In this document: one piece after another, positions 1 to 64,000 of the stretch
How positions within the stretch are numbered: position 1 is the first letter of the stretch
How the letters are laid out: each line of letters begins with the position of its first letter
Assembly: GCF_000018405.1 (NCBI RefSeq)
Contig: NC_009943.1
Location: 2,359,001-2,423,000, forward strand
Source: Desulfosudis oleivorans Hxd3
GTDB taxonomy: Bacteria > Desulfobacterota > Desulfobacteria > Desulfobacterales > Desulfosudaceae
Direction of reading: 5' to 3'
DNA length: 64,000 bases
Position numbers and translations under genes: made by a program
The notes under the pieces: generated by a model
Told to the model about the DNA's origin: nothing
What the model saw: only the letters and a program-made list of their open reading frames with translations
Databases searched by the model: none

Positions 1-1022
1 GCCAGCCGGTCGCTCTCTTTTTCCTTGAGGTGAGCCACGTTGCGAATGACGGTGATGCCTTGCGTGAATGCCGCTACCACCGACAGAGTGGGCACCAGGT
101 CAGGCATGTCGCCCATGTCCACATCCACGGCCGAAAGCGGGCCTCCGGTCACGGCAATGCCGTCAATCTCCCTGTTAACCTTACATCCCATTGCCTCCAG
201 CACTTCTACAAACCGAACGTCTCCCTGCCGGGATTCAGGAGTCATGCCCATCACCTTGACCGTGGCACCGGTCACGGCCGCCGCGGCCCAGAAATAACTG
301 GCCTGGGAGGCGTCGGGCTCCACCGCGTAATCGCCTTTCCGGTAGCACTGTCCTCCGGCCACGCGGAAACGGGTATACCCGTCCCGCTCCACTGTCACGC
401 CGAACCGGTCCATGATGTCCAGGGTCATGTCGATATACGGTTTTGAGACCGGCCCCTCCGTCACCTCGATATTCAGGCCGCCGTCGATATAGGGGGCCGC
501 CAGAAGCAAGGAAGAGAGATACTGGCTGCTTATGCCGCACCGCAGGCGAACATGCCCGCCCTGGGCTTTTCCGGCGACAATCTCCAGGGGCGGGCACCCG
601 TTGTTGTTCACCGAACGGGCCGGCACGCCGATCTGGTCCAGGCCTTCCAGCAGGTCGGCCACGGGCCGCTGGGCCATGCGATCCGTTCCGATCAGCAGGT
701 ATGTCCCCTGGCCGATGGCGGCCACGCCGGTGAGCAGCCGCATGGAGGTGCCGGAGTTGCCCAGGAAGATGGGATCACCGCAGGGCAGCAGGCGGCCGCC
801 GGTACCATGCACCACCAGGCGATCTTCCGCTTTTTCAATGCGAACTCCCATCTTTACCAGGGCCTCCCGGGTCAGGTGGGTGTCTTCACTCTCCAGGCAG
901 TTTCCCAGCCGGCAGACGCCGTCGGACAGGGCCGCGGCAATCAGGACACGGTGGGTATAGCTCTTTGAACCGGGAACGCTTACCTCACAGGACTGGACCG
1001 GTTGCTGTTGTATTTCCTTCAT
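1..1022 (-). CDS. aroA: 3-phosphoshikimate 1-carboxyvinyltransferase (EPSP synthase), C-terminus outside window
   Basis: EPSP synthase joins phosphoenolpyruvate to shikimate-3-phosphate, the sixth shikimate step, in the cytoplasm. I translated the reverse strand from the ATG at 1022. The N-terminus has the PGSKSYTHR motif whose lysine contacts substrate, then GNSGTSMRLL (the family's NAGTAMR-type loop). About 340 residues are visible, compared with about 430 for the family, so the last part lies beyond position 1. It is the last visible gene of the aromatic operon, 13 nt after pheA, with GGAGACCC just before the ATG as ribosome site. It should therefore be under the attenuator near 4.1 kb. 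Family assignment is firm. Confidence 0.94.
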   Translation of the reverse strand, partial: MKEIQQQPVQSCEVSVPGSKSYTHRVLIAAALSDGVCRLGNCLESEDTHLTREALVKMGVRIEKAEDRLVVHGTGGRLLPCGDPIFLGNSGTSMRLLTGVAAIGQGTYLLIGTDRMAQRPVADLLEGLDQIGVPARSVNNNGCPPLEIVAGKAQGGHVRLRCGISSQYLSSLLLAAPYIDGGLNIEVTEGPVSKPYIDMTLDIMDRFGVTVERDGYTRFRVAGGQCYRKGDYAVEPDASQASYFWAAAAVTGATVKVMGMTPESRQGDVRFVEVLEAMGCKVNREIDGIAVTGGPLSAVDVDMGDMPDLVPTLSVVAAFTQGITVIRNVAHLKEKESDRL

Positions 1023-1035
1023 GGGTCTCCTTTTT

Positions 1036-2136
1036 TCATGCGTCCGACAGGGCTACCGGGTAAGCGCCCAGGATTTTGATGAACTGGCAGAAGGCCTCCA
1101 TTTTTGCCAGGCACTGTTTCACCTTCTCGTTTTCGACATGGCCCTCCAGGTCCACGAAAAACACGTAGCTCCAGTTCTTGTGCCGGGCCGGCCGGGACTC
1201 CAGTTTAAGCATGTTGAGGCCGGACGCGGCAATGGGCTCCAGTGCCTTGAACAGCGCCCCGGGAATATGGGCCGTCACAAACAGGATGGATGTCTTGTCG
1301 TTGCCTGTGGGCCGGGGCGCGTCCCGGCCGATGACCAGAAACCGGGTGGTGTTGCGCACGGCATCCTGAATGGCCGGCGCCGCCACCTTCAGGTCATACA
1401 GCCGGGCCGCGGCGCTGCCGGCAATGGCCGCGGCATCGTCGGCCAGTAGGGCTTTCTGGGCCGCCTGGGAGGTGCTGCCGCACTCCACCAGTTCGGCATG
1501 GGGCAGATGGGTCTTGAGCCACGTCCGGCACTGGGCAAAGGGCTGGGGGTGGGAATAGATGGTATGAATCTTTTCCAGGTCACCGCTTTTTGAAAGCAGG
1601 TCATGGGAAATGGCCAGGTAGGACTCGGCGCAGATGTGAAGCTCGGATTCCAGGAAAAGATCAAGGGTGTGGTTGACCGCGCCCTCAATGGAATTTTCCA
1701 CCGGCACCACGCCGTACCGGCTGGTCCCCTTTTCCACGTCATCAAACACGTCCCGAATACTCGGGTGGGGGACAAAGGTATCCAGCTCATTAAAAAAAGC
1801 CAGGGCCGCGACATGGGTGAAGGTGGCCTCCGGCCCCAGAAAGGAGATCCGCTTGGGTTCCTGGGCCTGACGCGAGGCCGCAATGATGTCGACAAATATC
1901 CGCCGCAGCATCTCAGAGGACAAGGGGCCGGGGTTGAGCCCGGCCAGCCGCTGCAGGATCGATTCTTCCCTGGCCTTGTCCATGACCCGGTTGCCGGTCT
2001 GCGTCTTCAGCGTCCCGATCGCTTCGGCCAGAGAGACCCGCCGGTTGAGCAGGTCCAGGATGGTGTCATCAATTTCATCAATGGACCGGCGCAGGTTCGC
2101 TATCTTTTCATCCTGGCCGCTGCTTTCAGCACTCAT
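1036..2136 (-). CDS. pheA: Bifunctional chorismate mutase / prephenate dehydratase (P-protein)
   Basis: It converts chorismate to prephenate and on to phenylpyruvate, the committed branch to phenylalanine. The 366-residue protein has three parts. An AroQ-type chorismate mutase covers roughly residues 10-90 (IDEIDDTILDLLNRR). A prephenate dehydratase domain covers 95-275 (FLGPEATFTHVAA at its start, then VPVENSIEGAV and the TTRFLVIG motif). A C-terminal ACT domain has the ESRPARHKNWSYVFFVD stretch that in the family binds phenylalanine as feedback inhibitor. The ATG at 2136 is preferred over one 39 nt upstream because GAAGGG precedes it and the longer start would run into aroB'. It lies between AroB' and EPSP synthase. 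Confidence 0.95.
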   Translation of the reverse strand: MSAESSGQDEKIANLRRSIDEIDDTILDLLNRRVSLAEAIGTLKTQTGNRVMDKAREESILQRLAGLNPGPLSSEMLRRIFVDIIAASRQAQEPKRISFLGPEATFTHVAALAFFNELDTFVPHPSIRDVFDDVEKGTSRYGVVPVENSIEGAVNHTLDLFLESELHICAESYLAISHDLLSKSGDLEKIHTIYSHPQPFAQCRTWLKTHLPHAELVECGSTSQAAQKALLADDAAAIAGSAAARLYDLKVAAPAIQDAVRNTTRFLVIGRDAPRPTGNDKTSILFVTAHIPGALFKALEPIAASGLNMLKLESRPARHKNWSYVFFVDLEGHVENEKVKQCLAKMEAFCQFIKILGAYPVALSDA

Positions 2137-2149
2137 GATTCGCACCCTT

Positions 2150-3142
2150 CTATTTTTCTGTGATCGTCTCCTCAATCTTGTACCCGAAATGTCGGCCCCC
2201 GGCTTCCATGGAGACCAGCACCCGGTCTCCGGGCTTCAGACCCACCACCGAGACCGGGGCGCCTTCCGGGCTGGTGAGCCGAATGGTCTCCGCATTCTGA
2301 ACGATGGTGGCAATTTCCTTTCCATCCACCACCGCCTTGATCAGCATCAGGGGCCGTTTTTCGATCTTCAGCCGGCCCACCACCCCCTCGGTGGTGTTGC
2401 CCTGGTAATCGGTGATAAAAATACGGTCCCCGGCGGCCAGTTCCGACAGGTAACGGGTCTTGCCCCCCGGCACCCGGGTGTAGGCGTGCACAGCACCGGC
2501 GTTGATGCGAAAGGGCCGCGGCGCCACGTAAGGATTGACCACGCTTTCCGAATGAATCAGAAACAGGGCGCTGCTGCTGTTGCCCACCAGCATGCCCTGG
2601 CCTTCGGTCATGGCCGTGCAGGTGTCCACGCATACCCGGTCCCCCATGCCCACCGGCACAATAGCCGTGATCTCGGCTTCCTGGAGCGGCGTGGTGTCGC
2701 CCTTCTCCCGCACCGCGGACAGGATCTGCTTGAGGGTGGCGGGACTGTCGGCGTTTATCAGCAGGTGGCCCACTCCCTTTTCCAGAATGCCCAGGGCCGT
2801 CTTGGCCTCCTGCACGGTTTTGACCTGGGTCACCACGTTCACGTCCCGGGCGATCAGGTTCTCAAGGGGAATGATTGTCCAGTCCCGGCATCCAAGAATC
2901 ACGGTCTTTTCCCTGGCCAGCCGAATGATCTCCTCTTCGTCCTCGCACCGGGTGATTTCAAAATGGACCACGTCCTGTCCCGGCTTCAGATCACCGTCCT
3001 CGGCAATGGTGAGAATCTTTCCCAGCTGCTTGACCTTTTCCGAATACCCGGCCGGCACCAGCACGCCGTCGGCCCCGCCCTCCAGGGCCGTGGTGACCAT
3101 ATTTTTGTCCCACGGGTTGATGGTTACCCATATTTTTCGCAT
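2150..3142 (-). CDS. aroB': 3-dehydroquinate synthase II (archaeal-type AroB')
   Basis: Members of this family make 3-dehydroquinate by oxidative deamination and cyclisation of the ADH made by the AroA' enzyme, bypassing DAHP and classical AroB. The product here is 330 residues, the usual length. It starts MRKIWVTINPWDK and carries conserved segments such as DVVHFEITRCEDEEEI and the C-terminal KPGDRVLVSMEAGGRHFG. The ATG at 3142 (AGGGAAAAGC upstream) matches the family N-terminus better than the ATG five codons earlier. It sits 17 nt after the AroA' gene and 13 nt before pheA, so the operon is ordered by pathway. The family is best known from methanogens but also occurs in Desulfobacterota. 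Confidence 0.93.
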   Translation of the reverse strand: MRKIWVTINPWDKNMVTTALEGGADGVLVPAGYSEKVKQLGKILTIAEDGDLKPGQDVVHFEITRCEDEEEIIRLAREKTVILGCRDWTIIPLENLIARDVNVVTQVKTVQEAKTALGILEKGVGHLLINADSPATLKQILSAVREKGDTTPLQEAEITAIVPVGMGDRVCVDTCTAMTEGQGMLVGNSSSALFLIHSESVVNPYVAPRPFRINAGAVHAYTRVPGGKTRYLSELAAGDRIFITDYQGNTTEGVVGRLKIEKRPLMLIKAVVDGKEIATIVQNAETIRLTSPEGAPVSVVGLKPGDRVLVSMEAGGRHFGYKIEETITEK

Positions 3143-3159
3143 CTGCTTTTCCCTCATCT

Positions 3160-3972
3160 CTATTTGGACTTTTTTACCTCGAGCATCTTCAAAGCCTTGG
3201 CCACGCCGGCGCCGTCATGAACAATGGCGGAAATCGCCTCCACCATGCGGGTGGGGTTGGCATGCTGAAACACGTTTCGGCCGATGGAAACACCGGCACC
3301 GCCGGCATCCACAGAGCCCCTGACCATTTCCAGAATTTCCCGGTCCGAACCCATTTTGGGCCCGCCGGCAATCACCACCGGAACCGAGCATCCCGCCACC
3401 ACCTCTTGAAAGGTCTTGGGGCTGCCGGTGTAGGAAACCTTGACGATGTCCGCGCCCAGTTCATCTCCCACCCGGGCCGCATGCTTGATCACCGACACAT
3501 GAAACTCGTCCTTGATCTTCTCGCCCCTGGGATAAATCATGGCCAGCAGCGGCATGCCCCACTCCCGGGCATCAGCACTGACCCTGCCGAAGTCGTGAAG
3601 CATCTGTTTTTCATCCCCGTTGCCCAGGTTGACGTGAATGGAAACCCCGTCCGCGCCCAGCTTCACCGCCTCCTCCACGCTGCACACCAGTGTCTTGGCG
3701 TGAGGATATGGCGACAGGCTGGTGGAGGCGGACAGATGAAGAATCAGCCCGATATCCTTGCCGCTGCCCCGGTGGCCCTTTCCCACCAGTCCCTTGTGTT
3801 CCACGATGGCGTTGGCCCCGCCCTCGGCCACTCGCTGCACCGCCGTGCGCATGTCGGTAAGCCCGTCGATGGGGCCGACAGACACGCCATGGTCCATGGG
3901 AACGATCACGGTTTTGCCGGTGTTCCGGTTCATCAGCCGTTCAATCCGAATCCGCTTGCCTAAGATGGTCAT
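3160..3972 (-). CDS. aroA': 2-amino-3,7-dideoxy-D-threo-hept-6-ulosonate (ADH) synthase, class I aldolase (AroA')
   Basis: This aldolase makes ADH from L-aspartate semialdehyde and a 6-deoxy-ketohexose phosphate, the first step of the archaeal-type shikimate route. The 270-residue protein is a DeoC/FbaB-type class I aldolase. It shows [14 protein letters not shown] near the N-terminus, [14 protein letters not shown] mid-protein, the VKVSYTG segment holding the Schiff-base lysine, and a phosphate-binding [14 protein letters not shown] near the end. The start at 3972 follows AGGAGAAGAGAG. It is the first structural gene after the leader attenuator. A plain fructose-bisphosphate aldolase is the alternative, but adjacency to AroB', PheA and EPSP synthase argues for ADH synthase. 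Confidence 0.92.
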
Positions 3973-4020
3973 CTCTCTTCTCCTCTGTTGCAACGCCCGC
4001 CGCTGCCGGGTCCCGCGGGT

Positions 4021-4066
4021 TTTAAAAACAAAAAAGCCGCGGGCTTTTTCGTCTGCCCGCGGCTTT
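4021..4066 (-). terminator. Attenuator (3:4) terminator of the aromatic operon
   Basis: On the minus strand an uninterrupted 12-bp GC-rich stem (arms 4055-4066 and 4033-4044, AAAGCCGCGGGC with its exact complement) encloses a 10-nt loop. It is followed by TTTTTTGTTTTTAAA. It stands between the leader peptide stop (4094) and the AroA' start (3972), where read-through or termination would decide operon expression. It could only secondarily serve the helicase gene ending at 4496, because a promoter lies between them. Confidence 0.88.
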
Positions 4067-4153
4067 AAGTTGCTGGTTTTGGGTATTAAGGGTTCAGCAC
4101 ACCACAGGCAGGCCGGTATAAAAATACCAGAAGTAAAAATAAAATCTGCCTGT
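4053..4153 (-). promoter_or_regulatory. Alternative 1:2 and 2:3 leader RNA helices (protector and antiterminator)
   Basis: Segment 1 (4146-4153, RNA ACAGGCAG) is exactly complementary to part of segment 2 (4101-4111, RNA CUGCCUGUGGU). Segment 2 can instead pair over 11 consecutive positions, three of them G:U, with segment 3 (4053-4063, RNA GCCGCGGGCAG). Segment 3 is the ascending arm of the terminator. The aromatic codon run (4118-4144) lies between segments 1 and 2, and segment 2 overlaps the last leader codons just before the stop. A ribosome stalled on the aromatic codons would mask segment 1 and allow 2:3 antitermination. One that reaches the stop would cover segment 2 and allow termination. 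Pairings are read directly; the mechanism is inferred from classical attenuators. Confidence 0.85.
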
Positions 4154-4171
4154 ACCGTTGGTTGCCGTCAT
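4094..4171 (-). CDS. Aromatic amino acid leader peptide (25 aa, FYFYFWYFY run)
   Basis: The reading frame from the ATG at 4171 to the TGA at 4094 encodes 25 residues beginning MTATNGTGR. It continues with nine consecutive aromatic residues FYFYFWYFY (residues 10-18: four Phe, four Tyr, one Trp) and ends TGLPVVC. An in-frame TAA two codons before the ATG rules out a longer upstream start. The Shine-Dalgarno signal is weak. The position downstream of a good promoter and upstream of mutually exclusive hairpins identifies it as a sensor leader peptide rather than a functional protein. Sensing of all three aromatic amino acids by one leader fits the general aromatic operon downstream. Confidence 0.9.
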
Positions 4172-4217
4172 GTCTTAATTATCTGCTTTCGCTTAAAACT
4201 CACTCTATTTGAAAACT

Positions 4218-4246
4218 GAATTACTCCCGGCAAAAACAAATGTCAA
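4218..4246 (-). promoter_or_regulatory. Sigma-70-type promoter of the aromatic operon leader
   Basis: Reading the minus strand, a consensus TTGACA (4246-4241) is followed by a 17-nt spacer and TAATTC (4223-4218). Transcription would start near 4211, about 40 nt before the leader ATG at 4171. The exact -35, ideal spacing and location make this a strong prediction. Confidence 0.82.
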
Positions 4247-4390
4247 TCATTTTTTTCAATTTTTCCAAAAGTTTTTTCGAACGTACGATCTTTGCTCCAA
4301 CCGGTCGTGTTTCCCGCTGGCAATAACTACAACCAATTTTCAGAACAGGCGCCTTGATGGCGTAAATCCACTCCTCATATGACGCGAGTT

Positions 4391-4477
4391 GATTTGGCCG
4401 CAGATACAAGGCGCGGGGCATGAAGCTGTAGTCGATCTGCTGCGAATGTCCCGCAACACAGCAGATGCGGCCAAATC
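4391..4477. repeat. MITE/REP-like inverted-repeat element
   Basis: The segment begins GATTTGGCCGCA at 4391 and ends with its complement TGCGGCCAAATC at 4477, with about 63 bp of partly self-complementary sequence between. It lies between the end of the helicase gene and the aromatic operon promoter. It has no coding content of its own. This looks like a palindromic dispersed repeat; further copies are not visible in this window. Confidence 0.6.
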
Positions 4478-4495
4478 GGCTCGCCCGAAGCAAAA

Positions 4496-7375
4496 TTACC
4501 AGTCTACAGGCAGGCGAACCTGCTGTTTGGCCTTGTTGCGAAACAGCAGGTAGCCGTTGATTTTGCCGTAAAGGTAGAGGTCTTTTGTGATCTGAACATC
4601 CTTTTTGCAATACTCAACGATCTTGTCGATCTCTCCCTGCTGCCACCAGATCAGTGCCTGCAGCCCGTTGGCGCTTTTTTTCGCGCCCAGGGTGATCTCT
4701 GCCAATGAATCGAGGGAAAGCCGGTAGCCCAGGGTCTTGTGCACCTCCTCTAAAATATCCAGGGTGGGTAGCCGGGAAAGATCGGCGTCGCTGTAGCCCG
4801 CCAGGACCTGGTTGTCAAACCGCTTGTTGTTAAACCCCACCACCAGATCAAAATCAGAAAGCCGGCGAATAAACGCCGCCACCTGGTTTTCCAGGAATGC
4901 GTCATAGGTATCCGTGGCCGAATCGTACAGCACCACGCAGCTGATGCCCATGCGGTCGGCCCGGTGCCAGCCGCCCACCTCTGCGGCAGAACGCTGGGTC
5001 TCGATATCGAACACGCCGAACCGAACATCTCCGGTGCGAACCGGCGGCGGTATGGTGCGGGCCGGTTGCAAAACCGGGGCCGCGGCCCGTCGTGTCCGGC
5101 TCCGGGCACCGGCTGCCGGTGGCCGGGCCATCTGTTCCAGCAGGTAAAGGGCGCAGGCTTTGTCAATGGGCCGGTTGCCGGAGCCGCACTTGGGCGAATG
5201 AACACAGGCGGGGCACCCGGTCTTGCAGGGACACTGGGAAATCAGGTTGCGGGTAAAGCCGAGAATCTCTGCCACCTTTTCATAGGCCTGGCGGCTAAGG
5301 CCGATACCCCCGGCCACGGCATCGTAGATAAAGATGACCGGGGTGCCGACCTGGGGATGAAAGGTCATGGAGATGCCGCCCAGGTCGTTTCTGTCGCACA
5401 TCACAAAGATGGGCAGCACGCCGATGACGGCATGCTCAATGGCGTGAATCCCGCCCATGAAGTGCCGGTATTCACTCTCTGCCGCGTCCTGAATACGGTC
5501 GGGAATGGCCAGCCACACCCCTTGCGTTTCAAACACAAGGGGCGGCAGGTCCAGCGGTTCCACGGACACGCGCCGCTTTCCGTACAGCCGCCATTTCTCA
5601 TACCCGGTGATGGTTTCTGTCACGCGAAGGCGGCCCGTGCACACCGTGATGCCGGCCACCTGTTTTGTCTGAAAGGTTTCCAGAATCTCGGTGTCCTTGG
5701 TGGACCGGGGCTTGGTGTAGTAATTGACCGGCTGCCGGGACACAATCACGCGCATGGCACCGACATCCAGATTTTTTACCACGTGGGTCTGGCCCATGTG
5801 CAGATAAACCGCGCCGGGATGGGCGTCCCTGAACACCCGCATGCCGTCGATGTCGCCGATGTGGTCCCCGGTCTGGTCGCAGATCACCTTGAAGCTACGG
5901 CCCGCGCCCCGCAGGTCGACCTCCCGGTGAGGCCGCTTTCGCGACGCAAACAGGTACATCCCGTCGGCGCTGCGCAACAGCTCCCCTTTTTTCTCCAGCG
6001 TCGCGACGGCCCGCTGCATGGCCGCCCCCTGCAGAAAAGGCTCATCCACGCGCAACCGGTGTTCGGCGGCGGCGCATACCAGGTGCTTTTCAACAATGGC
6101 CGGGTTGTCCGGGTTAATCACCGCCGCCTCCGGGGGCAGGCTCAGAAAGGCCCCGGGATTGCGCATAAAATACTGGTCCAGGGCGTCTTCCCCGGCAATC
6201 AGGATCATGGCCGACTCCTGGCCGGCCCGCCCCACCCTGCCCCCGCGTTGCCATGTAGCCATGACTGACCCCGGATACCCCACCAGCAGGCAGAGGTCCA
6301 GGTCTCCGATATCGATGCCCAGTTCCAGGGCGCTGGTGGATATCACGGCCAGCAGTTCGCCGGCGGAAAGCTTTCGCTCGATCTCCCGGCGCTCGTCCGG
6401 CAGAAACCCGGCCCGGTAGGAGCTGATTTGATGGGCATGGGGGCTTTTCTTTTCCGCCCAGATGGATATCAGCTCGGCCAGCTTCCGGGACTGGGTGTAG
6501 ACAATGGTGCGAAGCCCCCGGTACAGGGCGGCCCGAAGCAGTTGAATGGTGGTGGCCACCGGACCGGTTACCGGATTCATGAACACCACGTGACGTTTTC
6601 CCCTGGGGGCCCCGCTTTTTGTGACCGCCGTTGTCGGCCGGCCGGTGAGCTGGCCGGCCAGCTCTTCCGGGTTGGCAATGGTGGCCGACCCGGCCACGAA
6701 CAGGGGGGCGGCGCCGTGGTGGGTGCAGACACGATAGAGACGGCGGAACACGTGGGCCATGTGAGACCCCATCACGCCCCGGTAGGTGTGAATCTCGTCA
6801 ATGACCACAAAGGCAAGATTGGCAAAAAAAGTATGCCAGGTCTCATGATAGGGCAGCAGCCCCAGGTGCAGCATGTCCGGATTGGTCATCAGCACCGAGG
6901 GCGGGTTGTCTCTGATTTTTTTCCGGTGCCAGGCCGTGGTGTCACCGTCGTAGATGGCCGCGGACACGGCCTCCGCCATGCCCGCGGCGCCGGCGGTTTC
7001 CTGCAGTGCCCGCAACTGGTCCCTGGCCAGGGCCTTGAGCGGATAGAGATAAAGGGCCCGGGCCGACGGATTTTCCTTCAGCCGCTGGAGCACGGGAATA
7101 TTATAGATCAGGGTCTTGCCGCTGGCCGTGGGCGTGGCCGCCACCACGTTCTCTCCTGACAACACCCGGCCAATGGCATCGGCCTGGTGGGCATACAGCC
7201 CTTCCGTGGCCAGTATGGCGGAAAGACAGGCCGCCTCAGGCACTCCCCAATCCGGCTTTCTAACCATCCGGGCCGGCACCGGATCCAGCGCGGTGTGGTA
7301 AACCACCTCGCCGGCCATTCGCGGTGAAGCTACAAGAGACTGAATATATTCACTTATGGTTCCGTTTCTATCCAT
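4496..7375 (-). CDS. DEAD/DEAH-box DNA helicase with DUF1998 and C-terminal RNase H-like exonuclease (MrfA-MrfB-like fusion)
   Basis: It is a superfamily 2 helicase of about 960 residues. Visible motifs are Walker A ATPTASGKT (about 81-89), the DEIH box (about 194-197), GSATIANPEEL, and motif VI with QRGGRVGRAGQ. A four-cysteine cluster CPCKTGCPACVHSPKCG (about 717-733) marks the DUF1998 zinc region of the MrfA/YprA/Hrq1 group. From about residue 788 a YprB-like 3'-5' exonuclease follows. It has FDIET, FNNKRFD and YCKKDVQIT motifs, so its acidic catalytic residues are intact. In Bacillus subtilis MrfA and MrfB are separate proteins acting in mitomycin-adduct repair; here they appear as one chain. 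Start is the ATG at 7375 or the in-frame GTG at 7381; neither has a strong ribosome site. Confidence 0.88.
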   Translation of the reverse strand: MDRNGTISEYIQSLVASPRMAGEVVYHTALDPVPARMVRKPDWGVPEAACLSAILATEGLYAHQADAIGRVLSGENVVAATPTASGKTLIYNIPVLQRLKENPSARALYLYPLKALARDQLRALQETAGAAGMAEAVSAAIYDGDTTAWHRKKIRDNPPSVLMTNPDMLHLGLLPYHETWHTFFANLAFVVIDEIHTYRGVMGSHMAHVFRRLYRVCTHHGAAPLFVAGSATIANPEELAGQLTGRPTTAVTKSGAPRGKRHVVFMNPVTGPVATTIQLLRAALYRGLRTIVYTQSRKLAELISIWAEKKSPHAHQISSYRAGFLPDERREIERKLSAGELLAVISTSALELGIDIGDLDLCLLVGYPGSVMATWQRGGRVGRAGQESAMILIAGEDALDQYFMRNPGAFLSLPPEAAVINPDNPAIVEKHLVCAAAEHRLRVDEPFLQGAAMQRAVATLEKKGELLRSADGMYLFASRKRPHREVDLRGAGRSFKVICDQTGDHIGDIDGMRVFRDAHPGAVYLHMGQTHVVKNLDVGAMRVIVSRQPVNYYTKPRSTKDTEILETFQTKQVAGITVCTGRLRVTETITGYEKWRLYGKRRVSVEPLDLPPLVFETQGVWLAIPDRIQDAAESEYRHFMGGIHAIEHAVIGVLPIFVMCDRNDLGGISMTFHPQVGTPVIFIYDAVAGGIGLSRQAYEKVAEILGFTRNLISQCPCKTGCPACVHSPKCGSGNRPIDKACALYLLEQMARPPAAGARSRTRRAAAPVLQPARTIPPPVRTGDVRFGVFDIETQRSAAEVGGWHRADRMGISCVVLYDSATDTYDAFLENQVAAFIRRLSDFDLVVGFNNKRFDNQVLAGYSDADLSRLPTLDILEEVHKTLGYRLSLDSLAEITLGAKKSANGLQALIWWQQGEIDKIVEYCKKDVQITKDLYLYGKINGYLLFRNKAKQQVRLPVDW

Positions 7376-7413
7376 GGGCACCCGACTGGCAGCGGCAAAA
7401 AACCTCTTTCACT

Positions 7414-7442
7414 TTGCATTGAAAATCTGTATACCTTATAAG
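7414..7442 (+). promoter_or_regulatory. Candidate sigma-70 promoter
   Basis: TTGCAT (7414-7419), a 17-nt spacer and TATAAG (7437-7442) stand 40 nt upstream of the small membrane protein ATG at 7482. This short intergenic region also precedes the divergent helicase gene. Confidence 0.6.
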
Positions 7443-7481
7443 ACTGCAACACCAATTTGCAAAACAAAAAAGGAGGGGCCC

Positions 7482-7694
7482 ATGAGAGGCGCTCTTTTTA
7501 TCGTCATGCTGATCGCCCTGCTGGTGGTGGGAGTGCTGGTCGTGAAGAACATGTCCACGGAAACCACCGAAGGGGTCGAAAAAATGGAGACCATCCAGAA
7601 GGCCAGAGACACGGCCAGCGAAGCCGAAAAACAGGCGGCCGAAATGGGAAAGCGGCTCAAGGAGGCCACCCAGTCCTCTCCGGCAATCGACTGA
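7482..7694 (+). CDS. Small membrane-anchored hypothetical protein with coiled-coil tail
   Basis: I do not recognise a named family. The 70-residue protein starts MRGALFIVMLIALLVVGVLV, one transmembrane helix or uncleaved signal anchor. A hydrophilic, Glu/Lys/Ala-rich helical tail follows (about 25-65) with heptad-like spacing around KARDTASEAEKQAAEMGKRL. The ATG at 7482 follows a very strong AGGAGGGGCCC site; longer frames upstream lack this and run through the promoter. It stands alone between the divergent helicase and a dispersed repeat. Inference: an inner-membrane protein with a soluble coiled-coil segment. Confidence 0.75.
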   Translation: MRGALFIVMLIALLVVGVLVVKNMSTETTEGVEKMETIQKARDTASEAEKQAAEMGKRLKEATQSSPAID

Positions 7695-7696
7695 CG

Positions 7697-7860
7697 ATTG
7701 ATGGCTTCGTAAAAAGCCCAATATCTGCGTTGCGCTACACCCCTCGTCACTGCGACGTACGACAAGTACGCCTCATTCCTCGGGATTTGCGACGCCTTGA
7801 TCTTGAACTTTTTACTTTGCCATCCCAAATAGACTTTTTACGGGTTTATCACCCAAGTTT
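7697..7860. repeat. Dispersed intergenic element with inverted GTAAAAAG ends
   Basis: The segment opens with GATGGCTTCGTAAAAAGCCC and closes with CTTTTTACGGGTTTATC, whose inner parts (CGTAAAAAG and CTTTTTACG) are complementary. The interior (TGCGCTACACCCCTCGTCAC and nearby) resembles a repeat family I know from intergenic regions of deltaproteobacterial genomes. It fills most of the gap between the small membrane protein and the YfaZ-like gene, and holds no convincing gene. Confidence 0.55.
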
Positions 7861-7890
7861 TATAAACCGGTTATTTAAAAGGAGGACCGC

Positions 7891-8496
7891 ATGATCAGAC
7901 GTATACTGACGGTGTGTGTTGTCACGGTAACCCTTGCCATCACCGCGGTGTGTGCGCAGGCCCAGTCCCTGAGCTTTGACCTGGGCGTAAGTTCCGATAA
8001 TATCCGGGCCAACGCTCTTGTGGAAACAGAGTTTGAAGGCGCCACCCTGTACGCCGGCGCCGGCGGGCTTTATATCGAAGACGATTTCACGCTTTACAAC
8101 ATCAAGGCCGGGCTCAAGCAGAGTGTCTTTTCTCCGGCCCTGGTCCTGGGAATGGGATTCAAGGGCGTGGCGGGCGAAGCCGAGATAGGCCACTGGGACC
8201 CGGATATTGCTGTTGTGGGCTTCAACCTGCTGGGCGCGTTTGATTTTTCAAAAACAACAGCCAACGTGCCGGTGACTCTTTTTGCCGACATGGTCTATGC
8301 CCCGGACCCTTTGAGCTTTGCCGACTGTGAACAGTACATTGAGTATGCCGCCGGCGTGGAGTTCTATGTTGTCAATAACGGGGCCATTGTGGCCGAGTAC
8401 ATGAAAATCGACACCGACCTGGAACGTGGGGGCCTGGAAGTTGACAAGTCAGCCGACTCCATTTACCTGGGGTTCAAGCTGAAGCTGGGCCATTGA
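7891..8496 (+). CDS. YfaZ-like outer membrane beta-barrel protein
   Basis: The 201-residue product has a signal peptide (MIRRILTVCVVTVTLAITAV, cleavage near AQAQS). It then has alternating amphipathic strands ending with the aromatic-poor SIYLGFKLKLGH, as in small outer-membrane barrels. Length, the internal GxGGLYIEDDF strand pair and the EYAAGVEFY segment fit the YfaZ family, whose function is not established. AAGGAGGACCGC gives a strong start. It ends before a bidirectional terminator and stands alone. Family assignment is moderate; outer-membrane location is more secure. Confidence 0.72.
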   Translation: MIRRILTVCVVTVTLAITAVCAQAQSLSFDLGVSSDNIRANALVETEFEGATLYAGAGGLYIEDDFTLYNIKAGLKQSVFSPALVLGMGFKGVAGEAEIGHWDPDIAVVGFNLLGAFDFSKTTANVPVTLFADMVYAPDPLSFADCEQYIEYAAGVEFYVVNNGAIVAEYMKIDTDLERGGLEVDKSADSIYLGFKLKLGH

Positions 8497-8553
8497 TTCC
8501 TGAACATATTTAAGTCATTGCGCCAGCGAAGCAATCCTGTCCATATACGGGTG

Positions 8554-8628
8554 CCTGTTTGTAGTGACGCCGTGAGGCGTTCGCCGGCCGGCCGGCCCCA
8601 ATGCCCTTACGGGCACACGACAAACAGG
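8554..8628. repeat. REP-like palindromic element (A'/B' modules)
   Basis: The element is bounded by CCTGTTTGT (8554-8562) and its complement ACAAACAGG (8620-8628). Inside are two palindromic modules, around ACGCCGTGAGGCGT and GCCCTTACGGGC, separated by a GGCC-rich linker. The same two modules recur in the opposite orientation in the 24.7-24.95 kb tandem array, so this is a dispersed repeat family. Confidence 0.7.
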
Positions 8629-8677
8629 GCGTACATCCACTCACGGGTTTGGGACCATAGAAAAATTTTAGAAACAC

Positions 8678-8713
8678 AAAAAAAGGGGGGCACCGCCAGT
8701 GCCCCCCTTTTTG
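8678..8713. terminator. Bidirectional rho-independent terminator
   Basis: A run of A, GGGGGGCAC, a six-base loop, GTGCCCCCC on the opposite arm and a run of T form a strong hairpin. It sits exactly between the convergent YfaZ-like gene (ends 8496) and mrp (ends 8740), so it can terminate both. Confidence 0.87.
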
Positions 8714-8739
8714 TTTTTCTTCGAATCGCGCAGAAGTGT

Positions 8740-9600
8740 CTACTTGCCCACCAGATCGGCCATGGCCTGAGCCACACTGGCAAAGGCTTTTGTCACCGGT
8801 GAATCCGGATATTCAGACTGATAGGAAATGCCGGAGTCCCCGCATGTCACCATATTCGTGTCAAACGGAATTCTTCCGAGGAAATTAATGTCCGCATCTT
8901 TGGCCGTCCGCTCACCCCCGCCGGAACCGAACAGGTCAACGGTTTTGCCGCAATGGGGGCAGGTAAATCCGCTCATGTTTTCAATCAGGCCAAAGGCCTC
9001 CATCTTCACGGTCTTGCAGAAGTTAATGGACTTGCGGATGTCGGCCAGTGCCACTTCCTGAGGTGTAGTGACAATAATGGCCTTTGCGCCTAGAATCAGC
9101 TGGGCCACGGTCAGGGGTTCGTCCCCGGTGCCCGGCGGCGAGTCAATGATCAGAAAATCAAGATCCCCCCAGGCCACGTCACCGATAAACTGCTGAATCA
9201 CGGTGTGCTTGATGGGCCCCCGCCAGATGATGGCGTCATCCTTGCTCAGGCTCAGCGACTCAATGGAAATGGCGGAAAGATTGTCCGAATAGGGCACCGG
9301 AATCATTTTCCGCTCCTGTGTCACGCCGGGCATTTCAGTGAGACCCAGCATGCGGGGAATGTCCGGGCCGTGGATATCCACATCCATCAGCCCCACCTTG
9401 AATCCCCGGTCGGCCAGGGCCAGGGCCAGGTTGACCGACGTGCTGGTTTTGCCCACGCCGCCCTTGCCGCTCATCACGATGAACTTGTGCTTGATCCGGG
9501 CCAGGGATTCCTCAATGCCGGCCCCCGGGTCCCGTTGCTGCTGTTGCTGCTGCTTCTGCTTGGTTCCGCAAAGCGGAACCCCCTGCTGTGTGTTGCTCAT
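8740..9600 (-). CDS. mrp: Mrp/NBP35 family P-loop ATPase, iron-sulfur carrier
   Basis: The 286-residue protein belongs to the Mrp/ApbC group that binds and delivers Fe-S clusters. It has a deviant Walker A GKGGVGKTS (about 44-52), the MDVDIHGPDIPRMLGL switch region, DSPPGTGDEPLT, and a CPHCG pair (about 212-216). In the family that pair bridges a cluster at the dimer interface. A poly-Gln stretch (KQKQQQQQQR, about 15-24) lies in the disordered N-terminus, encoded by a CAG/CAA tract at about 9532-9555. The DUF134 gene is immediately upstream, 30 nt away, a pairing seen in other anaerobes. Start ATG 9600 follows AAAGGAGCAGAACC. Confidence 0.93.
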   Translation of the reverse strand: MSNTQQGVPLCGTKQKQQQQQQRDPGAGIEESLARIKHKFIVMSGKGGVGKTSTSVNLALALADRGFKVGLMDVDIHGPDIPRMLGLTEMPGVTQERKMIPVPYSDNLSAISIESLSLSKDDAIIWRGPIKHTVIQQFIGDVAWGDLDFLIIDSPPGTGDEPLTVAQLILGAKAIIVTTPQEVALADIRKSINFCKTVKMEAFGLIENMSGFTCPHCGKTVDLFGSGGGERTAKDADINFLGRIPFDTNMVTCGDSGISYQSEYPDSPVTKAFASVAQAMADLVGK

Positions 9601-9630
9601 GGTTCTGCTCCTTTTATATCAACCCTGGCG

Positions 9631-10047
9631 TTATTTTTCCGCCTTTTTATCTTCTTCCTTTTTGCACATGGGACACTCATGGGGCGTCCCGCCGCTTGAG
9701 ACAACGGGCCACTCCTGCCGGCATTTGCCGCAGAAAAGCACGGCCCCGTCCGGACCGGTGCGAAGATAGTTGCCGCCCTCGATGCGAATGGCCATGCCGT
9801 TGACCAGGGCATCAGCCACGGTCTTCCGGGCCTTGCGCACCACCCGGCCGAAGGTGGCCCTGGAGATATTCATGTGCCGGCCCGCCTCCTCGTGGGGAAG
9901 GCCCTGCAGGTCAGCCAGCATCAGGGCCTCCAGCTCGTCCACGGTCAGCCCCACCTCCCTGAGCATGCGCAAAGGCACCCCCCGGGGCTTGAAGTAGCAG
10001 ACATCCGGTTCAGAGACAACTGTTCGTGTTTTCGTAGGTCTCGGCAT
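9631..10047 (-). CDS. DUF134 (UPF0251) family DNA-binding protein with C-terminal zinc ribbon
   Basis: The 138-residue protein starts MPRPTKTRTV, typical of DUF134. A helix-turn-helix of the sigma-70 region 4 kind covers about residues 36-82 (LTVDELEALMLADLQGLPHEEAGRHM then ISRATFGRVVRKARK). The C-terminus carries CGKC (about 111-114) and CPMC (about 129-132), a likely zinc ribbon, and ends in a Lys/Glu tail. Function is not established experimentally to my knowledge. The fold suggests a small transcription regulator, and the gene directly precedes mrp, so it may regulate or work with Fe-S cluster handling. Confidence 0.85.
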   Translation of the reverse strand: MPRPTKTRTVVSEPDVCYFKPRGVPLRMLREVGLTVDELEALMLADLQGLPHEEAGRHMNISRATFGRVVRKARKTVADALVNGMAIRIEGGNYLRTGPDGAVLFCGKCRQEWPVVSSGGTPHECPMCKKEEDKKAEK

Positions 10048-10155
10048 AGTCTATTATGAGTATATGCTCAAAATTTGTTTCTTGGTGACTTATTGATAAG
10101 GACTGCCCAAGGGAATGTCAAGCTTTTCCATAAGAAAACCCGGCGCAAACATGTC

Positions 10156-10178
10156 ATTGCCCGGCTTGACCGGGCAAT
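10156..10178. repeat. Short perfect palindrome (REP-like)
   Basis: ATTGCCCGG, a five-base loop CTTGA and CCGGGCAAT form a perfect 9-bp hairpin in the gap between the crotonase gene end and the DUF134 gene start. The sequence matches a common intergenic palindrome in Proteobacteria. There is no T tract, so it is not a standard terminator. Confidence 0.6.
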
Positions 10179-10215
10179 CCAGCGTAAAATTGACCAAATA
10201 CCCTATTCAAAAAAA

Positions 10216-10929
10216 TCAGCTTCTCGTCAGCCGGGCCAGCTCTTTCAACCCCTTGCGCTCGTTGGCAAGGGCATCGACGAAAAAGGACTTGTCGCGGTGC
10301 TCGATCAGCCGCTTGACGGTCAGGGCCATGTCAAAATTCACCGCGCAGATCTGGCGGGCAACGGTTTTTGCCCGGTCCATCAACACATCCGGCGCCACCA
10401 CCTCGTTTACCAGGCCCCACTCCAGCGCCCTGCCCGCTGAAATAAACTCGCAGGTCAGAGACATCTGCTTGGCCCGGCGCCGGCCCACGGCCTGCTGTAA
10501 AAACTGGGTCATGCCCCACCCCGGCTGAATACCCACCTTGGCGTGAGTGTCGGCAAAAGATGCGTTTTCCGAGGCAATCAGAAAATCGCAGTTGAGCGCC
10601 AGCTCAAACCCGCCGGTAATGGCATAGCCGTTGACCGCGCCGATGATTGGCTTTTCGCACTCTCCCATTACGTCCACCATGTCCCTGCCGTCACCCCTGG
10701 GGTCGATCAGGTTGTCCGTGGCCAGGCAGGCCAGGTCCAGGCCGGAACAGAAAGACTTACCGCTTCCGGTGATAATCGCCACCTTGATACCCCCATCCCC
10801 GGCCACCCGGTCAATGGCGTCATACAACCCCTGCAGCAGGGCCTGGTTGATGGCATTGCGCCGCTCCGGCCGGTTCAGGGTGATAACCGCCACTTCGCCT
10901 TCACACTCAAACAGTATCGGCTGTTCCAT
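10216..10929 (-). CDS. Crotonase (enoyl-CoA hydratase/isomerase) family protein, atypical active site
   Basis: The 237-residue protein has the crotonase CoA-binding pattern. RPERRNAIN precedes an oxyanion-hole loop GSGKSFCSGLDL, and GYAITGGFELALNCD carries the first catalytic glutamate position. In the second position canonical hydratases have Glu (QPEI before the PGAGG loop), but here the segment reads FADTHAKVGIQPGWG, with His. Many actinobacterial EchA proteins share that form. So it may be an isomerase, thioesterase-like or other crotonase rather than a true hydratase. The start at 10929 (MEQPILF) matches the family; the longer frame would run into a hydrophobic non-family stretch. It is a single gene with no adjacent beta-oxidation partners. 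Confidence 0.85.
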   Translation of the reverse strand: MEQPILFECEGEVAVITLNRPERRNAINQALLQGLYDAIDRVAGDGGIKVAIITGSGKSFCSGLDLACLATDNLIDPRGDGRDMVDVMGECEKPIIGAVNGYAITGGFELALNCDFLIASENASFADTHAKVGIQPGWGMTQFLQQAVGRRRAKQMSLTCEFISAGRALEWGLVNEVVAPDVLMDRAKTVARQICAVNFDMALTVKRLIEHRDKSFFVDALANERKGLKELARLTRS

Positions 10930-11140
10930 GTTTTCTCCGTAACAATAAAAAGACTTTTTATGTTCTTTAACTGGTTGTTTCTTCTTTGCCGCCGGAATGA
11001 AAAACCTGCCGTTCCGGGGAGTAGCCGCAACACTTTTAATCGCATGGGAATAATACAACCCTCACTGCCGGACGGCAAGACAAAACCGGCACCGTAAACA
11101 CAGCCCATCATCTCCTGGTCGGATAAGCATTGATCAACAC

Positions 11141-11169
11141 TTGAAAAATGAACGAAGTGCGGGTAAAGT
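11141..11169 (+). promoter_or_regulatory. Candidate promoter of the polysaccharide operon
   Basis: The 392-nt gap from 10930 to 11321 is non-coding. It holds TTGAAA (11141-11146), a 17-nt spacer and TAAAGT (11164-11169) about 150 nt before rfbF. Further on is a short palindrome CCTGCATGCGCAGG near 11236. I see no JUMPstart/ops element. The promoter is plausible, not certain. Confidence 0.45.
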
Positions 11170-11321
11170 AAGGCGACAAAACGCAGTGGCGGGCGCATGA
11201 TCAGCAGGTTTTTAATGATGCGAAAAACGATACCCCTGCATGCGCAGGAGAAACCATTAAAAGATTTGCACCGACAATGGCGGCCATTTGTCCTGCTAAA
11301 ACAGGGGCAAAGGAGCGACAA

Positions 11322-12098
11322 ATGAAAGTTCTGGTTCTTGCGGGCGGGCTGGGCACCCGTATCAGTGAAGAGACCGATGTCCGGCCCAAGCCCATGGTGG
11401 AGATCGGCGGCAAACCCATCCTGTGGCATATCATGAAAATCTATTCCCATTACGGTTTCAATGATTTTCTGGTGCTGCTCGGGTACAGGGGATATGTGAT
11501 CAAGGAATATTTTGCCAACTATTTTCTTCACCAAAGCGACGTCACCTTTGACCTGAAAAACAACCGGATGGAGATTCACAACAATGCCTGTGAACCCTGG
11601 AAGGTAACCCTTCTGGATACCGGCACCAACACCATGACCGGTGGCCGAATCCTGCGGGCAAAAACCTTTGTCGAAAACGAACCCTTTATGCTGACATACG
11701 GAGACGGCGTGGCCGACATTGATCTTCATGCTTTAGTAAATTTTCATCAATCGCATGGGAAAGCCCTGACCATGACATCGGTTCAACCGGAAGGGCGATT
11801 CGGGGCTGTAGATTCCGATGACAACGGGCTGATTGAGGAGTTCCACGAAAAGCCCAGAGGAGACGGGGCCTGGATCAACGGCGGGTTCTTTGTCTGCCAG
11901 CCAAAAGTGTTGGATTACATCAAAGACGGGGACAAAAGCGTGTTTGAACGTGCGCCCCTTGAAACTCTGGCAAAAGACCGGCAGCTGTATGCTTATAAAC
12001 ACCATGGATTCTGGAAATGCATGGATACGCTTCGCGACAAGATATATCTGAACCAGTTATGGGAAAACAATCAGGCCGAATGGAAGACCTGGAAATGA
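11322..12098 (+). CDS. rfbF: Glucose-1-phosphate cytidylyltransferase
   Basis: It makes CDP-glucose from CTP and glucose-1-phosphate, the entry to CDP-linked 6-deoxyhexoses. The 258-residue protein starts MKVLVLAGGLGTRISEET with the nucleotidyltransferase signature. It continues with RPKPMVEIGGKPILWHIMK and the catalytic LTYGDGVADID region. It ends with a family-typical WKCMDTLRDK. AAAGGAGCGACAA precedes the ATG at 11322. Its stop overlaps the rfbG start (ATGA), so the two are translationally coupled. This is the first gene of the operon. Confidence 0.95.
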   Translation: MKVLVLAGGLGTRISEETDVRPKPMVEIGGKPILWHIMKIYSHYGFNDFLVLLGYRGYVIKEYFANYFLHQSDVTFDLKNNRMEIHNNACEPWKVTLLDTGTNTMTGGRILRAKTFVENEPFMLTYGDGVADIDLHALVNFHQSHGKALTMTSVQPEGRFGAVDSDDNGLIEEFHEKPRGDGAWINGGFFVCQPKVLDYIKDGDKSVFERAPLETLAKDRQLYAYKHHGFWKCMDTLRDKIYLNQLWENNQAEWKTWK

Positions 12099-13183
12099 AA
12101 AACCTTTTTCAGAACGCGTATCACCGCCGGAGAGTGCTGGTCACCGGGCATACCGGCTTTAAAGGGTCATGGCTCTCCTTCTGGCTTTCGCAAATGGGCG
12201 CCGATGTGTACGGCTACTCCCTGGCGCCCGAGACCCGGCCCAATCACTTCTCTCTGCTCAACCCGGGTGACGAAACCCCTGAAACCGACATCCGGGATAT
12301 CCGACAAGTAATTGACTGCTTTCAGTCCTTTCAGCCGGAAATCGTTTTTCACCTGGCCGCTCAGTCCCTGGTGCGCCGGTCCTACCGTGAACCCCTCGAC
12401 ACCTTTGCCGCCAATGTCATGGGCACGGCCAACATACTCGAGGCCTGCCGGCTGACAAAATCCGTGCGGGCCGTGGTGATCGTGACCAGTGACAAGTGCT
12501 ACCAGAACAATGAATGGGAATGGGGATACCGGGAGAGCGACCCCATGGGCGGCCATGACCCTTACAGCGCCTCCAAGGGGTGCGCGGAACTTGTCACCGC
12601 CGCTTTCCGGAATTCTTTTTTTTCTACAGGCACCGGCCATCCGGCCCTGATGGCCACGGCCCGGGCCGGTAATGTGATCGGCGGCGGCGACTGGGCCGAA
12701 GACCGCCTGATTCCGGACGTGGCCCGTGCTTTCAACAAAAAAGAAACCATGAAAATCCGTAACCCCCATGGACTCCGTCCCTGGCAGCATGTGCTGGAGC
12801 CGCTTTCCGGATACCTGATGCTGGGACAACGCCTGATTGAAGGAGACCGGGGACTTGCCGATGCCTGGAATTTTGGGCCGTCGGAAGAAGACACGCTTCC
12901 GGTAATAACGCTTCTGAAACGGTTAAAAACTCACTGGTCCGACCTGGACTTTGATGTGGACCAACAGCCGGACCAGCCCCACGAGGCCGGTCTGCTCCGG
13001 CTGGACTCTTCTAAAGCCAGGCGGAAACTTGGCTGGCAACCGGTCTGGAACTGTGACCAGGCCCTTGAAAGGACCGCAGCCTGGTACCAGGCGTTTTACA
13101 ACCAGGCTACGATTCTGACCGGCGCGGATCTGGCGGCCTATATCGAGTCGGCCCGTTCAAAAGGATTGCCATGGGCGCAATAA
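12095..13183 (+). CDS. rfbG: CDP-glucose 4,6-dehydratase
   Basis: A short-chain dehydrogenase that converts CDP-glucose to CDP-4-keto-6-deoxyglucose. The 362-residue product begins MKNLFQNAYHRRRVLVTGHT with the GHTGFKGSW NAD-binding loop characteristic of RfbG. It has VTSDKCYQNNEWEWGYRE and the YSASKGCAE catalytic Tyr-Lys segment. The ATG at 12095 overlaps the rfbF stop by 4 nt and gives the normal length; upstream in-frame ATGs lie inside rfbF. The next gene overlaps its 3' end by 13 nt. Confidence 0.95.
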   Translation: MKNLFQNAYHRRRVLVTGHTGFKGSWLSFWLSQMGADVYGYSLAPETRPNHFSLLNPGDETPETDIRDIRQVIDCFQSFQPEIVFHLAAQSLVRRSYREPLDTFAANVMGTANILEACRLTKSVRAVVIVTSDKCYQNNEWEWGYRESDPMGGHDPYSASKGCAELVTAAFRNSFFSTGTGHPALMATARAGNVIGGGDWAEDRLIPDVARAFNKKETMKIRNPHGLRPWQHVLEPLSGYLMLGQRLIEGDRGLADAWNFGPSEEDTLPVITLLKRLKTHWSDLDFDVDQQPDQPHEAGLLRLDSSKARRKLGWQPVWNCDQALERTAAWYQAFYNQATILTGADLAAYIESARSKGLPWAQ

Positions 13184-13746
13184 CGACGCCGCGCTTCGAC
13201 ATCACCCCCCTGCCCCTCTCCGGTCTTTGTCTTGTCCAGCGAAAACGAATGGGCGATGCCAGGGGGTTTCTGGAGCGGCTGTTCTGTGCCGAAGAGCTGA
13301 CCCGGGCCGGATGGGACGGGCCGATTGCGCAGATCAACCACACTTATACCGCCGCTGCCGGAACTTTGCGGGGCATGCATTTTCAGCGCCCACCCCACGC
13401 TGAGAAAAAGCTGGTGATGTGTCTTAAAGGCCGGGTGTTTGATGTTGCCGTTGATACCCGCAAAGGGTCCCCCACATTTCTGAAGTGGCACGGAGAAATT
13501 CTAGCCCCTGAAGCGGCCAACGCCCTTTTAATTCCTGAAGGCTTTGCCCACGGTTTTCAAACCCTGACCGACGATGTTGAGATGCTCTATTGTCACTCCG
13601 CGGTTTACGCGCCGGATCACGAGGGCGGGCTTCACCCTCAGGACCCGGCCATCAATATTCAGTGGCCGGATGAACTTGTCACACTTTCGGACAGAGACCA
13701 GGGTCATCCATTCTTGGGCGATTCATTTGAGGGGGTTGCCTTATGA
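13171..13746 (+). CDS. dTDP-4-dehydrorhamnose 3,5-epimerase-like cupin (CDP-sugar epimerase)
   Basis: A RmlC-type cupin of 191 residues. It has the GTLRGMHFQ segment (catalytic His region), a KLVMCLKGRVFDVAVDTRKGSPTF strand pair and the conserved LIPEGFAHGFQTL. RmlC enzymes epimerise C3/C5 of 4-keto-6-deoxy sugars. In this operon the substrate is presumably the CDP-sugar made by RfbG, or its methylated product, not dTDP-sugar, because no RmlA/B/D genes are present. It overlaps rfbG by 13 nt and the methyltransferase by 4 nt. Family firm; exact epimerised carbon unknown. Confidence 0.88.
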   Translation: MGAITTPRFDITPLPLSGLCLVQRKRMGDARGFLERLFCAEELTRAGWDGPIAQINHTYTAAAGTLRGMHFQRPPHAEKKLVMCLKGRVFDVAVDTRKGSPTFLKWHGEILAPEAANALLIPEGFAHGFQTLTDDVEMLYCHSAVYAPDHEGGLHPQDPAINIQWPDELVTLSDRDQGHPFLGDSFEGVAL

Positions 13747-14966
13747 GATGCCGTCATTGCGGATCTGAACTGACTCTTCCCCTCATGGACTTTGGCACGG
13801 CCCCGCCCTCCAACGCCTACCTGAACGCCGCGGACCTGAACAGGCCGGAGACCTTTTATCCCCTCAGGGTGATGGCCTGTACCAACTGCCGGCTGGTCCA
13901 GACGGAGGACTACGCCAGGGCAGACCAGCTTTTTGCACCGGATTACGCCTATTTTTCATCCACCGCCACCACCTGGCTGAATCACGCGGCCGACTACTGC
14001 CGTATGATCACAGCGAGGCTTGAGCTTAATGACCAAAGCTTTGTAGTGGAAGTGGCTTCAAATGATGGCTACCTGCTGAAGAACTTTGTGGCTGCCGGTA
14101 TTCCCTGCCTGGGTATTGAACCCACCACTGCCACTGCCGACGCGGCCGAGCGGCTGAGTATTCCGGTATTACGAAAGTTTTTCGGTGCCGACCTGGCAAA
14201 ACAGCTGGTCGATGAAAACCGGCAGGCGGACCTGATTATCGGCAACAATGTTTACGCCCATGTGCCGGACATCAACGACTTTACCGCCGGCCTGAAGGCA
14301 GCCTTAAAACCCGGCGGAACCATTACCCTGGAATTTCCCCACCTGCTGAACCTTATCCGCGAATGCCAGTTCGACACCATTTATCACGAACATTTTTCCT
14401 ATTTTTCCCTTTACACGGTCTGCCGGATATTTGAGGCATATGAGCTCCGGGTGTGGCACGTGGAAGAGCTGCCCACCCATGGCGGAAGCCTGAGGGTTTA
14501 CGGCTGTCACCGGGAAGACCGGCGCCCGGACGACCCTTCGGTCAGCCGTCTTTTAAACAAAGAAACGCAAAACGGCCTGCTGGATGAAAACGTTTACCAG
14601 TCATTTCAGGCCCGGGCCGACAAAATAAAAAACGACCTGCTTGCTTTTCTGATCGAACAGAAACTGCAGGGCAACACCGTTGCCGCTTACGGCGCCGCAG
14701 CCAAGGGAAACACCCTGCTCAACTACGCGGGCATCAAACCGGACCTGCTTGCCTTTGTCTGCGACGCGGCCCCTTCCAAGCAGGGCAGGTTTCTGCCCGG
14801 CAGCCGCATCCCTATCCTGCCACCGTCTGCATTACAGGAAGAAAAGCCGGATTATGTGCTGATTCTGCCGTGGAACCTCAAGGATGAGGTCATGCGGCAG
14901 CAAGGCAAAATCTCCGAATGGGGCGGCCGATTTTTTGTGGCCGTGCCGGAACTGGAGCTGTTATGA
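13743..14966 (+). CDS. NDP-hexose C-methyltransferase (TylCIII-like, three-domain)
   Basis: The 407-residue protein shows the full architecture of sugar C-methyltransferases. An N-terminal zinc-binding region carries CRHCGS (about 2-7) and CTNCRLVQ (about 40-47). A SAM-binding domain has VVEVASNDGYLLKNF (about 102-116). A C-terminal domain has AAYGAAAKGNTLLNYAG (about 318-334). Enzymes of this family add a methyl group to C3 of a 4-keto-6-deoxysugar. Between CDP-sugar genes it points to a C-methyl-branched CDP-6-deoxyhexose. It is coupled by ATGA to both neighbours. Confidence 0.88.
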   Translation: MRCRHCGSELTLPLMDFGTAPPSNAYLNAADLNRPETFYPLRVMACTNCRLVQTEDYARADQLFAPDYAYFSSTATTWLNHAADYCRMITARLELNDQSFVVEVASNDGYLLKNFVAAGIPCLGIEPTTATADAAERLSIPVLRKFFGADLAKQLVDENRQADLIIGNNVYAHVPDINDFTAGLKAALKPGGTITLEFPHLLNLIRECQFDTIYHEHFSYFSLYTVCRIFEAYELRVWHVEELPTHGGSLRVYGCHREDRRPDDPSVSRLLNKETQNGLLDENVYQSFQARADKIKNDLLAFLIEQKLQGNTVAAYGAAAKGNTLLNYAGIKPDLLAFVCDAAPSKQGRFLPGSRIPILPPSALQEEKPDYVLILPWNLKDEVMRQQGKISEWGGRFFVAVPELELL

Positions 14967-15814
14967 GAATCCTGGTAACCGGAGCCACTGGTTTTGTGGG
15001 CAGGCATCTTGTGCCCGAGTTGTTGACCCGAGGCCATGAAGTCGTGACGGCATCCCGTGATGCCAGAAAAGCGACTTCCATGCCCTGGTATGATAAGGTC
15101 ACCCCTATCGTTTTTGATCTTTTGACGGAAACATCAAACCCAACTCTGTTGCCGGATTCACTGGATATGGCAATCCATCTGGCATGGCCGGGCCTGCCGA
15201 ACTATAAAAGCCTGTTCCATTTTGAAGAGAATCTGCCTGCGTCCTATTTTTTTATCAAACGTCTGGTGCAGTCGGGCGTAACCCGGATAATGGTTACCGG
15301 CACCTGTTTTGAGTATGGCATGCAGGAAGGCGCTTTATCGGAAGACACCCCGACAATGCCTTCCAACCCCTATGGCCTGGCAAAAGACACATTGCGCAAA
15401 TCTCTTGAGATGCTTCATCGTTATCACGATTTTAACCTGCAATGGATCCGGCTGTTTTATATGTACGGACCGGGACAGAGCCCCAACAGCCTTCTCTCCC
15501 TTCTGGATGCGGCGATTGATAATGATGAGCCTGTATTCAACATGTCGGGCGGCGAGCAGTTGCGCGATTACCTGCCGGTTGAGGAAGTGGCCCGGCGTGT
15601 GGCCTTGCTGGTCGGGCACCCGGAGTGCACGGGCATTATCAACTGCTGCAGCGGCCAGCCCGTTTCCGTGCGCCAGCTGGTGGAACAACGAATCGCCGAA
15701 CGACAGTCAAACATATCCCTGAACCTGGGCTATTATCCCTACCCGGAGTATGAACCGATGTCGTTCTGGGGTGTTCCTGAAAAACTGGATCAAGTATTAA
15801 AACATGAGCCATAA
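14963..15814 (+). CDS. NAD-dependent epimerase/dehydratase (probable NDP-4-ketohexose reductase)
   Basis: A short-chain dehydrogenase of the extended type, 283 residues, beginning MRILVTGATGFVGRHLVPEL with the TGxxGFxG dinucleotide loop. YGLAKDTLRKS holds the catalytic Tyr and Lys. The start at 14963 overlaps the methyltransferase stop (ATGA) and gives the family N-terminus. As the last sugar-modifying gene of the CDP block, it is likely the C4 ketoreductase that finishes the branched deoxysugar, though an epimerase role cannot be excluded. It overlaps the next gene by 11 nt. Confidence 0.83.
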   Translation: MRILVTGATGFVGRHLVPELLTRGHEVVTASRDARKATSMPWYDKVTPIVFDLLTETSNPTLLPDSLDMAIHLAWPGLPNYKSLFHFEENLPASYFFIKRLVQSGVTRIMVTGTCFEYGMQEGALSEDTPTMPSNPYGLAKDTLRKSLEMLHRYHDFNLQWIRLFYMYGPGQSPNSLLSLLDAAIDNDEPVFNMSGGEQLRDYLPVEEVARRVALLVGHPECTGIINCCSGQPVSVRQLVEQRIAERQSNISLNLGYYPYPEYEPMSFWGVPEKLDQVLKHEP

Positions 15815-16862
15815 AACCATCCTTGAGATCCCGGATCTCCCGGTGTTACAAAACAGGGTTTACAATACCCGGGCGGAAGCCATGGCGTGTGTCAGGGGAG
15901 ACATGCGGTTGGCCCAAAGCCCCCTTCACGGCATTGTGTCCAATGTGGCTTTTCAGCCTGAAAAAGTAGTATATGACAAAAACTATCAGAACGAACAGGG
16001 ATGTTCAGCCGTCTTCACCCGGCATTTAGACCAGGTCGCCGGTATTATTGAAAAACATGGTGCCGGGAAAACCGTCCTTGAAGTGGGGTGCGGAAAAGGC
16101 ACTTTTACGGAGATGCTGCATACCCGCAATATGGCTATAACCGGGCTTGATCCCGCCTATGAAGGGAACGCGCCATACATCATCCGGGAGCACTTCTCTC
16201 CAGCGCTCGGGGTGACCGGTGATGTGATTGTCCTGCGCCATGTACTTGAACACATCGCCCTCCCCTTTGAGTTTCTTAAACAAATAGCAACTGCCAACGG
16301 CGGAAAAGGATTGATTTATATAGAAGTCCCCTGCCTGGACTGGATCATGGAGAACCACGCATGGTTTGATATTTTTTACGAACATGTTAACTATTTCAGA
16401 CTTTCTGACTTCAACCGGTTTTTCGGAAAAATCATAGACAGCGGCCGATTTTTTGGCGGCCAGTATATTTTTGTCGTGGCCGACATCGCGTCACTTGGCC
16501 TCAACGACTCCGTAAATAGTGAGGTCTTTTCTACCCCTTCTGATTTTTTTTCAGGCATTGATGATGCCATCGACATTATAACCAAGACACCCGGCAGGCT
16601 GCATGTCGTGTGGGGCGCCGCCTCCAAGGGAGTCCTGTTTTCGCTGCACCTTCACCGGAGAGGCCATATTCCGGACTTTGCCATTGATATCAATCCGGCA
16701 AAACAGAACAGATACCTTCCGGCCACTGGGTTGCACGTGCTGAGCCCGGAATCCGCTTTTGAAAGGCTGCGGCCGGGGGATGTTATTTTTGTAATGAACC
16801 CGAACTATCTTGACGAAATCAGAAGCCAGAGCGGAACGAAATACCAGTATGTTTTGCCATAA
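15804..16862 (+). CDS. SAM-dependent methyltransferase with sugar C-methyltransferase-like C-terminal domain
   Basis: The 352-residue protein has a class I SAM fold (VLEVGCGKGTFTEML, about 89-103; then VLRHVLEHI). Its C-terminal half (VVWGAASKGVLFSL, RYLPATGLHVLSPES) resembles that of the C-methyltransferase two genes upstream. It lacks that protein's N-terminal cysteine zinc region. It may therefore be a diverged paralogue acting on another position of the same or another sugar. It overlaps the reductase gene by 11 nt. The exact substrate is not recognisable. Confidence 0.78.
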   Translation: MSHKTILEIPDLPVLQNRVYNTRAEAMACVRGDMRLAQSPLHGIVSNVAFQPEKVVYDKNYQNEQGCSAVFTRHLDQVAGIIEKHGAGKTVLEVGCGKGTFTEMLHTRNMAITGLDPAYEGNAPYIIREHFSPALGVTGDVIVLRHVLEHIALPFEFLKQIATANGGKGLIYIEVPCLDWIMENHAWFDIFYEHVNYFRLSDFNRFFGKIIDSGRFFGGQYIFVVADIASLGLNDSVNSEVFSTPSDFFSGIDDAIDIITKTPGRLHVVWGAASKGVLFSLHLHRRGHIPDFAIDINPAKQNRYLPATGLHVLSPESAFERLRPGDVIFVMNPNYLDEIRSQSGTKYQYVLP

Positions 16863-16909
16863 AAGAAAAGTGAATAATCTATCCGAAAAACCACCACGGG
16901 ATTAAAGCC

Positions 16910-17692
16910 ATGAATGAAGATGCCATACAGCTGTTTATGAACGCCCGCCGTCAGCGCGTTGAATCCTACAAGGAAAGCCAGATGAAAAAGGTGGCCGAAG
17001 AGTTCATGAGAACCAGTATCATGCCCGGCTACTCCTACAACTTTGACTGGCTCGGCCGGCCGATCATTCAGTACCCCCAGGACATGGCCGCCATGCAGGA
17101 ATTAATCTGGAAGGTCAAGCCGGACCTGATTCTTGAAACCGGCATTGCCCACGGCGGATCATTGATTTTTTCCGCCTCCATGCTGGCCCTGCTTGAATAT
17201 TGTGATGCCGCGGAAAAAGGCGAGCTATTGGACCCCGGCAATCCCATTCGTCGGGTGCTGGGCATTGATATCGATATCCGCGAACATAATCGCGCCGCCA
17301 TTGAGGCCCATCCCATGGCCGGCCGCATTCAAATGATTCAAGGGTCTTCGGTTGACGCCGAGGTCATTCAAAAAGTCCATGCCGTTGCAAAAGAGTTCAG
17401 CCGGATTCTGGTCTGCCTTGACTCCATGCACACCCATGACCATGTGCTGGCGGAACTGGAGGCTTACGCCCCCCTTGTCAGCCCGGGAAGCTACTGCATG
17501 GTGTTTGACACCATCGTCGAGGACCTGCCGGAAGATTTTTTTTCGAATCGGCCCTGGGCTAAAGGCAATAACCCTAAAACCGCCGTCCATGAATTTTTAA
17601 AAACGCACCGGGAATTTGAAATTGACAAGGAGATCGAGCACAAGCTGCTGATCACTGTTGCACCGGACGGTTATTTGAAGAGGGTCGAATAA
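16910..17692 (+). CDS. Cephalosporin hydroxylase (CmcI) family protein, probable sugar O-methyltransferase
   Basis: The 260-residue protein matches the CmcI/rhamnosyl O-methyltransferase group. It has PDLILETGIAHGGSLIFSAS (SAM-binding loop, about 64-83), a GIDIDIREHN acidic motif, and VCLDSMHTHDHV, in which Asp/His residues coordinate metal in the family. Despite the family name, such proteins in polysaccharide loci usually methylate sugars. It lies between the methyltransferase and the flippase. Together with the upstream genes it suggests a C- and O-methylated deoxysugar. Substrate inferred only. Confidence 0.8.
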   Translation: MNEDAIQLFMNARRQRVESYKESQMKKVAEEFMRTSIMPGYSYNFDWLGRPIIQYPQDMAAMQELIWKVKPDLILETGIAHGGSLIFSASMLALLEYCDAAEKGELLDPGNPIRRVLGIDIDIREHNRAAIEAHPMAGRIQMIQGSSVDAEVIQKVHAVAKEFSRILVCLDSMHTHDHVLAELEAYAPLVSPGSYCMVFDTIVEDLPEDFFSNRPWAKGNNPKTAVHEFLKTHREFEIDKEIEHKLLITVAPDGYLKRVE

Positions 17693-17696
17693 GATC

Positions 17697-19220
17697 ATGT
17701 CCAGGGTCGGGGCCAACATTATTGCCAACTACCTGGGCCAGGGATGGGCATCGCTCATGTCCATCGCCTTTGTCCCCCTGTACATCCGGTATCTGGGGAT
17801 GGAGTCCTTTGGCCTGATCGGCTTTTTCGCCGTGATGCAGGCATGGCTGCCGCTGATCGACATGGGCATAACGCCCACGCTCAACCGGGAAATGGCAAGG
17901 TTCACCGCCGGGGCGCATACGGCCCAGTCCATTCGCAACCTGCTGCGCAGCCTGGAAGTTGTCTGCTTCAGTCTGGCCGGTCTCATCACCCTGGCCGTAT
18001 GGTCGGCATCCGGATATCTGGCGCACACCTGGATCCGCAACCAGCAGCTTCCGGATGAGGTCGTGGCCCAGGCGATTGCCATCTTTGCCGTTGTGCTGGC
18101 CCTGCGTTTATGCGAAGGCATCTACAGGGGGGCATTGATTGGACTTCAACGGCAAATCTGGTTTAACTCCGTCAACGCAGGGCTTGCCACGCTGCGACAT
18201 GGCGGCGTTGTGCTGCTGCTGGCATGGGGATTCCCCACAATCCAGGCTTTTTTTATATGGCAGGGTGTCTCATCGCTGATAACGGTATGCGTGTTTGCCA
18301 TTAAACTCTACAGGTCGCTGCCCGAAACGACCTGTCCTGCAAGCATATCCCGCCGGGCCTTGACAGAAGTCCGGCACTTTGCCAGCGGCATGGTGGGGAT
18401 CACCTTTCTGGCCCTGCTGTTGACGCAGGTGGACAAGCTGTTGCTCGCCCGCCTCCTGCCCCTGGCAACGTTTGGTTATTATGCCCTGGCCGCGACTATT
18501 GCCGGCGTAGTTTTCATGCTTGTCGGTCCTATCACCCAGTCTGTTTATCCCCGCATGGTAGAGCTGGTCACCATGGACGACCGGGAGAGCCTGATCACTA
18601 TCTATCATCAAAGCGCACAGATCGTCACGGCCCTGACAGCCCCTGTTGTCCTGCTGCTTGTTTTTTTTGCCAAGGGTATTGTCTTCATGTGGTCCGGGGA
18701 TGTCCACCTTGCGGAAAATGCGGCCCCCATCCTGTCGGTGCTTGTAGTCGGCACATTTTTAAACGGCTTGATGCATATCCCCTACCTGTTGCAGATCGCC
18801 CATGGGTGGACCCGACTGGCCATTCAAGTTAACACGGTAGCAGTAATGATTCTGGTGCCCGCCATCTTGTGGCTGGTTCCCATTTATGGGCCTGTGGGTG
18901 CCGCATGGATCTGGGTGGCACTGAATTCCGGCTATGTGATAGTGGCTGTCCAATTGATGCACCGTCGACTGATTCCATCTGAAAAGCGGCGATGGTATTT
19001 TGCGGATGTTTTACCACCCATTATCACGTGCCTCAGCGTCATGTTAATGGCAAACCTAATCCAGCCGAACAGTTATGAGAATAGAATAAGCTGGTTGGGG
19101 TTCCTGTTTTTTGTCGGAAGTATTGGCTTGGTGGGTTCTTCATTGTCTTCAAACCTTCTAAGAGCAAGACTTTTGAGCATGGCTGGCATTGGTTTGACAC
19201 ACTTGAAACGAAAAGTTTGA
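17697..19220 (+). CDS. Wzx-type oligosaccharide flippase
   Basis: The 507-residue protein is very hydrophobic, with about a dozen predicted membrane helices and the MATE/Wzx fold. It begins MSRVGANIIANYLGQGWASL and has an early YIRYLGMESFGLIGFF motif of the polysaccharide exporter family. It would move lipid-linked O-units across the inner membrane for assembly by a Wzy polymerase, which I do not find in this window. It starts 5 nt after the CmcI-like gene. The codon usage at its 3' end becomes more AT-rich. Confidence 0.87.
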   Translation: MSRVGANIIANYLGQGWASLMSIAFVPLYIRYLGMESFGLIGFFAVMQAWLPLIDMGITPTLNREMARFTAGAHTAQSIRNLLRSLEVVCFSLAGLITLAVWSASGYLAHTWIRNQQLPDEVVAQAIAIFAVVLALRLCEGIYRGALIGLQRQIWFNSVNAGLATLRHGGVVLLLAWGFPTIQAFFIWQGVSSLITVCVFAIKLYRSLPETTCPASISRRALTEVRHFASGMVGITFLALLLTQVDKLLLARLLPLATFGYYALAATIAGVVFMLVGPITQSVYPRMVELVTMDDRESLITIYHQSAQIVTALTAPVVLLLVFFAKGIVFMWSGDVHLAENAAPILSVLVVGTFLNGLMHIPYLLQIAHGWTRLAIQVNTVAVMILVPAILWLVPIYGPVGAAWIWVALNSGYVIVAVQLMHRRLIPSEKRRWYFADVLPPIITCLSVMLMANLIQPNSYENRISWLGFLFFVGSIGLVGSSLSSNLLRARLLSMAGIGLTHLKRKV

Positions 19221-19262
19221 AGTGTTAACAACCGTGGACACGAACAAAGAAGTACACAAATT

Positions 19263-20165
19263 ATGATCATTGAAAAGATTGCCACTACACCTAAAGTCAG
19301 TATCGGTATTCCCACCTATAATCGTGCCGATCTGTTGCGCCGTTCGATTGAGTCGGCCCTGGGGCAGGACTATCCGAACATCGAGGTGCTGGTATCGGAC
19401 AATGCGTCAACCGACAGAACACCGGAAGTTTGTCAATTTTATACCGACACTCATGGCAGCCGGATAAAATATATTCGGCAACCCGTCAATCTGGGAGCAA
19501 CCGCTAATTTCTCAAAAGTCCTTGAAATGGCCTCCGGCGAATTTTTTATGTGGCTTGGAGATGATGACTGGATTGATTCATCTTATGTGAAGTCCTGTAT
19601 GCGGGAGTTGCTTTCAGACCCCGCGTTATCCCTGGTAAGCGGAAGCCCTCGATACTATCGCAGTGGCGTACCGGCCTGTGACGGCAGATGGTTCAACCTT
19701 TTACAAGAACGGTGGTGGCTAAGGGTTCTTGTATATTATATAAAGGTTTCGGATAATGGTATGTTTTATGGCTTGATGCGCACAGCGCAAATCAGACAGA
19801 TTAACCTGTCGAATACAATGGGTGGAGACTGGCTGCTTATTGCCGGCCTGTCGGCCCTGGGCAAGCTCAAAACCGTCCCGGATACCCATGCCCACCGTGA
19901 GTTGGGTGGTGCGACCCTGAGTTACCGTCAAATTGCCCGTTCAATGGGGCTGTCAAGGATGCAGGCGATGTTTCCCATGGTATCTATTGCAAAAGCCGCA
20001 TGGGTTGATATCGTCTTTAAAGGGGCTGCGTACGAATCACGCTCTATCTGGGGAAAACTGGTGATTGGTTCATCTGTTTTTGGATTGATTCTCCTGAAAC
20101 GTCCTGTATTCTGGATATTAGCGATGAAATTTATTATCAAGAAGAAATTATTCCCTTCGGTTTAA
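19263..20165 (+). CDS. Family 2 glycosyltransferase
   Basis: The 300-residue GT-A enzyme starts with VSIGIPTYNRADLLRRSIES and has VLVSDNASTD (nucleotide-sugar site) and the FMWLGDDDW acidic metal-binding motif. Inverting GT2 enzymes transfer a sugar from a nucleotide donor to a lipid-linked acceptor on the cytoplasmic face. The C-terminus is hydrophobic (VIGSSVFGLILLKRPVFWIL), suggesting membrane attachment. The gene is more AT-rich than its neighbours, which is common within O-antigen loci. Donor and acceptor are unknown. Confidence 0.88.
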   Translation: MIIEKIATTPKVSIGIPTYNRADLLRRSIESALGQDYPNIEVLVSDNASTDRTPEVCQFYTDTHGSRIKYIRQPVNLGATANFSKVLEMASGEFFMWLGDDDWIDSSYVKSCMRELLSDPALSLVSGSPRYYRSGVPACDGRWFNLLQERWWLRVLVYYIKVSDNGMFYGLMRTAQIRQINLSNTMGGDWLLIAGLSALGKLKTVPDTHAHRELGGATLSYRQIARSMGLSRMQAMFPMVSIAKAAWVDIVFKGAAYESRSIWGKLVIGSSVFGLILLKRPVFWILAMKFIIKKKLFPSV

Positions 20166-20418
20166 TCCCCCATGAAGAAACTTTGCAACCATCAAACTTC
20201 CAGGTTCCAGCAGCATGGCGGTTTTTCGATATGTTTTATGAAGTTTCATCAGAAACCAATCCGGCGGCGGCTCTTGATCTGCCGGCCGGTTGCATTACAT
20301 AGATGCGTGGCAATGATTCGGATGAAAACAAAAGGTCGTGTACGCGCTAAAATGTTCTCATAAAAAATATGCGGCTGAAACCCTGAATGTTGATAAAAAA
20401 GTACTGGGGAATGACTAG
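20166..20418. other. Intergenic region, AT-rich, with no confirmed gene
   Basis: These 253 nt separate the glycosyltransferase from the dehydratase gene. One plus-strand frame stays open from the glycosyltransferase stop to about 20300 and reads like protein (QVPAAWRFFDMFYEV), but it lacks a start codon. It could be a remnant of a lost gene. No clear promoter or terminator was seen. Confidence 0.4.
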
Positions 20419-21372
20419 ATGAAAAAAGCCTTGATTTGCGGGGTAAGCGGCCAGGACGGGGCCTATCTGGCCAAACTTCTGGTAGAAAAAGGATACCGGG
20501 TATGCGGCACATCCCGAGATGCCCAGAACGCCACCTTTTCCAACCTGAAAAAACTGGACATCCTGAATTCCATCAAAACCTATTCCATGGCGCTGAATGA
20601 TTTCAGAAGCGTGCTGCACGTCCTCAACGATGTGGAGCCGGATGAGGTATATAATCTTTCTGGACAGAGTTCAGTGGGGCTTTCCTTTGAGCAGCCGGTC
20701 GAAAGCATGGAAAGCATCAGCCTGGGGACCCTTAACATGCTGGAAGCTATACGGTTTCTTTCCAAAAAAATCCGATTCTACAATGCCGGATCCAGCGAAT
20801 GTTTCGGAGAGACCACGGTGGACAAACCGGCGGACGAGGCCACGCCGTTCCACCCGCAGAGCCCTTACGCCGTGGCAAAAAGCGCGGCCCACTGGCAGGT
20901 AGCCACCTACCGGGAGGCGTATGGATTGTTCGCCTGCACCGGCATCCTGTTCAACCACGAGTCATGTCTGAGACCGGAACGGTTCGTCACCCGAAAAATC
21001 ATCGAATCCGCCCGCCGTATCTCCATGGGGTCAAAAGAAACGCTGGTGCTGGGCAATATTAAAGTGGTCCGGGACTGGGGATGGGCACCTGAATATGTTG
21101 ACGCCATGTGGCGTATTCTGCAGATGGACTCGCCTGCTGATTTTGTCATTGCTACCGGGCACAGCACCAGCCTGGAGCACTTTGTAGAACTGGTGTTTGC
21201 TGCATTTAACCTTGACTGGGAAAAACATGTAGAGACGAGGCCTGAACTGTTGCGTCCGTTGGATTTGGTGCAAAGCCATGCAAACCCGGCCTGTGCAATG
21301 AAGAAACTCGGCTGGCAGGCAAAAAACAAGGTGGAAGAGGTGGTGCGGCTTATGGTTAACGAAACATTATAA
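20419..21372 (+). CDS. GDP-mannose 4,6-dehydratase-like SDR
   Basis: The 317-residue enzyme begins MKKALICGVSGQDGAYLAKL, the Gmd-type NADP-binding loop with SGQDGAYL. It has YNLSGQSSVGLSFEQP, the GSSECFGE motif and SPYAVAKSAAH (catalytic Tyr-Lys). It continues to NHESCLRPERFVTRKI, diagnostic of GDP-mannose dehydratases, and RDWGWAPEYVDAMW. It is shorter than typical Gmd (about 345-370), ending soon after the last conserved block. It would supply GDP-4-keto-6-deoxymannose for fucose- or rhamnose-type sugars, but no partner reductase is adjacent. It converges on the minus-strand glycosyltransferases. Confidence 0.86.
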   Translation: MKKALICGVSGQDGAYLAKLLVEKGYRVCGTSRDAQNATFSNLKKLDILNSIKTYSMALNDFRSVLHVLNDVEPDEVYNLSGQSSVGLSFEQPVESMESISLGTLNMLEAIRFLSKKIRFYNAGSSECFGETTVDKPADEATPFHPQSPYAVAKSAAHWQVATYREAYGLFACTGILFNHESCLRPERFVTRKIIESARRISMGSKETLVLGNIKVVRDWGWAPEYVDAMWRILQMDSPADFVIATGHSTSLEHFVELVFAAFNLDWEKHVETRPELLRPLDLVQSHANPACAMKKLGWQAKNKVEEVVRLMVNETL

Positions 21373-21430
21373 ATACGGACGTTTTATCCTTCCATTTGAG
21401 TTCTGGCCATGCCTGGGCTGGCCTTGTCCT

Positions 21431-22549
21431 CTATGCCCGATTAAGAAACACAAGCGTTGTTTGCGCTGTTGCTTCCCACGTGAATTGACGTGCGCGTTTT
21501 GCACCTTTTTCCACAAGGTGTTCCCGAAGGTGGTTTTGGGTAAGGACGGACAAAATCCCGTTCGCAATGTCGGCAGGGTCCAAAGGATCCACAAACATCG
21601 ACGCATCCCCCGAAACCTCGATGAGCGGTTCGATTTTTGAGCAGACAACCGGCACGCCGCTCGCCATGGCTTCCAGAATAGGGAGACCGAACCCTTCATG
21701 AAGGGTGGGATAGACGAACAGCTCCGCCCCGCGAAAGACCGCGGATATCTCTTCGAAAGGAAGCCAGCCAAGCATGATGACATCTTTTTTCAGGTCCAAC
21801 GCAGAGATTGTGTTTGCGACCTTATCGTATCCCTGGTTCCACGCACCGGTAAACACAAGCTTTTTACCGGGGATCTTGTCTTTAACCGCTTTAAATGCCG
21901 TTAAAAGCCGCTCATGGTTCTTGTGGGGCAATAAAGCTGCGGCATAAAGAATATAACGCTCAGGGAGACCATACTTTGCTCTTATAGCCAAATCGTCCTT
22001 CCCGGCTGCGGGCGTAAAAATATTATGCTGTACAGCGAGATAGCCCACGGCGATCTTTTCCGGACGTATTTTGTAAAACTTCACGATGTCCTGTTTTACA
22101 TGCTCGGAAATGGTCATTATGCCGTCTGCGGTTTTTGCGCTCAAGTAGATTATCGACCTCAGGAAAAACAGATGAAAGCGTGAAAAATTCTGCGGCTGAT
22201 TGATATGCTGAAGATCTAAGATGGTGAGAATCGACCGCGCCGGACAGAAGAAAGGAGCCGTCATTCCTGCCGAAAGTACGGCATCAATGTTATATTTTTT
22301 AATTTGAAAAGGCAGGATGCATTGTTCCCAAAGTATACGGATCGGACGACTGGCAGCGTGGATGGGGCAAAGCACTGTCTTTATGCGCGACGTTTCCGGA
22401 AATACACCGATGCTTTCCTTGTTTATAAAAATAAAATAGGTATTATCCCCGCCGAGAAGATCGAGGTGCTTCACAAGGTTTCTGATATATGTTTCCGAGC
22501 CCCCGACCTTGCCTGGAAGCAGATAGAGCGCGTTAATGCCTATTTTCAC
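21431..22549 (-). CDS. Family 4 glycosyltransferase (GT-B)
   Basis: The 372-residue protein starts MKIGINALYLLPGKVGGSET, an N-terminal Rossmann half. Its GT-B C-terminal half has RYILYAAALLPHKNHERLL, MLGWLPFEEI, and the donor-binding FVYPTLHEGFGLPILEAMA with the EX7E glutamates. GT4 enzymes retain anomeric configuration and build surface polysaccharide. It is last in a three-gene minus-strand group of glycosyltransferases (24.6-21.4 kb). Donor sugar not determinable. Confidence 0.92.
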   Translation of the reverse strand: MKIGINALYLLPGKVGGSETYIRNLVKHLDLLGGDNTYFIFINKESIGVFPETSRIKTVLCPIHAASRPIRILWEQCILPFQIKKYNIDAVLSAGMTAPFFCPARSILTILDLQHINQPQNFSRFHLFFLRSIIYLSAKTADGIMTISEHVKQDIVKFYKIRPEKIAVGYLAVQHNIFTPAAGKDDLAIRAKYGLPERYILYAAALLPHKNHERLLTAFKAVKDKIPGKKLVFTGAWNQGYDKVANTISALDLKKDVIMLGWLPFEEISAVFRGAELFVYPTLHEGFGLPILEAMASGVPVVCSKIEPLIEVSGDASMFVDPLDPADIANGILSVLTQNHLREHLVEKGAKRARQFTWEATAQTTLVFLNRA

Positions 22550-22596
22550 CAGTTAACACCTTTCTTCAGGCCAAATAAAATGAGTATTTGTATTGG

Positions 22597-23598
22597 CTAT
22601 ATATCGCAGCCATAGGTTCCCTCCTTTAAGAATGAAAGCGTCTGAATGGAGTTTCTTCCAGACGCCCAGCCTATTCCGCGATAGATCCAATAGGGCAGCA
22701 GCATAAGAAACAGTGGCATCATAATAAGAGCACCCGCCAGTATCTTTTTTCTGATTTTTTCCGGCAAGGGCAGCAGAACCACTTTATGAAACACCCCGTA
22801 AAAAAGCCGGGGAAATACCCTCAGAAAACAGGACAGGGAAAGGTTGATCGCATAGACCGTGACTCGGTTGGCGCTGATCCGGAGAAACTTTTTCAACTGG
22901 TTGAAACCGGCCTCCTGAACCGGGCGCTGGTTGTGGTACAGAATCGCGGCAGGTTCAAAACAGAGTCGCCACCCCTTTGCCAGCAGCCGCAACGACAGGT
23001 CCAGGTCCTCGCAGTAGGAAGTGCCGCCCCAGAGGTCTTCGGCAAACGGGGATTCCTCTCCCAGGGCCATGCGGCGCACAAAACAGCCGCCGCCGCTTAA
23101 AAAAGCGGTTCGGCAGCGTTCCGTCTTCACTTCCCGATACTCCGCAAAACCGTACCGGTTTAAAAAATGGCCGTGTCCGGCTGCCGGACGTTGACCTTCA
23201 AGAAACGCGCTTACATCCATCACCCAGGGCATGATCATGTTGCAGTTCAGCCCCCCCAGAAGCGGCTCATGATCAAACACATTCAACCCGGCAGTAATAA
23301 ATCTTTTGTCAAGAATCGTGTCAGCGTTTATAAAAACAAGGGCTTCGCCGGTTGCTCTGTCTGCGGCTATATTATTGCTTTTCGAAAAGCCAGCATTTTC
23401 TCCCTGTATGAGCTGTACCCATGGATGGTGTTGCCGGACCCAGTCACCGGTGCCGTCACCGGAACCGTCATCCCGCAAAATTACTTCCATCTCATGGCGA
23501 TCCAGAACCTGCTGCTCCAGGCTCGGCAATAAAAGACGGAGGTCCTCCAGATTATTATAAGCCGAAATAATCACGCTGGCTTTCACACCTATCTCCAC
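22597..23598 (-). CDS. Family 2 glycosyltransferase with membrane-anchoring C-terminus
   Basis: The 333-residue GT-A protein has VIISAYNNLEDLRLLLPSLE, DDGSGDGTGDWV, and FINADTILDKRF near the DXD position. SGGGCFVRRMAL and YCEDLDLSLRLLAKGW follow, as in rhamnosyltransferase-like GT2s. A hydrophobic segment near residues 290-315 (LIMMPLFLMLLPYWIY) likely anchors it to the membrane. The start overlaps the end of the upstream polyprenyl-sugar synthase-like gene by 10 nt, so the genes are coupled. Confidence 0.88.
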   Translation of the reverse strand: MEIGVKASVIISAYNNLEDLRLLLPSLEQQVLDRHEMEVILRDDGSGDGTGDWVRQHHPWVQLIQGENAGFSKSNNIAADRATGEALVFINADTILDKRFITAGLNVFDHEPLLGGLNCNMIMPWVMDVSAFLEGQRPAAGHGHFLNRYGFAEYREVKTERCRTAFLSGGGCFVRRMALGEESPFAEDLWGGTSYCEDLDLSLRLLAKGWRLCFEPAAILYHNQRPVQEAGFNQLKKFLRISANRVTVYAINLSLSCFLRVFPRLFYGVFHKVVLLPLPEKIRKKILAGALIMMPLFLMLLPYWIYRGIGWASGRNSIQTLSFLKEGTYGCDI

Positions 23599-24632
23599 CA
23601 GCTTCGAACAACAATTTTTGCGAAATTGAGGCCGTACAGCCAGTTTCTGCCTTTTTTGCTTTCACCGTATTTTCGTCGAAGAATGGTGATGGGGGCCTCG
23701 CGAATGCAAAAACCGCCCTTGGCCGCGTTGATGATCAGCTCGCTGGTGTGAAACTGGTCCTCGTCCAAGGGGACGCGCCGGACCACGTCCATTTTAAAGG
23801 CCCGGAACCCGCTGGACGGGTCGGTGATATTAAGGCCGGTGAGCCGGTTGATGATAAAGCTGAAAAAATAGACCCCTGCCAGCCTGAACAGACTGTCCTT
23901 TTCCCTGGACCCGAGAATGCGGGAGCCGATAACAATATCGCATTGTTCTTCCAGCAGCGGGGAAAGCAGTGCGGGAATCTCCTCGGGGTTATGCTGGCCG
24001 TCGGCATCCATGGTGACGCAGATGTCGATATCCGCCTTTTGCAGGATATCATATCCCAGCCGCAGGGCCGCGCCCCCGCCCCGATTGATGGGGCTGCGAA
24101 CCGCAAAGGCCCCGGCAGCAATCGCGCACTCACAGGTGCCGTCGTCGCTGCCGTCGTCCACCACCACCACCCCCAGCTTCAGCCCGCCCACCTCTTTGGG
24201 GATACGGGGCAGGACCGCCCGCAGGTTGTCTGCCTCATTATAGGCCGGAATAAGAACCGCCACGTCACATCCGGCAAGGTCGGTTCGAATTTTTTCAATG
24301 TAATTTGCGATGCCCACGGCCCGCACAAACCGGTCAAACTGGTACTTGTGTTTCAGAAAGGAGGTGCGCATCAGAATGAGGGCAAACCAGAGCACTCCAA
24401 CGGCAAAAATCAGCAGGGCCATCAACCGGCCCCGTTCCGCATCATCCAGGGCCAGCATGCGCTGTAAAATGTTTATCAGGCCGGGATTGAGGGAAAGAGC
24501 AAAAAGAAACAGGCCGGACCCGGCAAACAGGAAAAAATTGGCCCGGTTCCACTTCTGGCCGCGGAAGATACGAAAGCTTAAGAGAAAAAGCGCAAGACCC
24601 ACGACCATGCCGAGCAGCCGGATGTTTGACAT
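23589..24632 (-). CDS. DUF2304-family membrane domain fused to DPM1-like polyprenyl-phosphate glycosyltransferase
   Basis: From the ATG at 24632 (after AAGGGAAAA) the 347-residue protein has an N-terminal membrane region of three hydrophobic segments (about 3-80). This is of the DUF2304 kind. It is followed by a GT2 catalytic domain with VLIPAYNEADNLRAVLP, VVVDDGSDDGT, MDADGQHNPEEIP and TDPSSGFRAFKMDV, as in dolichol/undecaprenyl-phosphate mannosyltransferases. It probably loads a sugar on undecaprenyl phosphate for periplasmic glycosylation. It is the first gene of the minus-strand glycosyltransferase trio. Confidence 0.85.
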   Translation of the reverse strand: MSNIRLLGMVVGLALFLLSFRIFRGQKWNRANFFLFAGSGLFLFALSLNPGLINILQRMLALDDAERGRLMALLIFAVGVLWFALILMRTSFLKHKYQFDRFVRAVGIANYIEKIRTDLAGCDVAVLIPAYNEADNLRAVLPRIPKEVGGLKLGVVVVDDGSDDGTCECAIAAGAFAVRSPINRGGGAALRLGYDILQKADIDICVTMDADGQHNPEEIPALLSPLLEEQCDIVIGSRILGSREKDSLFRLAGVYFFSFIINRLTGLNITDPSSGFRAFKMDVVRRVPLDEDQFHTSELIINAAKGGFCIREAPITILRRKYGESKKGRNWLYGLNFAKIVVRSWWR

Positions 24633-24732
24633 ATGGTTTTCCCTTACGAATTTCAGGTTCTTGTATTCGGCCCATCTTAGTGGCAAGCGCAGGTGAAGTC
24701 AACCGGCAAAACACCGGGCAGGGCCGGGGTAG

Positions 24733-24951
24733 AACGCCTGACGGCATCACTACGAACAGGGGTGTGCGTTGCGGACGAAGCATCCGTTTGTAGTGTGCCC
24801 GTAAGGGCATCGTACTCGGCCGGGGTAAAACGCCTGACGGCGTCACTACGAACAGGGATGTGCGTTGCGGACGAAGCATCCGTTTGTAGTGTGCCCGTAA
24901 GGGCATCGTGTGCGGCCGGGGTAGAACGCCTGACGGCGTTACTACGAACAG
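24733..24951. repeat. Tandem 96-bp repeat array (about 2.3 units) of two palindromic modules
   Basis: Module A (AACGCCTGACGGCGTCACTA type) begins at 24733, 24829 and 24925, an exact 96-bp period. Module B (GTGTGCCCGTAAGGGCATCG) occurs twice between them. Copies differ by few bases. Both modules occur once, in reverse, at 8554-8628. The rest of the 24633-25025 gap is otherwise free of genes. It is not CRISPR: the unit is too long and has no unique spacers. Confidence 0.85.
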
Positions 24952-24962
24952 ATGCTCAGCTT

Positions 24963-24992
24963 AACCCGAATATTTCATGAAATATCCGGGTT
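24963..24992. repeat. Near-perfect 30-nt palindrome with TTTCATGAAA core
   Basis: AACCCGAATATTTCATGAAA followed by TATCCGGGTT is self-complementary apart from one mismatched pair. Related copies are at 34689-34715 and 45002-45028, and a half copy at about 42843-42859. It lies downstream of the lipase-like gene's stop (25026), where it could act as a weak terminator on the minus strand. Confidence 0.65.
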
Positions 24993-25025
24993 CGGCTTTT
25001 AAATCAACATCCGTGATTTTGCTTT

Positions 25026-26489
25026 CTACCATGACGTCACGTCAAAATAGAGCTTTGCGCGAAACCCCTTGCGATTAGCCAGGGGGATATACGGCCCCGC
25101 GTCATCCCGGCTCAGCCCGGTCCCCCGGTTTTCGCCCCAGTTGTCGTCTGATTCAATATAACGAAGCGTCCACTGGTCCTTATTCAACACAACTTTCAAG
25201 ACGATTTTGTCCCGGTAAAGATTTTCATCCGGAATGCGCCGCTTTTTCGATAAAATACCATCCACCCAGAAATCCGTGCTGCGCACGGTAAGATCCACGG
25301 TAAAGACCATGGTTTTACCGGAGGTGATTTTCGAAGAGTCCAGAAAAATACTTCCCAGTACGGGATATCTTGGCGCCTGCAGGCCGGCACGCTCCGGATA
25401 AAACAACTCGTCATAGGTTCTGAATACGGCCGACGCATGTTCGGCGCGCCGGTCACTGAGCGGAATTGCGGCCTCACCTCTTGGCATCATGGTGCATTCG
25501 AACAGGTAGGAGCCGCGCACCCGTTTTTTGGCGTCATATTCCCTGCGAATGGACGGCGGCAGGGGCAGCGCTTCCGGCACCATGCGCAGGATCACCCGGT
25601 GATCTCCGAACAGAAAGCGCACCAGGTTCTGGTATCCTTCCTGCGAATTCACCATACCGTAATGACCACTATGGCTCAGGTGACAGTACACACGGGGCGC
25701 GCCTTCCACATAGGCATTTTCAGTTCGCACCAGGCCGTCGCTGGATGCGCCGACAACCAGGCGGGCAAGATTGTAATCCCGGGGATTGGTGCCGACCAGG
25801 CAAAAAAACCGCTCTGCCGGGAACTTTCCATCCAGATGATTGACCTTGCCGCCACGCGGTTTGAGATCGAGGAATTTGGCGATATTGCCGCGATTAAAGT
25901 TGCTGATGTCCCACAAGCCAAGAATCCCCGGCACATTGATCCCGCCGATCTCAATGCCGTTATGCGGCGTTCCATAAGTGAAGACCTTGTCAACGCTTTG
26001 CTTTGCCACCCGGCTGCCCACCTTATCATTCTGCAGCAGGCAGCGGCATATCAGGCCGCCCATGGAATGGGCCACGAGATAGACCCTGAAGGCACGTTCG
26101 GCCTTCGGGTCTCCGCCGCAAACATGATTCCGCACCTCTTCAATCCGGTCGCTCAGATCCCTGGCCGCGTCCATGATGCCTGGGCGCCGGCCTTCCCCTG
26201 TTTCCGCCTGTTCATAATAGCGATGGATGATGATGCTCTGCCGGGGAATGCGGTCATCACGTATCTTGCCATCCAGGTAGACGTCACTATATCCGTATTC
26301 CTTCATCAGCCGGATCAACGGCGATTCAAAGATGTATTGTAAAAACGACCGATCATGAGATTGCCTTATCCGGGTCGAGCCCAGGTTAAAGCCCATGTAG
26401 GGTGTGTTCACCGTATCTTCAATTTCAGAATCCCGCATGGCAAAACCACGGACATAGATGATTGGGTGCAGCCTGGGGTGCAGTTTCAT
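25026..26489 (-). CDS. Alpha/beta-hydrolase (lipase/PGAP1-like)
   Basis: The 487-residue protein has a lipase core in its first half. HPIIYVRGF is the oxyanion strand, and VAHSMGGLICRCLL (about 137-150) holds the nucleophile Ser in GxSxG form. FTYGTPHNG follows, and HLSHSGHYGMV (about 270) likely supplies the catalytic His. The second half (about 310-487) has beta-rich sequence I do not recognise, perhaps a C2-like or lipid-binding module. No signal peptide is visible, so it is probably cytoplasmic. GGGAGGATAAACC precedes the ATG. It is transcribed alone. Substrate unknown. Confidence 0.75.
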   Translation of the reverse strand: MKLHPRLHPIIYVRGFAMRDSEIEDTVNTPYMGFNLGSTRIRQSHDRSFLQYIFESPLIRLMKEYGYSDVYLDGKIRDDRIPRQSIIIHRYYEQAETGEGRRPGIMDAARDLSDRIEEVRNHVCGGDPKAERAFRVYLVAHSMGGLICRCLLQNDKVGSRVAKQSVDKVFTYGTPHNGIEIGGINVPGILGLWDISNFNRGNIAKFLDLKPRGGKVNHLDGKFPAERFFCLVGTNPRDYNLARLVVGASSDGLVRTENAYVEGAPRVYCHLSHSGHYGMVNSQEGYQNLVRFLFGDHRVILRMVPEALPLPPSIRREYDAKKRVRGSYLFECTMMPRGEAAIPLSDRRAEHASAVFRTYDELFYPERAGLQAPRYPVLGSIFLDSSKITSGKTMVFTVDLTVRSTDFWVDGILSKKRRIPDENLYRDKIVLKVVLNKDQWTLRYIESDDNWGENRGTGLSRDDAGPYIPLANRKGFRAKLYFDVTSW

Positions 26490-26652
26490 GGTTTATCCTC
26501 CCGCGCAATAGGTTTGAGTTTTGACTGAAACAGGGGTTGTATTTTTCTACTATCAATGCGGGCGAATGAAAAGAAAAAAAATAATGATAGATTATATTTT
26601 TATTATTTTGGTCGATATACTGAATGCTGTATAGAAAAGGCGGGTTTTAAGG

Positions 26653-26702
26653 ATCTTCTCCGATTTAGTGGGTGCGCAGGGTTCAAGAATTCAAGGGGTC
26701 GA
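26653..26702. repeat. Left arm of 50-bp inverted repeat flanking the HDAC/acyl-CoA synthetase pair
   Basis: This 50-bp stretch (beginning ATCTTCTCCGATTTAGTGGG) matches the reverse complement of 29650-29699 at 49 of 50 positions. It lies in the otherwise gene-free gap 26490-26795, whose first half is AT-rich. Confidence 0.88.
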
Positions 26703-26795
26703 GGGTCCAGAGGCTTGTTTCGGGAGATGAACCAATTTTAATGGTTTGCCCGGTTCTGCCTTTGCCCTTGCGTGCTTCGGCGCGACAAGCCATCA

Positions 26796-28526
26796 TCAAT
26801 CTTCCATACTGACTGCATCCCCGCCGGGCAGCCCCAGTTCCCAGGCGCGCAGGACACGGCGCAGGAGTTTACCGTTGCGGGTGCGGGGCAGTTTTTCAGT
26901 AAAGGTGATTTCATCCACGTCAATGTCCGGGGCCACGCCGGCCTTGAGAAACATGCGGATCTCCCGATTGAGCCGGGAGGAAGCCGGATTGCCAGGCTTC
27001 AGGGTGACAAAAGCCTTGATCGAAGAGGTGCCGGTGTCCCGGTCCCCTCCCCTGGCAATGACTGCGGCTTCGGCCACGGCCGGGTGACCGCACAGGGCCT
27101 GTTCGATTTCAAAGGGCCCGATGGCCCGGTTTTCCCTGGTTTTCAGAATATCGTCCAGCCGTCCCTGGTGATAGAAATAGCCCTCTTCGTCCTGAAGGGC
27201 AATATCGCCGGTGAGAAACCAGTTGTTTTGGAAATGACCCTCATACCGGGCCCGGTCACCCCACAACCCGACCATCATGGCCGGCCACCCGGACTTGAGG
27301 GCCAGCTGTCCGATGGAGAGGGCCGGCAGTTCCCAGCCGCTGTCGTCCAGGACGGCGGCTTCGATGCCGGGCAGGGGTTTGCCGATGGCGCCGGGCTTAA
27401 TGTCCAGGCAGGGCAGATTGGCGATGCAGATCATGCCGGTTTCAGACATCCACCAGTTGTCATGAGGAGAAAGGCCCAGGTGTTTTCGGACCCAGTAAAA
27501 AGGATCGGGCATTAACGGGGCACCCACGGTGACGATATGGCGCAGGGCGTCCAGGTTGTAACGGCCGGGCAGGTCCTCGCCGGCCTCCATCAGGCCACGG
27601 ATGGTATTGGGCGTGGTGTACCACACCGTCACCCGGCAGGCCTCAAGGGTGCGGTACGCATTGACGGCGGAAGAAGGGGCAGGGGCTTCTGAAACCACAG
27701 AGGCCACGCCACAAAGCCAGGGGGCCAGGGCCGCGTAAACCGTTCCGGTGACCCAGGCCGGGTCGGCATCGGTCCACAGCACGTCATCGGCCTTCAGGTC
27801 CAGTACCCATTTCGCGGAGGCGTAGATGCCGACCATATCGCCATGGCCGTGAATGATACCCTTGGGCGGCCGGGTGGAGCCGGAGGTGTAAACGACATAA
27901 AGGGCGGTTCCCGGGGTCACCAGGCGCGGTGAAAAGTCGGCAGGCAGGGACGCGGGCCCGTCTCCCACAACAATTTCATTGTCATACAGCCCGGGAGCGT
28001 CTGTGGTGAGAAAAAGGGTTTTCAATGCTGCGGCCCTTTCCGGTGGAATCATCTCCACCAGGCCGGGGTCGGTCAGGACAGCTTTGGGCGCGATATCGGC
28101 CAGCCGGGACTCCAGTTCACTGTAACCGGAAGAGGCAAACACCGGGCAGAACACAATGCCTGCCCTTGCGCAGGCGGCCATGGCAAAAAAGAACGCCCGG
28201 CAGGGCGGCAGAAAAATCATCAGGCAGTCGCCGGCCTCAAGACCGTTTTTGACAAAAAAACCGGCCCACCGGGCCGAGATGTCGCGCATCTGCAAAAAGG
28301 TGTAGATATCGGTGTGACCGCCCTTGTGAAATATCATGGCCGGCTGTCCGGCCGTGTCCGGCCGGGCGGCCCATTTATCGATGGATTGCGCGATGATGTT
28401 GACCCCGGCATCGCTGTTGATGCCCAGTTCGGCAGCCGCATTCGACCACTTGAACGACCGGCGCGCGGCCACGTAGCCGGAAAGGTTGGCGTGGGAATTA
28501 TGGGCGGGTATCCGGGCCTTGATCAT
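26796..28526 (-). CDS. AMP-forming acyl-CoA synthetase (acetyl/propionyl-type)
   Basis: The 576-residue ANL-superfamily enzyme activates a short carboxylic acid via an acyl-adenylate to acyl-CoA. It has the P-loop YTSGSTRPPKG (about 213-223), WWMSETG (about 348-354), TGDIALQDEEGYFYHQGRLDD (about 430-450), and the catalytic lysine region RTRNGKLLRR (about 552-561). Family members of this kind are inactivated by acetylation of that lysine. It overlaps the deacetylase gene by 4 nt, so both are translated together. It is shorter than the AcsA at 29720. Acid specificity cannot be read from the sequence. Confidence 0.88.
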   Translation of the reverse strand: MIKARIPAHNSHANLSGYVAARRSFKWSNAAAELGINSDAGVNIIAQSIDKWAARPDTAGQPAMIFHKGGHTDIYTFLQMRDISARWAGFFVKNGLEAGDCLMIFLPPCRAFFFAMAACARAGIVFCPVFASSGYSELESRLADIAPKAVLTDPGLVEMIPPERAAALKTLFLTTDAPGLYDNEIVVGDGPASLPADFSPRLVTPGTALYVVYTSGSTRPPKGIIHGHGDMVGIYASAKWVLDLKADDVLWTDADPAWVTGTVYAALAPWLCGVASVVSEAPAPSSAVNAYRTLEACRVTVWYTTPNTIRGLMEAGEDLPGRYNLDALRHIVTVGAPLMPDPFYWVRKHLGLSPHDNWWMSETGMICIANLPCLDIKPGAIGKPLPGIEAAVLDDSGWELPALSIGQLALKSGWPAMMVGLWGDRARYEGHFQNNWFLTGDIALQDEEGYFYHQGRLDDILKTRENRAIGPFEIEQALCGHPAVAEAAVIARGGDRDTGTSSIKAFVTLKPGNPASSRLNREIRMFLKAGVAPDIDVDEITFTEKLPRTRNGKLLRRVLRAWELGLPGGDAVSMED

Positions 28527-29560
28527 GACACGATTCCATAAGGTTTGTGGGTTGTAAAAACAGTCTCCAGCAGTTCGTCGGCCGCATTCGGGTCCAGGGG
28601 CGCCGGCACCGGTCCGGCCGGAGCGTATGAGACCAGGGCCTCCAGCACGGCTTTGGCTGACGCGGCATTGGCGCCGGGGTCATATCCGCCTTCCAGGGAA
28701 AGCAGAAGGGGAACATGATCGGCATCGGCCAGTTCGCACACCAGGCGCGCAAGCAGGAAATAGGCGTTTTCGCTCCAGGCCGAACGGCCCAGGGGATCGT
28801 CGGCATGGGCGTCGAACCCGGCGGCGATCATTACCATTGAGGGCGTGTACCACCGGAAAACCGGCGTCAGCACAGTGCGGTAGATGTATGCCATGTCACC
28901 GTCGCCAAAGGAGCGGGACAGGGGCATGTTCAGGGTAAACCCCCTGCCCCCGGCCTCGCCGGTATCGCCTGCCTCCCCGGAATAGGGAAACAGCATCAGG
29001 TCATGAGAAGAGACGTAGAAAACGCCTGGCTCCCGGTAAAAGATGTCGTGAATGCCGTTGCCGTGATGCACGTCCCAGTCGACGATCAGAATCCGTTCCA
29101 GGTTGTAACGCATTCGGGCATACCGGGCCGCGATGGCCAGGTTGTTGAGCAGGCAGAAACCGGTGGCCCGGTCCGGCAGGGCGTGGTGGCCCGGGGGCCG
29201 CACCAGGGAGAAAAAGGCGCGGCAGGCGCCGGACAAAAGAAGGTCCACCCCCTGCATGCAGGCCCCGGCCGCCAGCCAGGCCGCCAGGTAGGAGTGGCCG
29301 CTGACCGGCGTGTCCGGCGCCATGCTGGTGATTTTGTGCTCAGCGGTCTTTAATATTTTTTTCACATGGCCGGGGGTGTGGACCAGCTCCAGCTGGTCCA
29401 GGGTGGCCGGCTCCGGCGTCATTGTTGTCACTGTGCCGGCAAAATGCCGGTCCACCATGCGATAGATCGAAGCCAGCCGGGAGGGGCTCTCCGGATGGGC
29501 GTGACCGGTTTTGTGAAGCAGAAAGCGGTCATCCCGGGATATGGCTACCTTGCGAGACAT
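28523..29560 (-). CDS. AcuC/class II HDAC-like zinc deacetylase
   Basis: The 345-residue arginase-fold deacetylase has all main catalytic motifs: RPPGHHA (about 118-124), IVDWDVHHGNGIHD (zinc ligands Asp and His, about 156-169), YVSSHD, GFDAHADDPLG (third zinc ligand), and EGGYDP. In Bacillus, AcuC removes acetyl groups from acetyl-CoA synthetase. Here the gene overlaps an acyl-CoA synthetase gene and lies 159 nt upstream, in the same direction, of nothing else, but directly downstream of acsA. This makes CoA ligases its likely targets. A polyamine or acetoin-related role is the alternative. Confidence 0.88.
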   Translation of the reverse strand: MSRKVAISRDDRFLLHKTGHAHPESPSRLASIYRMVDRHFAGTVTTMTPEPATLDQLELVHTPGHVKKILKTAEHKITSMAPDTPVSGHSYLAAWLAAGACMQGVDLLLSGACRAFFSLVRPPGHHALPDRATGFCLLNNLAIAARYARMRYNLERILIVDWDVHHGNGIHDIFYREPGVFYVSSHDLMLFPYSGEAGDTGEAGGRGFTLNMPLSRSFGDGDMAYIYRTVLTPVFRWYTPSMVMIAAGFDAHADDPLGRSAWSENAYFLLARLVCELADADHVPLLLSLEGGYDPGANAASAKAVLEALVSYAPAGPVPAPLDPNAADELLETVFTTHKPYGIVS

Positions 29561-29649
29561 GCTTCGTCATTTCCTGTCATACGCGGACCGCTGGAAGGAT
29601 TCAAGGGCTCAGGGGGGTGTTGTGGCAGTGCACCTGGCCCCTTGGCCCC

Positions 29650-29699
29650 TCGACCCCTTGAATCCTTGAACCCTGCGCACCCACTAAATCGGAGAAGAT
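29650..29699. repeat. Right arm of 50-bp inverted repeat
   Basis: Inverted copy (49/50) of 26653-26702, in the spacer between the deacetylase start (29560) and the acsA stop (29720). A further partial echo (GGAAGGATTCAAGGGCTC) lies at about 29594-29611. Confidence 0.88.
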
Positions 29700-29719
29700 A
29701 CAATTTTATAAGGTCAAAT

Positions 29720-31684
29720 TCATAATTTGGAAACGTCCACCTTATCCTTAATCAGTTTTTCAATCACCGATTCATCGGCAATAGTGGAGGTATCGCCCAG
29801 TTCATCGAGCTTATTGGCCGCGATCTTTTTGAGAATGCGGCGCATGATCTTTCCGCTGCGGGTCTTGGGCAGGCCTTCGGCCCACTGCACCACGTCGATG
29901 GTGGCAATGGGGCCGATCTCCCGGCGCACCTGGGCCACCAGCTCCTTTTTCAGCGCATCGGACGGCTCCCTGCCTGTCTTGAGAATCACAAAGGCATAGA
30001 TGCCCTGCCCTTTGATGGCGTGGGGAAAGCCCACCACTGCGGCCTCGGCAACGTGGGGGTGCAGCACCAGGGCCGACTCCAGTTCGGCCGTGCCCAGGCG
30101 GTGGCCGGATACATTGATCACGTCATCAATGCGGCCGATGATCCAGAAGTAGCCGTCCTCATCTTTTCGGGCCGCGTCGCCGGTGAAATACATGCCCGGA
30201 GCCTGGCTGAAATAGGTGGAGATAAACCGCTCATGATCACCGAAAACCGTGCGGGCCATGCCGGGCCAGGGCTTGCGAATGCACAGAAGCCCTTCTTCAT
30301 CCGGATGTTTGACCGGCTCTCCGGCATCGTCTATGATCACCGGGTCGATACCGAAAAAGGGAAAGGCGCATGAACCGGGCTTGACAGGCGCTACGCCGGG
30401 CAGGGGCGTGAGCATGTGGCCCCCTGTCTCGGTCTGCCACCAGGTGTCGATAACGGGGCACCAGTCCCTGCCGATATGGTGGTGATACCAGCGCCAGGCC
30501 TCGGGGTTGATGGGCTCGCCCACCGTGCCCAGCAGCATCAGGCTGGAAAGATCGTGCTTCTTCACATGGGCCTCGCCCTCCCTGGCCAGGGATCGGATGG
30601 CCGTGGGCGCGGTATAAAATTTGTTGACCCGGTATTTTTCCACAATGGCCCAGAACCGGTCAAAATCGGGATAGCTGGGAACGCCCTCGAACATCACGCT
30701 GGTGGCGCCGTTGACCAGGGCGCCGTAAAGAATATAGCTGTGGCCGGTGATCCACCCGATGTCGGCGGTGCACCAGAAGATATCGCCCGGGTGCAGGTCA
30801 AACACGTACTCCATGGTCATGGCCGCGTAAAGAAGATATCCGCCGTGGGTGTGGACCACGCCCTTGGGCTTGCCGGTGCTGCCGCTGGTGTAAAGGATAA
30901 ACAGCGGGTCCTCGGCGTCCATGGGCTCCGGCTCCACCTCGTCGGCCAGGCCGGGGAGCGCGATCAGTTCATGCCACCAGTGCTCCAGCCCGGGCGTAAG
31001 AAAAATCCCGGAGTCCACATGGTTGACCACAATCACGGTTTTTACCGCCGGGCACTTTTTCAACGCCTCGTCCACGTTCTTTTTCAGGGCCACGGGTTTG
31101 CCCGACCGGAAACCGCCGTCGGCCGTAATCACCACTTTGGCTCCGCAGTCGTTGATGCGGTTGGCAATGGCCTCGGCGCTGAAACCGCCGAACACCACGC
31201 TGTGAACGGCGCCGATGCGGGCGCAGGCCAGCATGGCCACAGGCAGCTCGATGATCATGGGCAGATAAATAATGACCCGGTCCCCCTTTTTAACCCCCTT
31301 GTGGCGCAGGGCCGCGGCAAACCGGTTGACCCGGCGATAGAGCTCGCCGTAGGTATAGGCCTGAGCCCGGGCCGTATCATCCCCCTCCCAGTAGTAAGCC
31401 ACCGCCTCTTCCCTGGTTTCCAGGTGACGGTCCAGGCAGTTGAATGAGGCATTCAGCCGGCCACCGCCGAACCACTGAATCCGGGCCTCGGAAAAATCAT
31501 AGTCCAGCACGGTGTCCCACTTTTTATACCAGGTGAGGTAATGGTCGGCCTGGCGTGCCCAGAAGGTATCGGGACTTTCCAGGGATTCCCTGTAGAGCCG
31601 CTGATACGCCTCCATGCCCTTGATATGGGCGTTTTTTTGAAACTCTTCCAGATGGGCGTCATAGGCTTTTTTAAACTCGGTCAT
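29720..31684 (-). CDS. acsA: Acetyl-CoA synthetase (AMP-forming)
   Basis: The 654-residue enzyme has full family length (about 650). It activates acetate to acetyl-CoA using ATP. Motifs are [21 protein letters not shown] (about 255-275, shown in part), [11 protein letters not shown] (about 405), [22 protein letters not shown], and the regulatory [11 protein letters not shown] lysine (about 609-619). Acetylation of that lysine silences Acs in other bacteria. CCAAGGAGATGGCCA precedes the ATG. It lies 18 nt after the CoA-transferase/GNAT gene, so the two are probably co-transcribed. In sulfate reducers it can serve acetate assimilation. Confidence 0.96.
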
Positions 31685-31702
31685 TGGCCATCTCCTTGGA
31701 AA

Positions 31703-33604
31703 TCAATCACGTTGGGCCGGGCCGGCATCCGGTGCCGGCTGTTCGTCGTTTAAATAACAGGTCATGGTCACCATGTCCGTATCCCGGCTGGTCTTTATCG
31801 CATAGGGCAGCGTGGCAAACAGCTTTTTCATGGCCGTGTTGGCCGGTTCGGTATAGGCCACCAGGCCGGCGATGCCGTTGCCCATGGCGGCATAGGCCAG
31901 CTTGTGCAGGATCACGGTGGCAATGCCTTTTCCCTGCCACGGCCGGCTCACCGAAAAAGCCACTTCGGCCATGTTGCCGGGGGACTCCAGCATGTAGGCC
32001 CCGATGCCCACCACCTCGCCGAACCCGAAGTCACCGGTGACCGCCAGAATGGTGAGGTTCTTGATGTAGTCGATTTCATACATTCCTTCGAGGTCGTCCC
32101 TGAAAAAACAGGTCTTATTCTGAAAAAACCGGGCGATCACATCCTTTTTGTCCAGGTTGTAAAAGTGTTCCTGAATGCGCCGGTCATCCACGGGTTTGGC
32201 CGGCCGGAACTTGACGGTTTGGCCGTCGTAGGTCCGGGTCTCTTCCAGGCCGGCCGGGTATACGCCGCGCAGGGATTCGCTCAATTTGCGGCCCGGCGCC
32301 AGTAATCCCATGTCCCGAGCCTGTTCAAAAAGCGCTTCCCGGAAGTCGGGATGGGCCAGGGAGATCATGGCCGTGGCCCGCTCCTGAAGGTTTTTGCCGA
32401 ACAGGTTGACCGCGCCGAATTCACTGACCACGAACCCGGCATCGTTCATGGAAACCACCACGTTGCCCGACAGCCGGGGCACGATGCGGCTGGTCTTCCT
32501 GTCCACCGAGGTGCTGGGAATCAGCAAAATCGACCGGCCTCCCGGGGCCATGGCCGCGCCATGAACAAAGTCCGGAATGCTGGAGACGCCCGCGAAGTAG
32601 TTGTGCGGCAGGGCGTCCACCGAGGCCTGGCCCACAAGGTCCATCTCCTTTACCATGTTGACCACCACCATCTTGTTGTGGCGGGCGATAACCCCGGGAT
32701 TGCTGACATAATCGGCCGGGAAGAACTCAATAGAGGGGTTGTCGTGAACAAACTCGTACAGATTTTCCGTTCCCACGGCGTTGCTGGCCACGATCTTGCC
32801 CTCATTGAGCCCCTTGCGCCGATTGGTGATCACACCCCGGGAGACCAGGTCCATGATACCGTCGATGACAAACTGGGTATGGACCCCCAGGTCGTTTTTT
32901 TCGGACAGGGCCAGCAGGATGGCCTTGGGTGTTGCGCCCAGGCCCAGCTGAAAGGTGGAACCGTCTTCGATCAGGTTGGCCACCAGCCGACCGATCTTGT
33001 GCGCCGATTCGAGCTCGGGCAGCTCCGGAATGGTGTAAAGCGGCTCATCGCACTCCACGACAAAGTCAACGTCATTGACATGGATGAAGCTGTGCCCCAG
33101 GACCCGGGGCATGCGGGCATTGACCTGGACAATGACGATATCCGCGGACGTGGCGGCGGCCATGCCCACATCCACCGATATACCCAGGCTCATCCAGCCG
33201 AAGTCGTCCGGCGGCGAGGTCTGAATCAGGGCCGCGTGCAGGGGAAGCTGGTTCTTGCGGAACAGGTCCGGCACCGCCGACATGTTGATGGGGGTGATAA
33301 ACGGCCGGCTGGGCGCCAGGTGGCGGGCATCGCCGGCGCCCTGGTAAATGTTGCGGACATGGAAGCTGTTCAGCCGGTCCTGGTTGACCAGGCGCGTGAT
33401 GGGTGATCGCTCGAGCCCCATCAGCCGGACGATTTCCAGGTCGGAGAACCGGTCGGCCTCTTCCACCAGGGTGTTCACCAGGTGCTGAGGCTCTCCGCAG
33501 GAAGAACCGATAAATATCCGGCGACCGGACTTGAGAACCGACAGGGCCTCTTTGGCGGTTCTTTTTTTCCGGACATATTCATCAGGCCAGTATCGGGCTT
33601 GCAT
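31703..33604 (-). CDS. Acetyl-CoA hydrolase/CoA-transferase fused to GNAT acetyltransferase
   Basis: The 633-residue protein has two parts. Residues about 1-430 form an acetyl-CoA hydrolase/transferase (4-hydroxybutyrate CoA-transferase-like) with GLGATPKAIL, VGTENLYEF and VSEFGAVNLFGK. Residues about 450-610 form a GNAT domain with VSRPWQGKGIATVILHKLAYAA (acetyl-CoA loop, written in part). The start at 33604 (MQARYWPDEYV) fits the family; longer forms add an unrelated hydrophobic stretch. Its position before acsA suggests the GNAT part acetylates Acs, as AcuA or Pat do. The CoA-transferase part may sense or use acyl-CoA. Confidence 0.86.
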   Translation of the reverse strand: MQARYWPDEYVRKKRTAKEALSVLKSGRRIFIGSSCGEPQHLVNTLVEEADRFSDLEIVRLMGLERSPITRLVNQDRLNSFHVRNIYQGAGDARHLAPSRPFITPINMSAVPDLFRKNQLPLHAALIQTSPPDDFGWMSLGISVDVGMAAATSADIVIVQVNARMPRVLGHSFIHVNDVDFVVECDEPLYTIPELPELESAHKIGRLVANLIEDGSTFQLGLGATPKAILLALSEKNDLGVHTQFVIDGIMDLVSRGVITNRRKGLNEGKIVASNAVGTENLYEFVHDNPSIEFFPADYVSNPGVIARHNKMVVVNMVKEMDLVGQASVDALPHNYFAGVSSIPDFVHGAAMAPGGRSILLIPSTSVDRKTSRIVPRLSGNVVVSMNDAGFVVSEFGAVNLFGKNLQERATAMISLAHPDFREALFEQARDMGLLAPGRKLSESLRGVYPAGLEETRTYDGQTVKFRPAKPVDDRRIQEHFYNLDKKDVIARFFQNKTCFFRDDLEGMYEIDYIKNLTILAVTGDFGFGEVVGIGAYMLESPGNMAEVAFSVSRPWQGKGIATVILHKLAYAAMGNGIAGLVAYTEPANTAMKKLFATLPYAIKTSRDTDMVTMTCYLNDEQPAPDAGPAQRD

Positions 33605-33766
33605 GGGGCACCACAAATTGAAAAAAGTTGATTGCGCTTTTGACAGTATTGATAGTAGCACAAGGCAGTTGCGGGCCACAACCCCTTTCTGCCGCCGTTC
33701 CGGTGGTCCGGGCAGGGCCGGCGTGCTTTTCCGGGTAACGAATTACAGGCCGGGCACGGAAAAAGA

Positions 33767-33794
33767 TTGACACACAAACCGGGTTTGCTATAGA
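33767..33794 (+). promoter_or_regulatory. Probable sigma-70 promoter
   Basis: TTGACA (33767-33772), a 16-nt spacer and TATAGA (33789-33794) lie in the divergent gap 33605-33861. A transcript would start near 33801, about 60 nt before the response-regulator ATG. Confidence 0.65.
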
Positions 33795-33861
33795 TAAGGA
33801 CTATAAATACAGCTTCCTGTTTGTTTCATTATAAAATCTTTGCAGTCGGACAGACCACTTC

Positions 33862-34659
33862 ATGAAAACCATTCTGATCGTCGACGACACCAAGCTGGTA
33901 CGGCACTTTCTGGCCAAAAAACTGGAGCCGTACACCAGTGAATTTACGGTTCTTACCGCTGAAAACGGCAAGGAGGCCCTGGCCCAGGCCCGGTCTGTGA
34001 AGGTCGACCTGGTGATAACTGACATCGAAATGCCGGTGATGGACGGGTTTGAGCTGCTGGCCCACCTGAGCAATCACCATCCTGAAACGCCGGTGTTTGT
34101 AATGACGGCCAACGGCTCCCCGGAGCTGGAACAGCGCATTGATGCCATGGGCTCCCTCAAATACTTTGAGAAACCCATTGATGTGGACCTGCTGCTGGCC
34201 GCCATTCGCGAGATATTTGAATCCAATGCCAGGGGCGCGGTCAACGGCATCAGCCTGGCCTCTTTTCTGCAGCTGATCCAGATGGAAAGCAAAAGCTGTA
34301 CGCTGCGGGTGAAATCCGATGGAAAAAGCGGACGGCTGTACTGCCTGGAGGGCGCCCTCATCGCCGCGGAAACCGGGGACCTGGCGGCTGAAAAAGCAGT
34401 CATAGAGATGATCTGCTGGGAGTCGGCCGTGATTGAAATCCTGGAGCTCAACCGGCAGAAAGAAAAAGAGATCAAGCAGCCGCTGATGAACCTCCTGATG
34501 GAGGGGTCCCGCCGAAAGGATGAGATGGCGGCCACGAAAAAAGCAAAACCGGCGGCCCCCAGACCGCCCCGGCCGGCCAGGCCCCCGGAACCGGCAAAAA
34601 AGAAAGACGACCCCGCCAAAGACAGCGACGACATTGCCTCGCTGTACCAGTGGGACTGA
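33862..34659 (+). CDS. Response regulator receiver fused to DUF4388
   Basis: The 265-residue protein has a complete receiver domain (1-120) with ILIVDDTKLVR, phospho-acceptor Asp in DLVITDIEMPVMDG, the VMTANG threonine and FEKPID lysine. A DUF4388 (PATAN-type) domain follows (about 128-215; GISLASFLQLIQMESKSCTL). The C-terminus is Pro/Lys-rich and probably disordered (PAAPRPPRPARPPEPAKKK). There is no DNA-binding domain. DUF4388 proteins in deltaproteobacteria are often linked to motility or signalling complexes, so output is probably by protein contact. No histidine kinase gene is nearby. Confidence 0.88.
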   Translation: MKTILIVDDTKLVRHFLAKKLEPYTSEFTVLTAENGKEALAQARSVKVDLVITDIEMPVMDGFELLAHLSNHHPETPVFVMTANGSPELEQRIDAMGSLKYFEKPIDVDLLLAAIREIFESNARGAVNGISLASFLQLIQMESKSCTLRVKSDGKSGRLYCLEGALIAAETGDLAAEKAVIEMICWESAVIEILELNRQKEKEIKQPLMNLLMEGSRRKDEMAATKKAKPAAPRPPRPARPPEPAKKKDDPAKDSDDIASLYQWD

Positions 34660-34688
34660 CACCCGTTCATCCGGGCCCGCCCTCACCG

Positions 34689-34715
34689 TTAGCCCGGATG
34701 TTTCACGAGAATCTC
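34689..34715. repeat. Degenerate copy of the TTTCATGAAA-type palindrome
   Basis: AGCCCGGATGTTTCACGAGA and following bases resemble the 24963-24992 palindrome. It lies in the 73-nt gap between convergent genes ending at 34659 and 34733, where it may serve as a terminator. Confidence 0.45.
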
Positions 34716-34732
34716 CCTATAACAACCCACCT

Positions 34733-35740
34733 CTAAAAATTCAGTTCCGCCCCCTTGAAATACTGAACCCGCAGATGGTTTCCCCTTGCATCATCTCCCA
34801 GGTAGGCAAAACGGCGATAGGCCCACAGGCCCTGGTGGGTAAGCTGGCGCAGGGATGGATTTTCGACCTCCATGAAAAAGCCTGGTGCCCGGCGTTCTTC
34901 CCCTGTGTCATAAAGAACCTGCATATCATCCACAGTGGTGTGAAGCAGGCAGAACGCCAGGCTGGAGCGTCGATGGGGTTTGCTGACAAAGGCCCTTACA
35001 TGCCACAGCGGCATGTTATTCAGCCGGGGGGTCTGCCGGTATTGCAGGGTGCAAACACCGGCCAGGGTTCCATTGGGATCCCGGCCAATCTTGGCGGCTT
35101 CAGGCACCCGCTGACGCGCTCTGTCTTCCTTGATGGCCCCCTCGGCCAGCCAGAAGGAGACAATCTCTTCAGCCAGTTTCTCGTCAACCTTTCCAAACAC
35201 CCACTCCATGGAAAAGCCCGGTTCCAGTTCCCGGTGCACGTCGGCCCAGCCGCCGGGTTCATCCAGCCACGCGATGCGGCAATGCTGGCCCTGGCTGGTG
35301 CGGCCGGCATAAAACAGGGCTGTTTCGGGCCAGAAGGCCTGAGGATACCGCCGGGCCATGGCCTCGTCCGGCAGGATCACAAAAATACCGGTGGGCGCCT
35401 TCTGAGCCCCCTCCTTCTCCAGCAGGTTCTGGGCGATTTCACGTGTACCGTTGAACAGGGCCACAAAGGCCTCATAAGAGCGGTCTGTATCCGGAAGAAA
35501 CTGGCGGTACACCCATATATTGCGGTTGCCCAGCAGGGGCAGTGCCGTGGCTACGATGGAACAGACGCCACGAATATCCCCGTTCCCGTTTTTCAGCACA
35601 CAGGCCACATGGTTAACCCGCTGACGAGCCCCGGCTTCATCCAGAGCACCGTTGCCTACCCAGAAACGGACCAGTCCGTCGGCCAATGGGCCGGTTTGAC
35701 CGAACACCTTTTCCACCGTGTATCCCTGAGGTAAAGCCAT
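34733..35740 (-). CDS. Tandem-duplicated domain protein of unknown function
   Basis: I do not recognise a named family. The 335-residue protein consists of two similar halves. About residues 6-150 (TVEKVFGQTGPLADGLVRFW, ARQRVNHVA, RGVCSI) match about 175-320 (MEWVFGKVDEKLAEEIVSFW, ARQRVPEAA, AGVCTL). A short link is in between. The repeated unit, ending with a WVYRQF/WHVRAF motif, looks like an alpha/beta fold, possibly GNAT-like. No signal peptide. AAAGGAGATCAGCC precedes the ATG at 35740. Neighbours (response regulator, panE) do not suggest a pathway. Confidence 0.65.
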   Translation of the reverse strand: MALPQGYTVEKVFGQTGPLADGLVRFWVGNGALDEAGARQRVNHVACVLKNGNGDIRGVCSIVATALPLLGNRNIWVYRQFLPDTDRSYEAFVALFNGTREIAQNLLEKEGAQKAPTGIFVILPDEAMARRYPQAFWPETALFYAGRTSQGQHCRIAWLDEPGGWADVHRELEPGFSMEWVFGKVDEKLAEEIVSFWLAEGAIKEDRARQRVPEAAKIGRDPNGTLAGVCTLQYRQTPRLNNMPLWHVRAFVSKPHRRSSLAFCLLHTTVDDMQVLYDTGEERRAPGFFMEVENPSLRQLTHQGLWAYRRFAYLGDDARGNHLRVQYFKGAELNF

Positions 35741-35858
35741 GGCTGATCTCCTTTGAAATCGTTTTAAAAAAATCCGCTCCACTGGACAAGAACCGAAAAA
35801 TCTGTATCACACGGCACAAAAGGGGCGAAGGACCCAGGGGGGGGCTTGCACCCTTACT

Positions 35859-36788
35859 TCATCCCCGGTTCCGGCGGTCCAGGAATTCCAGTTGTAGGGC
35901 AATGGTTTCGGACCGGGGCATGGCCACGCCGGCCGCGGCGGCCATTGAAATGGGCAGACGGTAAATCTCCTCGACTTCCAGCTCCCTGCCGGCTTCAAAA
36001 TCGAGCATCATGCTGGGCCGGTAGGCGACCATGTTTTTTGTGGCCGCGATCATGATCTCAATAAAATTTTCATCCAGCGGATGCCCGCAGGCCCTGGCGC
36101 CGGCCACCACCTCTTCCATGATGCCGCGCACCAGCGCAAGGGCCGAAGGATCGGCCATCAATTGATCCGTGGTGGCGTTTAACACCACGGTAACGCCGTT
36201 AAAGGCCATGTTCCACACCAGCTTCTGCCACCGGGCCAGGGCCAGGTCTTCGGCCAGGTCCACCGATATGCCGGCGGCCGAAAACGCATCAGCCACCTGC
36301 CGCAGTTCCGGCGTGATGCCGGCGGCCGCGCCATCGGCCCGGTACTGGCCCAGACGGACCGACCCGAAATCCAGGTGATGAATATGGCCCGGCCCGATCT
36401 TGTTGCTGCACAGAAAACACAGGCCCCCGATCACCGTGGCATCAGGGACGATCTCCTGAATCGTCTTTTCAACGCCCAGGCCGTTCTGAAGGGCCACCAC
36501 CACGCCGCCGGGCTTGACCACGTGGGGCAGAATGCCGGCCAGCCGATCATTGGCCGTTGTTTTCAGGGCCACAATCACCACGTCGCACCGGGGCATGTCC
36601 GATGCGCGGCAATAGGCGTTGACCTGTTTCAACCGGAAACTGCCGTCCTTTGAGTCAATGGTCAGGCCTTTTTCCTGAACATGGACATAATCCCCACGCA
36701 GCAAAAAATGGACCTCAAACCCGTGACGGCAGAGCAGACCGCCGTAATATCCGCCCACGGCTCCGGTTCCGATGATGGCAAAGTTCAT
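35859..36788 (-). CDS. panE: 2-dehydropantoate 2-reductase family (ketopantoate reductase)
   Basis: The 309-residue NADPH enzyme starts MNFAIIGTGAVGGYYGGLLC with the Rossmann loop. It has VVALQNGLGVEKTI (about 103-116), LVWNMAFNGVTVVLNAT with the catalytic Lys region nearby, and PSMMLDFEAGRELEVEEI near the end, all family features. It reduces ketopantoate to pantoate in pantothenate and CoA biosynthesis; related enzymes accept other 2-keto acids. The ATG at 36788, after GGAAGAAAC, is chosen over one four codons upstream. It is 55 nt downstream of the sppA stop, across a GATC-rich repeat. Confidence 0.88.
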   Translation of the reverse strand: MNFAIIGTGAVGGYYGGLLCRHGFEVHFLLRGDYVHVQEKGLTIDSKDGSFRLKQVNAYCRASDMPRCDVVIVALKTTANDRLAGILPHVVKPGGVVVALQNGLGVEKTIQEIVPDATVIGGLCFLCSNKIGPGHIHHLDFGSVRLGQYRADGAAAGITPELRQVADAFSAAGISVDLAEDLALARWQKLVWNMAFNGVTVVLNATTDQLMADPSALALVRGIMEEVVAGARACGHPLDENFIEIMIAATKNMVAYRPSMMLDFEAGRELEVEEIYRLPISMAAAAGVAMPRSETIALQLEFLDRRNRG

Positions 36789-36800
36789 TGTTTCTTCCAT

Positions 36801-36837
36801 TTCGATCCCGATCCCGATTTCGATCCCGATTTTAATT
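36801..36837. repeat. Degenerate hexamer repeat (CGATCC/CGATTT)
   Basis: TTCGATCCCGATCCCGATTT and following bases repeat CGATNN with period 6. It fills the short gap between panE and sppA. Similar tracts occur at 45325-45416, 46524-46569 and 52409-52452. Confidence 0.75.
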
Positions 36838-36842
36838 TGATG

Positions 36843-37742
36843 TTACAATCCCGGCCGGTAAAGGTAGCCGGCGGAAAGAGCCTGACCGTGCATCAGTGTG
36901 TTTGCCAGCTCTTCGGCTGAGGAGCCTGTCAACAGTTCGGTCAGGGAAAACTTTGTCTTTCTTTCCGGGTAGACCTGAACAATATCGCCTTTAATGCCCG
37001 CCATCCGGCCGACGGTTTCCACCGCGTCTTCCAGGTTGCCCAGTTCATCCACCAAGCCCAGCTCCAGGGCTTTTCTGCCGGTGTAGATGCGGCCGTCCGC
37101 CAGCTTCGCCACCGCCCCGGCATCCATGTTTCTGCCGGCGGCCACGTCATCAATAAACTGCTGGTGAATATCATCGGCAAACTCCTGAAGAATCCGTTTT
37201 TCGCGTTCTTCCAGGGGTCTCACCGGAGACCCGATATCCTTGTATTTGCCGCTTTTGATCACCACGGGCAGCAGCCCAATCTTGTCCATCAGCTCCTGAA
37301 AGTTGGTGTAGCTCATGATCACGCCGATACTGCCGGTCAATGTGCCGGGATTGGCAAATATTTTTTCCGTTGCCGACGCCACATAATAGCCGCCCGACGC
37401 GGCCACGGAGCCCATGGAGGCCACAACCTTTTTGGTTGCAGCGGTTTTATGAATTTCCCGGAATATCTCCTGGGCCGGTCCCACGGCACCACCGGGCGAG
37501 TCGATGCGCACCACAATGGCCCGAATGGCATCCTCCTCACGAAAGGTTTTCAGTTCTTCGATCACCTGTTCAGAAGAGAGAATAACCCCCTTCACCTCCA
37601 CAATCCCCACCCTTTCACCGGACTCGAAAGCGGGTTTGCCCGAATAGAGGCCCACCACAAAAGAAATAACCGTGGCTGAACCAAACACAATGGCAGACAG
37701 CACCAGGATGAAAAAAAGAAACGGATGTCTTCTGGAAAACAT
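36843..37742 (-). CDS. sppA: Signal peptide peptidase SppA (S49 serine protease)
   Basis: The 299-residue protein has one N-terminal membrane helix (about 8-30) and a periplasmic S49 domain. Core motifs are RIDSPGGAVGPAQEI (about 79-93) and MGSVAASGGYYVAS with the nucleophile Ser (about 109-122). GSIGVIM and VIKSGKYKDIGSP carry the general-base Lys (about 160-172). This is the short single-domain form (about 300 residues), not the 600-residue double form of E. coli. It degrades cleaved signal peptides in the inner membrane. CAGGAGAGAGTC precedes the ATG. It follows rpsA after a terminator. Confidence 0.93.
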   Translation of the reverse strand: MFSRRHPFLFFILVLSAIVFGSATVISFVVGLYSGKPAFESGERVGIVEVKGVILSSEQVIEELKTFREEDAIRAIVVRIDSPGGAVGPAQEIFREIHKTAATKKVVASMGSVAASGGYYVASATEKIFANPGTLTGSIGVIMSYTNFQELMDKIGLLPVVIKSGKYKDIGSPVRPLEEREKRILQEFADDIHQQFIDDVAAGRNMDAGAVAKLADGRIYTGRKALELGLVDELGNLEDAVETVGRMAGIKGDIVQVYPERKTKFSLTELLTGSSAEELANTLMHGQALSAGYLYRPGL

Positions 37743-37787
37743 GACTCTCTCCTGCCGGAAATGACCGAATAGATGAACCCCAAATAA

Positions 37788-37820
37788 AAACCGGGGGCGT
37801 GACCATCCGGCCCCCGGTTT
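37788..37820 (-). terminator. Rho-independent terminator after rpsA
   Basis: AAACCGGGGGC (37788-37798) pairs with GCCCCCGGTTT (37810-37820). On the minus strand it is followed by further T residues (TTTTTATTTG). It stands 45 nt beyond the rpsA stop and before sppA. Confidence 0.85.
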
Positions 37821-37864
37821 ATGATTATCCTACAACCGCGTGAAAAAAAGCAAGCCGCCTTTTT

Positions 37865-39679
37865 TTACGCGTCGGTGTCCGACGGTTCGTCCTCGTCGTC
37901 TTTGTCGGATGTTGCGGCCTCTTTTTCGGCAGCATCCTGATTCCCCTGAAGGGTAAAGCCGTTCTGAAGGTTTTCCCGCAGCAGCTCACCAAAGGCGGAG
38001 GTGGTGCCCCTGGAGTTGTCCACGTAGTCCTTGAGCAGGGTCTTGTCATCTTCCACGTCGAGCCGCTTGATGGAAAGGCCGATCTTGCGTTCGTCGGCAT
38101 TGACGTTCATCACCCGGGCGGTCAGCTCGGCGCCCACTTCGTACTGACCCACCGGTGTTTTGATCCGCTCGGTGCTGACCTCAGATACGTGCACCAGCCC
38201 CTCAATACCCTCTTCCAGCTCCACAAAAATGCCGAAGTCAGTAACATTGGTCACAACGCCCGACACCTTGGTGCCGATGGGGTAGCGGTCCCGGACACTC
38301 TCCCAGGGATCAGACTCAAGCTGCTTGATGCCCATGGAAAAACGCTCGTTGGCCTTGTCGATCTCCAGCACAACGGCCCGCACCAGGTCCCCCTTCTTGT
38401 ATATCTCAGAAGGATGCTTGATCCGCTTGGTCCAGGAGATGTCGGAAATATGGACCAAGCCGTCAATATCATCATCAATGCCGATGAACAGACCAAAATC
38501 GGTGATGTTCTTGATGCGGCCTTCGATCACCGTGCCCACGGGGTACTTCTCGCTGATCACCTCCCATGGATTGGGCTCCACCTGCTTCATGCCCAGGGAG
38601 ATACGCCGGTTGCCGGGCTGAATGTCCAGCACCACGGCATCCACCTCTTCCCCGATGTTGACCACCTTGGAGGGGTGGCGGATCTTGCGGGTCCAGGATA
38701 TCTCAGACACGTGAATCAGGCCCTCGACGCCCTCTTCCAGTTCCACGAAAATGCCGTAGTTGGTGATGCTCACAACCTTGCCGGTTGTCTTGACACCCAC
38801 CGGGTACTTCTCGGCCGCCGACTCCCAGGGATCCGGGGTCAGCTGCTTCATGCCCAGGGATATCTTTTTCTTGTCCAGATCAAAAGAGAGCACCTTCAGG
38901 GTCACGTTGTCGCCCACAGTAAACAGCTCGGAGGGGTGGCGCACCCGGCCCCAGGAAATATCGGTGATGTGCAGCAGGCCGTCGATGCCGCCCAGGTCCA
39001 CGAACACACCGTACTCGGTGATGTTTTTCACAATGCCTTCGACCACCTGGCCATCGGCCAGGGTCTCCATCAGTTCAGCCCGCTTGGTGGCCAGGGTCTC
39101 TTCCAGCAGTACCCGGCGGGACAGCACGATGTTGTTGCGCCGGCGATTGTACTTGAGGACCTTGAAATCATAGGTCTGGCCCACCATCTCGTCAAAGTTG
39201 CGGATGGGCCGAAGGTCGGCCTGGGAACCCGGCAAAAATGCCTGAAGCCCCACATCCACGGAAAAACCACCTTTGACGCGATTGATGATCACGCCGCTGA
39301 CCACGCCGTCATTGTCAAAGGTGTCCTTGATGGTCTCCCAGATCTTGTCCTTTTCGGCCTTGTCCTTGGACAGAACGAGCTTTTCATGTTCCTCGTCCCA
39401 GAACTCAATCATCACTTCAACATCATCATAGATCTTGACGTTGACCTCGCCCTTTTCGTTCTTGAACTCGTTGATGTTGATCTGTCCTTCGGACTTGTAG
39501 CCGATGTCCACCAGCACATAGTCCTTGTCCACGGCAATGACCTTGCCCACGACCACCTCACCCTCGGTGAACTGCTTGAAGGTGTGGTCATACATGGCCA
39601 TGAGTTCTTCCATGCTTTCCATGCCGCTTTCTTCGTTTTCGATGTTGTCTGCATCCTGCGTTGTGTTGTTGTCTACCAT
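37865..39679 (-). CDS. rpsA: 30S ribosomal protein S1
   Basis: The 604-residue protein has six S1 RNA-binding domains. Each is marked by a VxGxVxxxxxFGxFV strand followed by GLVHVSE-type motifs (GLLHITDISWGRVRHPSELF, GLIHVSEISW, GLVHISDISW, GLVHVSEVS). The acidic C-terminal tail (about 580-604, DKDDEDEPSDTDA) is longer than in E. coli S1 (557). S1 brings mRNA to the 30S subunit. GTAAGGGGG lies upstream of the ATG, and a small GGCCC/GGGCC hairpin (about 39711-39724) sits in its leader. The hisC-cmk-rpsA order is common in deltaproteobacteria. Confidence 0.97.
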   Translation of the reverse strand: MVDNNTTQDADNIENEESGMESMEELMAMYDHTFKQFTEGEVVVGKVIAVDKDYVLVDIGYKSEGQININEFKNEKGEVNVKIYDDVEVMIEFWDEEHEKLVLSKDKAEKDKIWETIKDTFDNDGVVSGVIINRVKGGFSVDVGLQAFLPGSQADLRPIRNFDEMVGQTYDFKVLKYNRRRNNIVLSRRVLLEETLATKRAELMETLADGQVVEGIVKNITEYGVFVDLGGIDGLLHITDISWGRVRHPSELFTVGDNVTLKVLSFDLDKKKISLGMKQLTPDPWESAAEKYPVGVKTTGKVVSITNYGIFVELEEGVEGLIHVSEISWTRKIRHPSKVVNIGEEVDAVVLDIQPGNRRISLGMKQVEPNPWEVISEKYPVGTVIEGRIKNITDFGLFIGIDDDIDGLVHISDISWTKRIKHPSEIYKKGDLVRAVVLEIDKANERFSMGIKQLESDPWESVRDRYPIGTKVSGVVTNVTDFGIFVELEEGIEGLVHVSEVSTERIKTPVGQYEVGAELTARVMNVNADERKIGLSIKRLDVEDDKTLLKDYVDNSRGTTSAFGELLRENLQNGFTLQGNQDAAEKEAATSDKDDEDEPSDTDA

Positions 39680-39784
39680 TAAAAAAAACCCCCTTACCGG
39701 AATTTAAACGGCCCCGCAGGGCCTTTTGATTCGGGAAACCTATCAGTATGACAGGTAAAATGCAAATGAAAAGTCACGCCTTTT

Positions 39785-40453
39785 TCAAAAATCGACCTGT
39801 TTTATGCGGGACAGCATGGATTGGACAACCTGGTCGATGGAAATCGCGGTGGAGTCCAGTAAAATCGCGTCATTGGCGGGTTTGAGGGGCGCGTGGCTTC
39901 GGGTCCGGTCATTGTGGTCCCGGGTGCGAATCTCTTCGGCGATCTGTTCCAGGGTACGGGTCTCATCCGCGGACCGCTCGTCATAGCGCCGCCGGGCACG
40001 CTCCTCAACAGAGGCATCCAGAAAAAACTTCACCTCCGCCTCGGGAAACACCACCGTGCCCATGTCCCGGCCTTCGAAAACCGCATTCTTCTCTTCTCCC
40101 AGTCGGCGCTGAAGGTCAAACAGGAATTTCCGCACCACCGGCCGGGCCGAAACGGCCGAGGCCAGCATGCTGATTTCCGAGGTGCGGATCAGACCGCTGA
40201 TGTCCCGGTCCCCGTCAAACAGCCGCGACCCGTCCTCATTCACCACAAAGCGCAGCCGAAGTCCCGTACACAGCCGCTCCAGCCCGTCGTCGTCCTCAGG
40301 GGCCACGCCCTTTTCTTTGGCGGCCAGGGCCACGCCCCGGTACAGGGCACCGGTATCCACGTACCGATAGCCCAGGCACCGGGCCAGGGCCTTGCTGACC
40401 GTTGTTTTACCGGCGCCGGCCGGGCCGTCGATGGTAATCAGCAGAGGCTTCAT
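39785..40453 (-). CDS. cmk: Cytidylate kinase
   Basis: The 222-residue enzyme phosphorylates CMP and dCMP. It has the P-loop ITIDGPAGAGKTTVSKALA (7-25), YVDTGALYRGVAL, EGRDMGTVVFPEAEVKFFLDAS and RDHNDRTRSHAPL (LID region). It is translationally coupled to hisC (4-nt ATGA overlap) and upstream of rpsA, a widely conserved cmk-rpsA neighbourhood. Length and motifs are typical. Confidence 0.96.
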   Translation of the reverse strand: MKPLLITIDGPAGAGKTTVSKALARCLGYRYVDTGALYRGVALAAKEKGVAPEDDDGLERLCTGLRLRFVVNEDGSRLFDGDRDISGLIRTSEISMLASAVSARPVVRKFLFDLQRRLGEEKNAVFEGRDMGTVVFPEAEVKFFLDASVEERARRRYDERSADETRTLEQIAEEIRTRDHNDRTRSHAPLKPANDAILLDSTAISIDQVVQSMLSRIKQVDF

Positions 40454-41538
40454 TTCAGCACCGCCTTTAACGCCGCCACAAACCGGGCGTTTTCCTCCGG
40501 CAGACCAACGGTTACCCGGATATAGGAAGGATATCCGTAGGAGACCATGGAGCGAATGATCACGCCCTGCTTTAACATCTCTTCAAAAACAGCGGCGGCA
40601 TCTTTTTTTACATCGACAAGAAAAAAATTGGCCTGGGAGGGAAAACAGCGAAGGCCCATTTTCTCCAGCTCGGCATAAAGCCAGGCCAGCCCGTCATGCA
40701 CCACGGCCAGGGTTTGTTTTAAAAAGGCCTCATCATCCAGAGCCGCAATAGCCGCCACCTGAGCCAGGGAGTTGACATTAAAGGGCTGGCGAATGCGGTT
40801 TAGAATCGCCGCCAGATACGGCGGCATGACGCCGTATCCCACCCGAATGCCGGCCAGGCCATAGGCCTTTGAAAAGGTGCGCAACGCCACGAGAGGACGG
40901 CTGTTGTCAAGAAAATCAAAGGCCCGGGCACACTCCGGGTCCTGAACAAACTCGATGTAGGCCTCATCCACCACAATCACCACATCGGAGGGCACCGCCT
41001 CCAGAAACCGTTCAAACGCCTTTCCGGAAAAAACCGTGCCGGTCGGGTTGTTGGGGTTGGTGAGAAACACCATCTTTGTTTTTGACGTAACGGCACCGGC
41101 CACGGTGTCAAGAGGCAGTGCCCGGTCGATCAGCGGCACATAGACCGACCGCGCGTTGACCATGCAGGTGGTGATATCATACATGGCAAATGAGGGATCG
41201 GTCATGATCACCTCGTCGCCGGGCAGCAGCAGGGCCCGGGTGAGCATGCCGATGATGTCGTCGGAACCGTTGCCCAGGACAATGGACTCCGGGGCCACCC
41301 CCAGTTTTTGCGCAAGTTTTGAGACCAGGTAATACCCGCTGCCGTCGGGGTAGCGGTGCAGCCCGGAAAGTGCTTTTTCAATGGCGGCCAGGGCCAGGGG
41401 GGACGGCCCCAGGGGGTTTTCATTGGAGGCCAGCTTGATAGATCCCGAGATGCCGTATTCCCGCTCCAGCTCTTCAATGGGCTTTCCCGGCACATAGGGC
41501 TTGATTGATAAAATATAGTCCGGCGGCGATATCTTCAT
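40450..41538 (-). CDS. hisC: Histidinol-phosphate aminotransferase
   Basis: The 362-residue class II PLP aminotransferase has ASNENPLGPSP (about 40-50), LGNGSDDIIGMLT, FLTNPNNPTGT, and the PLP lysine in RTFSKAYGLAGIRVGYG (about 218-234). It ends with IIRSMVSYGYPSYIRVTVG. It acts in histidine synthesis and often also on aromatic 2-keto acids. This may matter here because the aromatic operon contains no separate aromatic transaminase. GGAGAAGCGGAAC places the start at 41538. It leads the hisC-cmk(-rpsA) operon. Confidence 0.93.
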   Translation of the reverse strand: MKISPPDYILSIKPYVPGKPIEELEREYGISGSIKLASNENPLGPSPLALAAIEKALSGLHRYPDGSGYYLVSKLAQKLGVAPESIVLGNGSDDIIGMLTRALLLPGDEVIMTDPSFAMYDITTCMVNARSVYVPLIDRALPLDTVAGAVTSKTKMVFLTNPNNPTGTVFSGKAFERFLEAVPSDVVIVVDEAYIEFVQDPECARAFDFLDNSRPLVALRTFSKAYGLAGIRVGYGVMPPYLAAILNRIRQPFNVNSLAQVAAIAALDDEAFLKQTLAVVHDGLAWLYAELEKMGLRCFPSQANFFLVDVKKDAAAVFEEMLKQGVIIRSMVSYGYPSYIRVTVGLPEENARFVAALKAVLK

Positions 41539-41672
41539 GTTCCGCTTCTCCATGCATCCGTGCTTTAAATTCAACCCGGGGTGTGCTAATGCTCTTTCGT
41601 GGAAATCGAGTTTTCATTTATATATGGGTATGGTCCGGGTTGTAAACAGATTTTGACTGAAATGCAAGGCCT

Positions 41673-42845
41673 ATGAGAACCAGACCAGGCATCGAGATAC
41701 TGTGTGAATCGCCGGGCCGGTGGCCCCTGACCGGACGGCTGGGACTGCTGGCCAACCCCGCGTCCGTAGATGGGCACCTGCGCCATGCCAGGGACCTGCT
41801 CCGCGAAACGTTTCCCGGCCGGCTGACCGCCCTCTTTTCCCCCCAGCACGGGTTTTTTGCCGAAAAACAGGACAACATGGTCGAGTCCGCCGGTTTTACA
41901 GACCCCGACCTGGGCATTCCGGTCTTCAGTCTCTACGGTGACACCCGGATTCCCACCCCGGAAATGATGGATGCCATCGACACCCTGGTCATCGACCTTC
42001 AGGATGCCGGCACCCGGGTCTATACCTTTATTTACACCCTGTCCTACTGTATGGAAGCGGCCCGTGATCACGGGAAACCGGTGGTGGTGCTGGACCGGCC
42101 CAACCCGATAAACGGCATCACCATGGAGGGAAACCTTCTGGCGCCGGAATGGGCCTCTTTTGTGGGACGGTATCCCCTTCCCATGCGCCACGGCCTGACC
42201 ATCGGCGAACTGGCCCGGCTTTTCAACGACCGGTTCGGCATCGGGTGTGACCTGACCGTTGTGCCCATGGCCCACTGGCAGCGGTCCATGCGATTTGCCG
42301 ACACCGGCCTGCCCTGGGTGGCGCCCTCGCCCAACCTGCCCACGCCGGATTCAGCGCTTGTTTATCCCGGCCAGGTGATCTGGGAAGGCACCAACATCTC
42401 CGAAGGCCGGGGCACCACCCGGCCCTTTGAATATTTCGGCGCCCCCTTTCTTGATACGCACGCCGTGGCGGCCCGCATTCAACCCGAATTTTTAAAAGGC
42501 GTGGTGCTGCGGCCCATGGTGTTTGAACCCACGTCGAGCAAGTGGCAGGGCGTGCCGTGTCAGGGCTTTCAAATTCACCCGGTCGCGCCTGATCATTACC
42601 GTTCCTATACGCTCTCCCTGGCCCTGCTGCAGGTGGTGATCAATATTCACGGCGATGCCTTTGCATGGAAACCGCCGCCCTACGAATATGAACATGAGCG
42701 CATGCCCATTGACCTGATCCTGGGGGACGGCAACCTGCGAAAACGGATCGAACAGCAGGAAGAAATTTTCGCCCTGGAACAGGAATGGCACGACGATCTT
42801 GAATCGTTTAAGACCCTGAGCAAAAACTTTCACCTCTACACATAA
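41673..42845 (+). CDS. DUF1343 / GH171 exo-beta-N-acetylmuramidase (NamZ-like)
   Basis: The 390-residue protein belongs to the DUF1343 family. Family motifs include SPQHGFFAEKQDNM (about 54-67), VIDLQDAGTRVYTFIYTL (about 109-126), VVLDRPNPING, EGTNISEGRGTTRPFE (about 248-263), and FEPTSSKWQG. NamZ of Bacillus subtilis, the characterised member, releases MurNAc from the non-reducing ends of peptidoglycan fragments. There is no signal peptide, so this form appears cytoplasmic and would act on recycled muropeptides. The MurU-AmgK fusion at 50639 would then use the MurNAc. It is followed 28 nt later by RNase HI. Confidence 0.85.
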   Translation: MRTRPGIEILCESPGRWPLTGRLGLLANPASVDGHLRHARDLLRETFPGRLTALFSPQHGFFAEKQDNMVESAGFTDPDLGIPVFSLYGDTRIPTPEMMDAIDTLVIDLQDAGTRVYTFIYTLSYCMEAARDHGKPVVVLDRPNPINGITMEGNLLAPEWASFVGRYPLPMRHGLTIGELARLFNDRFGIGCDLTVVPMAHWQRSMRFADTGLPWVAPSPNLPTPDSALVYPGQVIWEGTNISEGRGTTRPFEYFGAPFLDTHAVAARIQPEFLKGVVLRPMVFEPTSSKWQGVPCQGFQIHPVAPDHYRSYTLSLALLQVVINIHGDAFAWKPPPYEYEHERMPIDLILGDGNLRKRIEQQEEIFALEQEWHDDLESFKTLSKNFHLYT

Positions 42846-42873
42846 CCGAAATATCCGGGTAAAGGGGAGGACG

Positions 42874-43566
42874 GTGAGCACTGACACGCCGGGCTGGAAG
42901 CGGATGGCCTTTAAAAACAACAAGGTGTGGGTTGAAACCGGCCCGGCCGGTGACCTGCTGGTCCAGGACGGAAAGGTGCGTATCAAGTATCAGCTGGATC
43001 AGCCCCATGAGTACCGTGTGCATAAGGAAAGCCTTCGCCCCCTTGACCGGCCTGGCGCGGCCCCGGCAACATCAACGGTAAAATCACCGGCAAAAAAGAA
43101 GCCCGTCCCGGCAAAAAATTTTGCGGGAAATGGAACAGAGGTAGCGGCGGCAATGGCGGAAAAAGACGCCATTCAGGTCTTCACCGACGGGGCCGCCTCG
43201 GGCAATCCCGGCCCGGCCGGCATCGGCGTGCTGCTGATATACGGCAACAGCCAAAAAACCATCTCCCGCTACATCGGCCACGCCACCAACAACATCGCCG
43301 AGCTCAAGGCCATTGAAGCGGCCCTGCTGGAAATCAAAAACAAAAAACTGCCGGTGCGCCTTTTCACGGACAGCGCTTATTCCCTGGGCGCGCTCACCCT
43401 GGGCTGGAAGGCGCAGAAAAACGTGGAACTGATTGCCGGCATTCAAAAGCTGATGCGAACATTTTCAGACCTGAAAATTTTCAAGGTCAAGGGTCATGCC
43501 GGCATGGCGGAAAACGAGACAGCGGACCGGCTGGCCACCGAGGCGATTCAGAAGCTTGCGGAATAA
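42874..43566 (+). CDS. Ribonuclease HI family protein with N-terminal extension
   Basis: The 230-residue product starts at GTG 42874 after a strong GGGGAGGACG. Residues about 1-45 (GWKRMAFKNNKVWVETG and following) form a small beta-rich extension. A Lys/Pro/Ala linker (about 55-90) follows. The RNase HI core covers about 97-228 with all catalytic residues: FTDGAASGNPGPAG (Asp), NNIAELKAIEAAL (Glu), FTDSAYSLG (Asp), and KGHAGMAENETADRLA (His, Asp). RNase HI removes RNA from RNA:DNA hybrids. The N-terminal part differs from the Caulimo-type hybrid-binding domain of other versions. A terminator follows. Confidence 0.9.
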   Translation: MSTDTPGWKRMAFKNNKVWVETGPAGDLLVQDGKVRIKYQLDQPHEYRVHKESLRPLDRPGAAPATSTVKSPAKKKPVPAKNFAGNGTEVAAAMAEKDAIQVFTDGAASGNPGPAGIGVLLIYGNSQKTISRYIGHATNNIAELKAIEAALLEIKNKKLPVRLFTDSAYSLGALTLGWKAQKNVELIAGIQKLMRTFSDLKIFKVKGHAGMAENETADRLATEAIQKLAE

Positions 43567-43570
43567 AAAA

Positions 43571-43592
43571 AGCCCGTGCATGGGCACGGGCT
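43571..43592. terminator. Bidirectional terminator
   Basis: AGCCCGTGC, a four-base loop and GCACGGGCT form a perfect hairpin between poly-A and poly-T flanks. It lies between the convergent RNase HI gene and the small membrane protein gene at 43627. Confidence 0.86.
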
Positions 43593-43626
43593 TTTCAATA
43601 AACAGACAAAACGCGAAGCAGGACGA

Positions 43627-43896
43627 TTAAGCGTTGTCCTTGCCCTTGAGCGCTTCAATCTCTTTTTTCAGTTCAGCGACCTCGTCTTCCCTGCTGTCAC
43701 CGGCAGGAGCAGTGGCGGTATCGTTCTTCCAGGTGTCCTTGAGTTCATCAAAACCCAGGTAAAGGGCCAGACCGCCGCCCATCAGAAGCACCAGGGGAAT
43801 GATCCCCGCCAGAATGGTCAGAAATGCATTAAACCATACCGCAAGAAGAATAATACCGATCACGGATGCGATCGCGCCGCCAATCAATGTTTTCAT
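43627..43896 (-). CDS. Small two-helix membrane protein with coiled-coil tail
   Basis: No named family recognised. The 89-residue protein has two hydrophobic helices (about 4-24 and 26-46, rich in Ile/Leu/Gly). A charged tail follows, ending with a heptad-like EVAELKKEIEALKGK. AAGGAGGACAGTG precedes the ATG. It may assemble as an inner-membrane oligomer. It shares the one-protein plan 'membrane part plus charged helical tail' with the gene at 7482, though sequences differ. Confidence 0.72.
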   Translation of the reverse strand: MKTLIGGAIASVIGIILLAVWFNAFLTILAGIIPLVLLMGGGLALYLGFDELKDTWKNDTATAPAGDSREDEVAELKKEIEALKGKDNA

Positions 43897-44170
43897 AACA
43901 CTGTCCTCCTTTGACCAAAGTTATTTGCAACATGCTGAATTTACAAAATACGAAGCATCCTGTACATTCAAAAAACGGCATTATAACATACCTTTTGGCA
44001 AACTCAAGCTAAAACCATGCACGTTTTGACGGAATTTTCACCCGCACCCCCGCCCTGCTGCCGTGACCGGGGGGTTCTTCAAATATTCTGCTGTTTCATG
44101 ATATAGTGCACAACAACCGGCGGCCGGATCGTCGCGGGCGACCATCCCACCCCTTACATGGAGGCCTGAA

Positions 44171-45019
44171 ATGAAACATTCACTCATGACCACGGTGCTG
44201 CTGATGGTGCTGGCGGCCCTGTTCGCGACAACGATTTTTCTTGCCGAGCCCATGGAAAAGAGCGGCGATATTTACCTTCAGAACACCCTGAAAAAGGCAT
44301 CCATCTCCTTTGCCGGGGCACGGGCCATCAACGCCCTTGTTTCCGTGCTTCAAAAAATAGAGGCCGGAGGCTCTCTCAAACTGCTGGGCACCGGCGGGTC
44401 TGCCACCATTGCCCCGTTTGAATGGCTGGACCCCATCAATGACCTGGCCGAGTGGTTCTCCCTGATCATGCTGGCCAGCTGCGTGTCCGTGGGCATTCAG
44501 ATGTTTATCAACCAGGCCATGCCGTGGCTCGGGGTGATGGTGCTGTTGCCCCTGGCCGGGGCCCTGCTGATCCTGGCCCTGGTCATAAGAATTTCCGGAT
44601 ATTCGGCAGGCCGTCTCCTGTTCCGGTCCGGGTGCAAGACCCTGGTGATCACCATCCTGCTCACCGGCATGATTCCGGCCATGGCCGCCGTCAACCACGC
44701 CGCCTATAAACTGTTTCTCAATGACACCTATGAAACCGCCGCCGCGACCCTTCAGGCCCAGTCCGACGGCATTGCCGCCGCTGAAAAAAAGAGCGGGGTC
44801 ATGGAGGCGGTCGCCGGGCTGGCCGAACAGGCCGAGTCCCTGAAAGAGAAGGCCGCCCGGCTGGTGGACCACATACTGGACCTGATCGTGGTGTTCCTGG
44901 TCCAGACGATCCTGCTGCCCCTTGTGATCGTCTGGCTCTTTGTCAAGCTGATCACCCGCCTGCTCCTGGGCCGGGGAGAATGGCCCTTTGAAACGGCCTT
45001 TGACCCGAATGTTTCATGA
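44171..45019 (+). CDS. Multi-pass inner membrane protein of unknown function
   Basis: I do not recognise the family. The 282-residue protein has an N-terminal signal-like helix (about 5-26) and a periplasmic or cytoplasmic stretch. Hydrophobic helices lie at about 95-115, 117-140, 155-178 and 237-262. Between the last two is a soluble helical segment rich in Ala/Glu (about 185-235, TYETAAATLQAQSDGIAAAE). GGAGGCCTGAA precedes the ATG. The stop codon falls inside a TTTCATGAAA-type palindrome, so the final residues (DPNVS) are encoded by repeat sequence, and the C-terminus may be repeat-derived. Confidence 0.75.
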   Translation: MKHSLMTTVLLMVLAALFATTIFLAEPMEKSGDIYLQNTLKKASISFAGARAINALVSVLQKIEAGGSLKLLGTGGSATIAPFEWLDPINDLAEWFSLIMLASCVSVGIQMFINQAMPWLGVMVLLPLAGALLILALVIRISGYSAGRLLFRSGCKTLVITILLTGMIPAMAAVNHAAYKLFLNDTYETAAATLQAQSDGIAAAEKKSGVMEAVAGLAEQAESLKEKAARLVDHILDLIVVFLVQTILLPLVIVWLFVKLITRLLLGRGEWPFETAFDPNVS

Positions 45020-45028
45020 AATATACGG
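45002..45028. repeat. TTTCATGAAA-type palindrome overlapping a stop codon
   Basis: ACCCGAATGTTTCATGAAAT and following bases match the 24963-24992 repeat. The TGA of the preceding membrane-protein gene lies inside the core. Confidence 0.6.
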
Positions 45029-45483
45029 ATTGGCCATTGGGACCCGGCGTCCCTGTTGTTTCTTGCTCTTGCTCGTACTCGTACTCTTGATCGAAACAAA
45101 AAGACGATTACGAGCACGAGTAAGAGCACGATACAACGCAGCAGATTTACCTTACGCAATGACTTGAGCTCTTTCCCTGCACCTGTAAAACCATTCTCCG
45201 TGGGTATTATTTGTATTAAAGGACAGGGCTTACAGGCCTGAGTTATGTCGAGGCGTCACGCGGGAGCGGGACAACGAAGCAATCTCTTTCATTCATGCCG
45301 CCTACAGACTCCGCGTTATAATCCAAATCGGGATCGGGATCGGGATCGAAATCGAATTGCCGTCAGAACAGAAACGTATCGATACCGATTTCGATAGCGA
45401 TAGCGATTTCGATAAGGGCAATGAAGCAAGCGTAAGATACAACGCAGCAGATATATCTTTCAGGGTCTTGACTGGAATCGGTG
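45029..45483. repeat. Gene-free spacer packed with several repeat families
   Basis: This 455-nt spacer holds several distinct elements. At about 45064-45129 is a period-6 tract (CTCGTA/CTCTTG) whose second half is roughly its complement (ACGAGCACGAGTAAGAGCAC). The 17-mer GATACAACGCAGCAGAT occurs at about 45129 and again at about 45435. A stretch at about 45252-45290 (GAGCGGGACAACGAAGCAATCTC) resembles a common proteobacterial intergenic repeat. Two GATCGG/CGATAG hexamer tracts lie at 45325-45357 and 45377-45416. I see no gene; open frames here just translate the repeats. Confidence 0.75.
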
Positions 45484-46449
45484 TTATCCCTGAATGAGTG
45501 CCGCCACCCTCGCTTCAATATCATCCCGCAGGCGGCGCACCCCTTCCGGGGATCGGTCTTCGATATTCGGAATCTCCCATGCCACGACCTGAGCGCCGGG
45601 CACCGGGGTAAAATCGGGAACGATGCCAACGGTCACCACGATACCGGGTTTTATCTCCGACAGCACGTCATCCATTAAACGGGGGCGGCCAAAAGCCATG
45701 TCCACACCCTTTTCCGCCATGGCGGCCTCCATTTCAGGATCGATCTTTTCCGCCGGGCTCATACCGGCGCTCATGGCTTCCACCCGGTCACCGGCCATGG
45801 CCATGGCAAACGCTTCGGCCATGCGGCTGGTGCACGTGTTGTCCGTGCCCACAAACACCATTTTTTTGCGGGCAAACAGGGCGTCCAGCTTGCTGACTTC
45901 CGCCGCGATATCGGCGGCAAGCCCCTCCTGCTTTTCCATGTCTCCGGGGTTCTCGATCCGGCGGTAGCCCAGCCAGCCGGTAAATTCAGCGCTGACCGCG
46001 TCAAAAAAATAGCGGGCCGTGAGGTTGATGCCCTCAAAAAGGTTTTTCCCTTTTGTGGCGCCCAGGGAGAGCATGAACCCGGCCCGGCTCCCGGCCCGGG
46101 GATCGCGCAGGTTCAGCCGGTAGTTGCGGGACCAGAGGGTCTGGGTCCGGTCGATCACCATCTTCAGCTGGGCCGGGGCACTGTAGAAATACATGGGCGT
46201 AGCCGCCACCACGATATCGGCCCGGCGGAACAGGCCGTACATTTCCTTTGCCATGTCATCGGTCTGCTGAAAACAGCGGCCGTGCTTTTCGCAGTAGGTG
46301 CAGCCGATGCAGGGCAGCACCTCTTTTTCCGCCACCACCACGGTATGGGTGACAGCCCCCTTTGCTTCAAGCGCCTTGAGAAAGGCGGAAAGCAGGTAGG
46401 CGGAGTTGCCTTTTTTTCGCGGACTGCCCATCAATCCCAGTGCAAACAT
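45484..46449 (-). CDS. Iron-sulfur/FMN flavoprotein fused to degenerate LMW-phosphatase (ArsC-like) domain
   Basis: The 321-residue protein begins with an NADPH-dependent FMN reductase/flavodoxin-like domain (about 1-190). This has GSPRKKGNSAYLL (FMN phosphate loop), LPCIGCTYCEKHGRCFQ (cluster-type cysteines, about 46-61), and ATPMYFYSAPAQLKMVIDR. Residues about 195-320 resemble low-molecular-weight phosphatases/arsenate reductases (VFVGTDNTCTSRMAEAF). The usual CxGNxCR loop reads GTDNTCT, so the nucleophile Cys and the Arg are missing. The second part is probably non-catalytic. Start 46449 follows AGGAGACGC. Function unknown; redox or regulatory role inferred. Confidence 0.78.
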   Translation of the reverse strand: MFALGLMGSPRKKGNSAYLLSAFLKALEAKGAVTHTVVVAEKEVLPCIGCTYCEKHGRCFQQTDDMAKEMYGLFRRADIVVAATPMYFYSAPAQLKMVIDRTQTLWSRNYRLNLRDPRAGSRAGFMLSLGATKGKNLFEGINLTARYFFDAVSAEFTGWLGYRRIENPGDMEKQEGLAADIAAEVSKLDALFARKKMVFVGTDNTCTSRMAEAFAMAMAGDRVEAMSAGMSPAEKIDPEMEAAMAEKGVDMAFGRPRLMDDVLSEIKPGIVVTVGIVPDFTPVPGAQVVAWEIPNIEDRSPEGVRRLRDDIEARVAALIQG

Positions 46450-46523
46450 TTGCGTCTCCTGTTTTGAATAATAAAGATCTGAAGCAATGGTGCTGAAATC
46501 CCTTTCAGGCCGATGCCCCACCT

Positions 46524-46569
46524 TCTCCTTGAATCGCTATCGGGATCGGGATCGGGATCGAAATCGATT
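46524..46569. repeat. GATCGG hexamer tract
   Basis: AATCGCTATCGGGATCGGGA and continuing period-6 sequence fills the gap between the flavoprotein start and the methyltransferase stop. It shares its core with the tract at 45325-45357. Confidence 0.75.
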
Positions 46570-47226
46570 TCACCGCTCTTCTTCCGGTTTCCTGCCGATA
46601 TACTGAAACCCCAAAGCCGGGTTACCATTCATCGTGGTTACTTTTATATCATAAAGGTCTATGGTCTGAAAGCCGGCAAGCAGGGTCTCTGTCCACTGCC
46701 GGGTATGGTGCCGCACCACGCCGCCGCCGTCAATCTCAAACACGCCGTACATGCCGTATCTCTCTTTGAATTGGTCGTACCGCCGGCGGTTCCGGGCATC
46801 GGGCTGAATCCAGTAATCGCTGATGTAGACAATGCCCCCGGGGCGCAGCACGCGGAAAATGTCCGCGACCAGGGCCGACTGGCCGGCATCCGTGGGAATG
46901 CAGTTGAGCACGGCAAACAGCAGTACCGCGTCAAAACAATTCGAATCATGGGGCAGGCCGGTGCCGGGCAGGATGTCCAGGCGAAGATGGGGGAATGTTT
47001 TCCGGCCCCGCTCAATCATCTTTTCCGACACATCCACACCCCAAACATCGGTGTATCCCATCCGGTAAAGCTGATCGCCGATACGGCCGTAGCCGCACCC
47101 CACATCCAGAATGCGGCCGGTTTCAGGGACCAGGGGCAAAAACCGCTCCGGCTCCAGCGCGTGGGTAAATGACCTGTCCCGCGCCACCCGGTCCCAGAAG
47201 CCGGCCTGCCGGTCAATTGGCACCAT
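46570..47226 (-). CDS. Class I SAM-dependent methyltransferase
   Basis: The 218-residue enzyme has RILDVGCGYGRIGDQLY (SAM loop, about 42-58), GVDVSEKMIERGR, a post-motif with FDAVLLFAVLNCIP, and LRPGGIVYISDYW. The small-molecule or protein substrate is unknown. The start at 47226 overlaps the DUF3786 gene end by 14 nt, indicating coupling, and matches the family N-terminus (FWDRVARD). A longer in-frame start upstream would be out of context inside the DUF3786 gene. Confidence 0.85.
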   Translation of the reverse strand: MVPIDRQAGFWDRVARDRSFTHALEPERFLPLVPETGRILDVGCGYGRIGDQLYRMGYTDVWGVDVSEKMIERGRKTFPHLRLDILPGTGLPHDSNCFDAVLLFAVLNCIPTDAGQSALVADIFRVLRPGGIVYISDYWIQPDARNRRRYDQFKERYGMYGVFEIDGGGVVRHHTRQWTETLLAGFQTIDLYDIKVTTMNGNPALGFQYIGRKPEEER

Positions 47227-47848
47227 TGTCCTGCCTTCCCTTCTGCCGCAACCGCTTTCGCAGGTGCCGGCCCAGCATGGCCAAACATTCGGCATCAAGA
47301 TACGCCTCGGCCCGCTCCTCGAACAGCAGACGACATTCGGCTGCAAACTCCTCGTCTTTGTCATTGAACTGCAACAGCAGGGGAACTCTGGGCAAGGCGG
47401 CAAACCATGCCACCAGGTCATACGCGCCATCGGGGTCGCGGACCTGGCCGCCCAGCGCGGCACAGGCATTGCGCAAGGCCGGCAACCGGCCGGCAAAACA
47501 GGCGGCAATGGCCTGCTCCACCTCATTCTTGAAAAACACCGTCAACGGACCGGCATCCTTCAGTCCCCGGTAAGTGACCCATTCCTCCCCTTCAGGGGGC
47601 GAGTCCGGGCAGAGAAGCAAATATTTGCAGAGCACCACGCACAGGTCAAAGCCGGGCCGCCGGCCACCGGCATCCTGGACCGCTTTTCCGGAGACATGGA
47701 ACGCCTGGCCCAGCAACGGCACCCGCACTCCTTTTTCACCGGCGGTTTCGATTCCCAGCCGGGAAGCACGGGCACCGATGTCGAGGCGGTTGACCTGGGC
47801 CAGGTAATCGATGTAGGTTTTTTCAAATATGGAACCGGGATTTGACAT
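47213..47848 (-). CDS. DUF3786 family protein
   Basis: The 211-residue protein carries DUF3786 features found in anaerobes: an N-terminal SIFEKTYIDYLAQV, a central CVVLCKYLLLCPDSPPEGEEWVTY, and RVPLLLQFNDKDEEFAAECRLLFEERAEAYLD near the C-terminus. The family is of unknown function, often beside corrinoid/methyltransferase or putative metal enzymes. Here it is coupled to a methyltransferase, and one may act on the other's substrate. ATG 47848 is preferred over in-frame starts upstream because AGGAT is correctly spaced. Confidence 0.78.
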   Translation of the reverse strand: MSNPGSIFEKTYIDYLAQVNRLDIGARASRLGIETAGEKGVRVPLLGQAFHVSGKAVQDAGGRRPGFDLCVVLCKYLLLCPDSPPEGEEWVTYRGLKDAGPLTVFFKNEVEQAIAACFAGRLPALRNACAALGGQVRDPDGAYDLVAWFAALPRVPLLLQFNDKDEEFAAECRLLFEERAEAYLDAECLAMLGRHLRKRLRQKGRQDNGAN

Positions 47849-47996
47849 TTTGTTCATCCTGTTGCATCTTACACTGACAGGGGGGATGCCCGGCTCGGCA
47901 ATCCTGCCGCGGGTACCCCGGATATTCGGTAGCGTATCATTGCATACCATATCCGATCATCAAAAAAAATTCATTGGGAGTTTTTAAAATACGATC

Positions 47997-50642
47997 ATGT
48001 TTGATTCCATCAAAAGCGCGGTCAGCGCCATGGGTCGTTTTTTCGCCGGTTACACCGGCCGGCTGCTGGACAACACCCACGACCATTTCCTGTCCTTTTT
48101 CCCGCAACAGAGCGGCATTCTGACCCGCGCGGTGTCGGCCCTCTTTTTTTCAAAAACCGCCATTGGAGACGACAAGACCGCGCGAATCCAGGAAAATTCA
48201 AAATCCGGCATCATTGTGTATGTCTCCAAGTACAAAAGTAAAATAGAGTTTCTGCTCTGCAACACCCAGTACGCCAGGCACGACCTGCCGGCCCCGGAAG
48301 TGGCCATCGGCCAGCGGATCGTTTTGCTGCAGCCGGCCGGCCGTATTTTCAGGGTGGTCCTGGCCAACCTGGACTATTTTTTCCGGCATTTCTCCTTTCT
48401 GACGCCTTATAAAACCGATTATTTCAAAAAACAGCTCACCGGGGGCAGCACCGCCTTTTTTTCGTTATTCGGCAACCGCACCTTTTACCCCCGGCTGATG
48501 AAATCCAATACCAACCCGGTCCAGGAACTGATCCGTATTCAAAAAAGCACCACCACCCCTATCTTCATTGTTCCCCAGGTGCTTTTTTTTTCCAAACGGC
48601 CCCTGAAGACCAAGCCGGGCCTGCTTGACTTCTTCTTCGGCGGCCTGACCAAGCGGCCGGGCAGAATACGGCGCCTGTTTACCCTGTTTTCCAACCCCAA
48701 AAGCACCTTTCTTGAACTCTGCGAGCCGATCAACCTGAAATATTTCCTGGAAGACCCGGAAAACATCAACATGCGGGAGGAGTACCAGGCACTGGCCCTG
48801 CGCCGCCTGCTGCTCTCCCGGATCAACCTGCTGCGCCAGCGGGTCACCGGTCCGGTCTTAAAATCCCGGGAAGAGATCAAGGAAGCCATCATGGGCAGCC
48901 GCCGGCTCCAGTCGTTTGTGGAAGAGGTGGCCGCTGAAACTGGCCAGCCGGTGCGCCAGACAAGCAAGGAGGCATACGAATACCTGGATGAGATCGCCGC
49001 CAACTACAGCCTGAACTGGGTCATGACCTACGACATGGTGCTGACCTGGATGCTGAAGCATATTTTTGACGGCATGGCCATTGATCATGAAAACCTCAAC
49101 CGGCTCAAGCAGGTGTCGCAACAGGCGCCCCTGATCTTCGTGCCCACCCATAAAAGTCACCTGGACTACCTGGTGCTCTCTTACGTGCTTTATTACAACA
49201 ACATCGCCTGCCCCCATATCGCGGCCGGCAAAAATCTCTCCTTCTGGCCCCTGGGACCCATCTTCCGGGGTGGCGGCGCCTTTTTCATGCGGCGCACCTT
49301 CAAGGGGCAGAAGCTCTATTCAAAAGTATTTTTTGAGTACATCTACAAAATTCTTCAGGAAGGGTTTAATGTAGAGTTCTTCCTGGAAGGCGGCCGCAGC
49401 CGGACCGGCAAGATGCTCTCCCCAAAAACCGGTCTGCTCTCCATTATTCTGGACGCGTATGCCCAGGGCGCATGCAGCGATCTGATGTTTGTGCCGGTCA
49501 ACATCGGGTATGACCGGATCATTGAAGAGGCCTCCTATATTCGCGAAATCAAGGGCGGTGAAAAAAAGGCGGAAAACCTGCCGGAACTGATCAAGGCCAG
49601 GAAATCCCTCAAATCCAGGTATGGCAAGGTTTACGTCAACTTCAACGAGCCCCTCTCGCTCAAGGAGTTTCTGGCCCACACCGGCACCGATCTTGCCGCT
49701 CTTGATCCGGACGCACGGCGGGAGTTTATCGGCACCCTCTCCCACATCCTGACCAAACGTATCGACAATGTCACCACGGTGACCCCTTACAGCATCGTCT
49801 CCTGCGCTATTCTCACCTGCCCCCGGAAACGGTTCACATCAGACTACCTGATGTCCATCATGGAGACCTATCTGACCTGCCTGCAATCCCTGGGAGTCCG
49901 GCTGGCGGACACCATCACCTCCAACCATGCCTATGCGTTTAACAACGCGCTGGACGCCTTTGTCAGCCGCAAGCTTATTGAACACTTTGAGATCGACAGC
50001 GACAAGGAGAACCCGCTGTTCATGATCAACGAGTCCAAACGGCCCACCATGGAGTATTATAAAAACACCTGCATCTGCTTTTTTGTGCCGGTTGCGTTCA
50101 CCGCTCTTGCCGTTCTGGAGCGCAACACCTTTCAGTTCAACACCACGGACCTGACCAAGCCCTTTGCGTTTCTCCGGCACCTTCTTGAAAATGAGTTTGT
50201 GCTGAGCATTGAGACCCCGGACCCGGAATTTATCAAAGAGAGCATGACAGCGTTCCAGGCGGACGACATGATCATTCCCGGCGACCAGGGTCATGGTTCG
50301 TATGACCTGACACCGGAAGGCCTGAAAAAATTAAAACTGTTTGCCGCTTTTCTGGCCCCCTATTTTGAGTCCTACCTGGTGGTGCTCAATTACCTGAAAC
50401 AGAAAGAATCATCGCCGAACGGCAAACCCGCAGACGAGAAAGAAGAGATCAAACATCTCCTGGCTCACGGTAAAAAAATGTTTAAAAACAATGAAATAGA
50501 GCGCCTTGAAGCCCTTTCCAAGCTCACGGTCCAGAATGCCTACCACTTTTTTATGGATCAGCAGGTGATTACCGCTGACGACAGGACCAAGGCCGATTTT
50601 TACGAAGACCGGATTCACACCTTCCTGATGCTGATGGCATGA
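47997..50642 (+). CDS. plsB: Glycerol-3-phosphate acyltransferase (PlsB-type)
   Basis: The 881-residue protein catalyses the first acylation in phospholipid synthesis at the inner membrane. The acyltransferase core shows block I THKSHLDYL with the HX4D catalytic pair (about 382-390), block II GGGAFFMRRTFKG, block III FFLEGGRSRTGKML (about 462-475), and block IV VPVNIGYDRI. Length exceeds E. coli PlsB (807) mainly through the N-terminal half. It is coupled by a 4-nt overlap to the MurU-AmgK gene. Acyl-CoA or acyl-ACP as donor cannot be decided from sequence. Confidence 0.93.
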   Translation: MFDSIKSAVSAMGRFFAGYTGRLLDNTHDHFLSFFPQQSGILTRAVSALFFSKTAIGDDKTARIQENSKSGIIVYVSKYKSKIEFLLCNTQYARHDLPAPEVAIGQRIVLLQPAGRIFRVVLANLDYFFRHFSFLTPYKTDYFKKQLTGGSTAFFSLFGNRTFYPRLMKSNTNPVQELIRIQKSTTTPIFIVPQVLFFSKRPLKTKPGLLDFFFGGLTKRPGRIRRLFTLFSNPKSTFLELCEPINLKYFLEDPENINMREEYQALALRRLLLSRINLLRQRVTGPVLKSREEIKEAIMGSRRLQSFVEEVAAETGQPVRQTSKEAYEYLDEIAANYSLNWVMTYDMVLTWMLKHIFDGMAIDHENLNRLKQVSQQAPLIFVPTHKSHLDYLVLSYVLYYNNIACPHIAAGKNLSFWPLGPIFRGGGAFFMRRTFKGQKLYSKVFFEYIYKILQEGFNVEFFLEGGRSRTGKMLSPKTGLLSIILDAYAQGACSDLMFVPVNIGYDRIIEEASYIREIKGGEKKAENLPELIKARKSLKSRYGKVYVNFNEPLSLKEFLAHTGTDLAALDPDARREFIGTLSHILTKRIDNVTTVTPYSIVSCAILTCPRKRFTSDYLMSIMETYLTCLQSLGVRLADTITSNHAYAFNNALDAFVSRKLIEHFEIDSDKENPLFMINESKRPTMEYYKNTCICFFVPVAFTALAVLERNTFQFNTTDLTKPFAFLRHLLENEFVLSIETPDPEFIKESMTAFQADDMIIPGDQGHGSYDLTPEGLKKLKLFAAFLAPYFESYLVVLNYLKQKESSPNGKPADEKEEIKHLLAHGKKMFKNNEIERLEALSKLTVQNAYHFFMDQQVITADDRTKADFYEDRIHTFLMLMA

Positions 50643-52384
50643 CACTGATGGAAACATCCGGAGAGTGGCGCGCCCTGGTCCTGGCCGCCGGTTTTGGTAA
50701 GCGGCTGCTGCCTTATACCCGGCTCACGCCCAAGCCCCTGTTTACCATAGATAACCGTCCCCTGCTGGAGATCGTTCTGACCCGGCTGGCCGATGCCGGG
50801 TGCCGGGGCGCCATTGTCAACACCCACCACCTGCACGAAAAAATCGAGTCCTTTCTTTGGCGTCAGGGCTACCCCATGCCGGTGCAGACCCGTTACGAGC
50901 CTGAGATTCTTGGCACAGGGGGCGCCATTGCCAACTGCGCCGATTTTCTGAACAGCGGCCCGTTTCTGGTGATCAACAGCGATATTTATACGGATATCGA
51001 CCCGGCCGATGTGCTGCGATTTCACCATGGCCACGACGCCCCGGTCACCCTGGTGCTGCACGACTTCCCGCGCTTTAACCGGGTATGGGTGGATGAGAAG
51101 GATCGCATCACCGGGTTTGGAGAAAACCGGAAGGCCGAGGCCGCGGGCATTCGGCAGCTGGCCTTTACCGGCATTCATGTAATTGATCCGCGAATTTTTG
51201 AATTTCTTCCCCCGGCAGGCGCGTTTTCCAACATCATCGAGGTGTATGACCGGATGATTTCAGAGGGTGTCCCGCTTCAGGCCATGACTGTTTCCGGCCA
51301 CACCTGGCACGATATCGGCACACCCGGGGACTACCGGCAGACGGCCTTTGAAAGAACAGTTGAAACCGCGCAGATCCGGGCCTTTGGCAAGGCGACGCCT
51401 GTCCGTTTGCAGGAAATTGCCCCGGACGGCTCCGATGCCCGGTGGGCCCGCCTTGTTTCAGATTCGGGCAGCCTGGTGGCCTGCGACCGGGGTATCAGGG
51501 CAGTGGAGGGCACCGGTGAAACTCAGGCGTATGAAGCCATTGGCAGGCATTTTTACGATAAAGGCGTACATGTTCCCAAAATACATAATGCTGATCCATT
51601 TGCGGGTCTGGTGGTTATGGAAGATCTGGGCCCCACCTCTTTGCAGGACCTTGTGCTCCGTGCCCATACCGAAGAGAGCACAGTTGGCCTTTATCTGCCC
51701 GTGATCCGGAACCTGATCACCCTGGCCGTCAAAGGCGCTCAGGGATTTGACCCGGCCTGGACCTGCCAGACGCCGGAATATGACAAGACCCTGGTCCTGG
51801 AAAAGGAGTGCCGCTATTTTACGCAGGCCTTTGTATCCGGCTACCTTGGGCTTGAAGGTTTTTATAAAAGACTTTATGATGAATTTGAGATAGTTGTCGA
51901 CAAAACATTAACGTTTGGCTTTAAGTTAATAATCCATAGGGACATGCAGTCCCGCAACATCATGATCAAAGATAAAAATCCATTTTTCATCGATTTTCAG
52001 GGCGCCCGGATCGGGCCGGTGCAGTATGACCTGGCCTCCCTGCTCATCGACCCCTATGTGGCCCTGCCCCAACCGGTTCAGGAGCGACTGGTCCATGAAT
52101 ACATGGACCGATTTGAAGAGTACCAAGCCTTTGATCCGGCCAATTTCCTGAAAGGATACGCCTGTTGTAAAGTGACACGTAACCTTCAGATGCTCGGTGC
52201 CTTTGGATTTCTTACGCAAAAAGGGAAAAAACAGTTTGCCCGGTATATTCCAACGGCTGCGGCCTCCCTGCCCGGCCATGTGGAAGAGATGGAGCAGGCC
52301 ATTGATAAACCTTTTCCCAAATTAAAGGCCCTGGCCCGGGATATTGCCGAACGGATAAGGGCAAACGGCCAAAACAGCTCGTAA
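50639..52384 (+). CDS. Fused sugar-1-phosphate nucleotidyltransferase and anomeric sugar kinase (MurU-AmgK-like)
   Basis: Residues about 8-240 form a nucleotidyltransferase: LVLAAGFGKRLLPYTRLTPK, GTGGAIANC, INSDIYTDID and HDIGTPGDYR. Residues about 260-560 are an aminoglycoside-phosphotransferase-fold kinase with LIIHRDMQSRNIMI (catalytic Asp) and FIDFQGARIGPVQYDLASLL (metal Asp). In Pseudomonas, MurU and AmgK are separate enzymes making UDP-MurNAc from MurNAc in peptidoglycan recycling; here the order is MurU then AmgK in one chain of 581 residues. The NamZ-like gene at 41673 could supply the MurNAc. The ATG at 50639 overlaps plsB by 4 nt; an ATG at 50648 is possible. Confidence 0.85.
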   Translation: MTLMETSGEWRALVLAAGFGKRLLPYTRLTPKPLFTIDNRPLLEIVLTRLADAGCRGAIVNTHHLHEKIESFLWRQGYPMPVQTRYEPEILGTGGAIANCADFLNSGPFLVINSDIYTDIDPADVLRFHHGHDAPVTLVLHDFPRFNRVWVDEKDRITGFGENRKAEAAGIRQLAFTGIHVIDPRIFEFLPPAGAFSNIIEVYDRMISEGVPLQAMTVSGHTWHDIGTPGDYRQTAFERTVETAQIRAFGKATPVRLQEIAPDGSDARWARLVSDSGSLVACDRGIRAVEGTGETQAYEAIGRHFYDKGVHVPKIHNADPFAGLVVMEDLGPTSLQDLVLRAHTEESTVGLYLPVIRNLITLAVKGAQGFDPAWTCQTPEYDKTLVLEKECRYFTQAFVSGYLGLEGFYKRLYDEFEIVVDKTLTFGFKLIIHRDMQSRNIMIKDKNPFFIDFQGARIGPVQYDLASLLIDPYVALPQPVQERLVHEYMDRFEEYQAFDPANFLKGYACCKVTRNLQMLGAFGFLTQKGKKQFARYIPTAAASLPGHVEEMEQAIDKPFPKLKALARDIAERIRANGQNSS

Positions 52385-52408
52385 TATATTGGGAATAAAT
52401 GGAATGAA

Positions 52409-52452
52409 ACGCAAATCGGTTTCGATACCGATAGCGATCCCGATACCGGTTG
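52409..52452. repeat. Period-6 CGATAN/CGATCC tract
   Basis: AAATCGGTTTCGATACCGAT and subsequent GCGATCCCGATACCGG repeat CGATNN. It fills most of the spacer before the TM2 gene. This is the fourth locus of the hexamer family. Confidence 0.72.
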
Positions 52453-52497
52453 GATAAAAAACGGCTGTAACCCCAAAAACGACCAAGGAGGTATTTT

Positions 52498-52905
52498 ATG
52501 AACAACTCCAACGACACTCACATGAAGACCTTCGGCTACATTCTCTGGCTGTTCGGATTTACCGGCTCCCACCGGTTTTACTACGGCAGGCCCATCACCG
52601 GCGCCATCTGGTTTTTCACCTTCGGCCTGTTTCTGGTCGGCTGGATCGTCGACCTGTTTCTGATCCCCGCCATGGACCGGCAGGCCGACCTGCGGTTTGC
52701 ATCCGGAAAAATCGACTACAACATTGCCTGGCTGCTGCTCACTTTTCTGGGCGTTTTCGGGGTGCATCGCATGTACATGGGAAAGTGGATCACCGGCATT
52801 ATCTACCTGCTCACCGGGGGACTTTTTCTCATAGGCTATCTTTACGACTTCTGCACCTTAAACAACCAGATCACCATGATCAACCGGTCATCAACAGACG
52901 TATAA
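52498..52905 (+). CDS. TM2 domain-containing membrane protein (two copies)
   Basis: The 135-residue protein has two TM2-type modules. The first (about 10-60) has GFTGSHRFYYGRPITGAIWF then LVGWIVDLFLI. The second (about 75-125) has GVFGVHRMYMGKWITGIIYL then IGYLYDFCTL. Each module is two membrane helices with a conserved G.HRFYMG loop. Bacterial TM2 proteins have no settled function. AAGGAGGTATTTT precedes the ATG. A bidirectional terminator follows. Confidence 0.87.
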   Translation: MNNSNDTHMKTFGYILWLFGFTGSHRFYYGRPITGAIWFFTFGLFLVGWIVDLFLIPAMDRQADLRFASGKIDYNIAWLLLTFLGVFGVHRMYMGKWITGIIYLLTGGLFLIGYLYDFCTLNNQITMINRSSTDV

Positions 52906-52934
52906 TCCGGGGACCCCATTGGATATGACATAAA

Positions 52935-52969
52935 AAAACCGCCGGGCTCATTATGAGTCCGGCGGTTTT
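52935..52969. terminator. Bidirectional terminator
   Basis: AAAACCGCCGG pairs with CCGGCGGTTTT (11 bp). Inner CTCA/TGAG extends the stem, and A and T runs lie outside. It separates the convergent TM2 gene and the large repeat-protein gene. Confidence 0.86.
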
Positions 52970-52977
52970 GACTGCCC

Positions 52978-55900
52978 TCAAATTTCCGGCGCTAGAAAAG
53001 GCCGGAAAAAAACCGCCATCGTTTCAATAAAACATCCGCCACCCCCGCCGGCGGCAGCCGGGGCTGAAGGCGCTGTCCCGTCCGTAACAGCCGGGCCTGA
53101 GGGATCCACAATCACGCCGTTGGCCACGCCGTCAGCATCCCCTGCCCCGCCATCGGTCAGGGTCAGGGTAACACTGCGCATATCACCGGCAAAAGCAGCG
53201 TTTGCCGAATAATCCTGCCACCCGTTTACCGGGTCATACTTGTACCAAACAGCGTCGTTATCCAGCGGTTCGGAAAAATAGACCGTAACCACAGCCGTGT
53301 CTCCCGGGTTCTCGACTGTCACGCGGAAGCTGACAAGGCCCAGAGGAAGGTCATCCGGCATGGCCGAATCATCGGGCAGGTCGGCCGGGTCGGTGATACT
53401 GAGGGCCGCAACCGTCTGCCCGCTGCCGCCGGGGGCCAGGCCCAGCTGAGATCCATCCAGGGCCGTCACCCGCGGCAGGTTCTGGGTGTTGTCGTTCACC
53501 CCGTTATCGTCCAGGTCCGTGGCAGCCGTCACCTCCTGGTCGTCCGGAATATTGTTGCTGTTGGCATCGGTAAACGGCGCCGCATCGGTGGTAAAAGACA
53601 CGGGGTCGCACCACAGCCAGTCCGTACCATTGTCATCGACAAACTGGGCCCGCCAGAAATAGGAGGTGCCCGGCGACAGCATGGCCTCGGGAAGCGCCAT
53701 TTCAAGAAGCGCCTCATTCGAAGCGGCGTCAAAAACAAGGTTTGAAAAACCGGCATCCAGGGCCACCTGCCATACCGATGCGGCATGGGTGTCGCCGCTG
53801 TAACCGACCCGGTAGTCAACTGTCAGGGCCGGCGCCAGCGCCACCCCTGAGGTGCCGTTGTCCGGGCTCACCACGTCCGGAATCCCGGGACCGGCTGTTG
53901 CCGAAGCCGGGTTGGTGCCGCCCTGGTATTCATACCAGTTGATCAGGCCGTCACCGTCCAGGTCGCCGTCCGCGTCCGCCACCAGGGGATCGGTACCCCT
54001 GGCAACTTCCCAGGCATCGGGCATGCCGTCGCCATCCGTATCGGTCGAAGTCGGATCCAGCCTGTTTTCAACCTCCCACCCGTCGGCCAGCCCGTCATTG
54101 TCGATATCCGTGGAAAAGTCGCCCTGGCCGTCAAGGGCCAGAAACAGGCTCTCGGAACCGGCCTCCCATGTGCCGTAGGCCCAGCCATCATCACCCAGAA
54201 CCCCTTGCAGGGTCATGGTCAGACCGAAATAGGACATGTGAAACTCGAATGTGCGGTCACAGTAGAACTGGCCATATCCGGCAATGCTGTCCGGCACCAT
54301 ACCCTCCAGGCCGCCCGGCAGCATGCCCAGCAGATCGTCGAACCCGGGGACGGAAAAATCGATGGGCACATAACCGGTACGCAGATCAACAACCGTGCCG
54401 GTACCGGTGATGTCACCGATAACGGGCAGGCCCTGGACAAGGAGACTCAGCCCCCCGTCCTCCCCCACGTTAAAGGTCCATGAACCGTTTATCGCCTTAT
54501 ACTGATCACCGGTATTAATAAGATTGTAATTAACCGCACCGGTCATATCGCCGGTATAGGCACCGGCTACGTTGTCCCACAGGGTATCTGAGCCGAACAG
54601 AACGGTTACCGTGTGGTTGGCCTCAATATTGGCAAACGTATAATTTTCCGGCGCGTCTTGCGAAACACCATCGACAAACACTTCCAGAACACCGCATCCA
54701 CCACTGGTATCGGGAACAAACGAAAGTTCCGGGCTCTCGCCTCCCTCCACCATCACCGCCTCAATCTCATTTTGTGTTCCAAAAGGAGACACCTGTCCAG
54801 GGCCAAAGGCTGTGATGGTGATGACCTTGGGGTCGATATACTTGGCACTCTCGGTCAGGTCGCCGGAAGCGGCGATTTTGAAAAAGACCATGGTGCCGTC
54901 CATCTCCCAGGTGCCGGAGATGGTTTTGTCTTCAGCGGTCTGGCCACTCATGGAAAACCCGAAAACCGGCACGTCAAAGGAGAACCCGCCGGCCCCGTCA
55001 AACCGGGCCGTGCCCGGGAATTCTCCCAGCACCGGTATCTGGAAAACAAGATCAGCCGCGCCGGTGGCGGGATTCACCACGCCAAGACCCGTGATCGTGC
55101 CAAAGGGGCCCATGATGGAGGGCCCTTGCACGGTCACCGCGACACTGTAGTCATCTCTCCCCACCACCACGCTCCAGAAGCCTTCGGCCGGCAACAGCAG
55201 GGGGTCGGAGACCTCGCCGTCAAAGCTGCCGATATAGGTGCCGGGAACCGTTTCCCACAGGGTGTCTGAGCCGAACCAGACCTCAAGGGTGTGATCCTGG
55301 CCAACTGCGTCAAAAGTATAGCTACCTCCCGGTTCCTGAGATTCCCCATCGACAATCACATCCACAACCCTCCATCCGTCGGCCGGAGTGAACGTAAATT
55401 CCGGGGTGCCGCCTGCTGCAACCGCCACGGCGCCGGACGGGGAGACGGCGCCACTTCCCTGAACCGATGTGGTGATGACAAACTCATCCGCGTAAGCCAC
55501 CACACCGCCGGAAAATGATCCGCCGGCGTTAAAACTCACAAAAAAGAGCGATGAATCAAAGGCCCACAACCCTGCTACAGAGCCGTCCTCATTCAGGGTG
55601 CCGCTCAGGGTGTAGCCCAGATCCGGAATCTCAAAGGAAAAGGTCCGGTCACAGGTGAACTGGCCGGTGCCGGCAAATTCCCCGAACGTGGGAATTGTAA
55701 AGATCATGTCGGCCACGCCGGTTTCAGTGTCCACCGTTCCGGTACCCACAAGATCGTCAAACAGCGGGGTCGCAAGACCCGGGAAAAATATCGGGGGACC
55801 GCCGCTGATGGTGATGCTGATGTTCTCCGCGTCCCTTAAATCAAACTCCCAGGTGCCCTGAAGGGCCGGGGCAAACGGCATTTCCACGTCGTTGACCATG

Positions 55901-56943
55901 AAGCGGCCGGGCATGGTCAGGTTGCCGTCCAGGGTTCCGGCATAGAGACCGGCCACCCCGTCCCAAAGCGTGTCGGAGCCGAACCGGACCTCAATGGTCT
56001 GGTTTTCAGTGATATTTTCAAACGTGTAAGAACTCTCCAGAGGGGCTGACAGCGGCACGCCATTAACAATAACGGCAAAAACGTCGCACCCGCCTTCAGG
56101 GGTAAACGTAAATTCCTGGCTGGCGCCGGATGCCACCTCCACCACACCGGATGGGGAGATGGTGCCGGAGCCCACGGCAGTGGCCGTGATTGCCGGAGAT
56201 GTTATCACCGGGTCTTCGACGCTTGCGCCGGTAAAGGTGCCGTTGGCATCAAACCACACCGTCACCGGAGAAACGGTCAGTTCCGGCAGCAGGGTGGCGG
56301 GGTCCACCGTCAGGGTGGGAAAATCAAAATTCCAGGTGCCGGAAGCAACACCGCTGTCATTCAGGGTGCCGCTCATGGAAAACGAAAGCTCAATCGCGGG
56401 AATGTCCGGAACAGGAAGCAGATCCGCGGGTGAAATGGAAAATGAAAATGAAAAACTGTTAGTATCGCAGTCAAAGGTGCCTTCACCTGTAAAGCCCAGG
56501 TCCGGCGCGGCATCTCCCAGAACGGTCTCAATCAGGGGAACAAAAAAATACATCGTGGCGTTGCCATTCACATCCACGGTGCCGGTTCCCCTGATCACGG
56601 GGATATTGGCACTCAACCCGCCGCCCAGTGTAACATCAAGGTTTCCGTCTGCTCCCACATCAAAACGCCAGGTTCCCTCCACCCCCAGGTCCTGGCCGGA
56701 CGCGGACATGCCGTCGCTTTCGCCTCCTGCAGAGGCAGTGCCTTCCAGGTTGCCCTCATATACGCCGGCCAGGCTGTCCCAGCATGGGGGCAGATCGGGT
56801 GGCGTCACCACAACAGCCTGTGCCATGCCGCTCATGGCAAACAGGCAGAGCATCGCCGCGCACAGGGCCAAAGCAGTTCGTGCATAAAAAGTTTTCATCC
56901 ATCGGGAGACCTGACGCGTGGGAGTAAACGTTCTGGCGGGCAT
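52978..56943 (-). CDS. Large secreted/surface repeat protein with calcium-binding and choice-of-anchor U-like modules
   Basis: The 1321-residue protein has a signal peptide (about 16-43, ALALCAAMLCLFAM then AQA). It has four barrel-like domains of about 170-190 residues starting near 55, 324, 562 and 787, each opening LWDxVAGxYxGxxDG. These are separated by three InlB-like linkers of about 75 residues (GxGxISPSG then FTFTP then VxVDGxxQ). Then come thrombospondin type 3-like calcium repeats (DIDNDGLADGWEVE, DTDGDGMPDAWEV, about 947-1000) and a choice-of-anchor U-like domain (about 1200-1280). The end is GGGGGCFIETMAVFFRPFLA, a Gly-Cys motif typical of deltaproteobacterial surface proteins, here without the usual ATAAYG continuation. 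AAGGAGGCGCC supports the ATG at 56943. Ligand unknown. Confidence 0.8.
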   Translation of the reverse strand: MPARTFTPTRQVSRWMKTFYARTALALCAAMLCLFAMSGMAQAVVVTPPDLPPCWDSLAGVYEGNLEGTASAGGESDGMSASGQDLGVEGTWRFDVGADGNLDVTLGGGLSANIPVIRGTGTVDVNGNATMYFFVPLIETVLGDAAPDLGFTGEGTFDCDTNSFSFSFSISPADLLPVPDIPAIELSFSMSGTLNDSGVASGTWNFDFPTLTVDPATLLPELTVSPVTVWFDANGTFTGASVEDPVITSPAITATAVGSGTISPSGVVEVASGASQEFTFTPEGGCDVFAVIVNGVPLSAPLESSYTFENITENQTIEVRFGSDTLWDGVAGLYAGTLDGNLTMPGRFMVNDVEMPFAPALQGTWEFDLRDAENISITISGGPPIFFPGLATPLFDDLVGTGTVDTETGVADMIFTIPTFGEFAGTGQFTCDRTFSFEIPDLGYTLSGTLNEDGSVAGLWAFDSSLFFVSFNAGGSFSGGVVAYADEFVITTSVQGSGAVSPSGAVAVAAGGTPEFTFTPADGWRVVDVIVDGESQEPGGSYTFDAVGQDHTLEVWFGSDTLWETVPGTYIGSFDGEVSDPLLLPAEGFWSVVVGRDDYSVAVTVQGPSIMGPFGTITGLGVVNPATGAADLVFQIPVLGEFPGTARFDGAGGFSFDVPVFGFSMSGQTAEDKTISGTWEMDGTMVFFKIAASGDLTESAKYIDPKVITITAFGPGQVSPFGTQNEIEAVMVEGGESPELSFVPDTSGGCGVLEVFVDGVSQDAPENYTFANIEANHTVTVLFGSDTLWDNVAGAYTGDMTGAVNYNLINTGDQYKAINGSWTFNVGEDGGLSLLVQGLPVIGDITGTGTVVDLRTGYVPIDFSVPGFDDLLGMLPGGLEGMVPDSIAGYGQFYCDRTFEFHMSYFGLTMTLQGVLGDDGWAYGTWEAGSESLFLALDGQGDFSTDIDNDGLADGWEVENRLDPTSTDTDGDGMPDAWEVARGTDPLVADADGDLDGDGLINWYEYQGGTNPASATAGPGIPDVVSPDNGTSGVALAPALTVDYRVGYSGDTHAASVWQVALDAGFSNLVFDAASNEALLEMALPEAMLSPGTSYFWRAQFVDDNGTDWLWCDPVSFTTDAAPFTDANSNNIPDDQEVTAATDLDDNGVNDNTQNLPRVTALDGSQLGLAPGGSGQTVAALSITDPADLPDDSAMPDDLPLGLVSFRVTVENPGDTAVVTVYFSEPLDNDAVWYKYDPVNGWQDYSANAAFAGDMRSVTLTLTDGGAGDADGVANGVIVDPSGPAVTDGTAPSAPAAAGGGGGCFIETMAVFFRPFLAPEI

Positions 56944-57189
56944 GGCGCCTCCTTAATATATATTTTAATTTAAGCAGCCGTTAAACCTTTGAAGATTTTT
57001 ATGCAATTTTTGCACCGGAAAACTCGTCATTGGCAACTCAACAGTCAACCCTTTTATTTTATAATATTAAAGGACCATAAATCGACGAAACACCGTTCTC
57101 TTTTCTAAAAACCGAACCGGATTTTGCCGATTTTTGTCATTGCGTTATACAAAAAAACGGCACTTGCCATCCTGCTCTTTTATGGTGGC

Positions 57190-57217
57190 TTGCATTTTCA
57201 TTTCTCTGTGCTATATA
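57190..57217 (+). promoter_or_regulatory. Candidate promoter for the OmpA gene
   Basis: The divergent gap 56944-57306 (363 nt) is AT-rich and has no gene. TTGCAT (57190-57195), 16 nt, and TATATA (57212-57217) stand about 90 nt before the OmpA start. AT-rich TAATATATATTTTAATTT lies just upstream of the opposite gene and may hold its -10. Confidence 0.45.
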
Positions 57218-57306
57218 TGCTGTTTATGCAACATCAACAATTCCTGCGCGGTAGAACCTTACAAAAGATAAAACATCGGAAAACATCCAAAAAGAAAGAG
57301 GGCGAC

Positions 57307-58383
57307 ATGAAAATTAAAACTGTTGTGCTGGCTGTATGTTTGAGCCTGGTTCTGACAGGCATGACAACAACCGGGGAATGCGGACCGCAAAAGGGGGATA
57401 TCTTCATCTCCCCCATGGTGGGCGGCCACATGTTTGAAGGCACCATGGGCATTGAGGATGGCCTCATGGGCGCTTTGGGCCTGGGCTACATGGCCACGGA
57501 CAGATGCGGCCTGGAAGCGGTTCTGGGCTATACCATGACCGAGACCACCGTCGGCGCCCTGGACACAAACGTGGCCACCGGCCGCCTGGATGCTTTCTAC
57601 AACCTGATGACCGGCGACTTTGTGCCCTACTTTGCCATCGGCCTGGGGGCCGTCAATTTCGATTACGACATTACCGGCGTGGAAAACGACATGGACTGGA
57701 TGGCCAACTACGGCCTGGGATGCCACTATTTTTTCACTGACAGCCTTGCCCTGCGGGCCGATGTGCGCCACGGCATCTCCTTTGATGAAACCCAGAACCA
57801 CCTGCTTTACACCCTTGGGCTCACATGGCTCCTGGGCGGCGGTGACAACGGCACCCAGGTGGTAAAGATGAAACCTGCCCCGGAACAGGCCGCCCCTGCG
57901 GTCGTGGAAAAACCAAGGCCCGCCCCGGCTCCTCAGCCTGTCGTCGAAGCAGCTCCCGCCATTGCCGATGATGACAGAGACGGTGTTCCCAACGATCAGG
58001 ACCAGTGCCCCGGCACACCCATCGGCGCCAAGGTGAACGCCCGCGGCTGCTGGGTTATTGAGGGCCTTAATTTTGAACGAGCCAGGGCTGACATCATGGC
58101 CGACTCCTTTGCCAAGCTGGACGAGGTGGTGACTGTGCTCAAGAATAACCCGGAGCTGCGCCTGGAGGTCCAGGGCCATACCGACAGCCGAGGCAACCCC
58201 GGTTTTAACCAGGTTCTCTCCGAGCAACGGGCCGGCGCCGTGGTCCGTTATTTTGTCTCCAGGGGAATTGCCGCAGACCGCCTGGTTTCCAAGGGGTTTG
58301 GTCCCTCCCAGCCCATAGCAGACAATGACACGGCCGAGGGCCGGGCCGAAAATCGCCGGGTGGAACTCAACCCCATCGACTGA
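57307..58383 (+). CDS. OmpA-family outer membrane protein
   Basis: From the ATG at 57307 (after AAAGAGGGCGAC) the 358-residue protein has a signal peptide (about 1-24) and an eight-strand-type barrel (about 28-180; GYMATDRCGLEAVLGYTMTE). It has a Pro/Ala-rich linker (about 190-215, PAPEQAAPAVVEKPRPAPAP) and a calcium-binding-like repeat DDDRDGVPNDQDQCPGTP. The OmpA peptidoglycan-binding domain (about 255-358) has VQGHTDSRGNPGFNQVLSEQ and RGIAADRLVSKGFG. It anchors the outer membrane to peptidoglycan. A longer frame upstream is open but lacks a ribosome site. Confidence 0.93.
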   Translation: MKIKTVVLAVCLSLVLTGMTTTGECGPQKGDIFISPMVGGHMFEGTMGIEDGLMGALGLGYMATDRCGLEAVLGYTMTETTVGALDTNVATGRLDAFYNLMTGDFVPYFAIGLGAVNFDYDITGVENDMDWMANYGLGCHYFFTDSLALRADVRHGISFDETQNHLLYTLGLTWLLGGGDNGTQVVKMKPAPEQAAPAVVEKPRPAPAPQPVVEAAPAIADDDRDGVPNDQDQCPGTPIGAKVNARGCWVIEGLNFERARADIMADSFAKLDEVVTVLKNNPELRLEVQGHTDSRGNPGFNQVLSEQRAGAVVRYFVSRGIAADRLVSKGFGPSQPIADNDTAEGRAENRRVELNPID

Positions 58384-58398
58384 TTCACTTCATAGCAC

Positions 58399-58446
58399 CA
58401 TAGAAAACGGCATCTTTCGTTTTGGCGAAAGATGCCGTTTTCTATG
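58399..58446. terminator. Perfect 21-bp hairpin after the OmpA gene
   Basis: CATAGAAAACGGCATCTTTCG pairs exactly with its reverse complement across the loop TTTTGG. T-rich sequence (AAATTTTTTTC) follows shortly after. It starts 16 nt past the stop at 58383. Likely a terminator or mRNA-stabilising hairpin. The following 337 nt up to 58783 contain no gene I can support. Confidence 0.75.
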
Positions 58447-58783
58447 CCGCAAATTTTTTTCTCCTTCTCTTTTCCACAAAGCAGGAACACCAACTTTTCA
58501 GGACACCGTCCAATTTTTCAGGACATTTCCGTCCTTAAAAATGTAACGTCCGACTCCGCCGACAGCCTTTCATCTTTAACAAAATATTGAAATTAAAAAC
58601 AATAAATTATTTCCCCCGCCCATCTCAGGACTCCGGCACATTATTCGCATACAGTCTCTTCAAACTTGTAAATGAGACGGCTCCCGGATGCACCTTGGGG
58701 ACAAACCAGTCAACCGGACCGAATTACCCGACAACCGGATGACTGTAGAGAGACAACCGGTATTCAAACAGGAGGAGAGTCAA

Positions 58784-59224
58784 ATGCCCCATCGCACCTT
58801 GCTTCTGCCAGCCTTGCTGGCGGCAATCGTTGGTTTTGCTGTCTTTTGCCCGGTACCGGCGCAAGCGGAAACCGTTTATGTAGTTGCAAACATAAACGTT
58901 TCTGACAGCTCCCTGACACAAACCGAGATACAGAACATCTACCTGGGCAAAAAGGACAAGTGGAACGACAACCAGAAGATCAATTTTACGGCTTTGGCAG
59001 GCGGCCCGTGTCACGAAACATTTCTAAAGCAGCATGTGGGCCGAAGCGATTTTCAGTTTCAAAACTACTGGAAAAAACAGATTTTCACCGGCCAGGGCCA
59101 GCCGCCCAAAAGCTTTGCGTCTGACGCGGAGCTGATTGACTATGTTTCTAAAACCAGCGGCGCCATCGGCTACACCTGCGCCCCGCCGGATACCGAAAAG
59201 ATAAAAACCGTGACTGTTAAGTGA
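58784..59224 (+). CDS. Short periplasmic PBP-like (PstS-type) protein, copy 1
   Basis: The 146-residue protein has a signal peptide (about 1-29, cleavage after AQA). A short phosphate-binding-like domain contains ETVYVVANINVSD, LTQTEIQNIYLGKKDKW, FLKQHVGRSDFQFQNYW, and a C-terminal SGAIGYTCAPPDTEKIKTV. Standard PstS is about 300 residues; this is a half-size single-lobe form. GGAGGAGAGTC precedes the ATG. It is 62 nt before the first porin and about 80% similar to the copy at 60640. Role inferred: ligand capture for the porin or chemoreceptor; ligand unknown. Confidence 0.78.
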   Translation: MPHRTLLLPALLAAIVGFAVFCPVPAQAETVYVVANINVSDSSLTQTEIQNIYLGKKDKWNDNQKINFTALAGGPCHETFLKQHVGRSDFQFQNYWKKQIFTGQGQPPKSFASDAELIDYVSKTSGAIGYTCAPPDTEKIKTVTVK

Positions 59225-59286
59225 CCGCTGACACCAACAATTGATAGCCTTGAACTATTAACCAGTCAAATAATCAGGAGACATCA

Positions 59287-60567
59287 ATGGGACTTTACAG
59301 AAGAAGATTTTGGGTTGTGGCCCTGGTTGCGCTTTTGGTATGCCCGGCCGGCGCCGTTGGCATGACACTGGAAGACCTCCAGATCCATGGTTTTATCAGC
59401 CAGGGGTTCCTCTATTCAACAGACGACGCGGACTTTCTGGCAAAAGACTCCCACAAGGGGACACTGGAATTCAATGAAATGGCCATCAACTTTTCCGCCA
59501 CTCCCACCGATGATCTTTCCGTGGGGATGCAACTGGCCGCCTTTGACCTGGGCACGATCGGTAACGACGAGGTGATGGTGGACTGGGCCTTTGGCGACTA
59601 TTCGTTCCGTGACTACCTGGGGCTAAGGGCCGGCATTATTAAAATTCCCCTTGGCCTCTATAATGATGTGCGCAAGATCGACATGGTGCGCACCAGCATT
59701 CTGCTGCCAACAAGTGTCTATCCGGAATGGTTCCGGGAGGCCTTTGCCCGGATTAAGGGGGTGGGGCTTTATGGCACCCTGCCCGGCAACATCTCCTATC
59801 AGGCGTTGTATGGCACTGTGGATATCCAGACGGACGGGGGCCTGTCCGACGGTCTGGAGTCCCTGATGGAGGGTTTAGGGGGCATGGACACCAACTATAC
59901 GGATACAAACTGTGCCTATGCCGGCAAACTCCAGTGGGACGCGCCCGTGGGTCTCAAGCTGGCCGCCAGCGTATATACGCTGGATGGTTTAGAGACAAAC
60001 ATGAACAGCATCAATTATATCGATCCGGCTCCATTGGGGCTGCCGCTTCCTGTATATCTGCCCGTTGCCATGGACGCCTACATGCGTTTTGAACCGATCA
60101 CCACCTGGGTGCTGTCCGCCGAATACATAACCGACCGGCTCACCCTGGCCGCTGAGTACGCCGAATATGACCTTGAGTTTAACGTCGACATCACGACTAA
60201 CCTGGATCCGGCGTTCAGCGCGTTCATGGGCATTCCTCCCCGGGTGGGGGACAAAACCACCATGCAGGGCTATTATGGCAGTGCTTCCTACCGCGTGCTC
60301 GACAACCTGGAGGTCGGCACCTATTATTCCGAGTTTTATTATGACAAGGATGACCATGACGGCGGCAAATATGCCGCCAAATACGGTTTACCGAAATACA
60401 ATTCATGGCTCAAGGACACCTGCCTGTCGGCCCGTTATGATATTTCACCCAACTGGTGTGCCAAGATCGAAGGCCACCTCATGGACGGCACTTACCTGGC
60501 CCTGGGCGCCCCTGCCGGCGTCGATTCCTGGGAACTTTACGCGGCCAAGCTGACTTACAGCTTCTAG
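59287..60567 (+). CDS. Outer membrane porin-like beta-barrel, copy 1
   Basis: The 426-residue protein has a signal peptide (about 1-28) and starts mature as MTLEDLQIHGFISQGFLYST. It has many alternating strands, repeated acidic loops (NYTDTNCAY, DKDDHDGG), and ends with LYAAKLTYSF, an outer-membrane C-terminal aromatic signal. Near-identical segments to the gene at 61156 cover almost the whole length. I do not recognise a named porin family; short N-terminal similarity to DcaP/phosphate-type porins is possible. AATCAGGAGACATCA precedes the ATG. Confidence 0.82.
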   Translation: MGLYRRRFWVVALVALLVCPAGAVGMTLEDLQIHGFISQGFLYSTDDADFLAKDSHKGTLEFNEMAINFSATPTDDLSVGMQLAAFDLGTIGNDEVMVDWAFGDYSFRDYLGLRAGIIKIPLGLYNDVRKIDMVRTSILLPTSVYPEWFREAFARIKGVGLYGTLPGNISYQALYGTVDIQTDGGLSDGLESLMEGLGGMDTNYTDTNCAYAGKLQWDAPVGLKLAASVYTLDGLETNMNSINYIDPAPLGLPLPVYLPVAMDAYMRFEPITTWVLSAEYITDRLTLAAEYAEYDLEFNVDITTNLDPAFSAFMGIPPRVGDKTTMQGYYGSASYRVLDNLEVGTYYSEFYYDKDDHDGGKYAAKYGLPKYNSWLKDTCLSARYDISPNWCAKIEGHLMDGTYLALGAPAGVDSWELYAAKLTYSF

Positions 60568-60639
60568 CCACTCGTCTTAAGCAATAAAGCTTACAGTGTT
60601 GAATACTAATTGGACGTTGAACACAAAAGGAGAAAACTC

Positions 60640-61080
60640 ATGATGAAACGACTTGCTTTCCCCGCATTTCTACTTGTCGCGGTTGCTGTCTGTATCATGT
60701 TTCAGCCGGCCCCGGCCCAATCGGAAACCGTTTATGTGATTGCAAACATCAACGTTGCCGACACCAGCCTGACCCAGACCGAGATACAGAATATTTACCT
60801 GGGTAAAAAGGACAAGTGGAACGACAACCAGAAGGTCAATTTTACGGCCCTGGCAGACGGCCCGTGCCACGAGGTATTTCTCAAACAGTATGTGGGCCGG
60901 AGCGATTTTCAGTTCCAGAACTACTGGAAAAAACAGATTTTCACCGGCCAGGGCCAGCCACCCAAAAGCTTTGCCTCCGACGCGGAGCTGATCGACTATG
61001 TCTCCCGGACCAGCGGCGCCATCGGCTATTCCTGTACGCAGCCGGACACCGGGAAAGTCAAAACCCTTACCATCAATTAA
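60640..61080 (+). CDS. Short periplasmic PBP-like (PstS-type) protein, copy 2
   Basis: The 146-residue paralogue of the product at 58784 keeps the NIYLGKKDKWNDNQ and QNYWKKQIFTGQGQPPKSFA segments identically. Differences cluster in the signal peptide, near the residue after CHE, and at the C-terminus (CTQPDTGKVKTLTIN). AAAAGGAGAAAACTC precedes the ATG at 60640 (an ATG one codon on is possible). It lies 72 nt after the first porin and 75 nt before the second. The tandem arrangement indicates duplication of the gene pair. Confidence 0.78.
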   Translation: MMKRLAFPAFLLVAVAVCIMFQPAPAQSETVYVIANINVADTSLTQTEIQNIYLGKKDKWNDNQKVNFTALADGPCHEVFLKQYVGRSDFQFQNYWKKQIFTGQGQPPKSFASDAELIDYVSRTSGAIGYSCTQPDTGKVKTLTIN

Positions 61081-61155
61081 CCGGGCTTCGGCGCAGCGCA
61101 TCATTTAACTGGCCTATTTATGAATCGAACAGAACAAAAACACAGGAGACAATAA

Positions 61156-62421
61156 ATGAAACACAGCATAAAAACCCTTTTGATTTCCGCCATGGCCGTT
61201 TTTCTTCTGCTGCCGGCCAGCGCCGGCGGCATGACACTGGAGGACCTTCAGATCCATGGTTTCATCAGCCAGGGGTTCCTCTACTCAACGGATGACGTGG
61301 ACTTTCTGGCAGAAGACTCCCACGAGGGAACTTTTGAGTTCAATGAAATGGCCATCAACTTTTCCGCCACCCCCACCGATGACCTGTCGGTGGGCGTGCA
61401 GCTGGCCGCTTTTGACCTGGGCACGATCGGTAATGACGAGGTTATGGTGGACTGGGCTTTTGGCGACTATTCGTTCAGGGACTACCTTGGGCTGAGGGCC
61501 GGCATCATGAAAATCCCCTTTGGCCTTTACAATGATGTACGCAAAATCGACATGGTGCGCACCAGCATTCTGCTGCCCAACAGCGTCTACCCGGAATGGT
61601 TCCGGGAATCCTTTGCCCGAATGAAAGGCGTCGGTCTTTACGGCACCCTGCCCGGCAATATCTCCTACCAGGCCATGTATGGTACTGTGGATATTCAGGC
61701 GGACGGGGGCCTGGCCGAGGGCATGGAAACCCTGAATGGGTCGGCACTGGGCATGATGAACACCGACAGTACGGACACCGATTATGCCTATGCCGGAAAG
61801 ATCCAGTGGGACTCAGCGTTCGGCCTGAAACTGGGGGCCAGCCTTTATGCCCTGCACGGCCTGAAAATGGATATGAACAGCACCACTTACATGCCGGCAC
61901 CGCCGCTTCCCGTTGGGCTGCCTCTCTCCACGAACCTTGCGCTTGATTTTGAACCCATTGAAAGCTATGTTCTGTCCGCGGAGTATATGATCGACCGTCT
62001 CACCGTGATGGCCGAGTATGTAGAAAACGACATGGAATTTACCGGCAACCTCACCACCAACCTCGACCCGGTTGTCAGTGCGGCCATGGGTATTCCGTCG
62101 CGGCTGGGAGACAAGACCACCACACAGGGATATTATGGCGGTGCTTCCTACCGCGTGCTGGACCAGATGGAAATCGGCGCCTACTACTCTGAACTATATT
62201 ATGACAAGTCAGACCATGACGGCGACACTTACGCCGCCAAGTTTGGCGTTGCCAAGCACAACGCATGGCTCAAGGACACCTGTCTGTCGGCCCGCTATGA
62301 TTTTTCAGCCAACTGGTGCGCCAAGATCGAGGCCCACCTCATGGACGGCGGTTTCATGGCCTCCGGCGCGGACGCCAAAAACTGGGAGCTTTACGCGGCC
62401 AAGTTGACTTACAGCTTTTAG
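61156..62421 (+). CDS. Outer membrane porin-like beta-barrel, copy 2
   Basis: The 421-residue paralogue of the protein at 59287 has a signal peptide (about 1-24, cleaved near GGM) and the same mature start MTLEDLQIHGFISQ. It ends ELYAAKLTYSF like its paralogue. Divergence is greatest in a loop at about 195-215 (GMMNTDSTDTDYAYAG) and at about 240-265, which are likely surface-exposed and could tune selectivity. ACAGGAGACAATAA precedes the ATG. It is followed by a perfect hairpin terminator, then a chemoreceptor gene. Confidence 0.82.
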   Translation: MKHSIKTLLISAMAVFLLLPASAGGMTLEDLQIHGFISQGFLYSTDDVDFLAEDSHEGTFEFNEMAINFSATPTDDLSVGVQLAAFDLGTIGNDEVMVDWAFGDYSFRDYLGLRAGIMKIPFGLYNDVRKIDMVRTSILLPNSVYPEWFRESFARMKGVGLYGTLPGNISYQAMYGTVDIQADGGLAEGMETLNGSALGMMNTDSTDTDYAYAGKIQWDSAFGLKLGASLYALHGLKMDMNSTTYMPAPPLPVGLPLSTNLALDFEPIESYVLSAEYMIDRLTVMAEYVENDMEFTGNLTTNLDPVVSAAMGIPSRLGDKTTTQGYYGGASYRVLDQMEIGAYYSELYYDKSDHDGDTYAAKFGVAKHNAWLKDTCLSARYDFSANWCAKIEAHLMDGGFMASGADAKNWELYAAKLTYSF

Positions 62422-62440
62422 CCACGCATAATCATAACCA

Positions 62441-62484
62441 TCTGTTTTCCCCGGCGCCGGCACCCAGGCGCCGGGGAAAACAGA
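62441..62484. terminator. Perfect 18-bp hairpin after the second porin
   Basis: TCTGTTTTCCCCGGCGCC pairs exactly with GGCGCCGGGGAAAACAGA across an eight-base loop. It stands between the porin stop (62421) and the chemoreceptor start, and probably ends the porin transcript, although the T tract is short. Confidence 0.72.
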
Positions 62485-62551
62485 CCGTCTCCGGACGCAC
62501 CGGTTGACGATACACATTGTTAAATGGCCCAAAAACGTTAGGAATTTTCAA

Positions 62552-64000
62552 ATGCGGCGGTCAACCAGTATCGCAAACAAAATCTGGATCAGCCTCAGCA
62601 TTCTGCTGGCCGGTTATTTTCTGTCCATGGCCTTTGGCTTTTTTACCGGCATCAACACTGAGACACGGCTCTCTTCCGTGTACGCCTATCTCTTTCCGGC
62701 GTCCCACAAAAGCCAGACCGCCCTCACCTCCTTTGAGAGCCAGCTCAAATTTTACGAAGACGCCTATCTCACCGGCGACACCGAGCTTCTTGAAAAGGCG
62801 GAAATGGAAGCAGAAAAAGCGTACCTCGCTCTGCAGGAGATCATCCGCCTTGCCGACCGAAAGCAGGTAAAAGCGGACAAGGCCATGGAGCTGCTCGACG
62901 CGCTGAAAGCATTCAGTGAGGAGGCCGGCACTGTTTATGCGGCGGTCCTGATCCAGGCATCGGACGCGACAGGCACCCTGGACAACCAACAGCGAATCTT
63001 TGCCCTGGCTCAAACGGCCACGGACATAGGTGAACAGCTGACCACGCTGAAAAACGACTACAACGCCCAGCTTGAAACCGACCTGTCCGCCATCATCTCC
63101 TTCAGCCAGCAGTTGCGGTTCGGCAACCTGTTTCTGTTTATCGGTATCGTGGTCCTCTCAGGTCTTCTGATCCGTTTCATGGTAAGACGGTCCATTGTGC
63201 TGCCCCTGCAGAACGCGGTTGCCATGGTCCAGGATATCGCCACCGGCAACCTGTCGGTGGCGATTGACGTGCGGCGGGCGGGCCACGACGAAATCGGCCT
63301 GCTGACCCGGTCCATGAACACCATGGTTAAAAAACTGGAAGCGGTGGTGGGCCAGGTCCAGAACGCCTCTGTTAACGTGGCCTCGGGCAGCGAAGAGATC
63401 AGTTCCTCTTCCGAGGAACTGTCCCAGGGCGCCACGGAACAGGCCTCCCACCTGGAAGAGATCAGCTCCAGCATGGAGCAGATGGTCTCCAACATCAACC
63501 AGAACGCGGACAACGCCTCGGAAACTGAAAAAATCGCCCGCCAGGTGGCCCAGGACGCGGAAGCCGGCGGCAGCCAGGTCCATGAGACGGTGCGGGCCAT
63601 GCAGGACATTGCCGGTAAAATCTCCATTATTGAAGAGATCGCCCGGCAGACCAACCTGCTGGCCCTGAACGCCGCCATTGAGGCGGCCCGGGCCGGTGAT
63701 GCGGGACGGGGGTTTGCCGTGGTGGCGGCTGAGGTGCGAAAGCTGGCCGAACGCAGCGGCCAGGCCGCCAAGGAGATTGGTGAACGGTCCGCCGGCAGCC
63801 TGGACATCGCGGAAAAGGCCGGGGAGATGCTGGAAAAGATCGTTCCCGACATTCGCAAGACCGCGGAACTGGTGCAGGAGATCTCCGCCGCCTCCAGGGA
63901 GCAGACCGCCGGCGCGGCCCAGATCAACCAGGCCATCGGCCAGCTGGACCAGGTGGTGCAGCAGAACGCCTCTTCCGCGGAAGAGGTCTCTTCCACGGCC
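62552..64000 (+). CDS. Methyl-accepting chemotaxis protein, C-terminus beyond window
   Basis: I translated the frame from the ATG at 62552 (TTAGGAATTTTCAA upstream), open to the window end at 483 residues. It has a membrane helix (about 11-33), a periplasmic four-helix-type sensor (about 40-170), and a second helix (about 188-210). A HAMP domain (about 211-265, [14 protein letters not shown]) and an MCP signalling domain with [20 protein letters not shown] and [18 protein letters not shown] follow. It couples ligand binding to CheA. Following a duplicated PBP-like/porin block, it may sense the same ligand. The stop codon is not seen. Confidence 0.93.

What the first reader, a model, noticed from the sequence alone, without database searches (positions are those of the whole stretch)
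4021..4246. Complete aromatic amino acid attenuator with FYFYFWYFY leader peptide
Upstream of the archaeal-type aromatic operon I find all parts of a classical ribosome-mediated attenuator on the minus strand. A consensus promoter is followed by a 25-codon leader with nine consecutive aromatic codons (4 Phe, 4 Tyr, 1 Trp). Segment 1:2 pairs over 8 bp, 2:3 over 11 consecutive pairs, and the 3:4 terminator has a 12-bp stem with a U tract. Segment 2 overlaps the codons next to the stop. Mixed sensing of all three aromatic amino acids by one leader, ahead of AroA'/AroB' genes, is unlike the single-residue pheL or trpL leaders I know of. It was missed by ORF-based annotation because the peptide is short.
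Basis: partly seen in the sequence, partly recalled or inferred. Interest (0 to 1): 0.92.

Follow-up and report, generated by a model that had tools for sequence, protein, structure and literature searches.

The report
Conserved Phe-Tyr-Trp attenuator before aroA'
Ahead of a bacterial operon that makes aromatic amino acids lies a short 'test' gene packed with Phe, Tyr and Trp codons and an RNA switch that should stop transcription when those amino acids are plentiful; relatives across the phylum keep it, often with a second, linked stop signal, and it seems absent from the RNA catalogue.

Summary
On the minus strand, a 25-codon leader ([25 protein letters not shown], 4171-4094) is followed by competing helices 1:2, 2:3 and 3:4 plus a U tract, ahead of aroA'-aroB'-pheA-aroA-aroK-aroC-tyrA. 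Of 77 homologous Desulfobacterales loci with enough upstream sequence, 75 carry an aromatic-rich leader, and helices and spacing are conserved with compensatory changes. Related elements occur in 152 of 395 genomes of the phylum, before DAHP synthase, aroK, aroA', transporter, aminotransferase and trpE genes, and codon content follows gene function. The same genome has a Trp-only leader before trpE.

Most close relatives have a second terminator (5:6), whose 5' arm pairs with the 3' arm of the first (4:5). Covariation supports this six-segment chain, which resembles the his leader but has two terminators. In the window the second terminator has decayed; the trpE leader in the same genome keeps it.

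Corrections: Phe and Tyr codons are universal, but Trp is present in only 51 of 75 leaders. The -10 box is weak. An attenuator before aroA' was listed for Desulfovibrio vulgaris in 2005, and a Phe-Tyr-Phe leader is known in Corynebacterium. No experimental data exist here.

The parts
4241..4246 (-). -35 box TTGACA of the putative leader promoter; -10 poorly matched (AGTAAT 4225-4220 at 15 nt, or TAATTC 4223-4218 at 17 nt)
   Evidence: exact TTGACA in 67/73 homologous leaders, 15-nt spacing also seen in relatives
4094..4171 (-). leader peptide [28 protein letters not shown] (stop included)
   Evidence: homologous leaders in 75 of 77 testable Desulfobacterales aroA' loci
4118..4144 (-). control codons 10-18, FYFYFWYFY
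   Evidence: only run of 6 or more aromatic residues in the window
4146..4154 (-). segment 1 (TACAGGCAG), pairs with segment 2
4101..4111 (-). segment 2 (CTGCCTGTGGT), pairs with 1 or 3; overlaps the last leader codons
4055..4066 (-). segment 3 (AAAGCCGCGGGC, continuing AG for 2:3), 5' arm of the terminator
4033..4044 (-). segment 4 (GCCCGCGGCTTT), 3' arm of the terminator
4024..4035 (-). U tract TTTTTTGTTTTT
4012..4019 (-). decayed remnant of segment 5 (CCCGCGGG); in relatives the 5' arm of a second terminator, here without a U tract
   Evidence: compare
3160..3972 (-). aroA': 2-amino-3,7-dideoxy-D-threo-hept-6-ulosonate synthase
   Evidence: TIGR01949 367 bits, over cut-off
2150..3157 (-). 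aroB': 3-dehydroquinate synthase II
   Evidence: NF002627 519 bits
1036..2175 (-). pheA: chorismate mutase/prephenate dehydratase with ACT domain
1..1022 (-). aroA (EPSP synthase), runs past the window; then aroK-like, aroC, tyrA in L084

Best explanation
A ribosome-mediated transcription attenuator that senses charged Phe-tRNA and Tyr-tRNA, and in this species Trp-tRNA as well, and controls the operon aroA'-aroB'-pheA-aroA-aroK-aroC-tyrA. RNA polymerase transcribes the leader with a ribosome behind it. If the aromatic tRNAs are charged, the ribosome reaches the stop codon and covers segment 2; terminator 3:4 forms and transcription stops near 4025. If any of them is short, the ribosome stalls in the aromatic run, segment 2 is free, 2:3 forms before segment 4 is made, and polymerase reads into the operon. 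Shown by computation: the parts, their conservation and covariation, codon spacing that fits a ribosome footprint, and the match of codon content to gene function. Inferred: transcription start, termination, stalling and the size of the response. In most close relatives the chain has six segments: 2:3 frees segment 4, which pairs with segment 5 (4:5) and so also disarms a second terminator 5:6. Both terminators are then predicted to switch together. In the window only the first remains.
For: Parts present and beyond chance. Of 76 loci with a candidate leader, 69 have 7 or more aromatics in 9 residues, against 0 of 380 shuffles. Own-locus duplexes for 1:2, 2:3, 3:4, 4:5 and 5:6 beat all 500 between-locus permutations, while the controls 2:5 and 1:3 do not. 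Pair counts: 1:2 and 3:4 together 90% of cells paired with 67 double changes; 2:3 core 96%; 4:5 97.9%; 3:4 and 5:6 97.7% with 59 double changes. One segment-5 base tracks segment 4 (G-C 39, A-U 7, three exceptions; Fisher 3e-6) while its segment-6 partner stays mostly U. The last aromatic codon lies exactly 12 nt before segment 2 in 59 of 71 leaders, and every Trp codon at least 17 nt before it. Masked folding: a mean of about 8.9 base pairs of 2:3 when stalled on aromatic codons, 0.2 at the stop codon. Across the phylum, 102 of 110 inspected hits precede aromatic-pathway or putative uptake genes, with Trp-rich leaders before trpE and iorA and Phe-rich leaders before a transporter. The same genome's trpE has leader ...NWWWWVW... 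with the same kind of switch.
Against: No transcript, ribosome-profiling or reporter data. Weak -10 and no clear Shine-Dalgarno in the window copy. Without a ribosome, equilibrium folding still allows 2:3 before segment 4 appears (7.5 bp on average; 9.6 in the window), so the no-translation state depends on kinetics. In C. glutamicum a Phe-Tyr-Phe leader responds to Phe only (PMC11802643), so mixed codons do not guarantee mixed sensing. Tandem hairpins with like arms also give 4:5 complementarity if they arose by duplication, although the asymmetric G.U pattern argues for selection.
Confidence: 0.9

Rival explanations
1. The leader works, but in practice it senses only one or two amino acids (for example Phe and Tyr); the single Trp codon is incidental.
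For: Trp is present in 51 of 75 leaders and in others is replaced by R or G codons one base away; Trp has its own WWWW leader before trpE in the same genome; in C. glutamicum a Phe-Tyr-Phe leader responds to Phe only.
Against: All 50 Trp codons measured lie 17-36 nt before segment 2, where stalling frees it; masked folding at Trp codons gives as much 2:3 as at Phe or Tyr (9.3 against 8.9 and 8.8 bp); 24 of 31 DAHP synthase leaders of one type also carry Trp.
Confidence: 0.35
2. The hairpins are constitutive terminators of the upstream helicase gene, and the aromatic ORF is a chance reading of a T-rich stretch.
For: The helicase gene ends 325 bases upstream on the same strand; the aromatic run is T-rich.
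Against: Leader, 1:2 and 2:3 are conserved in 75 of 77 loci; 0 of 380 shuffles; codon distance to segment 2 fixed at 12 nt in 59 of 71 leaders; 2:3 and 4:5 have no role in a plain terminator; phylum hits sit before aromatic genes.
Confidence: 0.02
3. A metabolite-binding riboswitch, T-box or RNA-binding protein drives the 2:3/3:4 switch.
For: Alternative terminator and antiterminator helices alone do not identify the sensor.
Against: No Rfam family in the window at gathering threshold and no credible weak hit in the relatives tested; no conserved aptamer between promoter and leader was seen; the conserved part is a reading frame whose aromatic identity changes with the downstream gene.
Confidence: 0.03
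4. The aromatic peptide or the terminated small RNA acts in trans, as peTrpL does in Sinorhizobium, in addition to or instead of attenuation.
For: Such moonlighting is known (PMC7298713, abstract); the C-terminal tail TGLPxV(R/C) is conserved.
Against: The tail is encoded by segment 2, so RNA pairing already explains its conservation; outside the order the tail differs.
Confidence: 0.05

Closest known systems
his operon leader of enterobacteria (six segments; Rfam RF00514)
   Same: Ribosome stalling in a codon run, with an extra hairpin between the pause hairpin and the terminator (PMC1183508); chain A:B/B:C/C:D/D:E/E:F (from general knowledge) equals 1:2/2:3/3:4/4:5/5:6. In L165, L217, L219, L222 and L079 the middle hairpin lacks a U tract, just as in his.
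   Different: Aromatic codons; in most close relatives the middle hairpin is itself a terminator; no sequence relation (His_leader 25 bits against a gathering score of 49); the window copy has only four segments.
pheL/pheA and pheM/pheST leaders of E. coli (Phe_leader RF01859)
   Same: Phe-tRNA-sensing attenuation; pheA is a gene of this operon.
   Different: Phe only, Gammaproteobacteria; no Rfam match on the right strand.
trpL leader (RF00513)
   Same: Four-segment logic; the own-genome trpE leader is the Trp counterpart.
   Different: Mixed codons and different targets; no Rfam match.
aroR leader before aroF (DAHP synthase) in Corynebacterium glutamicum
   Same: Leader with Phe and Tyr codons ahead of the first aromatic gene (PMC11802643).
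   Different: Three aromatic residues (Phe-Tyr-Phe) and no Trp reported; responds to Phe only; Actinobacteria.
Predicted attenuator before aroA'-aroB'-aroQ/pheA-aroF-tyrA-trp in Desulfovibrio vulgaris (PMC1173090, Table 7)
   Same: Same pathway genes, related bacteria; probably the same regulatory family.
   Different: Listed from a terminator/antiterminator screen; the paper mentions no leader peptide (term count 0), codon content or second terminator.

Membership tests
Ribosome-mediated transcription attenuators (class) | short leader ORF with control codons of the regulated pathway's product | tested here: met
Ribosome-mediated transcription attenuators (class) | mutually exclusive antiterminator (2:3) and intrinsic terminator (3:4), segment 2 covered by a ribosome at the stop codon | tested here: met
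Ribosome-mediated transcription attenuators (class) | read-through rises when the cognate charged tRNA is short | not testable with these tools
   needs reporter or transcript data
Rfam Phe_leader, Trp_leader or His_leader | match at the family's gathering score | tested here: not met
   window: none; relatives: His_leader 25.1 bits against 49, Phe_leader 29.9 against 55 on the wrong strand
his-type six-segment attenuator | third hairpin 5:6 and alternative 4:5 coupled to 2:3 | tested here: not met
   not in the window copy, where segment 5 is decayed; met in about 50 close relatives and the own-genome trpE leader
his-type six-segment attenuator | only the last hairpin is a terminator | tested here: not met
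   both hairpins have U tracts in 71 loci (46 of them in the order set); the his-like state appears in 8 loci, some of them borderline
T-box | T-box aptamer with specifier loop | tested here: not met
   no Rfam T-box in the window

The most novel reading that the evidence does not exclude
A phylum-wide family of aromatic attenuators in Desulfobacterota, absent from Rfam, in which two intrinsic terminators in series are coupled by a chain of alternative helices (2:3 frees 4, and 4:5 disarms 5:6). One stalled ribosome would switch both off and one completed leader would arm both, multiplying the on/off ratio; lineages have moved between one terminator, two terminators and a his-like form with a mute middle hairpin.
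Probability: 0.6. Interest if true: 0.72.

Novelty: new variant of a known kind. Interest (0 to 1): 0.62.

Why it matters
Amino acid attenuators are known mainly from Gammaproteobacteria; a survey of RNA regulons judged that such motifs 'may have originated' there (PMC3766115). Here one mixed-codon leader type governs the entry to aromatic biosynthesis across a different phylum, whichever enzyme does the first step (AroA', two kinds of DAHP synthase, AroK), and its codon content predicts the role of less clear genes: Phe-rich before an ABC transporter, Tyr/Phe before an aminotransferase and an ADP-forming CoA synthetase, Trp before indolepyruvate oxidoreductase. The coupled double terminator gives a testable idea of how attenuators get tighter control and how his-type leaders could arise from trp-type ones.

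Tried and rejected
Plain terminator plus chance ORF: rejected by conservation, covariation and shuffles. Rfam families: none at gathering threshold; weak hits not credible. Segment 2 pairing with segment 5 directly: no better than swapped or shuffled sequences. Second copy in the same genome by the RNA model: only one strong hit (109 bits; next 28), but a 25-bit hit at C1:1868617 lies just upstream of trpE and is a Trp leader. AroA' paralogues L002 and L003: no aromatic leader. leuA and hisD in the same genome: no leader. Negative control of model R1 in another phylum: not accepted by the tool, so specificity rests on downstream genes. Papers: the library holds only open-licence work, so the classic comparative surveys of attenuators could not be read; 10 searches found only the precedents named. 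Contigs too short upstream (L047, L055, L062) and two loci without a leader (L053, L061) were left out of helix counts.

Full report
What is there. The minus strand of 4246-4021 was read directly. A 25-codon [28 protein letters not shown], runs 4171-4094. Segments 1 (4154-4146), 2 (4111-4101), 3 (4066-4055) and 4 (4044-4033) give three alternative hairpins of nearly equal energy: -23.9, -23.5 and -23.8 kcal/mol, and the whole element folds 5.5 sd below shuffles (a slightly longer piece, z -4.5). A T-rich tract follows. No other stretch of six or more aromatic residues exists in any frame of the window, and 1000 shuffles of the upstream 450 nt never gave 9 of 9. The -35 box TTGACA is exact; the -10 is weak and a generic scan finds no promoter.

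Operon. HMM searches give aroA' (ADTH synthase), aroB' (3-dehydroquinate synthase II), pheA (chorismate mutase/prephenate dehydratase), aroA, then beyond the window (L084) an aroK-like kinase, aroC and tyrA. This is the common pathway plus the Phe and Tyr branches, so a Phe/Tyr-rich leader is apt; Trp depends on it through chorismate. The genome has no AroFGH-type DAHP synthase. The genome is one contig of 3,944,167 bases; close relatives are named Desulfosudis or Desulfococcus. That it is Desulfosudis oleivorans Hxd3 is my recollection, not tested.

Conservation in the order. A scan for aroA' relatives gave 80 named loci. An aromatic-rich leader lies upstream in 75; three of the other five have under 200 nt of upstream sequence. 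Of 76 loci with a candidate leader (window included), 69 reach 7 of 9 aromatic residues, against 0 of 380 shuffles. All 75 leaders of the order set have Phe and Tyr; 51 have Trp, and several relatives carry AGG, CGG or GGG where others have TGG. The last aromatic codon lies exactly 12 nt before the CUGCC of segment 2 in 59 of 71 leaders, and all 50 Trp codons lie 17 nt or more before it. I read the 12 nt as the distance from the A site to the leading edge of a ribosome (general knowledge). The window leader is an exception: its last aromatic codon is 9 nt away, so its last two or three codons may stall too far downstream.

Helices. Duplex energies of arms from one locus were compared with arms swapped between loci: 1:2, 2:3, 3:4, 4:5 and 5:6 all beat 500 of 500 permutations, whereas 2:5 and 1:3 did not. 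On an alignment of 57 sequences, 1:2 and 3:4 are 90.4% paired with 67 cells changed on both sides (0/500 shuffles; slid controls 32-56%); 2:3 is 87% paired, 96% in its 7-bp core (slid controls 34-47%). Relatedness of the sequences inflates such counts, as the tool warns.

A second terminator. Most close relatives have two hairpins after the leader, for example L019 AAAAGCCGUGGGC-AGACAAAAA-GCCCACGGCUUUU and AAAAGGCCGUGGAG-AAUAAA-CUUCACGGCCUUUU. The 3' arm of the first pairs with the 5' arm of the second. On 49 sequences, 4:5 is 97.9% paired (0/500 shuffles; slid controls 39-64%), and 3:4 with 5:6 97.7%. Duplication of a hairpin would create such complementarity, so I looked for asymmetry. One segment-5 base is G with C in segment 4 (39 loci) or A with U (7), with three exceptions (Fisher p 3e-6), while its partner in segment 6 is U in 45 of 49, giving a persistent G.U in 5:6. 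In L033, L046 and L173 the price is a G.U in 3:4. So 4:5 appears to be kept for its own sake, in several lineages. With segment 3 occupied, folding gives 11.8 bp of 4:5; with segment 3 free, 3.9. In the window segment 5 is only CCCGCGGG without a second U tract, so the window copy is a four-segment, trp-type attenuator.

Same genome, other leaders. trpE (C1:1867128-1868498, minus) is preceded by MSTFVKANQGNWWWWVWSVRSAHGA and by two terminators whose inner arms are complementary (GCCTGCGG and CCGCAGGC). This independent copy shows that the two-terminator plan exists in this genome and that Trp has its own sensor. leuA and hisD have no such leader, nor do the two aroA' paralogues.

Across the phylum. 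A covariance model of leader plus first terminator (R1) matches 152 of 395 genomes at E of 0.001 or better (E-values are rough). I inspected 110 hits down to about 40 bits, the window's own among them. By my count 102 precede genes for DAHP synthase (two kinds), AroA', AroK or AroC, AroB', TrpE, indolepyruvate oxidoreductase, an aminotransferase, an ADP-forming CoA synthetase, or a Peripla_BP_6 substrate-binding protein (names). Codon content follows function: Phe, Tyr and often Trp before the common pathway; Phe almost alone before the transporter; Trp before trpE and iorA; Phe and Tyr before the aminotransferase. Among aroA' genes of genomes the model missed or scored weakly, many still have an aromatic leader (for example families f17, f50 and f60), while one family (f38) has none.

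Mechanism test. With a ribosome footprint masked on each aromatic codon and the RNA ending before segment 4, mean 2:3 pairing is 8.8-9.3 bp for Phe, Tyr and Trp codons, and 0.2 bp with the ribosome at the stop codon. Without a ribosome it is 7.5 bp at equilibrium, so termination without translation would depend on 1:2 forming first. These are equilibrium calculations, not kinetics.

Known work. No Rfam family matches the window. His_leader and Phe_leader appear only far below threshold in relatives, the latter on the wrong strand. A 2005 paper lists a predicted attenuator before aroA'-aroB'-aroQ/pheA-aroF-tyrA-trp in Desulfovibrio vulgaris, from a database, without a leader peptide (PMC1173090). 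In C. glutamicum the aroR leader (Phe-Tyr-Phe) regulates aroF and responds to Phe, not Tyr (PMC11802643). The extra hairpin of the his leader is explained as lowering basal read-through (PMC1183508), the effect I would predict for the double terminator. A survey of premature terminators mentions neither aromatic leaders nor Desulfo- species in its main text (PMC2965389). Subscription papers could not be read, so an earlier description cannot be excluded.

Verdict. The mechanism class is known; the mixed-codon leader is a well-supported new member across a phylum not known for attenuators, and the coupled double terminator of its relatives is a new variant. Interest 0.62.

Noticed in passing
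G000:C1 upstream of 1868498 (L262): trpE of the same genome has a Trp-only leader (NWWWWVW) followed by two coupled terminators.
   Followed up: yes
L111, L113, L117, L147, L166, L171, L190, L194, L195: Phe-rich leaders with the same terminator style precede a Peripla_BP_6 substrate-binding protein, suggesting a Phe-responsive (perhaps Phe or aromatic) ABC transporter.
   Followed up: partly
L131, L134: Tyr/Phe leaders (one with eight Tyr in a row) before an ADP-forming acetate-CoA ligase alpha subunit; perhaps aryl-acid activation for aromatic amino acid synthesis from aryl acids.
   Followed up: no
L191: Leader with WWWW before an indolepyruvate ferredoxin oxidoreductase alpha gene, hinting at Trp synthesis or salvage by that enzyme.
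   Followed up: no
L138:1-520: Two complete attenuators in tandem (leaders SSYYFGFFYFFAGRGLPMG and EYGYFYFFTGRGPPVG, each with its own terminator) before a short unidentified ORF.
   Followed up: no
L155 (G371) and L098: One genome has separate aromatic leaders before aroB' and before an AroG-type DAHP synthase.
   Followed up: partly
L039: A contig binned as Candidatus Falkowbacteria carries a desulfobacterial-type aroA' with a divergent aromatic leader; probably a binning error.
   Followed up: no
window 4496-7381 (-): DEAH helicase (TIGR03817-like, below cut-off) whose C-terminal part looks like a fused RNase H-like exonuclease (by eye).
   Followed up: no
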